From Thermoplasmata archaeon (GTDB taxonomy: Archaea > Thermoplasmatota > Thermoplasmata > Thermoplasmatales > Thermoplasmataceae), in NCBI GenBank assembly GCA_021797735.1, contig JAJZZE010000024.1, forward strand, positions 62,001-126,000: 64,000 nt of DNA, given 5' to 3'. The translations under genes and the position numbers were made by a program. Position 1 is the first letter of the stretch, and each line of letters opens with the position of its first letter. Below, piece by piece: positions 1 through 64,000 of this stretch. A model generated the notes under the pieces. It did no database searches. It saw nothing but the letters and a program-made list of their open reading frames with translations, and was not told the origin of the DNA.

Positions 1-2
1 TA

Positions 3-353
3 GAGAAATTATCAGAGGGTTTCGATGGAATTATCATAATAGATGCAAATGGATTATTACACCCAAGGAAATGTGGTTTAGCAACATTTGCCGGAATAAT
101 AATGGATAAAACAACAATAGGTGTGGCAAAATCCCTGCTCCTGGGAAATATAAATAATAATTATATATATTACAATAATGAAAAACTTGGCTATATGATA
201 AATAAACATACCATAGTAAGTCCAGGAAATAAAATAAGTTTAGGGACAAGTATAAAAAAGATAATGTTATTAGGTAATGGTAAATATCCTGAAATATTAA
301 AACTGGCTCATAATGAGACCGTAAAATTGAGGAAGCGGAGATTGCCGAGCTAG
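3..353 (+). CDS. nfi: Endonuclease V, C-terminal part (5' end outside the window)
   Basis: Frame is open from the window edge: EKLSEGFDGIIIIDANGLLHPRKCGLATFAGIIMDKTTIGVAKS...VSPGNKISL..., which matches the EndoV pattern DGxGxxHPRxxGLAxxxG...PTIGVAK...SPG. The listed ORF start at 102 is internal. Confidence 0.85.
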   Translation, partial: EKLSEGFDGIIIIDANGLLHPRKCGLATFAGIIMDKTTIGVAKSLLLGNINNNYIYYNNEKLGYMINKHTIVSPGNKISLGTSIKKIMLLGNGKYPEILKLAHNETVKLRKRRLPS

Positions 354-419
354 GACAAAGGCGATGGATTCAGGGTTCATTTCCGCAGGGATTCGAGGGT
401 TCAAATCCCTCTCTCCGCA
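335..419 (+). tRNA. tRNA-Leu (anticodon CAG)
   Basis: Acceptor GCGGAGA (335-341) pairs with TCTCCGC (412-418). Anticodon loop TTCAGGG sits in stem ATGGA/TTCAT. Class II variable arm and T-arm GGTTCAAATCC are present. Confidence 0.92.
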
Positions 420-506
420 CTATTATAAAGTTTAATGTGTATACTATAAAGATAGATAATTACCTCTATTCCTTTATATACTGTTAAAATTCTTTATTAA
501 CGGATT
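409..506. repeat. 98-bp direct repeat, left copy (candidate attL)
   Basis: CTCTCTCCGCACTATTATAAAG...TTAACGGATT is identical to 10952-11049. It begins in the 3' end of tRNA-Leu. Confidence 0.93.
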
Positions 507-670
507 CTTTAACTTGAAGATACTTTATATATGAATCAAAGAAGACATTCCCCCGCATATTTTTTATTATCCTGCCGTTTTTTACCTTCCAGGTGAAATC
601 ATACAGATCACGTTTATCAAAATTATCGGTCTTATATATTCTTTCATACTGGGAAATCAGCACCTCAAAC
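484..670 (-). pseudogene. Relic C-terminal gene tail ending ...YIKYLQVKESVNKEF*
   Basis: Minus-strand reading FEVLISQYERIYKTDNFDKRDLYDFTWKVKNGRIIKNMRGNVFFDSYIKYLQVKESVNKEF* with no ATG start. Related tails occur at 11027 and 31097. Confidence 0.5.
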
Positions 671-939
671 TATTCAAATACTTTTAACGATAAAACTCTC
701 ACATTTATAGATATATAAATCAAATTATAATATTCTCTTCTATTATTAAAATAAAACACGGGGTTTGTGGGAAATTAAGAAATTTATTTTTAAAACATAT
801 AAATGGTTGAATGTTTAGCACATAATAATATTAAAATTATATCAAAATGAATTTTTTTTTCCGGTTAAAACCCAAGTTGAAAATCATTATTGATTGGAAG
901 CTAATTTTTTCTTCTTTATTTTTGTAAAGGTATTAAAAT

Positions 940-1320
940 CTGAAAAGTTATGAGTATAGTAATGACCAATGCATAATCCGGGCTTGCAAGTATACCTAAA
1001 TCCGATCTTGATAGCTTTGGGGTTACCATAGAAACGCTATAGAACGAGTTTATAATGGATCAGCTTGAAAGAAGCGGAGTTGACATCAAGAATGGCATAG
1101 GCGGTTTAGTCTCAGCCGAATTAGCTAACAAGATCGAAAAGTTTTAGTTGCTATGGTTGCTAGCCGAATTGTGAAATGTCCGGTGTGCGGAAAAGTAATA
1201 GTGGCTCTCCAATGAAAAAATAGGCTTTTAACGTGTTTGATGTTTCATGATATAAGTGCTCATCCTGTGAAAACAACTTCAATGTCAATGTGAGCAAACA
1301 TAATGCGTATACTATCCCAA
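940..1320 (+). pseudogene. Decayed small gene(s) with zinc-ribbon remnant
   Basis: Broken frames contain RIVKCPVCGKVIVA and YKCSSCENNFNVNVSKHNAYTIPKS, i.e. two CxxC knuckles, interrupted by stops and frameshifts. Confidence 0.35.
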
Positions 1321-1361
1321 AGAGTTAATAAACTTTATTCCCGATTTTTGAAGTTACTTAT

Positions 1362-4300
1362 TTACGAAATGAAATCCATTGTCACCAATTTAAGCTTTGA
1401 AGAATCGAATGGTTTTACATCCGCCTTCTTAAACATGCCTTTTTCAGCCAGAAAATTGCCAAGATCCCCTATCATTTTCTTCCAGTCACTGTCTTTCTTG
1501 TAAGATTTCCATATCTGCCTTAGGACTTGAAGCCTTTTCTTAGTGGGAGGAAGAGATAGTAGCTTTGATTTGATCTGTTCCCATACGTGTTCAACAGAGA
1601 TATCGTTAGGATATTCGTAAAGATAATCACTTAGCTGTATCTCAATCTCATCAATCATTTTCTTAATAAATTTAGTGCTGTTTGATCTGTTGAGTTCTTT
1701 CAACTGAGAATCTTGCGTGCTGCTGAGCTCTATCTCTTTGTATGTCCTTTCAATTTCCTCTAAAACCAGTTTATTTGTGTCATAGACTTTCTCGAAGAAA
1801 GACGGAATCACGCGTTTTTCCCCTTTTTTGCATTTTATGTACTCCAAAATGTCAGTTTTGCTGGTCAGAAAATTACCAGTGCTTAGATCGTATATATACC
1901 AGAAGTGGAAGTCCCTTTCATACTCATAGTAGAAGAATATTCCTGAGATATTTTCTCTCTTCAGTCCGCTGAACACGCCAAATGGAATTTTTTCCAGTTC
2001 CTCGACTCCCTTATCTTTAAGGAAGTCTTTCAATGGCTGATAAAAGAGCTCTCCACCGCCAAACAGGTCGGCTTCTAATTCTTTAAAGAGCTTTTCGTCC
2101 TTTCCTTTGATACGTCGGATTATCCCGAATACCTTAGGGTGTATTTCCTCCCCAAGAACAGTTTGGTCAAGACCAACAGAATTATCAATATCAACAATCT
2201 TGCTCTGTAGTGCCTGCACTAACTTGAGGAGCTCTTCAAGCTCATCTTCAGGGAAGAAGTTGTAGACGTAAATTTCCTTGTAGGGTGACCCAATCCTGTC
2301 AATCCTACCTGCCCTCTGAATCATGCGTGTTGGATTCCAGTGTAGATCGTAATTGATCAGGTACTTCGCAGTTTGAAGATTCTGGCCTTCGGATAGGACG
2401 TCTGTGCTGAGGATTATGTCAACATTCTTCTCGAAAAATTTCTTTATTATCTCTTCACGCTGTCCTGGGTTCTTACTGGTGGTTCCAGAGCTAGAAATCG
2501 CTTCGATCTTGAGTTTTGAGAACCGTTTATCGTTGATGATCTCTTCATAGATGTAGTTTAAGGTGTCCGCATAATATGTGAACAGGATAATCTGTCCGTC
2601 TTTGGACAGCTCCAGGAGCTTTTCCTTAAGAACATTGAGCTTTGAATCGTCACTGGGTTTAATTTTTTTAACCTTATCCAAAATGTTGTTTAACAAGTCT
2701 ATATCAATATCTATGTCATTGAACAGGTCATCAGCACGATATTCGGAGAGTTTGAAATCATTAAGAACTTCCTTGATATCCCCATCTTCCATTTCATCAT
2801 AGGACCTTAATATGTATCTTATGTAACTCTCCTTAGTCAGGAGCTTTTCATCCTTAAGGTACTTCTTCAACTTTTCAAGAAATTGGATATGGTTAAAGAT
2901 GCTCTTTCTGAAGGAGTCTACACTACTTTCCAATCGTTTCAACAAGATCGTCCTGAAAATACCACCAATGGCTATCATTCTGCCTAAGGCAAGCCTTTCC
3001 TCTTCGGTCTTAACGCCCTCCTTTCTGTACTCAAGAATGCGGTAATATGCCATTGTCAGTTTTTCAGTAAGAGTATCCGAAATCTCTTTGTACATTCCTT
3101 TGTATGCACTGTCCAGTTTGTAATTGATATTTTCAAGGACACGTTTAGGGAACGTAATTTTATGTTCTTCAGTCTCGCCATCTGGGAGCTCTGTTATTAT
3201 ATATGCATTGGGATAGTTCTCAATAATGTAGTCCCTTGTTCTCCTGATAGAGATTTCATTTAACAGGTCATTAAGTAGCGAAGGATTGTCTTTGGCATCC
3301 TTAAAGAATTTAAACAGATCTGGTATGTTTTCCTTGATAAACGCAGACCTGTCCATCAGTACTAGAAGCATAATTTGCCAGTACAGGTCCCATGGAGTAT
3401 TGTTTATAGGGGTTGCGGTAAGAAACAAAATGTAAGGTTTATTTCCCGAATTCGAAAAATGGTCATTAACAAGTGAAAAAAAGTTCTCCCACCTATTTGA
3501 TAGCGGGTTTCTAAAGTTGTGGCTTTCGTCAACAACGATTAATTCCACATTATCCAAACGCCCACCGAGCGTTCTCTTCGCCTTCTCAAGATAATTTTCA
3601 GAGGCAAGGTCCTCCTGCGATAGTATATTCTCTTTTGTATCTATTTTCTTAAGCTCGTTTCTCCACATCCCACGAAGCTGCGCTGGACATACAATCAATA
3701 TATTCTTCCGTTCATAGTAGCCAATTTGTTCAAGGATCTTCTTGGCGATCCATGTTTTTCCCAATCCAACGGAATCGGCCACTATACATCCGCCGTATTT
3801 CTTCATCCTTGTCCATATTCTAGCTATGGCATCTTCCTGGAACTGTGCTAGATTTACCTTAGTCTCAGGCAACCCTTTTGGTTTTTCTTCTTTTTGTCCT
3901 TCCTTTATGTCCTCTTTCTGCATTTCATAAAGTGTTTTGATGTATATTTCGTATGGAGAGTATTCTTTGCTGCCAAATCTGGAATTTTCAAGGAGTTCTA
4001 TTAACTGCATTTTGAAATCTATAGACTCAGCCCAAAACTTGTCAAACCATTCTTTTCTGGTATAGATGGCCTGGGATTCCTGCCTCCAGGTGTTCAGCTC
4101 GCCATATCTGGTAAGTCCTGCACGGGTGAAATTGGAAGAACCTATGACTATCCGATCATCAAAGATGTATGCTTTTCCATGAAGAAATTTCTCAAAAAGC
4201 CTCACTTCTACGTTGTCTCGTTTCAGGAACTCGATAAAAAGCCGTACTGTTGAATCAGAGTCCTTTGAGAGGTCAAAGCCTTCAACTTCTTTTTTTATCT

Positions 4301-4538
4301 CTTCAAGTAAGACATCACCAAGAGTAATATCATTCTGAATCTCTGGAGTCTTACCCAATAAAAGTCTAAATTTCACTGAGCGGTCAAGGTTATCCTTGAT
4401 CATAGCAAAACCACCTATGTTAAAGAACGCGGTGGCAATGTCAAAGTTGCCTTTCCCATTTTCTTTCAATGCATCATTTAAGAAGCTAACCAGTTTGTTA
4501 CCATCACTATTATCTATTATCTCTTTATGCAGCGCCAT
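1362..4538 (-). CDS. Phospholipase D-like nuclease / SNF2-family helicase fusion (defence operon gene 4)
   Basis: HKD motif HGKAYIFDDRIVIGSSNFTRAG. Helicase motifs: GGCIVADSVGLGKTWIAKK, VVDESHNFRN, LFLTATPINN, LSTDVLSEGQNLQTA...NWNP-like segment DLHWNPTRMIQRAGRIDRIGS. Confidence 0.93.
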   Translation of the reverse strand: MALHKEIIDNSDGNKLVSFLNDALKENGKGNFDIATAFFNIGGFAMIKDNLDRSVKFRLLLGKTPEIQNDITLGDVLLEEIKKEVEGFDLSKDSDSTVRLFIEFLKRDNVEVRLFEKFLHGKAYIFDDRIVIGSSNFTRAGLTRYGELNTWRQESQAIYTRKEWFDKFWAESIDFKMQLIELLENSRFGSKEYSPYEIYIKTLYEMQKEDIKEGQKEEKPKGLPETKVNLAQFQEDAIARIWTRMKKYGGCIVADSVGLGKTWIAKKILEQIGYYERKNILIVCPAQLRGMWRNELKKIDTKENILSQEDLASENYLEKAKRTLGGRLDNVELIVVDESHNFRNPLSNRWENFFSLVNDHFSNSGNKPYILFLTATPINNTPWDLYWQIMLLVLMDRSAFIKENIPDLFKFFKDAKDNPSLLNDLLNEISIRRTRDYIIENYPNAYIITELPDGETEEHKITFPKRVLENINYKLDSAYKGMYKEISDTLTEKLTMAYYRILEYRKEGVKTEEERLALGRMIAIGGIFRTILLKRLESSVDSFRKSIFNHIQFLEKLKKYLKDEKLLTKESYIRYILRSYDEMEDGDIKEVLNDFKLSEYRADDLFNDIDIDIDLLNNILDKVKKIKPSDDSKLNVLKEKLLELSKDGQIILFTYYADTLNYIYEEIINDKRFSKLKIEAISSSGTTSKNPGQREEIIKKFFEKNVDIILSTDVLSEGQNLQTAKYLINYDLHWNPTRMIQRAGRIDRIGSPYKEIYVYNFFPEDELEELLKLVQALQSKIVDIDNSVGLDQTVLGEEIHPKVFGIIRRIKGKDEKLFKELEADLFGGGELFYQPLKDFLKDKGVEELEKIPFGVFSGLKRENISGIFFYYEYERDFHFWYIYDLSTGNFLTSKTDILEYIKCKKGEKRVIPSFFEKVYDTNKLVLEEIERTYKEIELSSTQDSQLKELNRSNSTKFIKKMIDEIEIQLSDYLYEYPNDISVEHVWEQIKSKLLSLPPTKKRLQVLRQIWKSYKKDSDWKKMIGDLGNFLAEKGMFKKADVKPFDSSKLKLVTMDFIS

Positions 4539-4547
4539 ATTATCACC

Positions 4548-5039
4548 TTAAAATTTCCACCCTTCTATCCTGAACATTTCAATTATACCAATAGAGTCTA
4601 TGCTGTACTTCTGGCATACATATGGTATCCGAACTTTATATCCACGGAGTCTCTCTTCCGTGACAACTATTCTTTTTATTTGGACTATGGTTTGTTGGGA
4701 CCCTGTGGCCATTTCTACTGCCAGAGCCACTACCCAGGCGTCAGCATCATATTTCCTATCTTCTTTTACCAACGCAGGATAATTCTTTAAGATATCCTTC
4801 AATATTTCAACCTGCCTCTTCGTTGGCGGCCGAAATAGACTACTATTCCTCTTGGCCCACAATGCAAGCTCATCGTCCCTTTCTTTGACCTCTAATAGTA
4901 CTTCTGTTGGGGCGACCAGAAGACCTTTCTTGGATAATGATTCCAAGTTATTCCATACACTTGGGAACACATCAATTGGATTGTGTCTATTGAGTTCTAC
5001 GAACGAAGATGTGTCCATAATGTAGTGGTAGAAAGTCAT
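4548..5039 (-). CDS. DUF4411-like PIN-domain protein (defence operon gene 3)
   Basis: MTFYHYIMDTSSFVELNR...EVLLEVKERDDEL...YDADAWVVALA: PIN-like acidic residues. It sits next to an ImmA/IrrE gene, as in known DUF4411 pairs. Confidence 0.75.
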   Translation of the reverse strand: MTFYHYIMDTSSFVELNRHNPIDVFPSVWNNLESLSKKGLLVAPTEVLLEVKERDDELALWAKRNSSLFRPPTKRQVEILKDILKNYPALVKEDRKYDADAWVVALAVEMATGSQQTIVQIKRIVVTEERLRGYKVRIPYVCQKYSIDSIGIIEMFRIEGWKF

Positions 5040-6184
5040 TTTCTCGCCCTTGCCAGAACTTTATCGAAATTCTTAGATTTTATAGATAGGAAGCTCAGTG
5101 CATCGTTGTAAGTTATGAATTCCTTATCGAAATTGTTTGCAACAAGAGATACAAACTTATTGCCCATTTCCGAAAGACACTTCCGATCAGTTGCTATTTT
5201 CTTGAACTTCTTCTCTTTTTTCTCCACTTTTATTTCCTTTGGAGTATATCTAGCAAGCACGGACTCAAATTCTTGCCTTGAAATGTAATTTAGATTTACC
5301 ATTTTCACCAGTAGAACTGCCTTACTTACCTTATATCTCTTAGACAGAGCATTCAGTGTGTCCGTCTCCGTGAGGTTATGTACGTGTTTGTTAAATATAT
5401 CAATTGAGATCTCCTTTGGCAACAGGAAAGCCGATGAGAAGGAGTCGCACCAGCCCTCAATATTGCTTCTAGCCTGCAAAGACTCTTCTGGGAGGTCTAT
5501 TACGGTCTCTCCTAAGATTATGTGTCCAAACTCATGCATTAAAGTGAACAACCGAGCTTCGATGCTGTCCTTTGAGTTTATCACTATAATGTTCGGAGTT
5601 CCATCTGCTAAGGCAAACCCTCTTGCATCCTCAATTGGCATGGATAACTGAAAAACCAGAATATTATGGTCTTCTAACACGTCTCGTAAATACCCCATCA
5701 TCTTGTATGCATCTCCGAACTTCCTTTGCTCTTCAATGTCAAAATTCAATATCTTCCGATATTCTGAAGCAATGAATTCTGGATTATCGGTTAGTTTTGC
5801 CTTTTTGATTTCAGTTTCAGTGGCATAATTGATATTAAGGGACAGTTCTTTGCTCACACTCTGAAGACCCCGGGTTCTTCGGATGGCAAGAATGGTTTTG
5901 CGGTCGAATATGTTAGTCTTGTTTGGTAGAAACCTATAGTCCTTAGGCATCGGTCTTTCCTGTTTTGGTTTTGATAGGAAGAATGACGCAATTGGCCTTT
6001 TGTAGGTTTCTGAAAGGATATACAATTGCCTCATAGTTGGGTTCCTTTTCCCTGATTCCATGTCCTTGACCACTTCCACAGTTGTTCCGAGTTTCTTGGC
6101 AACTTCCCCTACTTCCCAACCTGCACTAGTTCTCAACCACCTGAGAACTTCAGGCACCACATCAATGGTAAATGATTTGGCCAT
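5036..6184 (-). CDS. XRE-family HTH plus ImmA/IrrE (COG2856) metallopeptidase (defence operon gene 2)
   Basis: N-terminal HTH VGEVAKKLGTTVEVVKDMESGKRNPTMRQLYILSETYKRPIASFFL; zinc-protease motif LMHEFGHIILGE. Confidence 0.92.
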   Translation of the reverse strand: MAKSFTIDVVPEVLRWLRTSAGWEVGEVAKKLGTTVEVVKDMESGKRNPTMRQLYILSETYKRPIASFFLSKPKQERPMPKDYRFLPNKTNIFDRKTILAIRRTRGLQSVSKELSLNINYATETEIKKAKLTDNPEFIASEYRKILNFDIEEQRKFGDAYKMMGYLRDVLEDHNILVFQLSMPIEDARGFALADGTPNIIVINSKDSIEARLFTLMHEFGHIILGETVIDLPEESLQARSNIEGWCDSFSSAFLLPKEISIDIFNKHVHNLTETDTLNALSKRYKVSKAVLLVKMVNLNYISRQEFESVLARYTPKEIKVEKKEKKFKKIATDRKCLSEMGNKFVSLVANNFDKEFITYNDALSFLSIKSKNFDKVLARARK

Positions 6185-6185
6185 T

Positions 6186-9100
6186 CTAATCCCTCAAACT
6201 TTTTGCTTTGTCAATCCTCTGTTTCACTAACTCACAAACTGACCAGTAAACTTCTTTCCTCTCACCTTGAGTCAACCCCAACTCATCGAATATAATGTTG
6301 TCAAGTTCTGCCCTATCAGGGAGAGGGTTAGGTTTCTGCTCTCTTATTGGTTTTTCCCTATCTATACCAACCTCTTCGAAAATCGATTGGGGCTTTCTTT
6401 TTCCCAAGGCATCGAGGAGATCTTGCAATTGTCGCTTTACCTTTGAATTAAACCTTTCCACATCTAATGTTAGAATCTTCTTTGCATCACTAGTCTCAAA
6501 CTTAAGTGCACCCTGACCCAGATTGGACCTTCCTAGCAGCATCACAAAAAATATTTGTATTGTGGAATTCAAAATTGCAGCCAACTCTTTGTAATTTATG
6601 TCCGTTTTCTCAAACAATCTGTGAAATGCCCTGTCGCTCGCCAAAGGGAAATTGGAATACGGACAGTAAAATCGCTCATTAGAAACATATTGGATGAATA
6701 TATGGGCGGGAATCAAGTTTTTCTCCGGAATCGAGTACCAATATTTTCTGTGTTTTACAGTTTCGACATTTGACCACCTGATCCCAGACTCGGTCTTTTG
6801 CCTTTTTCGTGTAACTTGTTTTTCTCCCCATTCAATGTAACTCATCAATCCCAGATGTCCCTCTAATATTAACTCCTTCTTTGATAATGATGGAACAGCT
6901 AGAACATAATTATTTGGAGTTATGGTAATATTTAGAGCCTCCACATCATCCGCATTTCTAATTATAGGTTTAACATAATATTCTTCAATTTTAAATGTCT
7001 CTATGGCTTTATCATCTATGTAAAAGAAGTCATTAACACCGGTATAACACCCAGGAAGTATTGAATCTGCTAGTTTATTTAACGGAATTATGCTCTCTTC
7101 ACCCCTTTCCATAATAATGTAGAAAATATCTGGTGCTCTTAGGTATTTCCCGCCCCATTTATTTCCTTCATAACTGCCTGATTTAAATCTGCCATTTTTG
7201 TAATTCTCCGGATATTCCCAACCATCTTCCAGCAGGTCTTCTTGCAACATAGGAAAAATCCTGCAATCATTTGTGCTAACAACATTCTTAACTAGATCAG
7301 TAATTCCTTTTCTTTTCTCTTTGACTTTGACGTTTTCAATACTAACAAGATTTTGAGATGATAGCACCTCTTCAAAAGGCTTCTTGAACATTATAAACTT
7401 CGCAACACTCTTAATATTTGGCCAAACCTTTTCATTACCACCAGTCACATCATTAAACCAATCTCCCAGGCTTCTTTGTTTTGCTTCAGGCGCCCCAAAT
7501 AGTGCAATTATAGTGTTTACATCAGCATGCGTAAAGCTCCTTTTTGGATTGTCATAGATTGCTGTTATTGGAACATACTTACATAAGAACTCCTGCAATA
7601 CCTTTCCATATTCAACATCTAACCAAGAATTAGATGTAATAAAACAGAAACTCCCATTATTATTCAATAAACTTAAACCGTGAAAATAAAAATAGATGTA
7701 ATAATCGCTTCTCTTCCCCACATCTTTTAGGACTGGAAATCTCTCTTTAACTGATTCAATCAATTTATCTTTATACTCTTTCTTTTCCTCACTCGTAACC
7801 TCTGATTTTAGTTTATTTGGAGGCGAAATCATTTCTTGCCTAACATAAGGTGGATTCCCAATAACTATGTCAAACCCTTCTTTTTCTGAAAATATTTCTG
7901 CAAAATCAATGTCCCAGACGAAAGGTTTCTTCTCAGGATCATTCAAATGGTTCTTGACATTTCTTAGCTTCTCAATTTCTTCCTTATTTGTGTTAATCCT
8001 CAGTAGGTTCTCATTTACTTTTTTCTCATCTATTACTTGCTCTCCGGCAAGAGTTTTTTGAGACCTCGCTATCTTTATGTTATGCTCAAAGACTTGTATA
8101 TCAGTTGTAAGACTCTCAACTCTTTCATTTATTATTTCCTCAAATAGATGAATTTCCTCCTCTTTAACCTCCTCGGGTGACTTGAATTTGGCAGTTGGTG
8201 AGTTTTCAAAGTACTTCCTTTTTTCCTGTTTTAAGTCATCCAACTTCCTCTTCAGGTGATCTTTCAAGTTATTTGTTCTTAAATTGAAGCTTATACCACC
8301 AATTTCCTGAACAAGAGAGTCCCCCACTCTTAGGTTGAGATTCAGGTTTGGCAAAAGTGGGTGCTGTCTCAATTCTTCTTTTTTAAACTCGGTTTCTACG
8401 ATCAATTGGAGCCAGAGCCTCAACTCGGCGGCGTGAATTGCCCAGGGCATTACGTCAACCCCGTACAAGGAATATTGAATTACTCTATTTTTCAGTGCAA
8501 AGTCTGATAGACTGTTACCGATGTACTTATATATCATCCTGTAGAGGTCAGAAACAACATTCAGCATACCCACTAAAAAGGCACCTGAGCCGCAGGCTGG
8601 ATCGACCACTGAGAGGTTGCTTAGGGTGTCTTCAAGCTTCCTCCAATGTTCATTTTTCGTGAACCAATCCTCTATCTTTTCTCTCTCTTCGGCTGGGTCA
8701 AAAATGAGAGAGTAGAATTTTTCCTTTGGTAATTCTGACAAATTTTTGGACAGGTATTCAACCAGACTCCTACGGCACATGAAATCCACCTCAACTCTGG
8801 GGGTGTAAAAGATGCCAAGGTCATTCCTATCGTAGATTTCCTCGGCAACATTAGCAAGTGACTCATAGACATAACCAATCATCTGGGGATCTACTGCAAC
8901 TTCTGATTCTAGGGGCATATCTTCCTTTATTGTGAAATTGTAGGACTCGAAGAATTCGAGGACTTCCTGGAATATCTTGTCAGTTATGAGAATCTTGAGG
9001 TTATCTAGACCATTCTCCCTGAAAAGACCTCCATTAAGGTATGGAGCATTGGAAATTACTTTCACAACGTCTTCTGGCAATCCTTTGACCTCATTTGCTC

Positions 9101-9920
9101 TGTTGTTAAATGCCTTGAGGAATACCTGTTTAAGCCATTTTTCATAAAATTCATTAGAATTGTACTTTCCAAGTACTCTGTATTTTGTCCATAGCCAGTC
9201 AACAAATTTCGGCTCTTCTAACCAGTCTTTCTTTGATATAAAATAGATAAACATGATTCTGTTCAGGAATTGCAGAGTAAATTCGTGGGATTCTTTGCTC
9301 GAAATCATCTGTCTTTGTAATTCACTTCTCAGCTTGAAGAATACTTCTTTATAACCGTCAAAAAAAGCCTCTGTTACTCTTTCCACGCTGAAGGCTTTTT
9401 TCCACTTTTTCCAGACCTCTCTCCATGTTGTTTTGTTTTCATATCCGAAGTTTGCTAAGGTTTCTATGACACTGTAATAAGCCTTCTTGGTTCTAATATC
9501 CTCTTTATCTACGTTGAGTTTGATCAGCTTAAGTTTATGTTTCCCTGTCTCAACTTTCTCTTTATCTGGGAAGACGAAGGTTATCCCATTATAGTCAGTC
9601 GTGAAAATAAGAAGGTACTGAATGTACTGCTTGTCTAATGTGTTTGTGACAGATCTGATGAAAGATGGGACTAATGTAGTTGTTTCCAAAAGGAAAACAG
9701 GCAATTTATCGTCCAAGTTTAAGACAGAATAGATCTCCTTTATTCTTTCATTATCCTCCTTTTTGAATTCAAATGTTGATTTTCTTCTCTTCGAGGAAAG
9801 GTCTAGTATTGAGCCTTCAGGATATCCGAGAATACTAAAAAGCTCATAAACGCCTTTAGCATCCTCAATTTTAATGATTTGATTATATACATTTTCCCTT
9901 AAAATAATATTATTTTCCAT
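6186..9920 (-). CDS. Eco57I/PglX-like N6-adenine DNA methyltransferase, 1244 aa (defence operon gene 1)
   Basis: SAM motif VVDPACGSGAFLVGML; catalytic FDIVIGNPPYVRQEM; C-terminal region resembling target recognition domains of the Eco57I/PglX class. Confidence 0.92.
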   Translation of the reverse strand: MENNIILRENVYNQIIKIEDAKGVYELFSILGYPEGSILDLSSKRRKSTFEFKKEDNERIKEIYSVLNLDDKLPVFLLETTTLVPSFIRSVTNTLDKQYIQYLLIFTTDYNGITFVFPDKEKVETGKHKLKLIKLNVDKEDIRTKKAYYSVIETLANFGYENKTTWREVWKKWKKAFSVERVTEAFFDGYKEVFFKLRSELQRQMISSKESHEFTLQFLNRIMFIYFISKKDWLEEPKFVDWLWTKYRVLGKYNSNEFYEKWLKQVFLKAFNNRANEVKGLPEDVVKVISNAPYLNGGLFRENGLDNLKILITDKIFQEVLEFFESYNFTIKEDMPLESEVAVDPQMIGYVYESLANVAEEIYDRNDLGIFYTPRVEVDFMCRRSLVEYLSKNLSELPKEKFYSLIFDPAEEREKIEDWFTKNEHWRKLEDTLSNLSVVDPACGSGAFLVGMLNVVSDLYRMIYKYIGNSLSDFALKNRVIQYSLYGVDVMPWAIHAAELRLWLQLIVETEFKKEELRQHPLLPNLNLNLRVGDSLVQEIGGISFNLRTNNLKDHLKRKLDDLKQEKRKYFENSPTAKFKSPEEVKEEEIHLFEEIINERVESLTTDIQVFEHNIKIARSQKTLAGEQVIDEKKVNENLLRINTNKEEIEKLRNVKNHLNDPEKKPFVWDIDFAEIFSEKEGFDIVIGNPPYVRQEMISPPNKLKSEVTSEEKKEYKDKLIESVKERFPVLKDVGKRSDYYIYFYFHGLSLLNNNGSFCFITSNSWLDVEYGKVLQEFLCKYVPITAIYDNPKRSFTHADVNTIIALFGAPEAKQRSLGDWFNDVTGGNEKVWPNIKSVAKFIMFKKPFEEVLSSQNLVSIENVKVKEKRKGITDLVKNVVSTNDCRIFPMLQEDLLEDGWEYPENYKNGRFKSGSYEGNKWGGKYLRAPDIFYIIMERGEESIIPLNKLADSILPGCYTGVNDFFYIDDKAIETFKIEEYYVKPIIRNADDVEALNITITPNNYVLAVPSLSKKELILEGHLGLMSYIEWGEKQVTRKRQKTESGIRWSNVETVKHRKYWYSIPEKNLIPAHIFIQYVSNERFYCPYSNFPLASDRAFHRLFEKTDINYKELAAILNSTIQIFFVMLLGRSNLGQGALKFETSDAKKILTLDVERFNSKVKRQLQDLLDALGKRKPQSIFEEVGIDREKPIREQKPNPLPDRAELDNIIFDELGLTQGERKEVYWSVCELVKQRIDKAKSLRD

Positions 9921-10084
9921 TATTAAAACCTCTTTTTAAGCTTTACTGATATTATCGTGGCATTATATAATAATATTTGTAGTTCCATTGTGTAGCACGG
10001 GTTAATCTTCTTTTTTATTAGCATGACAAGTTCTAAATTCTACAGGCAATTGATACTCTGAAAAATGTTGATTTGCTGGTGTCT

Positions 10085-10297
10085 CTAAAAACATACTGTT
10101 TGACGATGAGACTTTATAATACGCTTGTTTTTTAACAACGCTACCAGTATCAACAAATCCCGATCCCAAAGGTTCTTTAACGTTTCGCCTTCTACATCTG
10201 CATAGACATGTTTCATGCGGCTATTACCGAGTTTAATTAGTGAACAGGGACCCGATAGGCGTTCACGCTTTAAAACTCTAAAAATTAGTATTTGCAA
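10085..10297 (-). pseudogene. Possible transposase-derived fragment
   Basis: Short reading ...LSGPCSLIKLGNSRMKHVYADVEGETLKNLWDRDLLILVALLKNKR; resembles transposase tails, family not identified. Confidence 0.2.
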
Positions 10298-10550
10298 GGA
10301 TTTTTTAATAGCTCGTATTCATGAGACCAAATTTCGTGAACATTTACAAATCCTTTGTTTTTCTGATTTTCCATTTAAAAATTGTAGTGTTCATGGTATT
10401 CACGGGATTCTATAGTATAATTAACTAATGGTAGTGTGTGGAATTTCGAAGTTTTTTCACACAGGATCCAATGATATTCCTTTAATTAAATAATTGGATA
10501 GTTTTTATTACCGGAAAAAGATTAATTGAATTAAAATCAATAATAATAGT

Positions 10551-10907
10551 TTACTTCCTGGTTATTTCATTCCTAAATTTTTCTAAAAATTCAGGCACCT
10601 TCCCATAACGCCATTTGTAAAACCTCTTTAATACACCCTCATAATCTAATATTGTTTTATAAGTGTATTTTTCCCTGAACTTCAAAAACATATTTATTAT
10701 ATCATTCTTTTCAGGATCCAGGAATTTATCCCCAAGGTAATTATATATTACCCTTACCCTTACTAAATAAAAATATATCCTGTGTTCTGTTATTCCAGTA
10801 ATCTTCAATTCATTAATAAAATTAAAAATAATATTTCTTTCCTTCTCAGGAATATGATCATATCTTTTATACTCACTCCTTATATCTCTTTCAATTTGAT
10901 AAATCAT
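10551..10907 (-). pseudogene. Tyrosine recombinase/integrase, N-terminal SAM-like core-binding domain only
   Basis: LKITGITEHRIYFYLVRVRVIYNYLGDKFLDPEKNDIINMFLKFREKYTYKTILDYEGVLKRFYKWRYG is typical of archaeal integrase N-domains. No catalytic R..HxxR..Y domain follows. Confidence 0.75.
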
Positions 10908-10951
10908 AATGCTATTATTGACTGTGAGCGTATTAAACTTTTAGGCTTAGT

Positions 10952-11049
10952 CTCTCTCCGCACTATTATAAAGTTTAATGTGTATACTATAAAGATAGAT
11001 AATTACCTCTATTCCTTTATATACTGTTAAAATTCTTTATTAACGGATT
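10952..11049. repeat. 98-bp direct repeat, right copy (candidate attR)
   Basis: Identical to 409-506; identity ends at 11050 (T versus C at 507). Confidence 0.93.
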
Positions 11050-11215
11050 TTTTGGCCTGAATGTATTTTTCTGCATATTTTTGATTATCTTGCCATATTT
11101 TTCAATTTAATATAAATTACTTGTGAAATTAAAGCCGTTCGCAAAATCATAAAAACCTGAAGGATATTGATAATCTTTTTGCTTAATTCCAAGCTCTTCT
11201 TCTAGTTTACGTTGT
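11027..11215 (-). pseudogene. Relic C-terminal gene tail, second copy (...YAEKYIQAKKSVNKEF*)
   Basis: Minus-strand tail parallels the 484-670 copy: YGKIIKNM then, after a frameshift, EKYIQAKKSVNKEF*. Confidence 0.45.
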
Positions 11216-11322
11216 GTATATATGTTTTCCCATCACTATTAGGAAAATTAATATATAGATTATAAGATACCTTACATGTAAAATATTCCATAGAAGGGAA
11301 AATATTTCAATAATATATAGTA

Positions 11323-11613
11323 TTGAAGATAATTGCTAAATTAAGGATGATATTAATGGTATATAAAAGAAAAATTCAGGTTATAGATATTAAAGTGGAT
11401 GAGCCATTAAATGATATAAAATTCGTGCAGATATCGCTTGGATTTAAACTTGATAGTGATAAGCGAGGAGCTCCCCCAATTTTCAAACATAGTATACATA
11501 TTTTCATACCAAAAGAAGAATGGAGATCGCAATATAAAATGTGGGAAGAGTATACATTAAGCATAGATGATTCTGGTAATATTATTATGAAAAAATTAGG
11601 AGATGGGGATTAA
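11323..11613 (+). CDS. Small conserved-looking hypothetical protein (first gene of a three-gene set; start may be internal, e.g. MVYKRK...)
   Basis: ORF KRKIQVIDIKVDEPLNDIKFVQISLGFKL...SIHIFIPKEEWRSQYKMWEEYTLSI; overlaps the next ORF by 11 nt. Confidence 0.6.
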   Translation: MKIIAKLRMILMVYKRKIQVIDIKVDEPLNDIKFVQISLGFKLDSDKRGAPPIFKHSIHIFIPKEEWRSQYKMWEEYTLSIDDSGNIIMKKLGDGD

Positions 11614-11980
11614 AGTGTTTAATAATTCTATAATAGCTGGATCTATAAATATTTCAGATTCAACAACCAGCAATGAAGTTTCCCAAAGTATAACAGATAT
11701 CAGTAGTATTAAAATTGAAGAAATTAAGGTATTTGATAAGATTGTACACTTTAAAAAACCATTAGCATTCAAGGTTAAATGTGATAATTCTATCCTATGT
11801 AATTTTTGTGTAGCGAGCAATTTAATTAACATTTATGAGCACGATTCAAATATTGAAAAATTAAAAGAAAAAATCAAAGAAGATCTGTCAATACAGTGGG
11901 AGGATATAGTAATGGCTGATGATTCTGAATTATTTGAAGATGCAATAAAACTTAAAAAATATCTATTATCATTTATGTGA
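11603..11980 (+). CDS. Hypothetical, antitoxin-like small protein
   Basis: C-terminus EKLKEKIKEDLSIQWEDIVMADDSELFEDAIKLKKYLLSFM resembles archaeal small antitoxin-like proteins; overlaps the next start (GTGA). Confidence 0.55.
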   Translation: MGIKVFNNSIIAGSINISDSTTSNEVSQSITDISSIKIEEIKVFDKIVHFKKPLAFKVKCDNSILCNFCVASNLINIYEHDSNIEKLKEKIKEDLSIQWEDIVMADDSELFEDAIKLKKYLLSFM

Positions 11981-12270
11981 TTTTTTTGACAAAAATAAAA
12001 ACAGATAAAATATTAAAAGCTTTGGAGAAGAAAGGCTTCAAGAAAGATTCGAAACGCGATCATATAATATTGAGATTTTATATGGATAATAAAAAAACAG
12101 CAATATTCACCAAAATAAGCCATGGAAAAAGTGAATATGGAGATCCACTATTAAATTATATGAAAAAAGAACTTCATATCTCTAAACCAGAATTAATTAA
12201 CCTTATAAACTGTGTATTAAGCGAGGAAATGTATATTGAATATTTAAAACAAAAAGGATTTTTTAGTTAA
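11977..12270 (+). CDS. HicA-like / small RNA-binding-fold protein, candidate toxin
   Basis: GTG start. KTDKILKALEKKGFKKDSKRDHIILRFYMDNKKTAIFTKISHG follows the HicA-like layout (helix, GF(x)n basic, H, beta hairpin). Confidence 0.5.
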   Translation: MIFLTKIKTDKILKALEKKGFKKDSKRDHIILRFYMDNKKTAIFTKISHGKSEYGDPLLNYMKKELHISKPELINLINCVLSEEMYIEYLKQKGFFS

Positions 12271-12462
12271 AATCCCAATTGAGGGTAGAATTATACCTTT
12301 ACCATTTTTTTCTCTTCAAATTTGACGCACTTTTCGCTTTTTTCTTGGAGTTTTTAGTTAATCACAGTATGGTTGATATTTCTTAACTAAAAGGTCTTTT
12401 AAAAAAGAATAAGAAATTTTAATTATTAGCAATACAATTTAAATTATAATTAAATATAAATT

Positions 12463-12795
12463 ATGCATAGGGTATTCATGGTCATAAATATAATACCTGA
12501 TGATCTAATAGAAATGATTAACAATGAGGATTGCGTAATCATAGATGTAAGGGAAAAATTTGAATATGATTCGGGTCATATAAAAAATTCTATTCTGATA
12601 CCCATGTATGATATTTTTAATGACATGGATCTGGTAAAAAAATATAGCAATAAAAAGATAGTTCTTGTATGCTCATCCGGGAATAGAAGCCATTATACGG
12701 GGGAATTCCTTGAGGAGAACGGTTTAAAGGATATTTATAACCTTTACAATGGAGTTTATGGGTGGGAAATGTATGATAATACGTTAGAGGTGTAA
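12463..12795 (+). CDS. Rhodanese-domain protein
   Basis: VIIDVREKFEYDSGHIKNSILIPM...VLVCSSGNRSHYTGEFLEENG; active-site Cys in CSSGNRS. Confidence 0.93.
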   Translation: MHRVFMVINIIPDDLIEMINNEDCVIIDVREKFEYDSGHIKNSILIPMYDIFNDMDLVKKYSNKKIVLVCSSGNRSHYTGEFLEENGLKDIYNLYNGVYGWEMYDNTLEV

Positions 12796-12804
12796 TTTAA
12801 TATC

Positions 12805-13623
12805 TCATTGATTATTTACAACACTCTTTTTATCTGTTATGGCTATTATAATAAATACAGCCAGTACCATAACTGCTATTCCTAGAAACTGTAAGAAAAA
12901 TAAATTCATATAATCTATAAATTCAAAGAACAGGTAACCGGCTATTATACCTATTATTACGGAATAGGATGCAATTGTATTATTTTCATTTGAATATGCA
13001 TCCGTATATAACCATAATAACGAAAATATAAGCGATACCATAAAAGCATAAAAAAGTAATGAGTTTACAGGTAATATTATTTTATTTAATGGTAAAAATG
13101 TCTGGTAACCCTTTGTGAATAATGTGTATAATGAGTAATAATCCCCATAGTTAACATAAACCAGTGCGTCTATATAACTTATTGATGCCATTTTCATAAA
13201 TGTTACAGCGGCAATCTGATCCAGTAATATTCCTGTTGATACTATATAATCCGAAATAATATGTGTAAATTTATCCGAGAATATGCCTGATATTATGGCA
13301 ACTATTGCTATGGAAAATATTACTGTTATTAAAAATTTGTAATTTAATGGTATATCCGGTAAAAAATGAAAGTATTTTACAACTATTCGGGAATTTTTAA
13401 ATACTGTTTTTAATGCAAGTAGGGACATTATTAACACAAAAACAGGTAAAAAGTAGGATCCGTAATCTTTAATAAATTTTGATGCTATAACTATTACTGC
13501 AATTATTATTATAAAGTATATATATAAATTTTTTGAGATTACTGGATATATACTGTCAATAATGATGAAATCCGGTAAAAAGATAAGAATGCCTATAAAA
13601 TACAGTACATATTTATTCATCAC
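12805..13623 (-). CDS. Polytopic membrane protein (last gene of MoxR/DUF58 operon)
   Basis: Multiple hydrophobic helices; overlaps the DUF58 gene by 4 nt. Confidence 0.75.
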   Translation of the reverse strand: MMNKYVLYFIGILIFLPDFIIIDSIYPVISKNLYIYFIIIIAVIVIASKFIKDYGSYFLPVFVLIMSLLALKTVFKNSRIVVKYFHFLPDIPLNYKFLITVIFSIAIVAIISGIFSDKFTHIISDYIVSTGILLDQIAAVTFMKMASISYIDALVYVNYGDYYSLYTLFTKGYQTFLPLNKIILPVNSLLFYAFMVSLIFSLLWLYTDAYSNENNTIASYSVIIGIIAGYLFFEFIDYMNLFFLQFLGIAVMVLAVFIIIAITDKKSVVNNQ

Positions 13624-14912
13624 GATGCACCTATGCTTATACTCCTGTTGTAATTATACTCAAGCATAATTTTTGAAAGCATATTATTGCTATTCATATA
13701 ATTGCACTTTATTCCAGAATTTCTTAAATATTTAACCCTGCTATTTATATTCCTTATCTCTTTTATTCTGAAACTCTTTATCATAACCTCATCAAAATCA
13801 TTTTTTGGCATGTAACTGTAAAAGGATTCGGCATTTATTAAAAACAGTGTTGAGTTAAAGCCTTTTACTGGTTTGTTTATTGTAATATCGGATGCCGTAA
13901 TAATAAATACAAGAAATTTTTTCCTTATTTTTTTATTCAGGCTATCAATGGCGTCGTGTAGGCGGAAATAACCCGATGGCAGTATATTGGCAACTATTTT
14001 TTCCAGTGATTTAACACTTTCACCATTTTTATCGGGTTTCATAAAGTAATCAATTTCACTTGAATATAAATAAAAACCTATATTATCATGATTTTTTAAT
14101 ATGTAATAGGATGCATTTATAACATTTGTTATTAATTTATCATATACCTTGTCCGATGATCCGTAGTTCATTGAACTGCTATAATCTATAAGGAATATTA
14201 CAGTTATCTCCCTCTCTTCTTCCATCTGCTTGATAAATAATGAGTTATTGGATTCATTATACCTGTTCCATGCTATGTATCTCGGATCATCCGTTTCAGT
14301 ATATGGCCTTACACCGTACAGGTTATAGCCCTGTCCCACTTTCTTTGAATAGTGAACACCGTATGTGTATATAAAATTGCTTAACATTTCACTCCTGTTT
14401 GCATTTATTTCATTCAATGATGGTGATATTTTTATTTCCCTTTCATCATAATATGTCTTCTCCATATATGATATTCTGAATAAATCCGATATTGAAACAT
14501 TTATATTCCCAAGAACATATTTCCCGATATATTTTGGTACAGCATCATATTCCCTGGATACAGTTTTATTTGCAGGTATAGTTATTACACCCTTAGATTC
14601 CCCTAATATGTTCAGTGTATCTATAACCTCATCAAAAAATGATAATGAAACCCCATATTTATTATCATTCCTGAAATATATCCTTATCTTAAAGCCCCTA
14701 TTTTTTTTAAATTCCTTTTCATCTATTTCACGGTAAATATTTATCTTTTTCAATGCCTTTGATCCGGCAATATTGAATATAATAACATCAAAAGATATGA
14801 TAAAGAACAGTAATATCATAAATATTATATAATATTTATAACCTAATAATATGGATTCAAGTATGCCATATGAAATTATGGATAAAATCAGGTAACCGGA
14901 TTTTTTTATCAT
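13620..14912 (-). CDS. DUF58/vWA-like protein
   Basis: RPYTETDDPRYIAWNRYNESNNSLFIKQMEEEREITVIFLIDYSSSMNYG is the DUF58 signature with a MIDAS-like DxSxS. Confidence 0.92.
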   Translation of the reverse strand: MIKKSGYLILSIISYGILESILLGYKYYIIFMILLFFIISFDVIIFNIAGSKALKKINIYREIDEKEFKKNRGFKIRIYFRNDNKYGVSLSFFDEVIDTLNILGESKGVITIPANKTVSREYDAVPKYIGKYVLGNINVSISDLFRISYMEKTYYDEREIKISPSLNEINANRSEMLSNFIYTYGVHYSKKVGQGYNLYGVRPYTETDDPRYIAWNRYNESNNSLFIKQMEEEREITVIFLIDYSSSMNYGSSDKVYDKLITNVINASYYILKNHDNIGFYLYSSEIDYFMKPDKNGESVKSLEKIVANILPSGYFRLHDAIDSLNKKIRKKFLVFIITASDITINKPVKGFNSTLFLINAESFYSYMPKNDFDEVMIKSFRIKEIRNINSRVKYLRNSGIKCNYMNSNNMLSKIMLEYNYNRSISIGAS

Positions 14913-15865
14913 TGCGGTACCTCTACCGTAGCAATTATTTTATCTATAATACTGTATACAATTTTTTGATAATCAGATTCGTTATCTAAAAGTGCTTCAG
15001 GCCTCAGTATTAATCTGTGATTTAATAGTTCCCTTGACATAAATATTACATCCTCAGGTATAACATAATTTCTACCGCTTATCAGTGCATTTGCCCTTGC
15101 CGCATTTAGATATTTTACCGATGTTCTCGGGCTTGCACCCAGGTATACCATGTCATATTCCCTTGTTTTCCTTATTATATTGACTATATATTCTATTATA
15201 TCATCGGACACATATACATTTTTTATAGTATTTCTGAAATATATTATTTTTTCCCCATCAAGTTTTTCATATTCCATTTTTACATTTTTATATACCGATG
15301 ATAAAATTCTCAGTTCATCATCCATACTGGGATAGCCCAGATAATATCTGAAAAGGAATCTATCCATCAGAGCTTCTGCAAGTGGGAAAGTACCCTCCTG
15401 TTCAATAGGATTCTGCGTTGCAATAACGAAAAATGGATTGGGTAACCTTGTTGTGATTCCATACACAGAAACCTGCTTTTCCTCCATGGCCTCAAGCAAT
15501 GCTGACTGGACCTTGGGCGGTGTCCTGTTTATTTCATCTGCCAGTATTACATTAGCAAATATTGGTCCATGGCGAAACTCCATCTTTTTTGTTTCCATAT
15601 TAAAAACCATATTGCCTGTTATATCAGATGGCAACATATCCGGAGTGAACTGTATTCTATTAAAATCTATACCGAGATGTTTTGAAAACTCTGAGGCAAG
15701 CATTGTTTTTGCCAATCCCGGTACACCCTCCAGTAATATATGATTGCTTGTAAGCAATGATATCATCATAAACCTTACCATTCTCTTTGACCCTATAACC
15801 TTTTTATCGATAGAGTTTTCAATATTTTCTACAGTATTTCTTAGTGTGATTGTTTCTGTTTCCAT
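14909..15865 (-). CDS. MoxR-family AAA+ ATPase
   Basis: LLEGVPGLAKTMLA, VILADEINRTPPKVQSALLEAMEEKQVSVYG, FFVIATQNPIEQEGTFPLAEALMDRFLF. Confidence 0.96.
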   Translation of the reverse strand: METETITLRNTVENIENSIDKKVIGSKRMVRFMMISLLTSNHILLEGVPGLAKTMLASEFSKHLGIDFNRIQFTPDMLPSDITGNMVFNMETKKMEFRHGPIFANVILADEINRTPPKVQSALLEAMEEKQVSVYGITTRLPNPFFVIATQNPIEQEGTFPLAEALMDRFLFRYYLGYPSMDDELRILSSVYKNVKMEYEKLDGEKIIYFRNTIKNVYVSDDIIEYIVNIIRKTREYDMVYLGASPRTSVKYLNAARANALISGRNYVIPEDVIFMSRELLNHRLILRPEALLDNESDYQKIVYSIIDKIIATVEVPQ

Positions 15866-16332
15866 TCTTTATACACCTCATCATCTATAATATTCATTTT
15901 TATATTTTTTAATTCCTCATAATTGCCTATAAGTTCTTTTAGATACTGATCCCTGAGTTCAACAGCATGTTTCCTGAAGTATTTAATCCCGGTTCTGGCC
16001 TTAATATCATATTTTCTATAATTTTTTATAAGTTTTTTGAAACTTTTAGAAATATATTTGACATCGTATATATCATCCTCCATCGACCTTAAATATCTTT
16101 CATACTCTCCATTTTCTAACATAGTATAATCACCAATAAATTCATTATCCGGTATTTCCAGATTCGCCCTTTTTATTATATTTTCATTGTTTTTATTTTT
16201 AAATTTCCTTGAATGTACCGAAACGATGAGTGTTAGTATGAATAATATAAGTACCGGGTAAAAAAATTTTATCCCTACCCTATAGTCTGTAAATAGTGAA
16301 ATAATTTCAGTTAACGTTATCATCTTGACCAT
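15841..16332 (-). CDS. Single-TM hypothetical protein
   Basis: N-terminal hydrophobic helix FFYPVLILFILTLIVSV then a charged cytoplasmic-type tail; overlaps both neighbours. Confidence 0.7.
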   Translation of the reverse strand: MVKMITLTEIISLFTDYRVGIKFFYPVLILFILTLIVSVHSRKFKNKNNENIIKRANLEIPDNEFIGDYTMLENGEYERYLRSMEDDIYDVKYISKSFKKLIKNYRKYDIKARTGIKYFRKHAVELRDQYLKELIGNYEELKNIKMNIIDDEVYKEWKQKQSH

Positions 16333-16903
16333 TGTAGAATAATTTCATTATGTCCATATAATTGTATATATCCTTCACTTTTTCAAGAACTTCATCAGGA
16401 TCTACTCTGTCATATGCCACATAACCAAATCTTGCAATTTCATAATAATTGAAATAATATAATGCTATTTTTTTAATTGCATAATATCTCTTATCATTAT
16501 CTTCATCACTCTCAACAACCATATCATATTCTTTGTCACTATTCTTTACGCCCTTACTATCTTTATTTTCCTCAATTTTTACATTCTGTTTTTCTATAGC
16601 ATTTTTTATTGTAATATTATCTGTATATGCATCATCTACTTTAATATCAACATTTACCTTTTTAAGTTCATTTATTATAAAAAGCCTGTTTGACCCGTAA
16701 TTGCCACTTGCATTGAAAAATCTAATATAATCCTTTTTTGCACTTGTATAACCGTATATTATTGCATTTTTTATATCGTCATTGCCTATATATTTACGCA
16801 TTTCCTTTATTACCGGTATATCATCCACTGTTTTTATTTTCAATACTGTTTTTTCCTTTTCATCGTTTAATTTAATCTTTTCATTATTTTTTTTAAATCG
16901 CAT
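16307..16903 (-). CDS. Hypothetical charged protein
   Basis: ORF overlaps 15841-16332; no recognised motif; operonic context. Confidence 0.65.
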   Translation of the reverse strand: MRFKKNNEKIKLNDEKEKTVLKIKTVDDIPVIKEMRKYIGNDDIKNAIIYGYTSAKKDYIRFFNASGNYGSNRLFIINELKKVNVDIKVDDAYTDNITIKNAIEKQNVKIEENKDSKGVKNSDKEYDMVVESDEDNDKRYYAIKKIALYYFNYYEIARFGYVAYDRVDPDEVLEKVKDIYNYMDIMKLFYNGQDDNVN

Positions 16904-16907
16904 TTTA

Positions 16908-19685
16908 TCACTCTTTTAATACATCGCTTTTTATATTTACATTATAATTATAAATTACAGCATAACCGGCCGTATCATTAAGGTTACCGGCTAAATGCCC
17001 ATGAATATCCACTGTTATATTACCCTTGCCGGAAATATAATTTGTTAAATTCATATACTGGCCTGAGCTGGTTCCGTTATAAATCGCCTTTCCATTATCG
17101 CATACTGTAAAATTGTATGTGCTTAGGTATTTTGCAACGCTGGCAGGTATCTTTATACTATAAATATGAATATTGTTATCTGTGTTTAAACTATATGTAT
17201 AATTGTAGTTATCATTATGGATATCTGAAGCATTATATGTTGTTTTATTTGAATTACTATTTAGTGTAACATTGACGTAATATGCCGGGTCTGCTTTATT
17301 GAGATTTATATTATAATTATACAGTTCATTACCCTTTTTATAAATTTTTATATTGTTTACACCGTAAGAGGTTAAATATGTGCTATTTGTTGTCCCGGTA
17401 TAATTTCCATTATCATATGTTAGTGTATAATTATATGATGTACTGGTTATTACATTTATTTTTATTATATACGCATATACATGGTCTATGTATTTATCTG
17501 AGTTGGATGCATTTATGTTAAAGCTTGAATTCACATAGTGTATATTATTATAACCTATGTTATAGATACCGTCCGGTAATAAATAATTAAAGTATGTACC
17601 AGAATTGTTTGATGATGCGTTATTATAGTATATACTGAATATTCCTCCATAACCTTTAATAGTTTTATATGGAACAGAATAATTACCGTTTATTGGCTTA
17701 TACGACTTAACTGTTACATTATAATTATGTTCCGTATTTTTTTGCATGGTAGTAGGCACAGACGTATCCTTATATATTGCATAGTTCTCCTGTACCATTG
17801 TGTGATTAAGTAAATAACCGGAAATTACATAGTTGCCTGTATAGTAAAGTTCGATTGTAGCGTAGCCTGAACTATCTGTAACACCTGTGTAATTATATAT
17901 AACACCATTTTCCTTTATTAAGAGTATAAATTTCTGGTTTGCACTGGTGCTGCCAAAATCAAGTTTTACATTTATGGTTTTTGTTCCATTCAGCTGGTTA
18001 AATGTTAAATTATTGCTTATATCGTGGTTACTTATATACGGTACATCTTTAGTTATATTTGTTTTGCTTATACTGTTTATATTTGTGTATACGTTTATAC
18101 TTTTTCCTATAGAATTCACAGGTATAAGATTTTCATCCATGGTTATATTACCGGTTAAGTCCGTTATATTATGCATTGTATTATGGAATCCTGGTGATTT
18201 ATAAATCACTCTATAATAACCGGATGGCAGGCTTATATTGTATATACTGTTATATTTATATTCCATTAATATTGCTGGCTTTGAGTTTTCAATTATTATT
18301 GTTCCGTTTATGCCTAATCTATTATAGCTATTTTTTACTGCTCCATTTATATGATATACAAATTTATTAAACGGGGTTAATGTGAAATTTTTATAATTTA
18401 TTTTATTAAGTGCAGAAACATTTATTGATCTTGTATGATATAATGGTGAATATACTATTATATGGTAATCACCGGTATAATTCAAGGGTATTACATATGT
18501 ACCGTTATAATTTGTTGTTACATTATCATAAAAGTATGTGTTGTTTACATTTATTATAAAATGGAGATAGTCGTATGAGGCAAATGTATTGTACGTTGTG
18601 TTGATATTGCCCGTTATTATTATGGATGTTTTATTTGAATAGTTTACTTTTGAACTACTTACATGTTTCTGTGATGTGCCATTGCCATAACCGGATCCTG
18701 CACCGCCATAACCGTTATTTGAACCGGAAAATGGAGTGGTATTGGGTAATGTCACATTTAATGTTGTATTATGTGTTACATCTATTGTTTTACCTACGCT
18801 GCTATAACCATTTTTATAGAAATAAACCGTATTCTGTCCGTATGAAGCGTTTATGCTATAGTAACCTGAACTATTTGTATATACAGTTCCATATAAATCA
18901 CTTACAGTTACATTTTTTAATAGTGTTCCATTGTTATTGTATACATAACCTGAAATTTTATAAACTGGCTTTGTGGTCTGATAAACCGTAATATTCTGAT
19001 TTAAACCTGTACCGTTAATTGTTACTGCCCGGGGTTCTGTATTGGGCTTTAAATTATAATTATATGTAGATATATTATATGTTTGATTGTATAGATATGC
19101 GGTAAAGTATCCATTAGAATTTGACGTCGTGCGTAAACTATTAAAAATGCCTGAGAATATAAGATTGGTACCGGGTGCCTTCGTTCCATTTAATATGGTA
19201 TAGCCTGAAAGTTTATACCTCTTTTCAGGGCTTAACGATAGGTTATAATGAACAGTATTGCCAGTTAATAATACTTTTTTATAGATACCTTTGTAATCCG
19301 GTACCTTGAAATACATATTTCCATTGCCAGATAACAGGGTTTTGGTTTTATAAAAGCCTGTACTGTTGGTATTAGTTTTTGTATAGTAATCTCCCATTAT
19401 GACATACAGACTATTATTCGAAATACTCTTACCGCTGGATGAATTGGTAGCGTAACCCTCTATTGTTGTGGTTACATTTCCCGTTGGATTGAAATATGTA
19501 TTATTATAATTAAATTTTTCTATGCTCTGATTTTTAAATAATTTCTCATCAAGATGCTGCGGGTGTATATTTATAGGAACCTTCTGGTGTGAAACATTAT
19601 ATGGATATATGATATTGGCTGCTGGAAAAACGAGTATTATTACAATTATGCTTATACCTATTGCGGCTACCGTTTTATAATTCAT
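16908..19685 (-). CDS. Large Asn/Tyr/Thr-rich surface protein with repeated carboxypeptidase-regulatory-like beta domains
   Basis: N-terminal signal/TM helix (VAAIGISIIVIILVFPAANII), then repeated segments such as YKISGYVYNNNGTLLKNVTVSDLYGTVYTNSSGYYSINASYG; very many N-x-S/T sequons. Confidence 0.8.
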   Translation of the reverse strand: MNYKTVAAIGISIIVIILVFPAANIIYPYNVSHQKVPINIHPQHLDEKLFKNQSIEKFNYNNTYFNPTGNVTTTIEGYATNSSSGKSISNNSLYVIMGDYYTKTNTNSTGFYKTKTLLSGNGNMYFKVPDYKGIYKKVLLTGNTVHYNLSLSPEKRYKLSGYTILNGTKAPGTNLIFSGIFNSLRTTSNSNGYFTAYLYNQTYNISTYNYNLKPNTEPRAVTINGTGLNQNITVYQTTKPVYKISGYVYNNNGTLLKNVTVSDLYGTVYTNSSGYYSINASYGQNTVYFYKNGYSSVGKTIDVTHNTTLNVTLPNTTPFSGSNNGYGGAGSGYGNGTSQKHVSSSKVNYSNKTSIIITGNINTTYNTFASYDYLHFIINVNNTYFYDNVTTNYNGTYVIPLNYTGDYHIIVYSPLYHTRSINVSALNKINYKNFTLTPFNKFVYHINGAVKNSYNRLGINGTIIIENSKPAILMEYKYNSIYNISLPSGYYRVIYKSPGFHNTMHNITDLTGNITMDENLIPVNSIGKSINVYTNINSISKTNITKDVPYISNHDISNNLTFNQLNGTKTINVKLDFGSTSANQKFILLIKENGVIYNYTGVTDSSGYATIELYYTGNYVISGYLLNHTMVQENYAIYKDTSVPTTMQKNTEHNYNVTVKSYKPINGNYSVPYKTIKGYGGIFSIYYNNASSNNSGTYFNYLLPDGIYNIGYNNIHYVNSSFNINASNSDKYIDHVYAYIIKINVITSTSYNYTLTYDNGNYTGTTNSTYLTSYGVNNIKIYKKGNELYNYNINLNKADPAYYVNVTLNSNSNKTTYNASDIHNDNYNYTYSLNTDNNIHIYSIKIPASVAKYLSTYNFTVCDNGKAIYNGTSSGQYMNLTNYISGKGNITVDIHGHLAGNLNDTAGYAVIYNYNVNIKSDVLKE

Positions 19686-19813
19686 TGTAATTAAATATAT
19701 ACTAAATACTTTAATAAAGGTTTTCGTAGCTATATATGTTATATAATTTTGTTATATAATTTTGTTATATGATTTAAATAGAATTATATATAATAATACA
19801 ATACATTTTATTA

Positions 19814-20728
19814 ATGAAATTCCTTGCTTTTTTTGGCCATTTAAACATAGATGTCCGGATATCCGTTCCAAGGCTGCCTAAATATGGTGAATCTGTAAAT
19901 GTAAAATCTTTATCCGAAAACTTTGCGGGTACTGCAGGTAATTTTGCATTTGTTGCAAAGTCACTGGGCTTAAAATTTGACCTTTATTCTGCGGTATCAA
20001 AAAATACGCATTCCAAATTCATAAAAGTTTTGAGGGAGCGGAATATTAATACTGATAATATAGAAATGTTTGATAATGAGATGGGTCCAATATGCTATCT
20101 GCCCTCAGATGGCAATGAACAGATAGCCTATATGTATCAGGGTCCTTTTTATAAATGGGAACCCTCAAAATATTTCGAATATGATAATTACAGGTATATA
20201 CATATAGGAACTGGACCGGCGGAGGAATACATAAAAATTGTTAATAAAAATACTGAATCAAAGGTGGTATTCGACCCAGGACAGGAAATATGGTATATTT
20301 ATAATAGTGAAAAGGCAACTAAAATAATAGATAAATCATATATGATTATGATGAATAATAATGAATTTAATCATTTACTTAAGATGATAAATAAAACAAG
20401 GGATGAACTGCTGGAGAAGGTGAAGTATATAATAGTAACACAGGGGAGCAATGGTACAGTACTGTATTCAGATAATCAGGAAAAGCATTTCCCATCAATT
20501 AATACTGAAGAAATATACGATACAATAGGGGCTGGAGATTCCTTCAGGGCGGGTTTTTATTCCAGCATGGTTAATAATTATAGTATCGAGGACTCAATAA
20601 TAACTGGCAATATCACAGCATCATATGCAATTAGAAATAAAATAATAGATTTTAATATGAGTTATGATAAAATTTTAAATAAACTCGATGAATTTAAAAA
20701 TGAAATTTATAATAAAAAATCTATATAA
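19814..20728 (+). CDS. PfkB-family sugar kinase
   Basis: FFGHLNIDVRISVPRLPKYGES..., C-terminal signature DTIGAGDSFRAGFYS. Confidence 0.93.
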   Translation: MKFLAFFGHLNIDVRISVPRLPKYGESVNVKSLSENFAGTAGNFAFVAKSLGLKFDLYSAVSKNTHSKFIKVLRERNINTDNIEMFDNEMGPICYLPSDGNEQIAYMYQGPFYKWEPSKYFEYDNYRYIHIGTGPAEEYIKIVNKNTESKVVFDPGQEIWYIYNSEKATKIIDKSYMIMMNNNEFNHLLKMINKTRDELLEKVKYIIVTQGSNGTVLYSDNQEKHFPSINTEEIYDTIGAGDSFRAGFYSSMVNNYSIEDSIITGNITASYAIRNKIIDFNMSYDKILNKLDEFKNEIYNKKSI

Positions 20729-21129
20729 CTCATTTTTGAAAAAACATTGAAATCATCATCAGAATCATATGGTATGTTTCTGTCTATAATTTTTATACCT
20801 TTTAATTCAGAGAATTCCTTGAAATCATCATCAGAATCGTATACAGCAATACCGTTAACAGTAAAATCTTTTATGCCTATTTTATTTATAGCAGTATCTA
20901 TCTGACCCGTATATGATAGATATAATAATAGTAGATTTCCCGGATATTTAAACCTTTTATTGTTACTGGTGTATCTTGCTGTTCTGTTTAAGGCATTTAT
21001 TACCTGAACCTCTGAAACAATAGTTTTAGAGTCTATTAACTGGAAAAAATATTTTCTGGATCTAATAAAATCAAGAATGTCATTTATATTAAATTTATCT
21101 AAAAAAAAATATTTAATTTTATGCTGCAT
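20707..21129 (-). CDS. KEOPS complex subunit Cgi121-like
   Basis: [64 protein letters not shown] matches the Cgi121 layout. Confidence 0.75.
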
Positions 21130-23092
21130 TTGTACCTGTTCTTCTTGCCTGGCTCAGTTCTTTTGTAGGTCTCAGTATATTTTTAACTTTCTGTATAAAC
21201 TGTTCTTTCTCTGGGCTTTTGATAAATGCATTGTCAAGGACATCTTCTATTGTATTTGCTGCTATTATCTGAATTTTATCCTTATGTGCTTCATCAAGTA
21301 TTATGTCATTAAAGTTTGATGCTGGAACTATTACCTTTGAAAGACCGGTATCTATGGCAGCCTCAACCTTTGCTGTCACACCACCTACGGGCAGTACATC
21401 TCCCCTTATGCTTAATGAACCTGTCATGGCAACTGTTTGATCTATTGGTATGTCCTCTATCGCAGATATAACTGCCGTTGCAATTGATACACTTGCAGAA
21501 TCGCCCTCAACCCCTTCGTATGTACCTATAAACTGTACGTGTATATCAGAATCCGTGATATTTTTTCCACTTATCTTTTTGATAACTGCTGATACGTTCT
21601 GTACGGCCTCTTTTGCTATCTCACCAAGTTTGCCTGTTGCATACACCATACCATTGTTTGGATGCTGTGCTGGTGTAACTTCTGCAACTATTGGCATTAC
21701 AACCCCTGTAAAGTCCGACATATCTGTAGACCCCAGAACTGCTAATCCATTAACCTTACCAACAGCCTCGCCCTTGCCTATAAACATTTTATATAGTTTT
21801 TTGATCTCTATTGCACGGTCTGCTATCTGCTGTTCTACGGGCTTGCTTAAATCTCTTGCCTGGTTAACATCTTCTGATGTTACCATTGTTGCCTTATTGC
21901 TTACAGCTATATCTCCTGCAACCCTTACCAGTCCACCGAGCTCCCTTAATCTTAATGTTAATCTTCCCTTTCTGCCGCTACGTTTCTGTGCTTCCTTTAA
22001 AATTTCCGTTATTGCACTTGTATCGAATGGAGGTATTTTCTTATCCTTTGCTATTTCCTGTGCCACGAATTGAACTACCTTTTTACGGTTGTCATCGCTA
22101 TCATCCATTGTATCATTCATATAAACCTCGTAACCGTAACCTCTTATCCTTGACCTTAAGGCTGGGTGCATATTTCTTATTGCATCAACATTTCCTGCAG
22201 CAACAAGAACAAAATCACAGGGTACAGGCTCGGTCTGAACCATTGCACCTGCACTTCTCTCACTCTGACCGGATATTGAGAATCTTTTTTCCTGCATTGC
22301 AGTTAATAATGCCTGCTGATCCTCTGGCCTTAATGTATTTATTTCATCTATGAATAGTATACCCTTATCTGCCTTCTGTATATTACCTGCTTCTACCCTT
22401 TCGTGTGCAGGGGTTTCCAGTCCACCAGACTGAAATGGGTCGTGCCTGACGTCCCCTAATAATGCTCCAGAATGTGCTCCGGTTGAATCTATAAATGGTG
22501 GCTTATCATTTGGATTATGCGATACGATTGCCTTTGGTACCATAACCTTTTCCATTCTCGCCGCTGGATTCATAGCCATTATTATGTATAAAAATGCCGC
22601 TCCTATTATTGCAAAGAATAATATTTCTACTGCAAGTCCATCATTACCGCTTGAATAAAGTACAATTGCCAGTATTATACCCAGTAATATTATTGAAAAA
22701 ACTATGAATAATAAACTTTTTGACCTGTCCTTCTTTTCTCTTTCGGCCTTTATCTGATACTGTCTCAGAATTTCCTTGCCTTTACCTGCAGGGAAAGTTT
22801 TAACCTTGGGTTTATTTGAATCCTCCGGATTTGGGAAACATAAAACGTCTTCCAGATCTTCCTTTGGTAAGAAATCTACCATCGACTGCGCTATCATAGA
22901 TTTTCCTGTACCTGGCTCTCCTATTAAGAGAACATGCCTTTTCTGTGCAGCTGCTTTTTTTATCACTTCACCCGCATGCTCCTGCCCTATTACCTGGTTA
23001 AATAAAAGTTTAGGTACTTCTATATCCTTTGTCGATTGTATCTCGAGTTTAGATACCCAGTCTTCTACACTATCATTATTATTTGTGTCCAC
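21119..23092 (-). CDS. lonB: Archaeal membrane-anchored LonB protease
   Basis: [18 protein letters not shown]; two TM segments after the Walker A region; [25 protein letters not shown]; Lon protease domain [51 protein letters not shown]. Confidence 0.96.
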
Positions 23093-23317
23093 ATTATGAT
23101 AATCTAATCCTAATAAATAAGCTTTCCGATTTTATGTTATCACATTATGCTACAGAATTATTACTATACACTGCTTCTATGGAATTTATTACCCTGCAAA
23201 ATATGACAGGGATGCCCATAATCTGAGTGGAATAAATATAAGGCCTTTTACATGGCAAACACATATTAACTCTACGCCCTTATCCGGAAAATCGTAGCAT
23301 GTGGTGAGCACTCACGG

Positions 23318-23400
23318 TGTAGCGGGAATCGGATCTTTGGAGATCCTGCTAACAATTGCTGAAGCAGAAAACCAGATCCGTAAAATTCGGGATAGTTAAC
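23318..23400 (+). pseudogene. Possible TnpB (IS200/IS605) C-terminal relic
   Basis: Short reading GVAGIGSLEILLTIAEAENQIRKIRDS* resembles degenerate TnpB C-terminal tails. Confidence 0.25.
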
Positions 23401-24221
23401 TATATAAAATTATTGTTTAACAATCCTAACCCACTTATTTCAACCCTTACCTCATCTCCACTTTTAATATATTTTCTTTTATCTTCAGGCATACCGAGTA
23501 TAACTCCAGAGGGAGTTCCGGTAGAAATACAGTCCCCAATTTCCAGTGTTATATATTTTGATATATAACTTATAAGTTTTTTTACACTATAAATCATGTT
23601 TTCCGTTGATGAGTTCTGTCTCAATTCATCATTTAAATACGTTTTCAATTCAAGATTTTGTGGATTATCTATTTCTTCTACAGAAATATACTGTCCGGTC
23701 GGATAAAAATTATCAAAACTTTTTCCAATAAACCACTGGGGAGTTTTAAACTGCATTAACCTTGATGAAATATCATTTCCTATGAAATACCCATAAACAT
23801 AATTCAAAGCATCATTTTCATTCACATTACTTGCTTTTTTACCAATCATAACGCATAATTCCCCCTCATAATCAATATTCATGTTTTCATCTATTTCTAT
23901 AGTACGGTTATTTCCGCAGAAAGTATTATTTGTTTTTGAAAATATAACCGGGTCTTCTGGGATCTTTCCATGTGTTTCATTTATATGGCTTCTATAGTTT
24001 AATCCCACCAAAAATAAATTTGAAGTTTTATCTATCAGTGATTCATATTTAAAATTATATTCTGAAAAATCATCTACGTTTCTAATTTTTGAGAAATCAT
24101 TTTCATTCAGGTCCTTCAATGCCGTTTTATTTATGCCATAATCATCCAGTAGGGCTAATTTTCCATTATTATATAATGCCAGATGCTTCTTATTTTTAAT
24201 ACTTATTACAGAAATTTTCAT
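23400..24221 (-). CDS. Fumarylacetoacetate hydrolase family protein
   Basis: FLVGLNYRSHINETHGKIPEDPVIFSKTNNTFCG, DYEGELCVMIGKKA, GNDISSRLMQ, IGDCISTGTPSGV. Confidence 0.93.
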   Translation of the reverse strand: MKISVISIKNKKHLALYNNGKLALLDDYGINKTALKDLNENDFSKIRNVDDFSEYNFKYESLIDKTSNLFLVGLNYRSHINETHGKIPEDPVIFSKTNNTFCGNNRTIEIDENMNIDYEGELCVMIGKKASNVNENDALNYVYGYFIGNDISSRLMQFKTPQWFIGKSFDNFYPTGQYISVEEIDNPQNLELKTYLNDELRQNSSTENMIYSVKKLISYISKYITLEIGDCISTGTPSGVILGMPEDKRKYIKSGDEVRVEISGLGLLNNNFI

Positions 24222-24254
24222 GAGAAATTATATTAAAATAATATATAATTTTTG

Positions 24255-25481
24255 TTATGTACCCTCAGTATAGGAATTCAAATATTTTAACTGATCCTCC
24301 GTATAATTATCTATTTTTATATTCAGTGCCTCAAGTTCGATTTTTGCAACGTCTATATCTATTTCTTCTGGAACCGGATAAACCTTTTTTTCCAGTTTAC
24401 TCTTATTTTTTACGATGTATTCTGCTGTAAGTGCCTGTAATGCAAAACTTAAATCCATGATTTCCACTGGATGGCCCTGACCTGCCGCTAAATTCAACAA
24501 TCTACCGTCTGAAATAAGGTTTACCGTATTGCCGTTTTCCAGTTTATATTCTGTTACCATGTTTCTTACCTGTGTTTTATTTATACTTCTTTTATTCAGA
24601 CCATCAAAATCTATTTCATTGTTAAAATGGCCCACATTACCTAAAATTATACTCTTCTTTGCCACCAGCATATCATCGTAACTTACAACATTTTTCATAC
24701 CTGTTGCTGTGAATATTATATCTGAATACCTTATTGCATTATTCATTGTATCAACATTAAATCCATCCATAACAGCTTCTATTGCCTTCACCGGATCGAT
24801 CTCCGTGACGGTTACGTTTGATCCCATACCCTTTAATCTCATTGCAACACCCTTGCCAACATAACCGTAACCGGCAACGATTACATGTTTTCCTGCCAGC
24901 AATATATTTGTTGCATTCATAAAACCATCCAGTGCGCTCTGGCCTGATCCATACCTGTTATCAAAAAAATGCTTCATCTGTGCATCGTTTACATCAAACA
25001 TGGGGAATTTTAACGCACCTGCTTTTTCCATTGCCTTTAACCTTACAACACCGGTTGTTGTTTCCTCATTACCGCCTATAATGTTTTTTACCAGTTCATG
25101 CCTTTCTGAGACCAGGTTAGTTAAATCACCGCCATCATCTATTATAATATCTGGAGGCACCTCAACGGTTTTTTCTATATTACTGTAATATTCTTCCTGA
25201 GTTTCTCCCTTTTTTGCATACACCTTATAATTATAGTCATTTTTTAATGATTCAACCACGCTATCATCGGAGCTCAATGGATTGCATGATGCCAGTCTAA
25301 CATCGGCTCCACCCTCACTTAATAGCAATGCAAAAATCCCTGTTTTTGCCTCAACGTGCAGTGCCATTGAAATTTTTACACCTTTGAACGGCTTTTCACT
25401 TAAAAACCTCTCCCTTATCCTTGCTGAAACAGGCATATGGTCCCTTGCCCATTTAAGTCTTAAAAACCCATTATTATCCAT
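24255..25481 (-). CDS. ahcY: S-adenosylhomocysteine hydrolase
   Basis: NAD motif VIVAGYGYVGKGVAMRLKGMGSNVTVTEIDP; FDNRYGSGQSALDGFMNATN; LAAGQGHPVEIMDLSFALQ. Confidence 0.97.
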   Translation of the reverse strand: MDNNGFLRLKWARDHMPVSARIRERFLSEKPFKGVKISMALHVEAKTGIFALLLSEGGADVRLASCNPLSSDDSVVESLKNDYNYKVYAKKGETQEEYYSNIEKTVEVPPDIIIDDGGDLTNLVSERHELVKNIIGGNEETTTGVVRLKAMEKAGALKFPMFDVNDAQMKHFFDNRYGSGQSALDGFMNATNILLAGKHVIVAGYGYVGKGVAMRLKGMGSNVTVTEIDPVKAIEAVMDGFNVDTMNNAIRYSDIIFTATGMKNVVSYDDMLVAKKSIILGNVGHFNNEIDFDGLNKRSINKTQVRNMVTEYKLENGNTVNLISDGRLLNLAAGQGHPVEIMDLSFALQALTAEYIVKNKSKLEKKVYPVPEEIDIDVAKIELEALNIKIDNYTEDQLKYLNSYTEGT

Positions 25482-26059
25482 TATGATCTGGTGTGTATAC
25501 TATTAATATTTAAAAGAATTCCGTTATCCTCATTTATAATTTTATATTTAAGGGCCATTTCCCCATTACTGAACAACTGGACACCGTTCAATACCAGTTC
25601 GGGATTTATAAATACATAGAATTCATCAAATATTTTTTCGCTTATAAACTGGTTTATAACATTTGCCCCGCCCTCGACAAGAAGATTTCTTATTCCAAGG
25701 CTGTATATATTTTCAAGTATATTTTTTATTGACAGGTCTTCTAAAGTTATTATCTCTGCATTTTTTATTTTTTTATCTCTATTTCCGGAAAAGATGTAGG
25801 TTTTAACCCTGCCATCAAATATACTGTAACTATCATTCAGTTTTAATTTTTCATCCAGTATTATTCTAACCTTTGAGAAATTTAATACCGGATTATCCGT
25901 AATTACAGTATTGGCCCCTAACAGAATTGCATCAACATTTCTGCGTAGATTTATTACCCTGTCCATATCCTTACTGTTTGAAATGTTATACCTTCCATTT
26001 ATAGATGAGATTCTGCCGTTTAGTGACATTGCTACATTTATTATTACATATGGCAACAT
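25481..26059 (-). CDS. RibD C-terminal-type reductase (2,5-diamino-6-ribosylaminopyrimidinone phosphate reductase family)
   Basis: INVAMSLNGRIS, DAILLGANTVITDNPVL, NLLVEGGANVINQFI. Confidence 0.9.
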   Translation of the reverse strand: MLPYVIINVAMSLNGRISSINGRYNISNSKDMDRVINLRRNVDAILLGANTVITDNPVLNFSKVRIILDEKLKLNDSYSIFDGRVKTYIFSGNRDKKIKNAEIITLEDLSIKNILENIYSLGIRNLLVEGGANVINQFISEKIFDEFYVFINPELVLNGVQLFSNGEMALKYKIINEDNGILLNINSIHTRS

Positions 26060-26145
26060 AATAGGTTATGTAAAACTAATATAACAATTTTGAGATGTTA
26101 CTTATTTATGAGTTAAATTTTTATAATATCCAGTAATCAGTAAAA

Positions 26146-27141
26146 ATGGAGTTCTCAGGCAACGTATATTATAAGGGCAAATTAAGAAAAGGTACACTGA
26201 AAATTGATGATGATATAGAATTTACAGATAAAATTGGCAATAAAAATTATGGTACATTAATACCAATGCCAGTAAATGCACATACACATGTTGGTGATTC
26301 ATTTATAAATGAGGAACCTGTAGGCACATTACCGGATATAGTGGGACCTGGTGGGTTAAAACATAGGTTTTTAGATAATGCTGATCCGCATACAGTAATA
26401 AATTATATATCACGTACAAATAAATTTATGGAAAATTCCGGTGTATTATCCTATTTTGATTTTCGTGAAAACGGTATTAGTGGGATAAATGCAATAAAAA
26501 AGTCTAAAAGGAGATTTATAAGGCCTTTAACATTTGCAGGCCCATATAAAAATGATGATATAAACACTATAATAAATAATTCTGATGGCATGAGTGTAAG
26601 CGCTATATCTGATATGAACTATGATAATATATATAATATAAGTATTAGTTCACATAAAAAGAATAAAATTTTTACGTTGCATTTCAGTGAGAATTTGAGG
26701 GAAGATATAAATAAAATTATTGATTTAAAACCGGATCTCCTGATTCATGGAATAGTGGCTACTGATGAGGATTTAGACATAATACATGAAAAACATATAG
26801 ATATCGCAGTAACACCAAGGTCGAATATATTTTATGGAAAAAGACCTAATTACAAGAAATTTTTAAGGCATAATATAAATTTAATGCTCGGAACTGACAA
26901 TGTATTTGTAACTGAACCGGATATATTCTCAGAGATGGACTTTTTATATAGGTATCAGAGAGTTTTGGATTATATAGCTCCGGAGGATATTTTAAAAATG
27001 GTTATAGATAATCCATATAATTTCCTTGAAAAACACAACATTAACATTAAAAAGGGATATTTATTTTTTAAAAATGAACTGTTGAATGAGTACCAGATCG
27101 TAACAAAAAAGCACTATTTTAAATCGGTAAATATTTTATAA
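26146..27141 (+). CDS. Amidohydrolase-family metal-dependent deaminase-like protein
   Basis: PMPVNAHTHVGDS (HxH), FTLHFSEN, LIHGIVATDEDLDIIHEKHIDIAVTPRSN, LGTDNVF. Confidence 0.88.
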   Translation: MEFSGNVYYKGKLRKGTLKIDDDIEFTDKIGNKNYGTLIPMPVNAHTHVGDSFINEEPVGTLPDIVGPGGLKHRFLDNADPHTVINYISRTNKFMENSGVLSYFDFRENGISGINAIKKSKRRFIRPLTFAGPYKNDDINTIINNSDGMSVSAISDMNYDNIYNISISSHKKNKIFTLHFSENLREDINKIIDLKPDLLIHGIVATDEDLDIIHEKHIDIAVTPRSNIFYGKRPNYKKFLRHNINLMLGTDNVFVTEPDIFSEMDFLYRYQRVLDYIAPEDILKMVIDNPYNFLEKHNINIKKGYLFFKNELLNEYQIVTKKHYFKSVNIL

Positions 27142-27237
27142 TGCCTATTTTTTAAGTTTTGTATATAAAAAATAAATATAAATTTCTAATGAGCAAATGG
27201 CTAAACAGATTATTTTAGCACAAAATTTATTATAATA

Positions 27238-27657
27238 TCAATTATTATTTAATTTTTTAGATCTTATTATTTTATGATACTTATATTCCCATAATATATA
27301 TACAGGCAATATTAATATAATTACAAAAATTATACCAAGTATATTAAAAGCATATACACTTACTATGATTACAAGGTAGGTACTTATCCTTATTGCTCCT
27401 GCTGTGGCCTTTTTCTTAACAATTCCCCTGATGTGTATATAGAGATATACGATGCAGACCAGAAACCATAGTGGTAACAATACCTCCCCAATAAATGATT
27501 GTAAATTATTTAACATACTATATAAAATTGAAATATAAATCACCTCATATGCATGTGGAAACCTGAACGCCCGTGTTAGAATCCCATGGTGGTTCATCAA
27601 ATGGATTCCATGGACCTGCATGTGGTAGAGTTGCACCCAAATTACTAAATACTGCAA
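27238..27657 (-). CDS. Small membrane protein (true start uncertain, possibly ~27535)
   Basis: Hydrophobic helices in the C-terminal two thirds; the N-terminal extension overlaps another frame and may be spurious. Confidence 0.35.
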   Translation of the reverse strand: MQYLVIWVQLYHMQVHGIHLMNHHGILTRAFRFPHAYEVIYISILYSMLNNLQSFIGEVLLPLWFLVCIVYLYIHIRGIVKKKATAGAIRISTYLVIIVSVYAFNILGIIFVIILILPVYILWEYKYHKIIRSKKLNNN

Positions 27658-27985
27658 CTTTTGATATACTGTAGTTATTATTCAGTGTAATGCTATTTCC
27701 CATTTTCATTCTATCTGGCATTAGGTTCTGTATTTTTGTTATCAATGTTATAAGTATGTAAATCCCCCATATCATGTAATAAGAGCAGGGATATAACTAT
27801 TATCCTCACAGGAATTATATATAAACTATATCTTCTAATATTTTTATTGCCTGAGGATTTATGCATAAATGAGTGCTCATTAGATTTCAGAATGTTTACA
27901 GGATAAATATGCCACATTATTATAGTTTTTAATTACCATAAAAAATTAAAAAAAATTAAATCCTTTCATACAATACTGGTTAAAA

Positions 27986-28060
27986 GGGCACGTGGCCTAG
28001 CATGGATAGGGCAACAGCCTCCTAAGCTGTAAATCAGGGGTCCAAATCCCCTCGTGCCCG
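27986..28060 (+). tRNA. tRNA-Arg (anticodon CCT)
   Basis: Acceptor GGGCACG/CGTGCCC; anticodon stem ACAGC/GCTGT with loop CTCCTAA; T-arm GGGGTCCAAATCCCC. Confidence 0.93.
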
Positions 28061-28061
28061 C

Positions 28062-28802
28062 TTATGATTCCATTCTTGGTGCCAGTAAGAACCTTCCTTT
28101 TATTCTTTCTGATGCACCTGAACCCAAACTGAATTCTATATTCAATGGATAATCGCTTTTAAAAGATATTTTTATATCCTCGTTAGACGATATTGACTTT
28201 ACAAGTTTTAATAAATATTCTAGCGGGTAGGATGATTTTATAACTTCCTTGCAAACAAGCTCTTTCAGTAAATCCTTTGGCAGTATCATTTCACTTTCAT
28301 CTGCATCGGAAGCGGATCTTGCTGAAAAACTATCAGAATTTAATGTTAATCTTATCGCATCGGAAACATCTTCGGCAGCCTTTAAACCCCTCTCAAATTC
28401 AGATTTAGGTATAACAACATAGTCATCAGAAACTATCTGTGGAACTCTCGGTGTTGTAATCTGATCATTGTCCAGCAATGATATACTTTTTATTATTGTG
28501 CCGATCTCGAATTTTAATTTATCCTTATCCTTTGTTATGGTCAATGAATCATTTGACGATGATAATCTTATTATTGACCTTACCTTCTCTAAATCAAGAG
28601 ATATTTCCTCCTCACTATCAACATCATACTCGGAAAACACATTTTTAGGTACTTCCAGAGATACCATTGCTACATGTGCTGGATCAACAGCATTAACCGA
28701 CATTCCGTTTACATCCATCTTAAATTTTGCTTCGGTAACAACTGTGCTTAACATATCTACTATGTCCTTAAGGTTTTTTACAGAAATGTTCATTCTTATC
28801 AT
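28062..28802 (-). CDS. pcn: DNA polymerase sliding clamp (PCNA)
   Basis: MNISVKNLKDIVDMLSTVVTEAKFKMDVNGMSVNAVDPAHVAMVSLEVPKNVF; C-terminal FSLGSGASERIKGRFLLAPRMES. Confidence 0.95.
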   Translation of the reverse strand: MIRMNISVKNLKDIVDMLSTVVTEAKFKMDVNGMSVNAVDPAHVAMVSLEVPKNVFSEYDVDSEEEISLDLEKVRSIIRLSSSNDSLTITKDKDKLKFEIGTIIKSISLLDNDQITTPRVPQIVSDDYVVIPKSEFERGLKAAEDVSDAIRLTLNSDSFSARSASDADESEMILPKDLLKELVCKEVIKSSYPLEYLLKLVKSISSNEDIKISFKSDYPLNIEFSLGSGASERIKGRFLLAPRMES

Positions 28803-28972
28803 ATTATCATATGATTAATATGTAGGTTATAAATATTCTTTTTGCTTTTTAAAATTTCAAAAAATATAATTATGGCTGTTACAATAAAAATCCCTTCAAT
28901 TACAGCATATGCAAAAATAATTATAATATACTAAAAAATATTTTTTAGAAAGTATAAAAGTTATAAATGAGA

Positions 28973-30238
28973 TTATTTTATCAGGCCTCTTAATCTCATC
29001 GCATCAGAGACCCTTTTAACCGCAATCATATATGCTGCAGTTCTCGGATCTGTGTTATATTTTTTCTGCATTTCAAGGACATCATGCGTTGCCTTTGTCA
29101 TTTTTGCATCAAGTTTTTTATATACATCCTCTTCTGTCCAGTAATCACCAGTTACATTCTGAACCCATTCGAAATATGAAACTGTTACACCACCGGCATT
29201 TGAGAGGAAATCAGGTAATAACAGAACATTGTTTTTAAAGAATATCTCATCTGCCTCTGGTGTTGATGGCCCATTAGCAAGCTCCAGTATAATCTTTGCT
29301 TTTACCTTTCCTGCATTTTCTCCAGTTAATTGCCCTTCTATTGCGGCCGGTATTAAAACATCAACATCTACTTCCAGCACGTCCTCATCCTTTATATCTT
29401 TTGAGCCTGGGAATTTTTGAACCGAACCTGTTTTTTTCTTATGCTCCAGTAATTTGTCATAATCTATTCCATCTTCCTTGTATATACCGCCTGTGGAATC
29501 TGAAACTGCTACAACCTTTGATCCAAACATTTCCGTTGCAAATTTTACCGCAAATTCACCAGCATTCCCAAAACCCTGAACAGCAACTTTGGCTTTTGAT
29601 AGGTCTATGCCCCTATCCTTTGCACCCTCTCTTAAAACATACATGCCGCCTTTTGCTGTCGCATCTCCTCTTCCAAGTGAGCCACCAACCTCAATGGGTT
29701 TTCCTGTTATTACACCGGGAGCTGAATGCCGCACTATTTTTTCGTATTCGTCCATCATCCATGCCATAATTTGTGGTGTTGTATAAACATCAGGAGCAGG
29801 GACATCTATTTCAGGTCCTATAAAATTGGCAATTGCATCTATATATCCCCTACTTAATCTTTCTAATTCTCCAATACTTAATTTTTTTGGGTCACATATT
29901 ATTCCACCCTTGGCTCCACCCATTGGCAGGTTCAGAAGAGCAGTTTTCCAGGTCATCCATGCAGATAATGCTTTTACCTCTGAAAGATTCTCCTTTATAT
30001 AATACCTTATACCACCTTTCATGGGCCCTCTGGCATTGTTATAATGCACCCTGAAACCAGTAAAAACTTTGGTTTCTCCACTATCCATTTTAACAGGGAT
30101 ACTCACCTGTAAAATTTCTTTAGGAGCGCTCAATTGCTCCAGTGCTTCTTTACTCAAATTCATAACTCCAGCAGCCTTCTCCAGCTGCTCCACAGCTATA
30201 TCAAAAGGATCAAGATCTTCCATTTTGTCACCATACAT
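28973..30238 (-). CDS. gdhA: Glutamate dehydrogenase
   Basis: [63 protein letters not shown]. Confidence 0.96.
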
Positions 30239-30355
30239 ATATCCATGGGTAGTAGTTTAAATTTTGCCTTAAAACCTAATGTTATGTTTTTATCCAGTAT
30301 TAAATATATAACTTTAATACACTATAAATTTTTATAATATCTAAACATTATAACG

Positions 30356-30856
30356 TTGTTAATTATGGAAGATAGTGAGATAAAAAAAGCATTGGTGGAA
30401 GACAACGAATTATTCACGGTACTGAACCATTTCAACCTTGCAAAACTCGATTATGCAAAAAATATAAAAATATATACAAGCATACCACAGATGAATGTAA
30501 ATATATACATAGATAGGTTATATAATATGGGCTTAATAGAAAAATATCAGGGGTCTTCAGTAAAAAGAACGGAGGCAAAATTGAAAAAAGCAAATGAAGT
30601 TCATAAGCATCACACATATTATAAGATAACAAATAAGGGACATTATATTTTAAAGGATATCAATGAGCGGGAGTACATAAAATATATCTTTATCGACTGT
30701 TTAAAACTACTTGCATTGAAAAGGCTAAGGAAGGAAGAATCTGATGGCAGGGAAAAATTATACAGGATGGGTTTGCTGAATAAAGATTATGATCCGACAC
30801 CTATGGGTGAAGCTGTTTTAGACCTTGCAAGAAGAAGGCAGATAAAAATCTTATAA
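30356..30856 (+). CDS. Winged-helix archaeal protein (DUF2250-like)
   Basis: AKNIKIYTSIPQMNVNIYIDRLYNMGLIEKYQGSSVKRTEAKLKKANEVHKHHTYYKITNKGHYIL; C-terminal YDPTPMGEAVLDLARRRQI. Confidence 0.75.
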   Translation: MLIMEDSEIKKALVEDNELFTVLNHFNLAKLDYAKNIKIYTSIPQMNVNIYIDRLYNMGLIEKYQGSSVKRTEAKLKKANEVHKHHTYYKITNKGHYILKDINEREYIKYIFIDCLKLLALKRLRKEESDGREKLYRMGLLNKDYDPTPMGEAVLDLARRRQIKIL

Positions 30857-30887
30857 ATTTAAATATCCTTTTTATATATAGGATTAA

Positions 30888-30960
30888 GCGATTGTAGTGT
30901 AGCCTGGTATCACAGTGGCTTCCCAAGCCACTAACCCGGGTCCAAATCCCGGCAATCGCA
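30888..30960 (+). tRNA. tRNA-Gly (anticodon CCC)
   Basis: Acceptor GCGATTG/CAATCGC; anticodon stem GTGGC/GCCAC with loop TTCCCAA; T-arm CCGGGTCCAAATCCCGG. Confidence 0.93.
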
Positions 30961-31072
30961 TCACCGTAAAAGTTTAATGCGTATATCATAAAAATAGATA
31001 ATTATCCCTATTCCATTATATACCGTCAACCCACTTTTTATAATATAAAAATAATATCATATAATTTATAGA

Positions 31073-31447
31073 TTATATTACAATAAAAATAAAATTAAAA
31101 TTCTTTATTAAGAGATTCTTTAGCCTGAAGTTAACCCATAGTTTCATACTATGGCGGAAATAAGCCGCCAGGAATTTCGTATAATTTTTCTTTCTGACCC
31201 TGTGATCTACTACCTGAGAGTGGGATTTATGTGTATCCCATACATATGAGATATATGACATTGATTGTAAAAAAGGTAAATATGCGGGACAAAAACAGCT
31301 ATTATAAGCCTGTTGACGGGAGAATTGTATAATACTTGCCGGTAACATAAATAATACGCTATATCTAGGTGAAAACATGAAAATATAGTGAATTATACAA
31401 AAGTAAATGAATAACCACCTATTTTCGCCATAGGTTTTTTGGTACAC
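31073..31447 (-). pseudogene. Transposase relic whose tail is the third copy of the ...QAKESLNKEF* element
   Basis: Tail reads (frame) LQAKESLNKEF*; the degenerate ORF upstream contains RKKNYTKFLAAYFRHSMKLWVNFRLKNLL. Non-coding flank 30967-31030 matches 424-485. Confidence 0.45.
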
Positions 31448-31721
31448 CTATAAAAGTTTGAAATCTGATTTGGGTTTATAGTACCTGACATAAATGATAC
31501 CCTGTCATGGAACTAAACCCTGATCCTGTGTTTTTCCATCCGCAAGGTTGTATATGGACTGCAGGAACAGTGTCTTAACCGTGGTTACAGAATTAATGAA
31601 TTAATATTGGAAGGTGGAATAGATTTTTAGGAGAAGCCATCCATATTGTGCACCAGTATACATGCGGAAAGTCTGAATTCTAAGGTACATTTAAATATAT
31701 GAATGTGATATATAACAGTAG

Positions 31722-31795
31722 CGTTAATGGCCAGTCGGCCACTAGAAACGGTGATGGGGAGGGTTCCCCTCTAGCCGCTTCGATTCAAGTTTAAG
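31722..31795 (+). pseudogene. TnpB (IS200/IS605) C-terminal tail relic
   Basis: SVNGQSATRNGDGEGSPLAASIQV* resembles TnpB extreme C-termini. Confidence 0.4.
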
Positions 31796-32045
31796 GAAAT
31801 ATTTTGATGCCAGAGCCAATAGAGGTAGTTCCTGCATTTGGTTTATCAAACTTATTATAAATTTGGTTAAAATAACCTTTCCAGGTGGCTTTTTTTATTG
31901 GATTTTGATTCGTCATGTAGTTTCTCCTGACACAGTAAGCTACGCAATCGACTATTTGTGATAGGTTTCGCCATTTTGAATCTGTAAAGAGCGGGTCCTC
32001 TATAAGGTAATCGATATGATCATGCATAGTCCCATTGTAGGGCAC
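31791..32045 (-). pseudogene. DUF3800-like protein, C-terminal fragment
   Basis: DPLFTDSKWRNLSQIVDCVAYCVRRNYMTNQ...YFNQIYNKF...GSGIKIFP parallels the DUF3800 C-terminus (..DS..s.liQiADfIAyavrR..). Confidence 0.45.
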
Positions 32046-32183
32046 CCACTAATGCAATATCTTGGAATGGTTCTAAATTTTAAAAACGATACTGCATCTG
32101 TGTAACTCATTCTCCCTTTGCCTTAATTTCGATAGAGAAAACTATAGTTTTTTGCCTGAAAATCTGAAAAAGGAGCACACGCT

Positions 32184-32440
32184 CATGCCGTGCAAATTCT
32201 CCCTTCCACTGGAATTAAAATGGAAGAACACAGTGAAGGATTTTATTCTTGATACTATGTTCTACCTGGAAGAGTATCGCTAGAGAAACAATTCTGAATC
32301 AGGATTTGCAAGAAGATGTTTGGATGGAATATTGCCCAGAAGAGATGAGGTAGGATAAATAATGCATTATTCTGCACCTGCCTCTGGCACAATTCGTTCA
32401 ATATCGGTATATTTTAGAATTGTGCCCCACACTTTAAGAT
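32184..32440 (+). pseudogene. DDE transposase relic
   Basis: Interrupted reading MPCKFSLPLELKWKNTVKDFILDTMFYLEEYR*RNNSESGFARRCLDGILPRRDEVG*IMHYS resembles a transposase C-terminal YRWR.ESvFs..KR..g.....r region. Confidence 0.4.
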
Positions 32441-32473
32441 TTTAAAACGTTTGTATATAATGTATTGAATATG

Positions 32474-32561
32474 TGCCGGGGTCGGGGATTGAACCCGAGA
32501 CCTTCGGATTTCTCAGCATAAACTTATGAGTCCGACGCTCTTCCAACTGAGCCACCCCGGC
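32474..32561 (-). tRNA. tRNA-Met (CAT, elongator type) with ~15-nt intron in the anticodon loop
   Basis: Acceptor GCCGGGG/CCCCGGC. Between stem halves TCGGA and TCCGA lie 22 nt, CTCATAAGTTTATGCTGAGAAA; removing ~15 nt leaves a 7-nt loop with CAT. Confidence 0.9.
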
Positions 32562-32568
32562 TCTTATC

Positions 32569-33198
32569 TCAGTTAGAAACCGGTTCTTCGGTTTCATGCT
32601 GAACAATTTCTGGTGCTTCTTTTCCGAGAACCTCGGTTTTTCTTATTTCTATCTTCCTTATAGGATATACATTTTTTAATGAATTTACAAGTTCATTATA
32701 AACTTCATCACCTATAACATACAATGCAAATTCACCAAGTTCCATGGTTGACGATTTCTGTACAATATAGTCTACAATAGTATTTCTTACCTCTATCCTT
32801 TTTGTATCTGTTAATTTTGCATCTGCAACAAGAACAAGCTTTACAGCAATTTTGTATAAATCCTTTGTTTTGATATTCGTTATAATATCAATTCTTTCCT
32901 TTCTTCTTCTTACCATTCTTCTTACAGTATCCCCACTCATCTCATGTCCAGTAAAAACCGTTGAACACTTTTTGCCTATAACATCATCAACCTTAAAAAT
33001 AACCATTGAACTTGATTTTTTAAAGTTACCCGTAAAATCTGATACAGGAACCGCAATTGTTCTATTTACCATATACTTTGGGTTAGAACCGGGACTTAAC
33101 CCTATCTCTTTCTCACCGAAATACGAAGGTGCAACTATGGTGTACCACGCTTTCTCCTTCCATTTATCCTTAGTGCTTGATTTTCTTTTATCTGCCAT
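32569..33198 (-). CDS. rps3ae: 30S ribosomal protein S3Ae
   Basis: KWKEKAWYTIVAPSYFGEKEIGLSPGSNPKYMVNRTIAVPVSDFTGNFKK; GHEMSGDTVRRMVRRRKERID. Confidence 0.96.
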   Translation of the reverse strand: MADKRKSSTKDKWKEKAWYTIVAPSYFGEKEIGLSPGSNPKYMVNRTIAVPVSDFTGNFKKSSSMVIFKVDDVIGKKCSTVFTGHEMSGDTVRRMVRRRKERIDIITNIKTKDLYKIAVKLVLVADAKLTDTKRIEVRNTIVDYIVQKSSTMELGEFALYVIGDEVYNELVNSLKNVYPIRKIEIRKTEVLGKEAPEIVQHETEEPVSN

Positions 33199-33462
33199 TC
33201 AATCCCTCTTATGCATTAAATTTAACATATTAGTGAAACACATTATCACTTATAAATTTATAACATTTTCGAATTTCTACATTATTGTGAGATACTTATA
33301 GTTTTTTAATGCCAAATCCTGTGATACTGTTAACCCTTAATTTTACATAAACGGATGGTCAGCGGGATTGGGTGAAATTAATCCCTGGAGGAAGAGCCCG
33401 GCATCAAAATAAAGGTTGAACGGCTGATAAACCCTGGAGGGTAATTATGATACGTCCACGAC

Positions 33463-34704
33463 TCATCTATTTACTGCTGATGTCATGCAGTGTGCCCCAC
33501 CATACCCTCCGGTTAATTCACTTAAATCCATCTTTATAAAATCTACACCATAATCCTCTATTCCCTTATTTTCCGGGAATAGTTTATTATTTTTTATATC
33601 CATATCCTTTAAAACCCTACTTTTTGTTTCACCATCGAATATATTTTCCCTCAATAATTTTTTGATAACCTTCTCAGAATCTACAGCTATAATTTTATTG
33701 TTTGATAGTGTTAAAAAATTTGATGAATATGACAGCTGTTCACTTATACCCAGATTTATTATACTATAATCCTTACTTTTTAGATAGTCATATAATGTTG
33801 TTTCATTCAGATAACCATAACCATCACTATTTTTTGCATATACCCTGACCTTTGCAATTTTCGATAATTCAATTGATGTTATTGCAATACCTTTGGCGGG
33901 AATATTAAAATACGTATCCAGGTGCATATTTACCATTAAATCCCGGTTCTTCATAAAACCATAAACAGGGTTATATACCAGTGCTATTTCATCAAAATTA
34001 ATAACGCCTGATTCTATAGCAGAAAATGCACCCTCCTCATTTGTTCTACTGCCCACGCCTATTAAGGCAAAGTCCCCCGCAGGCATAAAGTCGCCGCCCT
34101 CAAAATATCCTTTATCTATTTTTTTAACAGTCTCCTTGAAAATATCCCTGAAAACAAAGGATGTTATATCTGTTTCCTTTTTACGCTGGTTCATTCTCAT
34201 ATTGCCTATCAGTACACCGTCTGAAATTGCCTGCTGATCCCTCATAAAATATAAATTGGCCAGTGGTATGTTTGAATAAACTGTGGGATATTCTATGCCT
34301 GAAACATATTCCTTCAGGTCTATTGATAATTCCAGTATAAGAGCCTGGAATAAGGATTCTGAATCTATATAATCTATATTTTTCATTAAATCATTGTTTG
34401 CCATTTCCATGGATTCTTTTGTACCGTAGAAATGTATTAATGATAAAACCTTCTTTTCGAGTTTACGCCGGAAATCACTTGAATTATCGGCTGTTTTTAC
34501 TATTAACTCATCTAATAAATGTGTTTTTATTCCATTTTCCTTTAAAATATTTTCCAGTTCTTTATGCTCCTCCAATGCCTTATTATAATTAAATGGCCTC
34601 TCAAATAGAAATGCCTTTGGTGCAAACATGGCATAAGTTATCTCTGTTCCTGGCCTGTGCATTATAACCTCATTTAATCTGTCCCATTCAGCCTTTATTC
34701 TCAT
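33463..34704 (-). CDS. arcA: Arginine deiminase
   Basis: EWDRLNEVIMHRPGTE, NLYFMRDQQAI, FEGGDFM, MNMHLDT-like VNMHLDTYFNI, C-terminal GGYGGAHCMTSAVNR with catalytic Cys. Confidence 0.93.
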   Translation of the reverse strand: MRIKAEWDRLNEVIMHRPGTEITYAMFAPKAFLFERPFNYNKALEEHKELENILKENGIKTHLLDELIVKTADNSSDFRRKLEKKVLSLIHFYGTKESMEMANNDLMKNIDYIDSESLFQALILELSIDLKEYVSGIEYPTVYSNIPLANLYFMRDQQAISDGVLIGNMRMNQRKKETDITSFVFRDIFKETVKKIDKGYFEGGDFMPAGDFALIGVGSRTNEEGAFSAIESGVINFDEIALVYNPVYGFMKNRDLMVNMHLDTYFNIPAKGIAITSIELSKIAKVRVYAKNSDGYGYLNETTLYDYLKSKDYSIINLGISEQLSYSSNFLTLSNNKIIAVDSEKVIKKLLRENIFDGETKSRVLKDMDIKNNKLFPENKGIEDYGVDFIKMDLSELTGGYGGAHCMTSAVNR

Positions 34705-34737
34705 TATAAAGTAATCACTTTGATGTTAAAATCTTTT

Positions 34738-35733
34738 TCATAAAGAAAAATAGTGCTCATTATACTTATATAAATAAATTTCCTGGGAATCGAATAACTG
34801 TTTTACGGTCATTATTTTATAATTTTTTGAATTCATTATCTGGGTTTCATTACTGTCAGCAGATATTATTATAAATTTATCCTTTTCAGGTATTCTGTGT
34901 ATTACATCAAATGATTTCCTGAAAAAATCCTTGGAATTCAGATTCAGTAAATTATTATTTTTAATGTCAAGTAACTCAATATTGTTGGGAGTTATTGATT
35001 TTACCATATAATATAATTTATCATAAATAACAGACCCTTTCACCAGGTCAAGTATCCTTATTAAATGCGTATACCTGAATAGATCCTTGCCATCCTTTCT
35101 TCCAGCAATAGATTTCGTTATTTTTACCGTTGAAAAATAATCGTGCTCCATAATTTTATCTATTTTTATTGCGTCCTCCTTTTTGCCTAAATAAATATCA
35201 AGCCCTTCCCTGAGTTTGTCAACCTTTGAAACAAAGGAATTTGGATCGGTCTTATTAATATGCTTTATAAAATCCACAATTTCTTTTTTTGCATCATCCA
35301 GTATGCCGTCATATTCAGTGGTAAATGTTCTTAACTGTATTACACCCTCATAATATGAACCTGTAAATTTATTGCACACCGGGCAACTTTCCTTTGTTGC
35401 CTTTAAATCCAACCTTACATCTTTTTCAACTTCACCAAGATTTCTATCATCAACAATTAAATTCATCAATATTTCATCATCCAAAATTTCAAAGGTATTT
35501 ACTGATTTTATCCTATCAACTTTTTCTGTTTTTATGTGTGATATTGCATTTCTTTTTATACTGTCATCTATACTGTTATAATACCATTTTTTATTTAATC
35601 TCACTGAGCCACATTTAGGGCATTCAGTAATTTCCATTTTTTCGGTTTTTAACCTGATCTTGCTGGATAAACAATCCCTGCATAAACCAAATTTATATGC
35701 ATCGTTTATACCACATACTATACACTTCATCAT
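34738..35733 (-). CDS. NMD3 family ribosome-associated protein
   Basis: N-terminal zinc knuckles CIVCGINDAYKFGLCRDC and CPKCGSVRLNKKWY, later CPVCNKFTGSYYEGVIQLR. Confidence 0.93.
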   Translation of the reverse strand: MMKCIVCGINDAYKFGLCRDCLSSKIRLKTEKMEITECPKCGSVRLNKKWYYNSIDDSIKRNAISHIKTEKVDRIKSVNTFEILDDEILMNLIVDDRNLGEVEKDVRLDLKATKESCPVCNKFTGSYYEGVIQLRTFTTEYDGILDDAKKEIVDFIKHINKTDPNSFVSKVDKLREGLDIYLGKKEDAIKIDKIMEHDYFSTVKITKSIAGRKDGKDLFRYTHLIRILDLVKGSVIYDKLYYMVKSITPNNIELLDIKNNNLLNLNSKDFFRKSFDVIHRIPEKDKFIIISADSNETQIMNSKNYKIMTVKQLFDSQEIYLYKYNEHYFSL

Positions 35734-35780
35734 TTAATCATTACAATGAAATATTTAACCATTGAGTGCCAGTGGTTTTA

Positions 35781-37694
35781 TTATGATATTAATTTTTTTA
35801 ACCCCGTAATATCCTTTATTATAAAGCACTTATTTTCGTCACATACATTTATCTCACTATTGCTGGATTTAATGAGATAATGGTTATAGGGATAAGTGGA
35901 TTTTAAATAATTTATTACCTCTTCATTGCCCGTATCTATTTTATAATAATTAAGGATTTTAAAAAATGCTGAAACTGTATGGGAAAAGAACATTGGCTCC
36001 CTGTTCAGGTCATTGTATATGTTTTTTAAAGATTTGTCTATGACATCATAATAACCTCCATTGATATAGTTTAATATTACAAGGTTATCTATTTCAGTTG
36101 AAAATCCTGAAGGTATAGCGTTATCATAAGTTTCCTTTAATTTTACTATTATGTTACTGCCACTTTCATAGAACCCCCCATTTAATTTATCATAGAAGTT
36201 GTTTTTTACATAACGGTTTAAATCACCTGCATATTTTAGGTATATTTCATTCAGAGTTGCCTCATATAGCTCCAGCAATCCTGAGGACAGAAATGCATAG
36301 TCATCTAAAAATCCCTCTATGGAAACATCACCGTCACGGTATCTGTGATATAACACATCATTTCTGTACATGTTATTCATTATAAAATCCGCTGCTTTTT
36401 CAGCATAATCTAGCATTTCCTTATCATTAAAGATCATTGAGGCTATTGATAATGATTTTATTATCAAGCCATTAACATCAGATAATATTTTATCGTCCTT
36501 CAATGGTTTTATTCTTTTATTTCTCTCATCGTACAGTTTCTTTAGGTCTTCGTTTATCTTTTTATTGTACCCGTTATCTGAATTTTCCTTTAAATACAGT
36601 ATGTTTTTGCCTGTTGCCCTATAATTATTATCGAAGAAATTGCCTTTGTTTGTTACATTAAATAAATCAATAAATTCATCATCCGTAATTCTTTTTATCT
36701 CATCATATGCCCATGTATAATATTTGCCCTCTTCGTTTTCTGAATCTGCGTCTATAGCAGTATAGAATGCCTTGTTAAACATTTCATTTTTTAAAAAAGT
36801 GAATATTTCGTAAACAACATCCCTATAAAATTTATTTTTTGTTATAGAATATGCATAGGTATATGCCATTATAGCCATTGCCTGATCATAACCCATCTTT
36901 TCAAAATGTGGTATCCTCCACAGGGAATCCGTTGAATATCTATGGAAACCATAGCCAACATGGTCATATATACCACCAATATACATTTTTTTCAGTGTAT
37001 TTTCTACCATAGCCAGTGCTTTATTACTATTATATCTTTTATAATAGTTCATTAAAAATATTAAATGCTGGAATGAGGGGAATTTGGGAGATGAACCAAA
37101 ACCACCGTATTCATTATCATAATTATTTTCCATTGATTTAAATGTTTTCTGTATTACATCCTCATAATTTATTTCCCTGTTTTCGTATTTTATATTTTCA
37201 TGGGATTCCAGTGCAGCTATAACCTTATTGCCATTTTCTTCCAGTTCATTTCTCTTATTTTTCCACAGATCATTTATATTATTACATAAATCTATCATGC
37301 CTATCATATTATTTCTTGAATTCCTGGGTATATATGTAAATGCAAATATGGGTTTTTTATCAGGTGTTAATATAATATTTAATGGCCATCCTCCACTGCC
37401 TGTCATCATCTGGCTCATTGTCATATAAATATTATCTATATCTGGTCTTTCTTCCCTGTCAACCTTAATGCAGACAAATGTGTTATTAAGCTTTTCAGCT
37501 ACTTCATTGTCTGTAAAGCTTTCATTTTCCATAACGTGGCACCAGTGGCATGTCGAATAGCCTATGCTCAAAAATACCGGTTTATTCTCATTTTTAGCCC
37601 TGTTAAACGCCTCATCTCCCCAGGGATACCAGTCTACAGGGTTATCTGAATGTTCAAGTAAATATGGACTTTTTTCACTTTTTAGTTTATTCAT
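35781..37694 (-). CDS. Thioredoxin-domain DUF255 protein (YyaL/SSP411 family)
   Basis: [75 protein letters not shown]. Confidence 0.97.
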
Positions 37695-37818
37695 TATTTA
37701 TAATTAAATTTCTGTATACAAAATTATTGTATTTTTAAAAGCAAATATGGTTATTACGAAATATAAATATGCTTTTGGTATCAATAAAATTATAAACATA
37801 ATAATGATATATCAATAA

Positions 37819-38391
37819 ATGAATTATGTTTTATTAATAAGGCACGGTGAAAGTTATACGAATAGAACCGGTATACTTTCCAGTGAATTAAATAAATATA
37901 GATTAACAGACACTGGAGTGGACCAGGTCACATTTACAGGTGAGCAATTAAGAGGCTTAAAATTTGATGGAATTATTTCAAGCCCTATTTTACGCGCAGT
38001 ACAAACCGCAAATATAATTTCACAGTACCTAGTTTTAGAGGTAAAGGTGGATAGCAGGGCTATAGAGTCTAATTTCGGTGAATATAATGGCAAAAGAATA
38101 GAGGAAATACCTGATAAAAAAAGGGAGGAACTTGGTATGGAATCATTTGAGTCTCAGAAGAATAGAATGATTGATCTGATAAACTCATACGATGGCAATT
38201 ATATAGTTGTTAGCCATGCTTTTCCAATAAGATGTGCATTATCATATTATTTAAATCTGAATGAGGAGGAAAGCTTTGGCATTGATATAAGGTATGCATC
38301 AATGAGCCTTGTAAACAGCAGTAAAAAGAAGATTTTATCTATAGGATCGTTACTTCTAACCGAGAAAATAAAAAATATTTTTACGGCTTAA
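37819..38391 (+). CDS. Histidine phosphatase (phosphoglycerate mutase-like)
   Basis: VLLIRHGESYTNRTG; ISSPILRAVQTANII; VVSHAFPIRCAL. Confidence 0.93.
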   Translation: MNYVLLIRHGESYTNRTGILSSELNKYRLTDTGVDQVTFTGEQLRGLKFDGIISSPILRAVQTANIISQYLVLEVKVDSRAIESNFGEYNGKRIEEIPDKKREELGMESFESQKNRMIDLINSYDGNYIVVSHAFPIRCALSYYLNLNEEESFGIDIRYASMSLVNSSKKKILSIGSLLLTEKIKNIFTA

Positions 38392-38776
38392 CCGGCTTTC
38401 CGTGGGGGCATTTTTCCGGGCTTCCAATATTCACAAGTAATTTTTCAATAGATTTTTTATCCATGAGATAATCGATTTTTTCTATTTCTGAGCATGCTTC
38501 ATCGGAATTTACACCGCTTTCCGTGAATATTATTTCCATTGTTCTATGGGCTGTCATAATATCACCGTATATCCTATCCCCATAATTCGTTAAGGATATT
38601 ACACCATTATTTTTTTGCAGAATTCTCTTTGAAATTAACCGGTTTACAAGTTCATGGGCCGTTGGAGCTTTGATATTAAGCATTTCAGCTATATTAAATA
38701 ATCTTACAGGTAAACTGAAATTATCGTGTAATGAGATTATACAGTCTCTCTCCTTTTTTGTAATAACACTCTCCAT
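38381..38776 (-). CDS. DtxR/MntR-family metal-dependent regulator
   Basis: HTH LFNIAEMLNIKAPTAHELVNRLISKRILQKNNG.ISLTNYGDRI; metal-binding-like residues; C-terminal SPEKCPHGKPV. Confidence 0.88.
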   Translation of the reverse strand: MESVITKKERDCIISLHDNFSLPVRLFNIAEMLNIKAPTAHELVNRLISKRILQKNNGVISLTNYGDRIYGDIMTAHRTMEIIFTESGVNSDEACSEIEKIDYLMDKKSIEKLLVNIGSPEKCPHGKPVKP

Positions 38777-38903
38777 AATATTAGTAGTATGCTAAAATAT
38801 ATAAATATATCTATTATCGTTATAGAATAATAGTTATAGATTAAATCCGTATTGTTTATAAATAGGAATTATAAATTTTATAAAAAATGGAAATGAATAT
38901 TTA

Positions 38904-39509
38904 TTATAACCACATATCACCTTCTTTTAGATTATCAAGCAACTCTTTCGGTACTCCTTTTGTTGCAAGGTAATATTTATTCGGTATCACTTCCTTTTCT
39001 ATTGCCTTATCTATTATCTCTTTTAAGGGCTTATAACTTATACCTCTGTATGAAAAATTACCAAAGATCCATGGAGGTACATCAAAGTAGTTACTTAGCT
39101 TACCCGGGACAATATTAATAAAAACTTTATCCAGTATTGAAGAAATTCTTTCATTATAATACCATTTTTTGAAGAATAGATTGTTGTTTGCTCTTGGTTC
39201 ATACACATTCCATTCTATCCCATATCTTATCTCTCTACCTATAAAAATTGCGTTTCCACCGAAATCATCTACGGAAGTTTTTGGTGGCTCCTCCTCCATA
39301 CCGGTTACAGAGTTTATCACTTTTACAGAAGCTTTGCCTTTTTCGTTTATATACTTGCTTATCAATGCTTCTAAATTTACTCTCTCATTGTCATACAGTT
39401 CATCATCGTTCTCAAGCTGCTGGGATAAGTCTAAAAAATACTCCATAACAAATTCCGAAGGTGAATTACTTATTAGTTTGTAGTAGTAATAATATCTTTC
39501 ACCACTCAT
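38904..39509 (-). CDS. Hypothetical protein, no family recognised
   Basis: Long ORF with good composition; MSGERYYYYYKLISNSPSEFVMEYFLDLSQQ... Confidence 0.65.
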   Translation of the reverse strand: MSGERYYYYYKLISNSPSEFVMEYFLDLSQQLENDDELYDNERVNLEALISKYINEKGKASVKVINSVTGMEEEPPKTSVDDFGGNAIFIGREIRYGIEWNVYEPRANNNLFFKKWYYNERISSILDKVFINIVPGKLSNYFDVPPWIFGNFSYRGISYKPLKEIIDKAIEKEVIPNKYYLATKGVPKELLDNLKEGDMWL

Positions 39510-39575
39510 ATTATCCCATTATAATAAATCAATGGCAATATATAATACTATCTATTCAGGAGCCTAAAAACAAAA

Positions 39576-39815
39576 TTATTTTACCTGTATATCCATATAA
39601 TATTTAGCCAGATCTGGTTCCGTACGTTTCATGTAACTGTACTGACGTAGAGCATGCACATTTATTTTCAGTGTTTTCTCTGTCTTTTTCAGCCGTGATA
39701 GGTTATTTCTTATCCCCGTGGACATATTTCTCCTTAACATAGAATTCACACATTCTGGTATAGAACGCATGTGATAGCGCTCTAGCCATGCTTGTGTATT
39801 ATCTGTAAAACATGT
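39576..39815 (-). pseudogene. DDE transposase C-terminal relic
   Basis: TQAWLERYHMRSIPECVNSMLRRNMSTGIRNNLSRLKKTEKTLKINVHALRQYSYMKRTEPDLAKYYM resembles transposase C-terminal regions; no intact N-terminus. Confidence 0.45.
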
Positions 39816-40059
39816 TTTTCATGATTCCACACTTTTTGGCCCGGAACTGAAATAAACCGGTGTAGATAGGAACCACAAAAGCTTCAATAGTAATAGGGGC
39901 TGCCGTAACTGGCACAACAAGCCAGTTAAAGACATACCTGACACTAACAGATAAATGAAAGTATCATATTTGCATGTGGTAGTACAATAAAAGAATAGAT
40001 TCCTATTTTTCAGACCAGATCATAAAAATACAATAATGTAGTATAACAGAGAAAAGAAC

Positions 40060-40770
40060 TCAAAGTACTGTCTGAGGTGAATGATCTCTGGTACCTGGAG
40101 GGATGTTGTCGACCTCATGAGAACAAAGTTCGTGGTGGAATATTCCGGGAGGCGGGTAAGGGGGATCCTGAAAGAATTCAAAGTGAAATATGCAAAACCG
40201 TACCAGGTAGATTACAGGAAGCCTAAAGATGCTGAGGAAAAACTAAAAAAAGCCGGTCGGATAAATAATGATAATACCGTGAGGATATGATCATAAAAAA
40301 CGCCACAAAGTTCAGTGCAAACATATTTTGCTTCTATGCATTCACCGGATATGACGTTGTGAACATGAATCAAAATTCAAAGCAGGGAAGTGCCATGGAT
40401 TTCTTCCATGAGATAAGATGCAGGAATCCGTTCAACCACATTATCGTGATACTGGGCAATTTCTCTGCACACAAAACAGAAGATGTAGCAATCACTGCAG
40501 AGTTCCTGGATATTGAACCCATATTCTTGCCTCCATATTCTACACAGCTGAATTCTATAGAAGAGAACGGGAAATCCATTAAAAGAATAATTTCAAGAAC
40601 CCTTGTGAAAGACCAGGCTCTGATGGTTGAAACAGTCAAGACGAATTTCATTGACCTGCCAAAAAAGAAGACATTCTGCGAAAACTGGATGGGAGTGCTT
40701 GCCCACCAATTAGTCCAGTTAGTTGTGTCCTCCAATATAATCACCGACATCTCTCTTGATGGATTTATCA
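40060..40770 (+). pseudogene. IS630-family transposase, decayed and frameshifted
   Basis: N-part WRDVVDLMRTKFVVEYSGRRVRGILKEFKVKYAKPYQVDYRKPKDAEEKLKK; C-part FSAHKTEDVAI...IEPIFLPPYSTQLNSIEENGKSIKRIIS. The middle is missing and the catalytic Asp is replaced (ILGNFSAH versus LDN). Confidence 0.8.
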
Positions 40771-40916
40771 GCTATCAAAATAATCTGCCACAGGGTATTT
40801 ACACTCATATTTGCTGTTTCACAACCTATTGTGGCTCTGTAGCGATTATCAAGGTGATTTCGGCGAATGCTTCACAGTGATGTGATGACTCCTATATAAA
40901 ATGAGGTCAGTGAAAA

Positions 40917-41153
40917 TCACACATGGGCAAAGCCAACAATCACTAATATGATCATAATTGCTATGTAAATTCGAAGAAACCAGAATGCTAACTTGACGCG
41001 CTTGCTGAAGGCAACTTTGTTGACTGTAACCTTTTTATAGTCTTCAATCTCCTCTTCGATAATGAAATGGCTGAAGTCTGGAAGTTGCGAGTAATCCTGT
41101 TTTCTTTCCTGTTTTCTTTCCACTTTATTCTTTGACATTAAGTTCACCACCAT
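40917..41153 (-). CDS. Small single-TM protein downstream of the NRAMP gene
   Basis: Charged N-terminus, C-terminal helix LAFWFLRIYIAIMIILVIVGFAHV. Confidence 0.6.
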   Translation of the reverse strand: MVVNLMSKNKVERKQERKQDYSQLPDFSHFIIEEEIEDYKKVTVNKVAFSKRVKLAFWFLRIYIAIMIILVIVGFAHV

Positions 41154-42584
41154 TTACAGCGAAGATGCCAGATGCGCAAAAACAGCAGGAAGTGCAATTG
41201 ATATTCCATAAAGGGCATTCATCACGATCAAAAACCCTATTATTCCAAATCCTACGACATTTTGCCATTTTCTGTTGGCATGATTCCCCATTATTTCCCT
41301 ATCGTTCAGAAGCAGCAGTAGAAACAGCATCGCGGCAGGCATAAATATTGTAGCTATCACCTGCACCGTCAGGTTCAGATACCCCAGTGGTACATTTGGT
41401 ATTAGCGTTATCCCCGCTGCAATTATCAAGGCACCAAAACTTGGAAGATAGAATTTCAAAGATTTCTTGTCCCTTGCCGGAAGGTTAATACTTCCTTTCC
41501 ACCCAAAAGCCTCACTTACTGCCCAGGAGGTACTGGCTGATATGGCTATTGCAGCAATTAACCCTGCCTCCACCAATCCAACTGCAAAGAGCTCCATGGG
41601 GAAAACACCGACCTTTGATGCAAAGATCTGAAGAATTCTGGCAACACCGACCGTTCCGTCTTTATCCGATCCGTACACGGTCATCCCTGTAAGGATTATG
41701 ATACAGATTGCGACAGTTACCATTACAGCCGAACCAATTAGTGTATCGATCTGTCCTCTCCTTATATCGTGTGTAGTCAGGCCTTTGTCAACAACTGAGG
41801 ATTGCTGGAAGAAAAGCATCCAGGGTGCAATAGTTGTGCCAAGATTGGCTAACAGCACATATATGAACAGAGACCCAATTGGGCCATTTATTCTCCAGCT
41901 CACAAAGCTCTGTGATACCAGTGACCAGTCAGGGTTAGGCAGAAAAAGAAGAAGTGGAATAAAAATCAGATTAAATGCAGCTATTAGTAAGGATACTCTT
42001 TCCCAAGTAAAATATCTTAGAAATAACTGGATAGAAATTACTGATGCTACAAACACAATTGCTGAGATTATGGGTGGAACACCGAAAATTGACATTCCCA
42101 CTGTAATTCCTATGAATTCAGTTATGAAGGTGAGAAAGTTCGCCGCCACTAGATCTGCTAGAGAGAAAGAGCCCCAGAATCCTCCATACCGTTTCCATAT
42201 CATTTCAGCATGTCCTCTGTGTGTCACAGCACCTAGTCTTACAGTCATTTCCTGCACAAAATAGGCTACTGGCAGCATAAGAATCATAAAAGGGATGAAA
42301 AAACCAATACCGAATATCGACCCGGTCTGGGCATATGTTATAACGCCCCCAGCATCGTTATCGGCTACCATTACAAGGATACCGGGTCCAAGCATCATCA
42401 AAAAGAGTTCCAGTCTCGATGCAAGGGTATGTTTCTGCCGGTGAAGGACAATGTGCAACCGATCCTCCGCCCTAAGTCTCTCCTCTGATGGAAGCCCCTC
42501 GATTTTTTTTAAAAGCTCTGAATTGGAAAGTTCGTGTTCATGCTTTTTCCAGAAACTCACGGATATCATCCCCGCTTTTAACAC
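41154..42584 (-). CDS. NRAMP-family metal ion transporter
   Basis: LGPGILVMVADNDAGGVITYAQTGS (DPGN-like region), ~11 TM helices, FQQSSVVDKG motif. Start may be at MISVSFWKK. Confidence 0.9.
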   Translation of the reverse strand: MLKAGMISVSFWKKHEHELSNSELLKKIEGLPSEERLRAEDRLHIVLHRQKHTLASRLELFLMMLGPGILVMVADNDAGGVITYAQTGSIFGIGFFIPFMILMLPVAYFVQEMTVRLGAVTHRGHAEMIWKRYGGFWGSFSLADLVAANFLTFITEFIGITVGMSIFGVPPIISAIVFVASVISIQLFLRYFTWERVSLLIAAFNLIFIPLLLFLPNPDWSLVSQSFVSWRINGPIGSLFIYVLLANLGTTIAPWMLFFQQSSVVDKGLTTHDIRRGQIDTLIGSAVMVTVAICIIILTGMTVYGSDKDGTVGVARILQIFASKVGVFPMELFAVGLVEAGLIAAIAISASTSWAVSEAFGWKGSINLPARDKKSLKFYLPSFGALIIAAGITLIPNVPLGYLNLTVQVIATIFMPAAMLFLLLLLNDREIMGNHANRKWQNVVGFGIIGFLIVMNALYGISIALPAVFAHLASSL

Positions 42585-42768
42585 TATATAATGTGTTAAT
42601 TTCTATCTCGGAAAATGATGGCGCTTTTCCAGAATGCGCAAGCAGGGAAATCCGTACCTCTGTCACCCCCCTTACAGCTCTCATTCCTTTATTTACAATA
42701 ACTTTCAATTCCGACTCCGCCTTAGGAGCCATTTTAAGTTCAATTCTCTTCATAAAAAACACATGCAT
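42538..42768 (-). CDS. Small conserved-looking protein upstream of, and overlapping, the NRAMP gene
   Basis: MAPKAESELKVIVNKGMRAVRGVTEVRISLLAHSGKAPSFSEIEINTLYSVKSGDDIREFLEKA. Confidence 0.55.
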   Translation of the reverse strand: MHVFFMKRIELKMAPKAESELKVIVNKGMRAVRGVTEVRISLLAHSGKAPSFSEIEINTLYSVKSGDDIREFLEKA

Positions 42769-42894
42769 AAGCAGTAGATAAATATAACGTATAGTTAATA
42801 GACCATGACATTAGTATATATAGGAAATATTTACGGGACAGTACAAATAGAAAGAAAATAGAAAACCTTTTAAACGAAATTGTATTAATTATTT

Positions 42895-43119
42895 ATGACT
42901 TTTGAAGAAGACCTTGAATACTATCAGGCGCATGAAAATGAACTAATGAAGAAATACCCAAACATGTTTATATTAATCAAAGATAAGGCTGTTCATGGTT
43001 CATTCTCCAATTTTCAGGATGCACACGAGAAAGCACTAGAACTTTTTGGGATAGATGATGTTATAATCACGCAAATGGTGGAGCAGAAACCTTTGAACGT
43101 TCTATCATCGGTGGCATGA
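42895..43119 (+). CDS. Small DUF5678-like protein
   Basis: EEDLEYYQAHENELMKKYPNMFILIKDKAVHGSFSNFQDAHEKALELFG matches the short (y)YxxhxxeLxkkYpgkfvlIkd..v.g.f.s..eA...a...fG pattern. Confidence 0.65.
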   Translation: MTFEEDLEYYQAHENELMKKYPNMFILIKDKAVHGSFSNFQDAHEKALELFGIDDVIITQMVEQKPLNVLSSVA

Positions 43120-43203
43120 ATGGGGCTTCTGGCAATATCACCCATTGGGTGTTCAGCATACATAGGGAATAAAGACCGGTGCACAAATAAATAGGAGAAG
43201 ACA

Positions 43204-43773
43204 GTGATGGAAAAAACAACGAGTAATCTTTCCGGGAATCGAATAAACATCCAACATCATAAAACAAAAATTGGAGAATTAATACTGGGTTCTTTTGATG
43301 ATCATCTATGCTTGCTTGATTTCAAATATAGGAAAATGAGGACCACTGTTGACAATAGGATAAAAATTGGGCTTAAAGCTGACTTTTTAGAACGAAATGA
43401 TGCAACACTAACAAAAACAAAAGAACAACTTGATGAATATCTGAGTGGAAACAGAAAGGAATTTGACATTCCATTATTAATGGTCGGAACCGATTTTCAA
43501 AAGCGTGTTTGGAATGCACTGATAAAAATACCCTATGGTTTCACTTCAACCTATTTGCAATTAGCAAAAAATATAAACAATACAAAAGCTGTTCGTGCAG
43601 TAGCCAGTGCCAATGGAGCAAACGCCATTGCTCTCGTAATACCTTGCCACCGAATTATTGAAAGTAGTGGTGACTTAGGCGGTTACGGAGGTGGATTAAC
43701 GATAAAGAAGCGCTTGCTAAAACTTGAACAAAGGAACAATGATTTGAGCGATAATGAGAAATACGAAATATGA
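43204..43773 (+). CDS. ogt: Methylated-DNA--protein-cysteine methyltransferase
   Basis: FQKRVWNALIKIPYGFTSTYLQLAKNI...AVASANGANAIALVIPCHRIIESSGDLGGYGGGL; PCHR active site. Start probably 43207. Confidence 0.95.
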   Translation: MMEKTTSNLSGNRINIQHHKTKIGELILGSFDDHLCLLDFKYRKMRTTVDNRIKIGLKADFLERNDATLTKTKEQLDEYLSGNRKEFDIPLLMVGTDFQKRVWNALIKIPYGFTSTYLQLAKNINNTKAVRAVASANGANAIALVIPCHRIIESSGDLGGYGGGLTIKKRLLKLEQRNNDLSDNEKYEI

Positions 43774-43927
43774 TGGTTCTTTTTTTACTGCCGTAAAAAC
43801 CACGATGATATATTGTTTGCTTTCATGCAGCGCCAAAAAACCAAAGAGAGGGAACGTGATTTTTTACAATACAAAGAATGAAGCAATTGAAAATGGTTAT
43901 AGGACTTGTGAAGTTTGTAAGCCATAA
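43754..43927 (+). CDS. Stand-alone Ada N-terminal (AdaA-type) Cys4 zinc / methylphosphotriester acceptor domain
   Basis: 57-aa ORF absent from the supplied track: MRNTKYDGSFFTAVKTTMIYCLLSCSAKKPKRGNVIFYNTKNEAIENGYRTCEVCKP*. Carries the AdaA pattern YDGxFFxAVKTTxIyCxxSCxA(R/K)xP..NV.Fy....A...GyR.C..CkP. Confidence 0.85.
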   Translation: MRNTKYDGSFFTAVKTTMIYCLLSCSAKKPKRGNVIFYNTKNEAIENGYRTCEVCKP

Positions 43928-44098
43928 GTAAGCGCCTAGGCAACACACCCTCCCATATTTTCTGGTCTGACCGATTCCTGATCAACGTTAATCGAGAAGG
44001 GATGGTTATGACGAAGGACGAGAGGGCCGTGACTTGCTTTTAGGTATAGATAGAACCATGCCTATCTTTTCAAAATAGGATTTGCTTACATATCTAAA

Positions 44099-44170
44099 TG
44101 GGCCCGACCGGATTCGGACCGGTGACCTTCTCCGTGTCAGGGAGACATCATACCACTAGACTACGAGCCC
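44099..44170 (-). tRNA. tRNA-Val (anticodon GAC)
   Basis: Acceptor GGGCTCG/CGGGCCC with one G-U; anticodon stem TCTCC/GGAGA with loop CTGACAC; T-arm CCGGTCCGAATCCGG. Confidence 0.93.
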
Positions 44171-44416
44171 TGAATGGTCTATTTTAAGATGATATATAAT
44201 TTTTTACATTTGTACTCTGGCGGTAATATACCACTGAACCTTAACTGCAATTCCTATTTCTGGCACAGCAATCATCAATGTCTGTATAGTAATTATGTGT
44301 GTGCAAAATTACATCCCATAAAATACACCGTACACTGTTCAGAATTGTAGCAGATTTCTTGTGAAAAATAATGCAGCGTTTCCGGCTGTTTATCTCCAAT
44401 ATGACATTTGTATTGA

Positions 44417-47119
44417 TTACTCTATTTTTATTAGTGGCCTTCCGGGCCATGGATTTTTCTGTAATATATCACTGCATTTTGTTATGTTTACCCTCATGCT
44501 TAATGATTTTTCTATAAATTCTTTATTTGCATTTAATATATTATATTCATCGAGAAAATTACTATCTATCTTATTTTTGTTTTTCATATAGTCCTTAATC
44601 ATGATATTATATTGTTTATTTAGTGTTTTATTATTAAAAGTTTCAATGAAAATTTTCTGTTTATCACCGTAAACCGTTAAATTAATATTATTACCATTAT
44701 TTTTTATGATTTTTAGTATTTCCCTTATATCATTTACAACCCTACCAAGGTATTCCTCTGATCTCAGTATGTTATAATCTATTTTATTATCTATGTTAAA
44801 ATCTAAACATTCTGCGCTCACAAAGCTATTTTTAACATATTTATGCCATAGTTCTTCACAGGAATATGGCATAACCGGAGATAATGCAATTAACCAGTCA
44901 TGCATCACAATTTTTAATGCGGTGTTTATATTTCCTCCCCTGTTTTCAACATATTTTAAATCGTTTAAAACATTGTAAAATATTGATATGTAGGCATCTC
45001 TTATATTCATGGATTCCATATATCTAAAATAATCTTTTAAATTCTTATAAAATGATGAATAAAACCATTTATAAATCGAGTTATTAATATCCTCATTACT
45101 GTCTGAATAATTTTCAAATGTGTTTAAAAATGATGATTGCTTTTTTATTATTGATGCTAAATCGCGCTCATTCCAGTCCAGTAGGGAGGATATATCAGCA
45201 CCAACCGCAATAAATAACCTGTAAATATCTGCACTGTATTTTTTAACCGTTTCAAGTAATGATATTACGTTTCCCTTACTTTTTGAAATCTTCGCACCAT
45301 TTGAGATCACTAAACCGGAAATCATTAAACCACCGGGTAAATACTTGCCGGAAAATATTGCTGCATGATTCATTATATAAAATGATAGGTGATTTGAAAT
45401 ATGCGGTGGTGCTGTTATTCTTAAATCATTGCCGTACCAGTATTCGAATTCATTCTTTGCCTTTATCATATTTTCCATTGTATAATTATCATATTTATTC
45501 CTTAAATCCTTATCCAGGAATATGTGGTCTAAAATATCACCATCTATGCCGTTTAAATGGTTATATATATTATATAACTCATTTCTGTTTGTGTATACAA
45601 CCATATATATTGTTGAATCTGATAATGATTCTATAATCCATCTCTCATCGAATGGTAGTTTAGTACCTATGCCCCTTTTTCTTGCGGCAGGTCTTTCCCT
45701 TAACCAGTCTATTGCATCATTCATTGCCTTTCTATATAATTCAGGGTAGAATCTCATTGAATTTATTAAATCGTGTGATTTCTCCTTTAACCATTTCTGT
45801 GAATAGTCAATAAACCACTGATCCTTTAGTATTGCAACTATGACCTTTGAACCTGACCTCGTTACCGCTTTCCTTGTTGTTTCATAAAATATTACTGCAT
45901 TATTACTTTCCAGTAAATCAGTTTTTATTAATTCCCTGGCATTTTGAACACTTAAATCTGAATATTTTTCCGAATTAATTAATGTCCCATTATAAAATTC
46001 TTCCTTATATAATTCCTGTGTTGCTTCCTTTAATTTCGAATCGTTATTGAATAAATCATATTTTTTTACCAGTGATTTAACACTTATGTCGTTGGTTTTA
46101 ACAACCTTTTTTATTTCACCGTTTATATTATTATTTTTAAAGTATATATAATCGAATATTGAATGGCCTGGAACTGAATAAACTATACCGGTCCCGTTAT
46201 CGGGATCAACAAATGATGCCTTTATTACACTTACATAAATATCATAGAGAGGAACCTTAAACTGTTCATGTAATATATCATCATTATTTATATCTGAAAT
46301 TAATTTCACATCCTCATGCTGTAATGAGAACTTGATATAACCATCATATGACATTGCGTATTTATTGTTTTTATAACCAATTAAAACATATCTTGATTCC
46401 GGGTTTATCCATAAATTTGTAACACCGAATAATGTTTCGGGCCTCAATGATGCTGCTATTAAGTCATAGTTTCTGCCCCTGAATATTACACCTGTAAATT
46501 CTTCAACTGTTACCTTATCAGTATCTCCATCCTTTATATCGTCTTCCCCCACCGCATTTTCATCATTTATACTATACAGTATTGGGTATTCACCCTTTTT
46601 TAAGAGCCCAAGCGACTCTAATTTTCTGAACTGCCATTTAACAACCTCCTGGTAAAATTTATCTGCAGATGTAAAGTTCCTTGTCCAGTCTATTGAATAA
46701 CCTAAATTTTTAAAATCCTTGATTATAACCCTTGAAAAATAATTAGCTATATTTTCAGGTTCCCTGAAGTTATCTATTATTTTCTCTATATTTTCGGATT
46801 TTTCATATTCCGATAAATAACTCCTGTATAATTTTACAGTATCGACATCATTATTTCTCAACCTCTCAGAAAATGCCAGTATGGGTGTACCACTTTCATG
46901 AAAACCCATGGGGAATAAAACATTATAACCCCTTAACCTTTTGTATCTCGCTATGATATCCCCAAGGGTATATGTCCTGCCATGACCTACGTGTAGTGAA
47001 CCATTAGTATATGGCCATGGAACAGTCACAAAGAATTTTTTTCTATTCTTATCTGCTTCCGGCTCAAATACATGATTTTCATACCATAATTTGCTCCATT
47101 TTTCCTCTATCTCACTCAT
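44417..47119 (-). CDS. leuS: Leucyl-tRNA synthetase
   Basis: VPWPYTNGSLHVGHGRTYTLGDIIARYKRLRGYNVLFPMGFHESGTPI; KISKSKGNVISL (KMSKS-like); archaeal LeuS length. Confidence 0.96.
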   Translation of the reverse strand: MSEIEEKWSKLWYENHVFEPEADKNRKKFFVTVPWPYTNGSLHVGHGRTYTLGDIIARYKRLRGYNVLFPMGFHESGTPILAFSERLRNNDVDTVKLYRSYLSEYEKSENIEKIIDNFREPENIANYFSRVIIKDFKNLGYSIDWTRNFTSADKFYQEVVKWQFRKLESLGLLKKGEYPILYSINDENAVGEDDIKDGDTDKVTVEEFTGVIFRGRNYDLIAASLRPETLFGVTNLWINPESRYVLIGYKNNKYAMSYDGYIKFSLQHEDVKLISDINNDDILHEQFKVPLYDIYVSVIKASFVDPDNGTGIVYSVPGHSIFDYIYFKNNNINGEIKKVVKTNDISVKSLVKKYDLFNNDSKLKEATQELYKEEFYNGTLINSEKYSDLSVQNARELIKTDLLESNNAVIFYETTRKAVTRSGSKVIVAILKDQWFIDYSQKWLKEKSHDLINSMRFYPELYRKAMNDAIDWLRERPAARKRGIGTKLPFDERWIIESLSDSTIYMVVYTNRNELYNIYNHLNGIDGDILDHIFLDKDLRNKYDNYTMENMIKAKNEFEYWYGNDLRITAPPHISNHLSFYIMNHAAIFSGKYLPGGLMISGLVISNGAKISKSKGNVISLLETVKKYSADIYRLFIAVGADISSLLDWNERDLASIIKKQSSFLNTFENYSDSNEDINNSIYKWFYSSFYKNLKDYFRYMESMNIRDAYISIFYNVLNDLKYVENRGGNINTALKIVMHDWLIALSPVMPYSCEELWHKYVKNSFVSAECLDFNIDNKIDYNILRSEEYLGRVVNDIREILKIIKNNGNNINLTVYGDKQKIFIETFNNKTLNKQYNIMIKDYMKNKNKIDSNFLDEYNILNANKEFIEKSLSMRVNITKCSDILQKNPWPGRPLIKIE

Positions 47120-47120
47120 T

Positions 47121-47660
47121 TTACACCACTAATACTGCGGCAGCTATAACAGTAGCCCATTCATCTGGTTTTAAAACAACAGTTGTTGCCGCTATATTCT
47201 TTGTAGTTAATATCTTATCGCCCAGAACATATTCCTTTTTATTATCGTCCCATTTCAAACTATCATCCAGGCCCATTGTGCTTGCCAGCATTTCCGCCGC
47301 CAGTTTCTCTGCGAAATAACCGGAATCATTCTCTGTCTGGCCGAATGAATGATGTTCACTTAAATATCCCCATTTATCACTGTCGGATGGCACTGCAACA
47401 CCTATCGCCGATGAAATCATCCTGTTTAACTCATTTGATGAATTCCTTGCCAGCACTGTAAACAGTATCTGGCCATATGATAGCAATTTAATGCCCTCTG
47501 ATTTATCAACTATCTCCGCATGTGGGGGTACTATAGAGCTCACACTCACCAGGTTATAGGGGGCTATATCAGCATCCCGCAATGCATTTTCAAAGGATTG
47601 CAATTGTGTTTCACCCCTGCCAATTCCTCTGGTGAAGAATATCTTTTTAGGTAATAACAT
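47121..47660 (-). CDS. pdaD: Pyruvoyl-dependent arginine decarboxylase
   Basis: [52 protein letters not shown]-type self-cleavage site and PvlArgDC layout. Confidence 0.93.
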
Positions 47661-48107
47661 GAGAGGTATATTATTAATTATTTAAAATATTTATTGAAAT
47701 TAATTATTATCCGCTAATTTTAATATTAAATGGATATATTATTGTACAGATTTTATTTTTGCAGGTATTGAGGAGACCTGGGATACACCTGCCATTCCTG
47801 TAAATGCATACTCATATCCCGGTTTCTTTGCGGGTGAGGTACCTTTACAGATTAACTCCTCAACACTTCTGGGTTCTATTACACTGGCCTTCCTGTATTC
47901 GGTCCTTTCCATACATCCTTTGGTCTCCAGCTATTTTTGTGACTTTTCTAATATTACTTCTGTAACATTATGGTAGTCATCATAAAATAAATTCCGGCCA
48001 TTATTGAAAACAGGGAAATCAGAAATAACATGTCCACCAGAAACGGTGACTGATATAGAGGATATACATAAGTCTATCCTGGGCAATAAAATTCCGTCCC
48101 AGTATAA

Positions 48108-48158
48108 TGTCTTCTACAAAAGACAATATTTAAATATTTATGTCTTCTATATAAGACA
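48108..48158. promoter_or_regulatory. Twin palindromic operators TGTCTT-N6-AAGACA (48108-48125, 48141-48158) flanking a TATA-like box
   Basis: TGTCTTCTACAAAAGACA then ATATTTAAATATTTA then TGTCTTCTATATAAGACA, ending 2 nt before the ATG at 48161. Confidence 0.75.
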
Positions 48159-48160
48159 TT

Positions 48161-49480
48161 ATGAAAGAAGAATTCCGGTATGTGATAAGCGAATGGCTTT
48201 CCAGAGATCTGCCAGAAACGGTAGAAAGAGATGTACGGGTAAACCTAAATGCCGATAAAATTATAGCTATAGCCGGTGTGAGGCGTACGGGCAAGACTTA
48301 CCTGCTCCTTGATATAATAAAAAGGCTGACCAGGACACACATCCCTAGAAAGAATACCCTTTACATAAATTTCGATGATGACAGGCTGGTAAACCCGGCA
48401 AGCGGCGACCTTGATGATATGCTCGATGTTTACATGGAACTTGCAGCTCCTGAGAAGAATAATATTATTTTTCTATTCCTGGATGAAATACAAAACGTGA
48501 ATAACTGGGAACTGTGGATCAGAAGAATGTATGATTCAAAGAAATACAGGATATTCATAACCGGATCCAGTTCTAAACTTCTGAGTAGAGAGATTGCCAC
48601 ATCATTGGCTGGAAGGAACATAACATACGTACTATACCCATTTTCATTTAGAGAGTTTCTGGTAGCGAAAGGAGTAAAAATGGGCAAGAGTCTACTCTAT
48701 GGCGAGGAACGCCATAGAATTAACGCCCTGGCAAGGGAATATATAATAAATGGTGGATTTCCAGAGATTGCCTTTGAAGAGGAGAGGGAAACAAGGAGGA
48801 GAATCATAAGTGCCTATTATGATGCAATACTATATAGGGATATAGTAAGCAGGTATAGAATAGAAGATGTAAATAAGCTGGAGATGGTCTTCAGATATGC
48901 AATAAATACATATAGCGGTAGTTTTAGTACCGTAAAACTCCATAATTATTTCAATAGTCAAAATATTAAAATAAGCAGACAGACTATAAACAATTTCATC
49001 AAATTCGGCGAACAGACCTTTCTCTTCTACCAGCTCATGCAGTTCTTCAAAGGCTTCAAGAGGTCAAACCAATCCAGAAAGAAGCTGTATATTGTGGATA
49101 GCGGTATAATAGGTCTGCTGATATCAAATGTCGAGTACGGGAAATTACTGGAAAACTCTGTCTTTGTTGAACTTCTTCGAATGAAGGAACGAAATCCCTC
49201 CATCGAAATAAATTATCTAAGCGATAAGTATGGAGAAGTAGACTTCGTAATATCAGAGGGTGGATCCATAACAGAGTTGCTGCAGGTTACCTATGAACTT
49301 AACCGTGATAATATGGAGAGAGAACTGCGCCCTCTGCTGAGTGCAACACAGCGCCTTAAGCCTAAACGAAGCATACTCATAACCTTCAATGCGGTAGACA
49401 AAACCATGATAGTGGAAAAGGAGATAGAAACGTTGACATTCACGCAATGGGCACTTAGAACCTATGTGGTAGAATCCTAA
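48161..49480 (+). CDS. Archaeal AAA ATPase (ATP-binding, DUF4143-type)
   Basis: AIAGVRRTGKTYLLLDIIKRL, IIFLFLDEIQNVNNWELWIRRMYDSKKYRIFITGSSSKLLSREIATSLAGRNITYVLYPFSFREFL; C-terminal EINYLSDKYGEVDFVI. Confidence 0.95.
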   Translation: MKEEFRYVISEWLSRDLPETVERDVRVNLNADKIIAIAGVRRTGKTYLLLDIIKRLTRTHIPRKNTLYINFDDDRLVNPASGDLDDMLDVYMELAAPEKNNIIFLFLDEIQNVNNWELWIRRMYDSKKYRIFITGSSSKLLSREIATSLAGRNITYVLYPFSFREFLVAKGVKMGKSLLYGEERHRINALAREYIINGGFPEIAFEEERETRRRIISAYYDAILYRDIVSRYRIEDVNKLEMVFRYAINTYSGSFSTVKLHNYFNSQNIKISRQTINNFIKFGEQTFLFYQLMQFFKGFKRSNQSRKKLYIVDSGIIGLLISNVEYGKLLENSVFVELLRMKERNPSIEINYLSDKYGEVDFVISEGGSITELLQVTYELNRDNMERELRPLLSATQRLKPKRSILITFNAVDKTMIVEKEIETLTFTQWALRTYVVES

Positions 49481-49583
49481 CCTGTAGAATAAGAACCACA
49501 CTTGAAGAGCATTATTCTATCTTCTTACATGCCGTGAAAATGTAAACAATGGCATCGGGATTTTAACATGCACTGAGAATAAA

Positions 49584-50054
49584 TCAATGTATTTCTTCAA
49601 GATACTGCATAAGAGCCCTGTTATATTCAGGCAATAGTCCCTGATTTCCGGATAGGATGAAACCTAGGGCTGTTCTAAGGGACTTTCTGATTTCTCCGGA
49701 TCTGAATAATGCAATGCAGAGAAATATTAGGGCGGCAGGATCCTCTGTTTCCTTTTGCACTCTATCCAGGGTGGATATGGCACTTTCATTGTCACCTGTA
49801 ACACTGAGTGAACTCCCTAACTGAATTTCAGTTTGAACTTTAAGTTTCCCTGAAATTCCTAACGATAAAGCCTGTTGATATAGAGGTATTGCTTCGGCTT
49901 CCTTTCCCAGAAAATCTAAGGCATTTGCATATTCGAAGAAATAAATTGGGTTCTCTCTGTAATCATCAAAAACCTCCTGAAATGTCCTTATCAGTTTTTC
50001 AGGATCGCCCGTGTATTTCCAGGCATTTTCTATAATACTATTTAGATCATTCAT
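49584..50054 (-). CDS. TPR-repeat protein
   Basis: PIYFFEYANALDFLGKEAEAIPLYQQALSLGISGKLKVQTEIQLGSSLSVTGDNESAISTLDRV. Confidence 0.85.
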   Translation of the reverse strand: MNDLNSIIENAWKYTGDPEKLIRTFQEVFDDYRENPIYFFEYANALDFLGKEAEAIPLYQQALSLGISGKLKVQTEIQLGSSLSVTGDNESAISTLDRVQKETEDPAALIFLCIALFRSGEIRKSLRTALGFILSGNQGLLPEYNRALMQYLEEIH

Positions 50055-50202
50055 ATAACCATCATATTATTAGAAGTAGATATTTATAGTTTCAGTCTTA
50101 AACAGTTTTATTTATTTCGGCTCCTGCAGGAGAACCGTGTACATCGAATTATGGATTGAGTGAGCTCAACTGCTGTTTTAAACGGGTATTAATTATCTCA
50201 CA

Positions 50203-50597
50203 CTAACGCTCATACACATTATTTCTATACACGGCTTTTAAGATTATTATTCTAACAGATTCATGCTTAATATCAAGAATTACTCCCTGTATTCCATCAG
50301 AGACCATGGTCCTTTTTCAGTTGTTCATGGTGTGATGAATTTGCCGGATTCAATTTCGTTGCGTGACTCTTCAATTTCTGCTCTTGTCTCTTCATTAAGC
50401 TCACTAATGTCCTCAATCGTTCCCTCTATTACCTCTTCATGGGTCTCTCTGTGAGGAGGATTCATGAACTGCGGGGTCTTTTTTGTTTCTTCCCTTATTC
50501 GAATTGCTGAAATAGTTATAGTTGTATATAGTGAATAATAGGATGAAGTTTTAATTTTACATGCTTTTATTTCCAGTCCCGGAAAAGTAGATTCCAC
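50203..50597 (-). pseudogene. Decayed RelBE-like toxin-antitoxin locus
   Basis: Antitoxin-like ...IEDISELNEETRAEIEESRNEIESGKFIT, then frameshifted (H)EQLKKDHGL*, then GVILDIKHESVRIIILKAVYRNNVYER* resembling a RelE C-terminus. Confidence 0.5.
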
Positions 50598-50642
50598 TGG
50601 TGAAAAACGATGATTTAAATATAGTAAATATAATAATCTACC

Positions 50643-50999
50643 ATGATAGACGACATATATAAAAAGTGGGAAGCCAGTAATTTAAATGACGACGATTTTA
50701 AATATGACTTTATGGATCTGCCATCATTTATAGAAAAGTTATACGATGAAATGAAAATAGATATAATAAAAGATCTGCAACCATATAAGGCATATTTCGG
50801 TATTTTAAAGATTAATAATTTTATTAATTCAATTTTAATTAAGAGACCTGATTTAATTTCAATGCTGTCTGACTGGTTCGAAAAAGAGAAAAATGTTATA
50901 GATAAAATAGCGGGAAAAATTGGTGTCCTGTATTTTTCAGTATCAATAGGAATCCCTGGTGGCATAAGCATATCAATGACATTTCAACCACATCTGTAA
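50643..50999 (+). CDS. Hypothetical protein
   Basis: ORF with a plausible start just downstream of an AT-rich promoter; no family recognised. Confidence 0.55.
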   Translation: MIDDIYKKWEASNLNDDDFKYDFMDLPSFIEKLYDEMKIDIIKDLQPYKAYFGILKINNFINSILIKRPDLISMLSDWFEKEKNVIDKIAGKIGVLYFSVSIGIPGGISISMTFQPHL

Positions 51000-51049
51000 T
51001 TGTTTTAAAGGATATGTTAAAATATTTATATACATTAAACTACAGATAA

Positions 51050-52306
51050 ATGGACAATAGAAAGCTTATAGCATTAAGATCCCTGGTAATTGCAGTGGGT
51101 GCCACTGTAGCGGCATCATTTGTTGGGGTATTCGGTGTTATGATTGGTGCGACAGCGGCAGAGATGGGATGGTTGCAGTCCTCATCGAATTCCCTGAGCA
51201 ATTTGGGTCAGATCCTCTGGGGTAGAATCAGCGATAGAATAGGTAAGAGAACACCGTTTCTTGTTGCCGGGAGCATTATACTTGCAGTTCTATGGTTTAT
51301 GCTTCCCTATTCAAAAACACCTGTTAATTTAATAATTTTATATGCATTAATATCGGTATTTTCTGCAATGATAACTGTTAACTGGTTTTCTTTTATAGCG
51401 GATAATATTATATCTGAAAGGGGCAAATTTTTAACAGTTATAAATAATATAGCATCTGCTGGAACAGTAATATCCTTAATAGCAATGATATTTATCCTGA
51501 ATAAAAATAAAAATGAAGTTATGATACCATTTACAGCAGCCTCGGCTTCGTATATTGTTTCTGCTATAACCGTATTCAGATTAAAGGAATCAAAAAGTAA
51601 AACCGTTATGTCCGGAAATCTGTATAAAACATTAAAAAATTTGAAAAATAACAGTATATTTTATAAATATTTCAGGGCAACGAACATTCAATCATTTTTC
51701 TGGTCAATGGCATGGCCAATGTTCCCTATAACAATAGTTTCAATAATGCATTTTTCGCTGGATATTGTGGCATTATTAACGGTATCATCAACACTAACAA
51801 TGTTACTAACACAGTATATCATAGGTAAATTTATAGACAGGGTTAACAGGGTGCCGTTAATATTTTTAAATAGAATAATGCTCAGTGGCATACCTTTAAT
51901 GTATGCATTTTTTAATGTGTTGCCATTATTTATTATACTTGAAATTTATAGTGGCTTTATCGGTTCGATTCAGAATACTATCACAACGTCATACACCCTG
52001 GATATTGTACCACAGAATAATAAGGCAGAGTATATATCTATACTGAATGGTTTCAATGGCATGGTCTATTTCTTCGGTGCACTTTCGGGTGGGTATATAC
52101 TGACCTTATTTTTATCCTTTGAACCATTAAGGTTTGCCTTAATGTTATCATATCTAATAGTTTTTTCGGGCAGATTTGTATCGGCTTTTCTTTTCAGGGG
52201 TTTAAAAGAAGTAAACACGGGTGGAAGAAACAACAGTGCTCTATCAATACTGTTTAAACCAAAGGGTGCAGGGTCTCCTTCGGGTGTCATAATCCATCCA
52301 AGGTAA
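51050..52306 (+). CDS. Major facilitator superfamily transporter
   Basis: ~12 TM helices; MFS loop motif GRISDRIGKRTPFLVAGS. Confidence 0.92.
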   Translation: MDNRKLIALRSLVIAVGATVAASFVGVFGVMIGATAAEMGWLQSSSNSLSNLGQILWGRISDRIGKRTPFLVAGSIILAVLWFMLPYSKTPVNLIILYALISVFSAMITVNWFSFIADNIISERGKFLTVINNIASAGTVISLIAMIFILNKNKNEVMIPFTAASASYIVSAITVFRLKESKSKTVMSGNLYKTLKNLKNNSIFYKYFRATNIQSFFWSMAWPMFPITIVSIMHFSLDIVALLTVSSTLTMLLTQYIIGKFIDRVNRVPLIFLNRIMLSGIPLMYAFFNVLPLFIILEIYSGFIGSIQNTITTSYTLDIVPQNNKAEYISILNGFNGMVYFFGALSGGYILTLFLSFEPLRFALMLSYLIVFSGRFVSAFLFRGLKEVNTGGRNNSALSILFKPKGAGSPSGVIIHPR

Positions 52307-52381
52307 GATATAAATTAAACTGCATAAAAATAAATTATTTTTATACACAAAAAATTATATACTAAAATTAACTTTAATTTT

Positions 52382-55300
52382 ATGAAGTTTACTGTACTCA
52401 TAGGCTGGAATGGATCTGTAATAAAATCTTTTTTAAAGGCGGGAAAAGAAACAGGTAATGAAATTAAGATAAAATATCCAAGATTAGACCCAATAGATGA
52501 TGATTTTATTGACTCTATGAAAAATTCTGATGCAGTATTCATACACCATTTTTCAGGAGAGAACATTTATAATAACATAATGGAAAATATTGAGAACATA
52601 TTAAAGAATAAGAAATATGTTATAGCCATAGACCCAATATTAAGCAAATATTCAACCGTAAATAAATTTATAGAGGAAAAGGTTTCAGATTATTATTTCT
52701 ACGGTGGCTATGAAAATATAAAAAACATGGTACTGTTCGTTCAGAGTATATTTGATAAAAATGAATATAAAGAACCTGAGGAATTACCTTTTTCCGGCAT
52801 ATATAGCTATGGCAACACAAATTTTGATAGAAAGGTTGGTATACTGTTTTATAGAACTGCATGGGTTGATAATGATACAAAAATTATAGATTACATTATT
52901 GATAAATTAAATGAGAACAATATATCGGCAATACCGGTTTTTACCAATGGTTTTGGGGATAAAGCCAGAAACATAAAAAGTGCAGAGGAATGCATAAACG
53001 AATATTTCTATTATAATAATAAAAGGGTAGATGCAATCATAAATTTATTATCGTTTTCATTGATTAAAAAGGAGGACAAATCAACGTTGTTAAATCTAAA
53101 TGTACCCGTATTCCAGGGCCTGACCTATTATTATAAGGAATATAATGAATGGATCGATTCCAGCGGACTGGATGTTGTTTCCACAATAATGAGTGCAATG
53201 TTGCCTGAAATGGACGGTACAATAGAACCGGTATTAATCGGCTTAATCAAAAAGGTAACTGAAAAAAATACCGTATACAGGGAATTGGTTCCTGTTGAAG
53301 AACAGGTAAATTATATGGTAAACCGGATAAATACCTGGATAAATTTAAAATATAAAAATAACAGCGATAAGAGAATAGCTATTATACTGCATTCTGGGTC
53401 ATCATTTAAGGATTTAGAGGCAAATATAGGAACAGCAACAGGCCTGGATACATTAAATTCTGTAACAAATATAATGAAAATATTGAGGGATAACGGATAT
53501 AATATTAATCATGTGCCTGAAAATGGAGAGGAATTAATAAAAACTATAATGGAGAGAAAGGCAATACCCGAGGGAAAATGGACAACCATAGATGAAATAA
53601 TTAACAAAAATGGTTATGTCTATAAAATGGCTTTAAATGAATATAATCAAATATTTTCTGAATTACCGGAAGATTCAAAAAAAATGATTATAAATAAATG
53701 GGGAAATATAAACGGTGAAAGGGACTATATGGTTTTAAACAATAATTTTTACATAGCAGGTATGTTATTTAACAATGTATTTATCGGAATACAGCCAAAA
53801 AGGATAACGTTTTCTGATAACGTTAATAGCATAAGGACAATACATGATTCACTGACACCTGTAACGCATTACTGGCTGTCATTTTATAAGTATATCCAGA
53901 ATATATTTAAAGCAGATGCAATAATACATGTGGGTACACATGGAACACTGGAATTTACACCTGGCAAGGGTCTGGGCTTATCACCATCGGATTTTCCTGA
54001 GATCTCAATAGGGGAGGTACCAAATTTATACTTATATTCAACCAATGTTCCCGGCGAGGGTATAATTGCAAAGAGAAGGAGCTACGCTGTCCTGCTGGAT
54101 TATATAACACCGCCTACCGAATATGATGAGGTACCTGATGATGTAAAAAAACTTGAGGATTTAATCGATGATTATGAGGAATCCGAAAAAGCAGAGAATG
54201 TTGCCAGAGAAAAAATGATAATTAAGGAAATAAAGGAGATAACAGATAAAATAGGGTTAACCATAGATTTCGATGATTATCATAAGGCCACGCATGAAAT
54301 AGAACACAGATTAAATTTATTCAAGGATTCGGTTATATCTAAAGGGCTGTATATCTATTCAAATAACATAGATGATAATGATATATCTGACTATGTTATA
54401 ACTGCAACAAGATTTGACGATTCACTATATAAGAAATACGGCAAGGAAAAAACCAGGGAGATTATAAATAACCACTTAAAGAAAAATGATGATATACCGG
54501 AAACTGAAAAGGATATTATTAAAAAACTGAAATACTCGCCTGAAAATGAGAAAATTAACCTGCTGAAGGCATTAAACGGCGAATATATTGAAGCCAGTGT
54601 ATCAGGTTCATTATCCAGGGGTAGATATGATGTTTTGCCCTCTGGAAGAAATTTCTATGCCGTAGACCCATTTAAAATACCGAGTTATTCAGCATGGCAG
54701 ATCGGTGTTATTTTAGCAAATAAATTAATTGAAAATGAATATAAAAGGGATAATAAATTCCCGGAAACAATAGGCTTTGTTTTGTGGTCCACCGATGCAT
54801 ATAGGTCGGATGGTGAACTGATTTCACAGATTTTATATACAATTGGTGTAGAACCGGTATGGCAGGAAGGCACAAAAAAAATAAGGGATGTTAGGGTAAT
54901 TCCACTGGATATCCTGAAAAGGCCAAGAATAGATGTTGTTATTGAATCAAGTGGCATAGTAAGGGATAATTTATTCAATATAATAGAATTAATAGATATG
55001 GCTATAAAAAAGGTTGCTGCACTAAATGAGGATGAGGATTCAAACTATATAATAAAGCATTACAGAAAGTATAATCACCTCGATAGAATATTTTCCTCTA
55101 AACCGGGGTCATATGGTTCCGGAGTAAGCAATGCCGTGGAATCATCAAAATGGAAAACAGAGAATGACCTGGCCGATGTTTTTATAGAATGGATGGGGTA
55201 CTCCTACGGTAATAACAATTTCGGGAAAGGAGCCAGAAATGAACTGCTATCGATATCAAAAAATATAGAAACAATAGTGCATAAACGTGAAATCGATGAG

Positions 55301-55789
55301 ATAGACATAAATGATGATTCATGTAATTATTCATACGCCGGAGGATTTTATCTGATGGCTAAAAAATCGGGTTCTAAACCGAACTTAATGTTTGAGGATA
55401 CCTTTAATCCAAACAAACCTAAGGTAAGAACAATGAAAGAGGAAATAGAGAGAACGGCTATAGGAAAACTGTTAAATGATTCGTGGATTAATGCGCAGAA
55501 AAACTTCGGCTATAGGGGTGCTACCGAAATGCTTAAAAAAATAGAGCATTTATATGGCTGGGCTGCAACAACAAAGATGGTTAATGATAATATATTTAAT
55601 AATATAACAGATAAATTTGTTTTAAACAATGAGATGAAACAGTGGTTTAAAAAAGAGAATCCCTGGGCATTATCAGAAATAACGTCAAGGTTAATTGAAG
55701 CATATAGGAGAAATATATGGAATGCCAGTGATGATATTAAAAATAAATTAGAAAATGAGTATATGGAAATAGAGGGTGAAAATGAATGA
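52382..55789 (+). CDS. cobN: CobN/BchH-type cobaltochelatase (Mg-chelatase H) large subunit
   Basis: ADAIIHVGTHGTLEFTPGKGLGLSPSDFPEISIGEVPNLYLYSTNVPGEGIIAKRRSYAVLLDYITPP; LPSGRNFYAVDPFKIPS. Confidence 0.94.
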   Translation: MKFTVLIGWNGSVIKSFLKAGKETGNEIKIKYPRLDPIDDDFIDSMKNSDAVFIHHFSGENIYNNIMENIENILKNKKYVIAIDPILSKYSTVNKFIEEKVSDYYFYGGYENIKNMVLFVQSIFDKNEYKEPEELPFSGIYSYGNTNFDRKVGILFYRTAWVDNDTKIIDYIIDKLNENNISAIPVFTNGFGDKARNIKSAEECINEYFYYNNKRVDAIINLLSFSLIKKEDKSTLLNLNVPVFQGLTYYYKEYNEWIDSSGLDVVSTIMSAMLPEMDGTIEPVLIGLIKKVTEKNTVYRELVPVEEQVNYMVNRINTWINLKYKNNSDKRIAIILHSGSSFKDLEANIGTATGLDTLNSVTNIMKILRDNGYNINHVPENGEELIKTIMERKAIPEGKWTTIDEIINKNGYVYKMALNEYNQIFSELPEDSKKMIINKWGNINGERDYMVLNNNFYIAGMLFNNVFIGIQPKRITFSDNVNSIRTIHDSLTPVTHYWLSFYKYIQNIFKADAIIHVGTHGTLEFTPGKGLGLSPSDFPEISIGEVPNLYLYSTNVPGEGIIAKRRSYAVLLDYITPPTEYDEVPDDVKKLEDLIDDYEESEKAENVAREKMIIKEIKEITDKIGLTIDFDDYHKATHEIEHRLNLFKDSVISKGLYIYSNNIDDNDISDYVITATRFDDSLYKKYGKEKTREIINNHLKKNDDIPETEKDIIKKLKYSPENEKINLLKALNGEYIEASVSGSLSRGRYDVLPSGRNFYAVDPFKIPSYSAWQIGVILANKLIENEYKRDNKFPETIGFVLWSTDAYRSDGELISQILYTIGVEPVWQEGTKKIRDVRVIPLDILKRPRIDVVIESSGIVRDNLFNIIELIDMAIKKVAALNEDEDSNYIIKHYRKYNHLDRIFSSKPGSYGSGVSNAVESSKWKTENDLADVFIEWMGYSYGNNNFGKGARNELLSISKNIETIVHKREIDEIDINDDSCNYSYAGGFYLMAKKSGSKPNLMFEDTFNPNKPKVRTMKEEIERTAIGKLLNDSWINAQKNFGYRGATEMLKKIEHLYGWAATTKMVNDNIFNNITDKFVLNNEMKQWFKKENPWALSEITSRLIEAYRRNIWNASDDIKNKLENEYMEIEGENE

Positions 55790-57657
55790 AAACATATGAA
55801 TTTCCTTTTTCCGCAATAGTTGATGACGATGATATGAAATTAGGCCTGATCATAAATGCAATAGATAGTAAAATTGGTGGCATTTTAATAACCGGGCCAA
55901 AGGGCATAGCAAAGTCCACAATGGTAAGATCATTATCTTCAATACTACCTGAAATTAAGGCTGTTAAAAACTGTAGATTCCACTGCAACCCTTACGGTAA
56001 CCTGTGTGATGAATGCCTTGAAAGGAAAAAAAATAACAGTTTAGAAATTGAAAACATGAAAATAAAAATAATTAATTTGCCTAACAGTGCAACACTGGAT
56101 AGGGTTGTCGGTTCACTGGATATAAAAAATGCGATAAGGGGCAGGGCAGTTTTAAGAGAGGGTTTATTAGGTGAGGGCAACAGGGGAATTCTATACATAG
56201 ATGAGGTAAATTTACTGGATGATTCGATAGTGGATTCCATACTTGATTCTGCAGCTTCCGGAATAAACATAGTTGAACGCGAGGGAGTATCGTATATACA
56301 CCCTGCAGGATTTATTTTAGTGGGTACAATGAATCCAGAAGAGGGTGAATTGAGACCACAGTTACTGGATAGATTTGGCATATCCGTAGAGGGAAAATTA
56401 CCTACCAGTACCGAAAAATTAATAGAAATATCACGGAGGGTCGAGGAATTTGACTTAAACCCAGAAAAATTCATTGAGCAATATAATGACAGGGATAATG
56501 AAATAAGGGATAGGATAAAAAATGCAAGGGCTATATTAAATGAGGTAAAAATAGATGATGAATATTTAAATTTTATAGCAAATATTATTATAGAAAATTC
56601 ACTGAGCAATAGAACAATGATAAGCACAATAAAAGCTGCAAAGGCAATAGCAGCATATAATAACAGGAAAAACGCAAATTCCGGAGATATAAAGAAGGCA
56701 CTGGAATTCGCTTTAAACCACAGATTAAAGGAGAAGGGCAAGAGTAGCCCGGATTATAATTTTAATAACGGTAATCAAAAAAATGATAGCGTGGATAATG
56801 AAAAAAATGGTGAAAATAAGGGTAAACGTGATAATATTGATAATGATCTGAATAACGATACGGGTGTAAAGGGTAATCATCATAATACGGACAATCAGGA
56901 TGATAAAAACCAGAATGATATGGGTAATAAAAAAAACGGTGAAAATAAAATAAATAACATAGAACTGAGTGTAAACAATAAGATTAAAACAAAAAAATCC
57001 GGCAAATCCGGTATTTCTGATAGTTACAGGAATATGGGCATTAAAAATGGCAGGAATATTGATATAAGGTCTTCAGTACTAAATTCTGGAATGTCGGGGT
57101 ATAAAAAAATAAATTATAATGCAATTGTGATGAAGAATATGTATTCTAAGGGGTCAATTCCGGTTATAATAGCCATAGATTCAAGTAAATCCATGAATTT
57201 TAACTCAAGAATAAACATTGCAAAGAATATATCAAATCTGTTATTAAAAAAGATATATTTGATAAGGAGCAGAGTTGCATTATTATCATTTTCCGGTTAT
57301 AGCTCAAAAGTTGTTTTAAATTTTTCAAGGAATTTTACAGAACTGGAGAATGAGATAGATAATATAAAAAGTTCGGGGAAAACACCACTGTATGACGCAC
57401 TGTATAATATATATAAACTATCAGCATATGAGAAAATAAAAACAATAAGTATACTGATAACTGACGGCAGGGGGAATATATTCAACAGTAACCCGTATAA
57501 TGATTTAAAATATATATCGGAAAAAATAAAAAATGTATCAAATCTGTATATAGTAAATACTGAAACAAATGAATATTTGCCATCCTATAATAAATTAATA
57601 GCAGAATATTCTAACGGTAAATTAATAAATAACCTTTCTGATATAAAAATAGGTTAA
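55786..57657 (+). CDS. ChlI/ChlD-like chelatase subunit: AAA ATPase, Asn-rich linker, vWA domain
   Basis: GGILITGPKGIAKSTMVRSL, GILYIDEVNLLDDSIVDSILDSAASGINIVEREG, vWA IIAIDSSKSMN; overlaps cobN by 4 nt. Confidence 0.93.
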   Translation: MKTYEFPFSAIVDDDDMKLGLIINAIDSKIGGILITGPKGIAKSTMVRSLSSILPEIKAVKNCRFHCNPYGNLCDECLERKKNNSLEIENMKIKIINLPNSATLDRVVGSLDIKNAIRGRAVLREGLLGEGNRGILYIDEVNLLDDSIVDSILDSAASGINIVEREGVSYIHPAGFILVGTMNPEEGELRPQLLDRFGISVEGKLPTSTEKLIEISRRVEEFDLNPEKFIEQYNDRDNEIRDRIKNARAILNEVKIDDEYLNFIANIIIENSLSNRTMISTIKAAKAIAAYNNRKNANSGDIKKALEFALNHRLKEKGKSSPDYNFNNGNQKNDSVDNEKNGENKGKRDNIDNDLNNDTGVKGNHHNTDNQDDKNQNDMGNKKNGENKINNIELSVNNKIKTKKSGKSGISDSYRNMGIKNGRNIDIRSSVLNSGMSGYKKINYNAIVMKNMYSKGSIPVIIAIDSSKSMNFNSRINIAKNISNLLLKKIYLIRSRVALLSFSGYSSKVVLNFSRNFTELENEIDNIKSSGKTPLYDALYNIYKLSAYEKIKTISILITDGRGNIFNSNPYNDLKYISEKIKNVSNLYIVNTETNEYLPSYNKLIAEYSNGKLINNLSDIKIG

Positions 57658-57712
57658 ACTCATAAATATTTATTTTAGAAATAAATATTAATAATACCCA
57701 TATACAGTAAAC

Positions 57713-58747
57713 ATGACGGATGAAATACCGGAAAAAAGAGATAAGCACCCCTATCTTATGTATGATATGTTAAAGGAAACATCGGAATCCCTTGATGTAA
57801 CAGGAAGTGTAATGGAGAACCTTGATTATTCATTTTTACAGCCTACATTAATTTTTACGGGAAATGGAACAGCTTATCATGCAGCACAGATAGGCGCCGG
57901 TTTTCTAAAAAAAACTGGGCTTGATTATAAATTTATTCAATCCTATGAATTATTGAATTATGAACTGCCATCGCACGGGGTATTAATAGGCATATCAAAT
58001 AGTGGAAAAACAAAATCTACAGTGGATTCAATGATGCATCTAAAAAAATATGCATACATTGTAGGAATAACGCATTATAAAAATACACCCATGGATAAAA
58101 TATCGGACAAAAGTATAATAATAAACTCTGAGGATAAATCTCTATGCAATACAAAATCATTCTTTGATAATGTAATAGCTTCAATGTATATTGCTAAAAA
58201 TTATTCGCATTTAGATATAGACATTAATAAAATAATAGGTATAATAAAGGATTTAATAAAAACAATGGATGATAAAATGCATAAAATTGCAAGAGAATTA
58301 TCATATGTAAATGAAATATTTGTTCTCGGTGCTGGACCGGAATTACCGGTTGCAAGAGAGGTTGCGCAGAAAATAAAGGAAGCTGCACATATCCATGCAG
58401 AGGGCATAGAACTGGAAGAGTTCAATCACGGGTGTACATCAATAATAGATGATAAATCATTATTAATAATATTAAATAATAAAACGGTAGACCTGAGGCA
58501 CAGGGATATAGTAAATGCATGTAAAATAATCGGAACAAAAACATTAACAGTAAATGGCAACGGTGATTTTAACGTTAGTTTACCGGAACTTGATGAATAT
58601 TTAGATCCTGTAATAAATACTGTGCCATTGTATTATCTTGCATATTATCTTGCGGTAGAGAAAAACGTTAATCCAGATCTATTGAGATTTGATGAGAAAC
58701 CATATATGGATTTTGATAATATTATATTTCCACCGGGTGCACATTAA
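57713..58747 (+). CDS. SIS-domain sugar isomerase (GlmS isomerase-like)
   Basis: FTGNGTAYHAAQIGAGFLKK, GISNSGKTKST, LGAGPELPVAREVAQKIKEAAHIHAEGIELEEFNHG. Confidence 0.9.
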   Translation: MTDEIPEKRDKHPYLMYDMLKETSESLDVTGSVMENLDYSFLQPTLIFTGNGTAYHAAQIGAGFLKKTGLDYKFIQSYELLNYELPSHGVLIGISNSGKTKSTVDSMMHLKKYAYIVGITHYKNTPMDKISDKSIIINSEDKSLCNTKSFFDNVIASMYIAKNYSHLDIDINKIIGIIKDLIKTMDDKMHKIARELSYVNEIFVLGAGPELPVAREVAQKIKEAAHIHAEGIELEEFNHGCTSIIDDKSLLIILNNKTVDLRHRDIVNACKIIGTKTLTVNGNGDFNVSLPELDEYLDPVINTVPLYYLAYYLAVEKNVNPDLLRFDEKPYMDFDNIIFPPGAH

Positions 58748-58815
58748 AATATTTAAATGTCTATAAATATATAAATTTTTTAAGGATTTGTTTCCCTTCT
58801 GCTAAAATTAATAAA

Positions 58816-59430
58816 TTATTTTTTTCTTTTGTTTAATTCATTCATTATATCAGATATCCTTATATTATTGTATGATAAATAGACAAGTAGATGGTATAAT
58901 AAATCGGATGTTTCGTAGATTATTCTATCATTAGTTTTTGCTAAAATTGTTTCAACAGCCTCTTCACCAACTTTTTTCCTTATGTTTTCTTCTCCTGAGT
59001 TAAATAAATATGTTGTGTATGAATTTTCTCTCGGTATCTCCTTTGTTTTATAAATTAGATTTTCAAGATTTAATAAAACCTCCAGGGAGTAATCTATATA
59101 ATTTTTATTTGCTTTTTCATCCAGATTTCTAAAGCAACTTCTATTACCCAGATGGCATGCACTACCTTTCTGATCGACCTTAATTAACAGTGTATCACTA
59201 TCGCAGTCAATCATTATATCCTTTATGGTCTGTGTATTTCCGCTTACCTCGCCCTTCATTCTTATTCTTTTTTTAGATCTTGAATAATAATGGACATACC
59301 CAGTTTCAATGCTTCTGTTAAAGGCTTCGCTGTTCATATATCCCAGGGTTAAAACTTCATTATTCTCGTAATCCTGTACTACCACGGGAATTAAACCATT
59401 TTCATCAAATTTTAAATTATAGCCTGACAT
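58816..59430 (-). CDS. hisIE: Bifunctional phosphoribosyl-AMP cyclohydrolase / phosphoribosyl-ATP pyrophosphatase
   Basis: VLTLGYMNSEAF, DCDSDTLLIKVDQKGSACHLGNRSCF; C-terminal RKKVGEEAVETILA...YETSDLLYHLLVYL. Confidence 0.95.
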   Translation of the reverse strand: MSGYNLKFDENGLIPVVVQDYENNEVLTLGYMNSEAFNRSIETGYVHYYSRSKKRIRMKGEVSGNTQTIKDIMIDCDSDTLLIKVDQKGSACHLGNRSCFRNLDEKANKNYIDYSLEVLLNLENLIYKTKEIPRENSYTTYLFNSGEENIRKKVGEEAVETILAKTNDRIIYETSDLLYHLLVYLSYNNIRISDIMNELNKRKK

Positions 59431-60169
59431 TTATATCATTCTCCTTCAGATAGTTTTTAATTTCCATTATACCATATTTTTTATAATGGAATATTGATGC
59501 TGCCAGTGCCCCATCAGCACCTGATCTAAAAACGTTTAAAAAATCCTCAGGTTTTCCGGCACCGCCGGAGGCTATTACCGGTATATTTACCTTATCTGAT
59601 AATAATTTTATTAGATTGTTATCGTAACCATCCATTGTGCCATCATAGTTTATTGATGTTGCCAGTATTTCCCCGGCACCATAATCTTCCACTGTTTTCG
59701 CCCACTCAATTACATTTTTATGTGTATTTACTTTTCCACCGTGTGAGTACACATAATAATTATTATTTTCATATTTTGCATCTATTGCTATTACTGTATT
59801 TGCAGATCCAAGTACATCCGATAGTTTTATAATTATTTCAGGATTTTCTATTCCATATGTATTGATAAATATTTTATCTGCACCGTTTTTTATTATATCC
59901 AGTGCAGCTTCTATTGAAGTGATGCCACCTCCAGCCGTAAATGGTATATAAATCTCGGATGCCACCTTTCTGGCAAGTTCCTTCAGTATATTCCTTTTTT
60001 CATTTGTTGCAGTAATATCTAAAAATACAATTTCATCTATACCTTCCTTTTCGTATCTCTTTGCAAGCTCAATGGGGTTATCAACGGTTCTTATATTTTC
60101 AAAATTTATACCCTTAACAACCGAGTCATTTATTACATCAAGAGCAGCAATTATTCTTTTTGCAAGCAT
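59417..60169 (-). CDS. hisF: Imidazole glycerol phosphate synthase subunit HisF
   Basis: RIIAALDV, GGGITSIEAA, IPVIASGGAGKPEDFLNVFRSGADGALAASIFH. Confidence 0.95.
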   Translation of the reverse strand: MLAKRIIAALDVINDSVVKGINFENIRTVDNPIELAKRYEKEGIDEIVFLDITATNEKRNILKELARKVASEIYIPFTAGGGITSIEAALDIIKNGADKIFINTYGIENPEIIIKLSDVLGSANTVIAIDAKYENNNYYVYSHGGKVNTHKNVIEWAKTVEDYGAGEILATSINYDGTMDGYDNNLIKLLSDKVNIPVIASGGAGKPEDFLNVFRSGADGALAASIFHYKKYGIMEIKNYLKENDINVRL

Positions 60170-60837
60170 TTTAATTCCTCCATTTTTATACCGTTTTCAT
60201 ATAATGCCTTACCGATTATAACACCGGAAAATCCAGAATTTTCTATGTTTATAATATCATTTACAGTATTTACACCACCGGCATACATAAAATATTCACT
60301 GTTCCAGAACTTCTGTATATCTTCTATTTTTTTAGTTCCATCATTCTTTATTGATGTGTAGATAAACCTGTTAATTTTTTTATTTAAACTGTTATAAAAG
60401 TCGCCGTAATTTACATATGCGTTGGTTTTCCATCCATTAGTCCTTATGCTGTTATTAAATACATCAATGCTTACAGTTATATTACTGTAAATAGAAGATT
60501 TTTCAATTATTTCATCGTTTAATGCGGATGTTCCAAGTATAATGCTATCTGCACCGATTTTATAGCCATAATTTATATCATTTAATGTTCTGAAGCCACC
60601 ACCAACCTGTACAAAAGCATTTACATTACTTATTATTTCCTGTATAATTCCTATATTTTTTTTATTGCCTGTCAGTGCACCGTTTAAATCTATTATGTGT
60701 AATCTTTTTATTTTTTCAGTAAATTTCATAGCATACTCTACAGGGTCACCGTAAACATTTTTATTGTTTATGTCTCCATTCGTTAGGGAAACCGCCTTCC
60801 CATTATAAATGTCTATTGCAGGATATATATCTATCAT
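60151..60837 (-). CDS. hisA: ProFAR isomerase HisA
   Basis: IDIYPAIDIYNGKAVSLTNGD, FVQVGGGFRTLNDI, GVIIGKALYENGIKMEEL. Confidence 0.92.
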   Translation of the reverse strand: MIDIYPAIDIYNGKAVSLTNGDINNKNVYGDPVEYAMKFTEKIKRLHIIDLNGALTGNKKNIGIIQEIISNVNAFVQVGGGFRTLNDINYGYKIGADSIILGTSALNDEIIEKSSIYSNITVSIDVFNNSIRTNGWKTNAYVNYGDFYNSLNKKINRFIYTSIKNDGTKKIEDIQKFWNSEYFMYAGGVNTVNDIINIENSGFSGVIIGKALYENGIKMEELKCLQKE

Positions 60838-61403
60838 AGCAGATCCCTGAAGTTTTTCAGTAATTTTATCCCGTTTTCTCCTGATTTCTCAGGATGAAAT
60901 TGAACCGCATACACACTGGATCTATTTACCGCAGATGAAAAATTTATATTATATTCTGTTTCAGCCACTGTATTATCATCTATTTCACGGTAATACGAAT
61001 GCATGAAATAGAAATATGAATTATCTTTTATACCGTTGAATAAAGGTGAATCTCTCTTTATGGCTACAGTATTCCATCCCATATGGGGTGTTTTTATTCC
61101 ACTAAATCTTTTTATTCTGCCATTAAAAATGCTTAATCCCCCTGTATTCCCCTCATCACTTTTTTCATACAATACTTCCAGGCCAAGGCATATACCGAGA
61201 TATGGTGTTCCATCATTTATTTTTTTTAATAGTATATTTTTAACCGGCTTTATTATATTATTTACATAATCAAGAGAACCTACTCCGGGAAAAACAATTT
61301 TGTCTGATTTCTCTATTGTTTCAGGATCCAGAGTAATCGTACCATTTAATATTTTATTTATATTTGCTACATTGCCCGTCTTTATATCTATTATTGATAT
61401 CAT
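60834..61403 (-). CDS. hisH: Imidazole glycerol phosphate synthase subunit HisH
   Basis: GTPYLGICLGLEVLYEKSDEG (nucleophile Cys), VYAVQFHPEKSGENG. Confidence 0.94.
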   Translation of the reverse strand: MISIIDIKTGNVANINKILNGTITLDPETIEKSDKIVFPGVGSLDYVNNIIKPVKNILLKKINDGTPYLGICLGLEVLYEKSDEGNTGGLSIFNGRIKRFSGIKTPHMGWNTVAIKRDSPLFNGIKDNSYFYFMHSYYREIDDNTVAETEYNINFSSAVNRSSVYAVQFHPEKSGENGIKLLKNFRDLL

Positions 61404-61924
61404 AATACCCCCTTTGTACTCTCTATCCTGCCAGATTCCTCTAAGGCAATTTTTAGGGCATTGCCCAGATTTTTGAATACATCTTCCGTTATGTGGTGTG
61501 GATCACTGCCATTTAATTTTATAACATGCAGTGTCATGGATAAGGTTCTTGCCAGTGCCCACAAAAATTCATATAACAGATTTAATTCAAAACCTTCAGC
61601 GTTGCTGTAATCAACCTTAAAATTAATGTATGGCCTTGATATATCAAGGGATAACAGTATTAATGAATCGTCCATCGGCATCATGGATGACCCGAATCTT
61701 TTTATGTTTTTTATATTGCTTTTTATTTCCATGCCAGCTGTTATGCCTAAATCCTCCCATAAATGATGCCTTAAATCGTATTCGGCTTTAATATAAACAT
61801 TTTTATTCATATAGAAAAATAATGTCTTCATCATATGATCTAAAATTTTATCACCCGTATTTATGTAATTTTTATCATTATTTAGTATAACCTCTATTTT
61901 TGTTTCGTCTGTATTCCTTATCAT
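61400..61924 (-). CDS. hisB: Imidazoleglycerol-phosphate dehydratase
   Basis: DHMMKTLFFYM..., RHHLWEDLGITAG, DPHHITEDVFKNLGNALK. Confidence 0.94.
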   Translation of the reverse strand: MIRNTDETKIEVILNNDKNYINTGDKILDHMMKTLFFYMNKNVYIKAEYDLRHHLWEDLGITAGMEIKSNIKNIKRFGSSMMPMDDSLILLSLDISRPYINFKVDYSNAEGFELNLLYEFLWALARTLSMTLHVIKLNGSDPHHITEDVFKNLGNALKIALEESGRIESTKGVL

Positions 61925-63060
61925 TTCCTTACCTCCATAGATTTTTTATGTAAATTCATATTTTCTATTTCCGCCAGTCTCATACCGAGGTATGAATCTG
62001 AGGTAAAATCGGATTTTGATGTGTATGCAAATGATGTTTTCTTCATAAAATCATCCACGGTTAAAACCGATGAAAATCTGGATGTTCCACCCGTAGGCAG
62101 TAAATGGTTAACTCCTAAGAAATAATCTCCTGCAGGTACCGGTGTATAATCGCCCATATAAACCGCACCGGCATTTTTTATTCTGTTTAATAAATTTAAT
62201 GGATCCTTACACTGAATTTCTAAATGTTCAGGAGCCAGCACATTAACCTTATTTATTAGGGTATCCATATCATCAAATACGTAGATTTCTACTCTCTTAT
62301 TCTCTATTTTATTTTCTATATTTTTATCCGTGGTTAACAGCCATGCCCTTGAGGTTTCTCCATGTTCCAGCTGTGAGTTTAAATCTGAGATTATATAATC
62401 ATTATTTGATGTTTCATCAGAAATTACACATATTTCAGATGGACCATATAAACCATCTATGCCGGTAATGCCATAAACCTGCCTTTTTGCCTCATTCACA
62501 TATATATTTCCGGGACCGAAGATTTTGTCAACACTTTTCATTGAAATACCGTATGACATTGCTGCTATTGCCTGTATCCCACCTAATTTATATACCTCTT
62601 TTATTCCTAAAAACCTGGCTATATACAAAACATATGGATTGATTTTGCCGTTATTATCAGGTGCAACGGTTATTATTATATCGTTTACACCGGCTATTTT
62701 TGCTGGGGCACCTATCATCATTACCGTTGACGGCAATGGTTTTTTCCCGGGTATATACATTCCTATTCTTTCTATCGGCTTATATATTATTCCATAGATT
62801 GAACCGTTGTAAAACCTGAACTTACCCTCATTTTTCTGTATCAAATGGTTATTATATATTCTCTCATATGTTCTTTTTATAATATTTTTATCGTTTTCAT
62901 TTATTAATTCTTCTGCTTCCCTGAATTCGTTTTCTGTTACGGCAAACTCCCCGGCATAATTATCGAATTTTTTTGAATATTCTTTCAGTGCCACCTCCTT
63001 TCTTTCTCCTATATCATCTAATATATTCCTTACATAACCTTCAGTATTCATATAAAACAC
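61921..63060 (-). CDS. hisD: Histidinol dehydrogenase
   Basis: MYIPGKKPLPSTVMMIGAPAKIAGV, KIFGPGNIYVNEAKRQVYG, DLNSQLEHGETSRAWLLTTD. Confidence 0.96.
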   Translation of the reverse strand: MFYMNTEGYVRNILDDIGERKEVALKEYSKKFDNYAGEFAVTENEFREAEELINENDKNIIKRTYERIYNNHLIQKNEGKFRFYNGSIYGIIYKPIERIGMYIPGKKPLPSTVMMIGAPAKIAGVNDIIITVAPDNNGKINPYVLYIARFLGIKEVYKLGGIQAIAAMSYGISMKSVDKIFGPGNIYVNEAKRQVYGITGIDGLYGPSEICVISDETSNNDYIISDLNSQLEHGETSRAWLLTTDKNIENKIENKRVEIYVFDDMDTLINKVNVLAPEHLEIQCKDPLNLLNRIKNAGAVYMGDYTPVPAGDYFLGVNHLLPTGGTSRFSSVLTVDDFMKKTSFAYTSKSDFTSDSYLGMRLAEIENMNLHKKSMEVRK

Positions 63061-63649
63061 CCTTTACACTGTCAATAAAATTATTTATTTCATCATATTT
63101 TGTTTTCATGGATACCCTGTTTACTATTAAAACGGCGGAAATATCCATTATTTTTTTAATTTCAACTAAATTATTTTTCCTTAAGGTCTCTCCGGTTTCA
63201 ACAACATCAACTATTGCATCAGCAATGCCTGTGAGCGGCGCAATTTCCAGTGAACCATTCAGTTTTATTATATTCACATTTATTCCAAGATTTTTGAAGT
63301 AATTGTATGTTATTTCAGGATGCCTTGTTGCTATTTTTAAATCGTATAAATCCCTGATCTTATATTTTTTATCTGATATAAGGCTTAACCTGCATTTGCC
63401 AAAATCGAGTTCTAATGGGGAAAAAACATAATTTTTATTTTCAATTAAAACATCTGACCCACAGATGCCTATATCTGCATTATATTCAACATATGTGGGT
63501 ATATCCATCGGTTTTGGAAATATTATTTCATTTTCACTGGAATAAAAAAATAGTTTCCTGTCGTCTTTTATATCTATCCTTATTCCTGATTTATTCAATA
63601 GAGATATTGAATCTTTCATTAATCTACCACGCGGTACTGCAAATTTCAT
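63041..63649 (-). CDS. hisG: ATP phosphoribosyltransferase, short form
   Basis: KFAVPRGRLMKDSISLLNKSGI, DIGICGSDVLIE, IADAIVDVVETGETLRKNNLVEI; ~200 aa with no C-terminal regulatory domain. Confidence 0.94.
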   Translation of the reverse strand: MKFAVPRGRLMKDSISLLNKSGIRIDIKDDRKLFFYSSENEIIFPKPMDIPTYVEYNADIGICGSDVLIENKNYVFSPLELDFGKCRLSLISDKKYKIRDLYDLKIATRHPEITYNYFKNLGINVNIIKLNGSLEIAPLTGIADAIVDVVETGETLRKNNLVEIKKIMDISAVLIVNRVSMKTKYDEINNFIDSVKGVLYEY

Positions 63650-64000
63650 TTCTTCACACCTCCGGTTAAATTTCCTTTTACGGCATTATAAATATTATTA
63701 ACATTGAATGAGAAACCACATGCATTCATATTTTTTATTTTATAATTGCCACCACCAGCTATAAAACCATTACTGTTGTAAATTTCAAAAATTAAGCCAT
63801 CATAATAATTGAAATACCTTACAGTTCCAAAGTCTATGTTAATTCTATTATCATTTATCGTTTTTACAATTTTATCCAGAAATTCTATGTTGCTTTTATC
63901 TGTTCTTGTATTCATTAAATTAATAATTTCATTTTTATTATCTATATCCATCTTTTCTATACCATTATAATCCATTTTTTTAATGTATTCCATTATTTTA
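63646..64000 (-). CDS. hisZ: HisZ-like ATP phosphoribosyltransferase regulatory subunit (5' end outside the window)
   Basis: HisRS-like RYFNYYDGLIFEIYNSNGFIAGGGNYKI; frame is open to the window edge; 4-nt overlap with hisG. Confidence 0.75.
   Translation of the reverse strand, partial: KIMEYIKKMDYNGIEKMDIDNKNEIINLMNTRTDKSNIEFLDKIVKTINDNRINIDFGTVRYFNYYDGLIFEIYNSNGFIAGGGNYKIKNMNACGFSFNVNNIYNAVKGNLTGGVKK

Follow-up and report, generated by a model that had tools for sequence, protein, structure and literature searches.

Defence in archaea is poorly charted. Restriction enzymes of type I and type ISP combine an adenine methyltransferase (MTase) that has its own target region with an ATP-dependent translocating nuclease. 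In the type 2 BREX-related (Type-2 BR) systems, an N6-adenine MTase and an HKD endonuclease-SNF2 helicase have been proposed to act as a pair resembling restriction-modification (RM) systems, and the back-up effectors in these loci include PIN, HEPN and Schlafen proteins (Rakesh and Krishnan 2026, PMC12839542). Examples are also described of defence modules embedded in other systems. DarTG2 is located between hsdS and hsdR (PMC12255303), and the PDC and HEC families are guilt-by-embedding families that PMC12988326 cites.

We investigated a four-gene operon in a 64-kb stretch of archaeal DNA (the window, within which all coordinates are given). Like the Type-2 BR systems, it encodes an N6-adenine MTase and an HKD-SNF2 helicase, but it has two core genes only, with cargo between them, and its genome lacks a DUF499 ATPase. 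This ATPase was found in none of the six genomes holding the operon or part of it, and was found in a control genome. DrmB (MZB/DUF1998) was likewise absent from these six genomes and was found in eight control genomes. No PglZ or BrxC/PglY ATPase gene is present in the island that carries the operon, PglZ gave only weak partial matches on another contig, and none of the four operon proteins matched DUF3780 in Pfam searches. An earlier note, made from the sequence alone, had placed the operon outside canonical BREX and DISARM, and the genome-wide absence of DUF499 and MZB agrees with this; membership of BREX, BR type 2 or DISARM was rejected because the defining partners are absent. Class 1 DISARM (DrmD, DrmMI, DrmC) also combines SNF2 helicase, adenine MTase and PLD nuclease functions, but here DrmB is absent, the operon has no separate DrmA gene, and the PLD domain is fused to the helicase.

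The operon could alternatively have arisen by loss of the other genes from a Type-2 BR or class 1 DISARM locus, as its MTase and HKD-SNF2 are paired as in Type-2 BR (PMC12839542) and its helicase has DrmD-like scores. However, the helicase reaches 170 bits on the DrmD equivalog model, far under the cut-off of 610, the two-gene form is widespread and stable, and both DUF499 and MZB are missing from the six genomes. We consider such a reduction very unlikely. Instead, we propose that the operon probably combines two layers: a two-subunit, ATP-dependent RM-like core, and an embedded PIN toxin-antitoxin that would serve as an abortive back-up.

Organisation of the operon

The first gene encodes an Eco57I-type N6-adenine DNA MTase of 1244 aa (6186..9920, minus strand; PF07669, Eco57I, 2.6e-29). 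It is followed by a 382-aa XRE and ImmA/IrrE (M78) protein, the presumed antitoxin (5036..6184, minus strand; PF06114, Peptidase_M78, 1.3e-16, and PF01381, HTH_3), and by a 163-aa DUF4411 PIN-domain protein, the presumed RNase toxin (4548..5039, minus strand; PF14367, 6.5e-26). The last gene encodes a 1058-aa fusion of an HKD (phospholipase D-type) nuclease with an SNF2 helicase (1362..4538, minus strand; PF13091, PLDc_2; PF00176, SNF2-rel_dom; PF00271, Helicase_C; PADLOC C3a139 HKD+Snf2, 2e-48). The genes are separated by 1 nt (MTase/XRE), a 4-nt ATGA overlap (XRE/DUF4411) and 9 nt (DUF4411/SNF2). The earlier note had described four close-packed minus-strand genes of these families with intact catalytic motifs, and the open reading frames, strand, spacings and Pfam profile searches bore this description out in full. 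A scan for sigma-70-type promoters gave results near chance, with a model that is ill-suited to archaea.

Active-site residues are present in all four proteins and conserved among homologues. The MTase retains DPACGSG and NPPY, the ImmA domain H217, E218, H221 and E243, and the PIN domain D9, E50 and D100. In the HKD-SNF2 protein the helicase carries invariant Walker A (GLGKT), DESH and QRAGRIDRIG motifs, and the HKD motif (H120-K122-D127; residues 120-127, 4158..4181, minus strand) is invariant in 13 homologues. As there is a single HKD motif, a dimer would be needed for the proposed cutting. Estimates of dN/dS, for which several dS values were saturated, indicated purifying selection on SNF2, DUF4411 and XRE (0.02-0.13, against the relative G017) and on the MTase outside its target region (0.05, against G019), whereas the integrase and AAA+ genes of this island are decayed. 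Thirteen relatives at 24-33% identity were seen on viral contigs. Matches on E. coli plasmids were set aside, as they lie in a different neighbourhood that contains DUF4391.

A conserved core pair with a variable slot

The MTase and HKD-SNF2 genes adjoin in nearly all loci fetched, which came from Thermoplasmatota, DPANN archaea and several bacterial phyla. Because the main genome scan was queried with peptides of the window's own SNF2, this census leans to close relatives, and many of its loci are MAG contigs. The two genes have nothing between them in L063 (where they overlap by 4 nt), L021, L023, L024, L050 and the plasmid L139. Elsewhere the slot between them is empty or holds PDC-S01, PDC-M05 MNT-HEPN, PDC-M30, Schlafen, other PINs, HEC-05 or a CBASS pair made up of a CD-NTase (9.7e-139) and a 2TM effector (9.6e-77). 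Mapped on the SNF2 tree, the state of the slot changed at least four times, with three of the changes forced by supported branches. Conversely, the XRE/DUF4411 pair occurs in the same gene order without MTase or SNF2 at six archaeal loci.

These observations bear on the proposal of the earlier note that the four genes form one integrated antiviral system. The view that this is an operon of defence type, in which a methylase and a helicase-nuclease each have a role, is supported, and the four-gene order is not an accidental one-off, as at least six further loci share it. It could be argued that all four proteins make a single machine with XRE-ImmA and PIN as the sensor or abortive arm of the core, because the bare order, tightly spaced, is found in seven loci that belong to several genera; moreover, every carrier has homologous MTase and SNF2 proteins, to which the cassette could have adapted. 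However, core and cassette each occur without the other, and relatives carry different cargo at this position. A single origin of the in-slot cassette was also rejected, as the AU test does not accept the in-slot XREs as one clade (p-AU 1.3e-4, subject to long branches). A four-part machine is thus not supported by the comparison, and we judge it improbable. On the evidence of gene neighbourhoods, the conserved unit is the MTase and HKD-SNF2 pair, not all four genes.

Presumed target region of the methyltransferase

Residues 951-1200 of the MTase (6321..7070, minus strand) form a presumed target-recognition region that is swapped among relatives. Identity to relatives in this region is 20-36%, against 43-95% on both flanks and 43-81% over residues 1-950 of the same proteins. 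Between G019 and YS3, a block swap in the C-terminal half of the MTase is visible at four-fold sites. SNF2 shows no matching trough in identity, and we therefore infer that the MTase chooses the target for methylation and cutting alike; an SNF2 with a specificity of its own would not follow such swaps, which would then expose self DNA.

In PADLOC the MTase scores best against REase_MTase_IIG models (8.8e-56), and if it were a self-sufficient type IIG restriction enzyme, the HKD-SNF2 would be an independent defence gene alongside. However, its N-terminal region has no D-(D/E)xK triad that is invariant, and a fold search with the predicted structure of this region gave no significant match. The MTase also adjoins HKD-SNF2 in nearly all loci, and the target region is swapped in the MTase only. 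Although the N-terminal region may hold a divergent nuclease, we set the type IIG reading aside as very unlikely, and favour that of an MTase coupled to HKD-SNF2.

The XRE-ImmA/DUF4411 cassette

XRE-ImmA and DUF4411, in this order, form a bicistron by virtue of their 4-nt overlap. Homologues of both are present in one solved complex, PDB 9VZY, in which chain A corresponds to XRE-ImmA (5.7e-43) and chain D to DUF4411 (7.2e-23), and this supports the suggestion of the earlier note that the pair is toxin-antitoxin-like. XRE-ImmA matched the PADLOC RmrA model at 9e-23, in a library that has no curated cut-off, and DUF4411 matched no PADLOC model, the RmrT toxin families included. Literature searches returned nothing relevant on 9VZY or on C3a139. 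From its sequence and occurrence, the pair is predicted to be a separable toxin-antitoxin cassette.

An integrative element in tRNA-Leu

The operon belongs to an integrative element, now immobilised, that occupies tRNA-Leu (CAG) (335..420, plus strand; ARAGORN), a site that is empty in the congeners G007 and G004. The element is bounded by a 118-nt direct repeat, with left (409..526) and right (10952..11069) att copies, both plus strand, of 94% identity. Its tyrosine integrase is a remnant without the catalytic middle (10551..10907, minus strand; 63% to residues 3-110 of a 408-aa integrase in G006; weak match to NF040815). Immediately upstream of the MTase lies what is left of the C-terminal part of an AAA+ ATPase, which on inspection is Orc1/Cdc6-like (9929..10216, minus strand; 49.5% over 101 aa, E 8e-22). 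The earlier note mentions neither the att repeats nor these two decayed genes. In G017 and G019 the AAA+ gene is complete and directly adjoins the MTase; the intact copy has AAA Pfam matches. We rejected it as a fifth core component and class it as a passenger on the element, as the window, like G007 and G027, has only remnants of it and the examined DPANN loci lack it upstream of the MTase. Empty-site alignment revealed a second small insert past the right att copy (11070..12424), absent from congeners. A HicA-like gene is present in the neighbouring insert.

This setting raises the alternative that the cassette is mainly a selfish stabiliser of the element, acting by post-segregational killing with no antiviral role, and that the core alone defends. 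The location on an integrative element, the occurrence of the cassette alone elsewhere and the HicA-like gene next door are consistent with this. Against it, the cassette has stayed whole and evolves under purifying selection although the element's integrase is lost, and the slot repeatedly holds recognised or candidate defence modules, the CBASS pair included. We regard this alternative as unlikely and favour an abortive back-up.

Discussion

In the two-layer operon that we propose, the MTase would recognise a specific motif via its C-terminal region and mark self DNA with N6-methyladenine, and HKD-SNF2 would act with it, presumably through physical coupling, to translocate on and cut unmarked DNA. 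This first layer would be a split, HKD-armed counterpart of the type I/ISP enzymes. The second, between the two core genes, would be a type II toxin-antitoxin of XRE-ImmA antitoxin and DUF4411 PIN RNase, with RNA as the probable target. Infection, or loss of the first layer, would disturb the complex, free the PIN RNase and stop growth. The slot between MTase and SNF2 takes different modules in different lineages.

More speculatively, and with considerable reservation, the MTase and HKD-SNF2 might constitute an unrecognised, widespread restriction class, a split PLD-armed relative of ISP enzymes, with the slot as a dedicated docking site for abortive-infection modules and core loss or inhibition licensing the embedded toxin. 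If the two-layer reading is true, a compact restriction operon is spread across archaea and bacteria, and its slot would be a route by embedding to new abortive modules: XRE-ImmA/DUF4411 here, and a CBASS pair, MNT-HEPN and several unannotated genes elsewhere. It would also become possible to test for a functional coupling of restriction cores with their embedded toxins, as opposed to mere co-transfer.

Compared with type I and type ISP enzymes, the core likewise has an adenine MTase with its own target region and a predicted ATP-dependent translocating nuclease, but it is divided over two polypeptides, HKD replaces the PD-ExK nuclease, the motor is of SNF2 type and there is no HsdS. The cassette resembles RosmerTA (RmrA/RmrT, PMC10440598) in its XRE-ImmA antitoxin with a toxin downstream. 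It differs in that DUF4411 fits no PADLOC toxin model and in its insertion within an RM-like operon; this setting also distinguishes it from the homologous 9VZY complex. The literature searched, to which the primary embedding preprint did not belong, gave no report of MTase and HKD-SNF2 as a carrier. As in other embedded defence modules, a defence cassette lies between subunit genes of another defence system, but the carrier here is the MTase and HKD-SNF2 pair. What is new in this operon is the way in which parts of familiar kinds are combined; it is not an immune system of an entirely new sort.

An intact operon under purifying selection

The earlier note described four minus-strand genes, and all four open reading frames were recovered, encoding the MTase (6186-9920), XRE-ImmA (5036-6184), a DUF4411 PIN protein (4548-5039) and HKD-SNF2 (1362-4538), with the same spacings of 1 nt, a 4-nt overlap and 9 nt. 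Pfam upheld the proposed families (Eco57I MTase; XRE plus M78 (ImmA/IrrE); DUF4411; PLDc_2, SNF2 and Helicase_C), and the catalytic residues were indeed intact in each protein and also conserved among relatives. Purifying selection acts on all four genes: between the window and the related genome G017, dN/dS was 0.02 for SNF2, 0.05 for DUF4411 and 0.13 for XRE, and the MTase without its presumed target region gave 0.05 against a second relative, G019. In the remaining comparisons dS was saturated.

A conserved core pair with a variable slot

We sought relatives via the SNF2 protein, searching 392 genomes of the phylum and scanning 85,462 species genomes, a scan biased toward close relatives of the window's SNF2. 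These were found in Thermoplasmatota, several DPANN groups, Altarchaeum and several bacterial phyla, and mapping all four proteins onto the fetched loci showed the MTase adjoining HKD-SNF2 in nearly all. We then counted gap contents in 19 loci of the window's close family with MTase-to-SNF2 order and both gap borders visible (near-duplicates L064/L065 and L078/L084 included). XRE and DUF4411 lay in the gap in 9 of the 19, as sole content in seven (the window, L013, L015, L064, L065, L070 and L080), with further genes in L060, and in bacterial L071, where the DUF4411 match falls short of the Pfam cut-off. Other genes occupied the gap in 9 more, and in one, L063, MTase and SNF2 overlap by 4 nt and the gap is empty. 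The gap was small or nil in more distant pairs (L018, L019, L021, L023, L024, L050 and plasmid L139). The L024 pair (4757-12320, minus strand) is the second of its kind in G017 and has an HSDR_N protein upstream.

The slot borders are sharp, with MTase 3' ends alike, SNF2 5' ends alike and unrelated cargo close against the SNF2 start. Pfam and PADLOC identified this cargo as AAA_14/DUF4143 (PDC-S01; L059), MNT plus HEPN (PDC-M05; L060), a pair similar to the latter by inspection (L069), Schlafen AlbA_2 (L061, L069), FokI-like and DUF4365 (L062), HSP70, UvrD and DUF4258/DUF2283 (L067), PDC-M30 (L068), DUF488 (L072), PIN (L074), DUF433 plus DUF5615 PIN (L078, L084), DUF262 (HEC-05; Deinococcus plasmid L141), and a CBASS pair of CD-NTase and 2TM/SLATT effector between MTase and HKD-SNF2 on Microcystis aeruginosa plasmid p1 (L138, 2937-11267). 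In L069 (1301-6295) the MTase seems split, the Schlafen AlbA_2 gene separating its main part from a C-terminal, target-region-like fragment. The window itself encodes, at 48161-49480 (plus strand), an AAA_14 plus DUF4143 ATPase with the Pfam architecture of the L059 PDC-S01 candidate.

Target specificity of the MTase

MTase residues 951-1200, the presumed target region, were only 20-36% identical to relatives, against 43-81% for residues 1-950 and 61-95% for the last 44 (29%, 80% and 95%, respectively, against G017). No comparable trough was present in SNF2, whose lowest 100-aa window was 85% against G017 and 72% against G019. Between the MTases of G019 and a further relative, YS3, identity at four-fold sites was ~70-95% to residue ~560 and mostly 18-47% thence to the end, rising again inside XRE; by this profile, the MTase C-terminal stretch is block-swapped between the two. 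HKD-SNF2, as restriction subunit, would be directed by the MTase's choice of target, in the manner of type I/ISP enzymes, since target-region swaps would otherwise expose self DNA. The AlphaFold model of MTase residues 1-430 (mean pLDDT 76.8) gave no significant match in a PDB fold search, and this part may harbour an unusual nuclease.

The XRE-ImmA/DUF4411 cassette

Six archaeal loci carry the cassette in unchanged gene order without MTase or SNF2. Standalone copies L106 and L107 were 53-56% identical to the window's pair, and in-slot L080 lower, at 46% and 39%. A single clade of in-slot archaeal XREs was rejected (p-AU 1.3e-4, with a long-branch caveat), and slot state changed at least four times on the SNF2 tree, three changes being forced by supported branches. 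Between the window and G017, four-fold-site identity in the middle of XRE (79-86%) exceeded that in MTase and SNF2 (mostly 12-68%, with few sites per bin), suggesting that the cassette was exchanged recently. A complex of such a pair is already known, PDB 9VZY holding homologues of both XRE-ImmA (E 5.7e-43) and DUF4411 (E 7.2e-23); our literature search found no paper on it. A study of VapBC52, whose toxin cleaves tRNA, describes DUF4411 members as PIN-domain proteins (PMC13273310). In the congener G004, XRE-ImmA/DUF4411 adjoins genes that by inspection are type I hsd-like (L105, 8329-16697).

A partly decayed element at tRNA-Leu

Direct repeats of 118 nt with 94% identity lie at 409-526 and 10952-11069, the former beginning within the 3' end of tRNA-Leu(CAG). 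The ~12 kb here is foreign, because the site is empty in congeners G007 and G004, where the tRNA region joins directly to the counterpart of window ~12,420 onward (flank identity 96% and 79%, respectively). It is made up of the operon element (421-10951) and a further small insert. An integrase remnant (10551-10907) has lost its catalytic middle but keeps the N-terminal portion and a short match at the C terminus. Just upstream of the MTase, only the C-terminal end of an AAA+ ATPase gene, by inspection Orc1/Cdc6-like, is left; this gene is entire in G017 and G019, where it abuts the MTase. On this evidence the element seems immobile and in partial decay, its four genes intact. A full 408-aa relative of the integrase lies in congener G006, adjoining a distant MTase plus HKD-SNF2 pair (L019, 5343-12964, minus strand). 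A decayed copy of the same operon, with SNF2 and AAA+ fragments, occurs in the related genome G027 (L051). In the second insert, two small overlapping genes at 11603-12270 (plus strand) are possibly a HicBA-type toxin-antitoxin pair; the 97-aa product has a weak HicA match (PF07927, E 0.0027) that misses the cut-off. Elsewhere, 40287-42584 has raised GC (about 0.40-0.43) and holds an Nramp transporter and a DDE_3 transposase fragment, and ARAGORN calls a tRNA without assigned anticodon at 32473-32561 (minus strand).

Relation to known systems

As the earlier note held, the operon is neither canonical DISARM nor BREX, the defining genes of both being wanting. HKD-SNF2 matches the PADLOC 'HKD+Snf2' model C3a139 (2e-48), for which our literature search found no paper. 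Among named classes, the Type-2 BREX-related system comes nearest; it shares the N6-MTase and HKD-SNF2 and adds DUF499 and DUF3780 (PMC12839542). We did not assign the operon to this class because DUF499 is absent from the window's genome and five relatives; it may nevertheless work like such a system. We infer all functional steps for the operon, including the likeness to type I/ISP enzymes, in which the MTase sets the restriction subunit's target. The embedding of one defence module in another's operon is already published for DarTG2 between hsdS and hsdR (PMC12255303), HEPN toxin domains are associated with R-M operons (PMC3710099), and PMC12988326 cites PDC/HEC families as embedded defence modules. 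Allowing for a possible earlier description, what appears new beside these is the compact MTase plus HKD-SNF2 carrier, its broad range and its slot.
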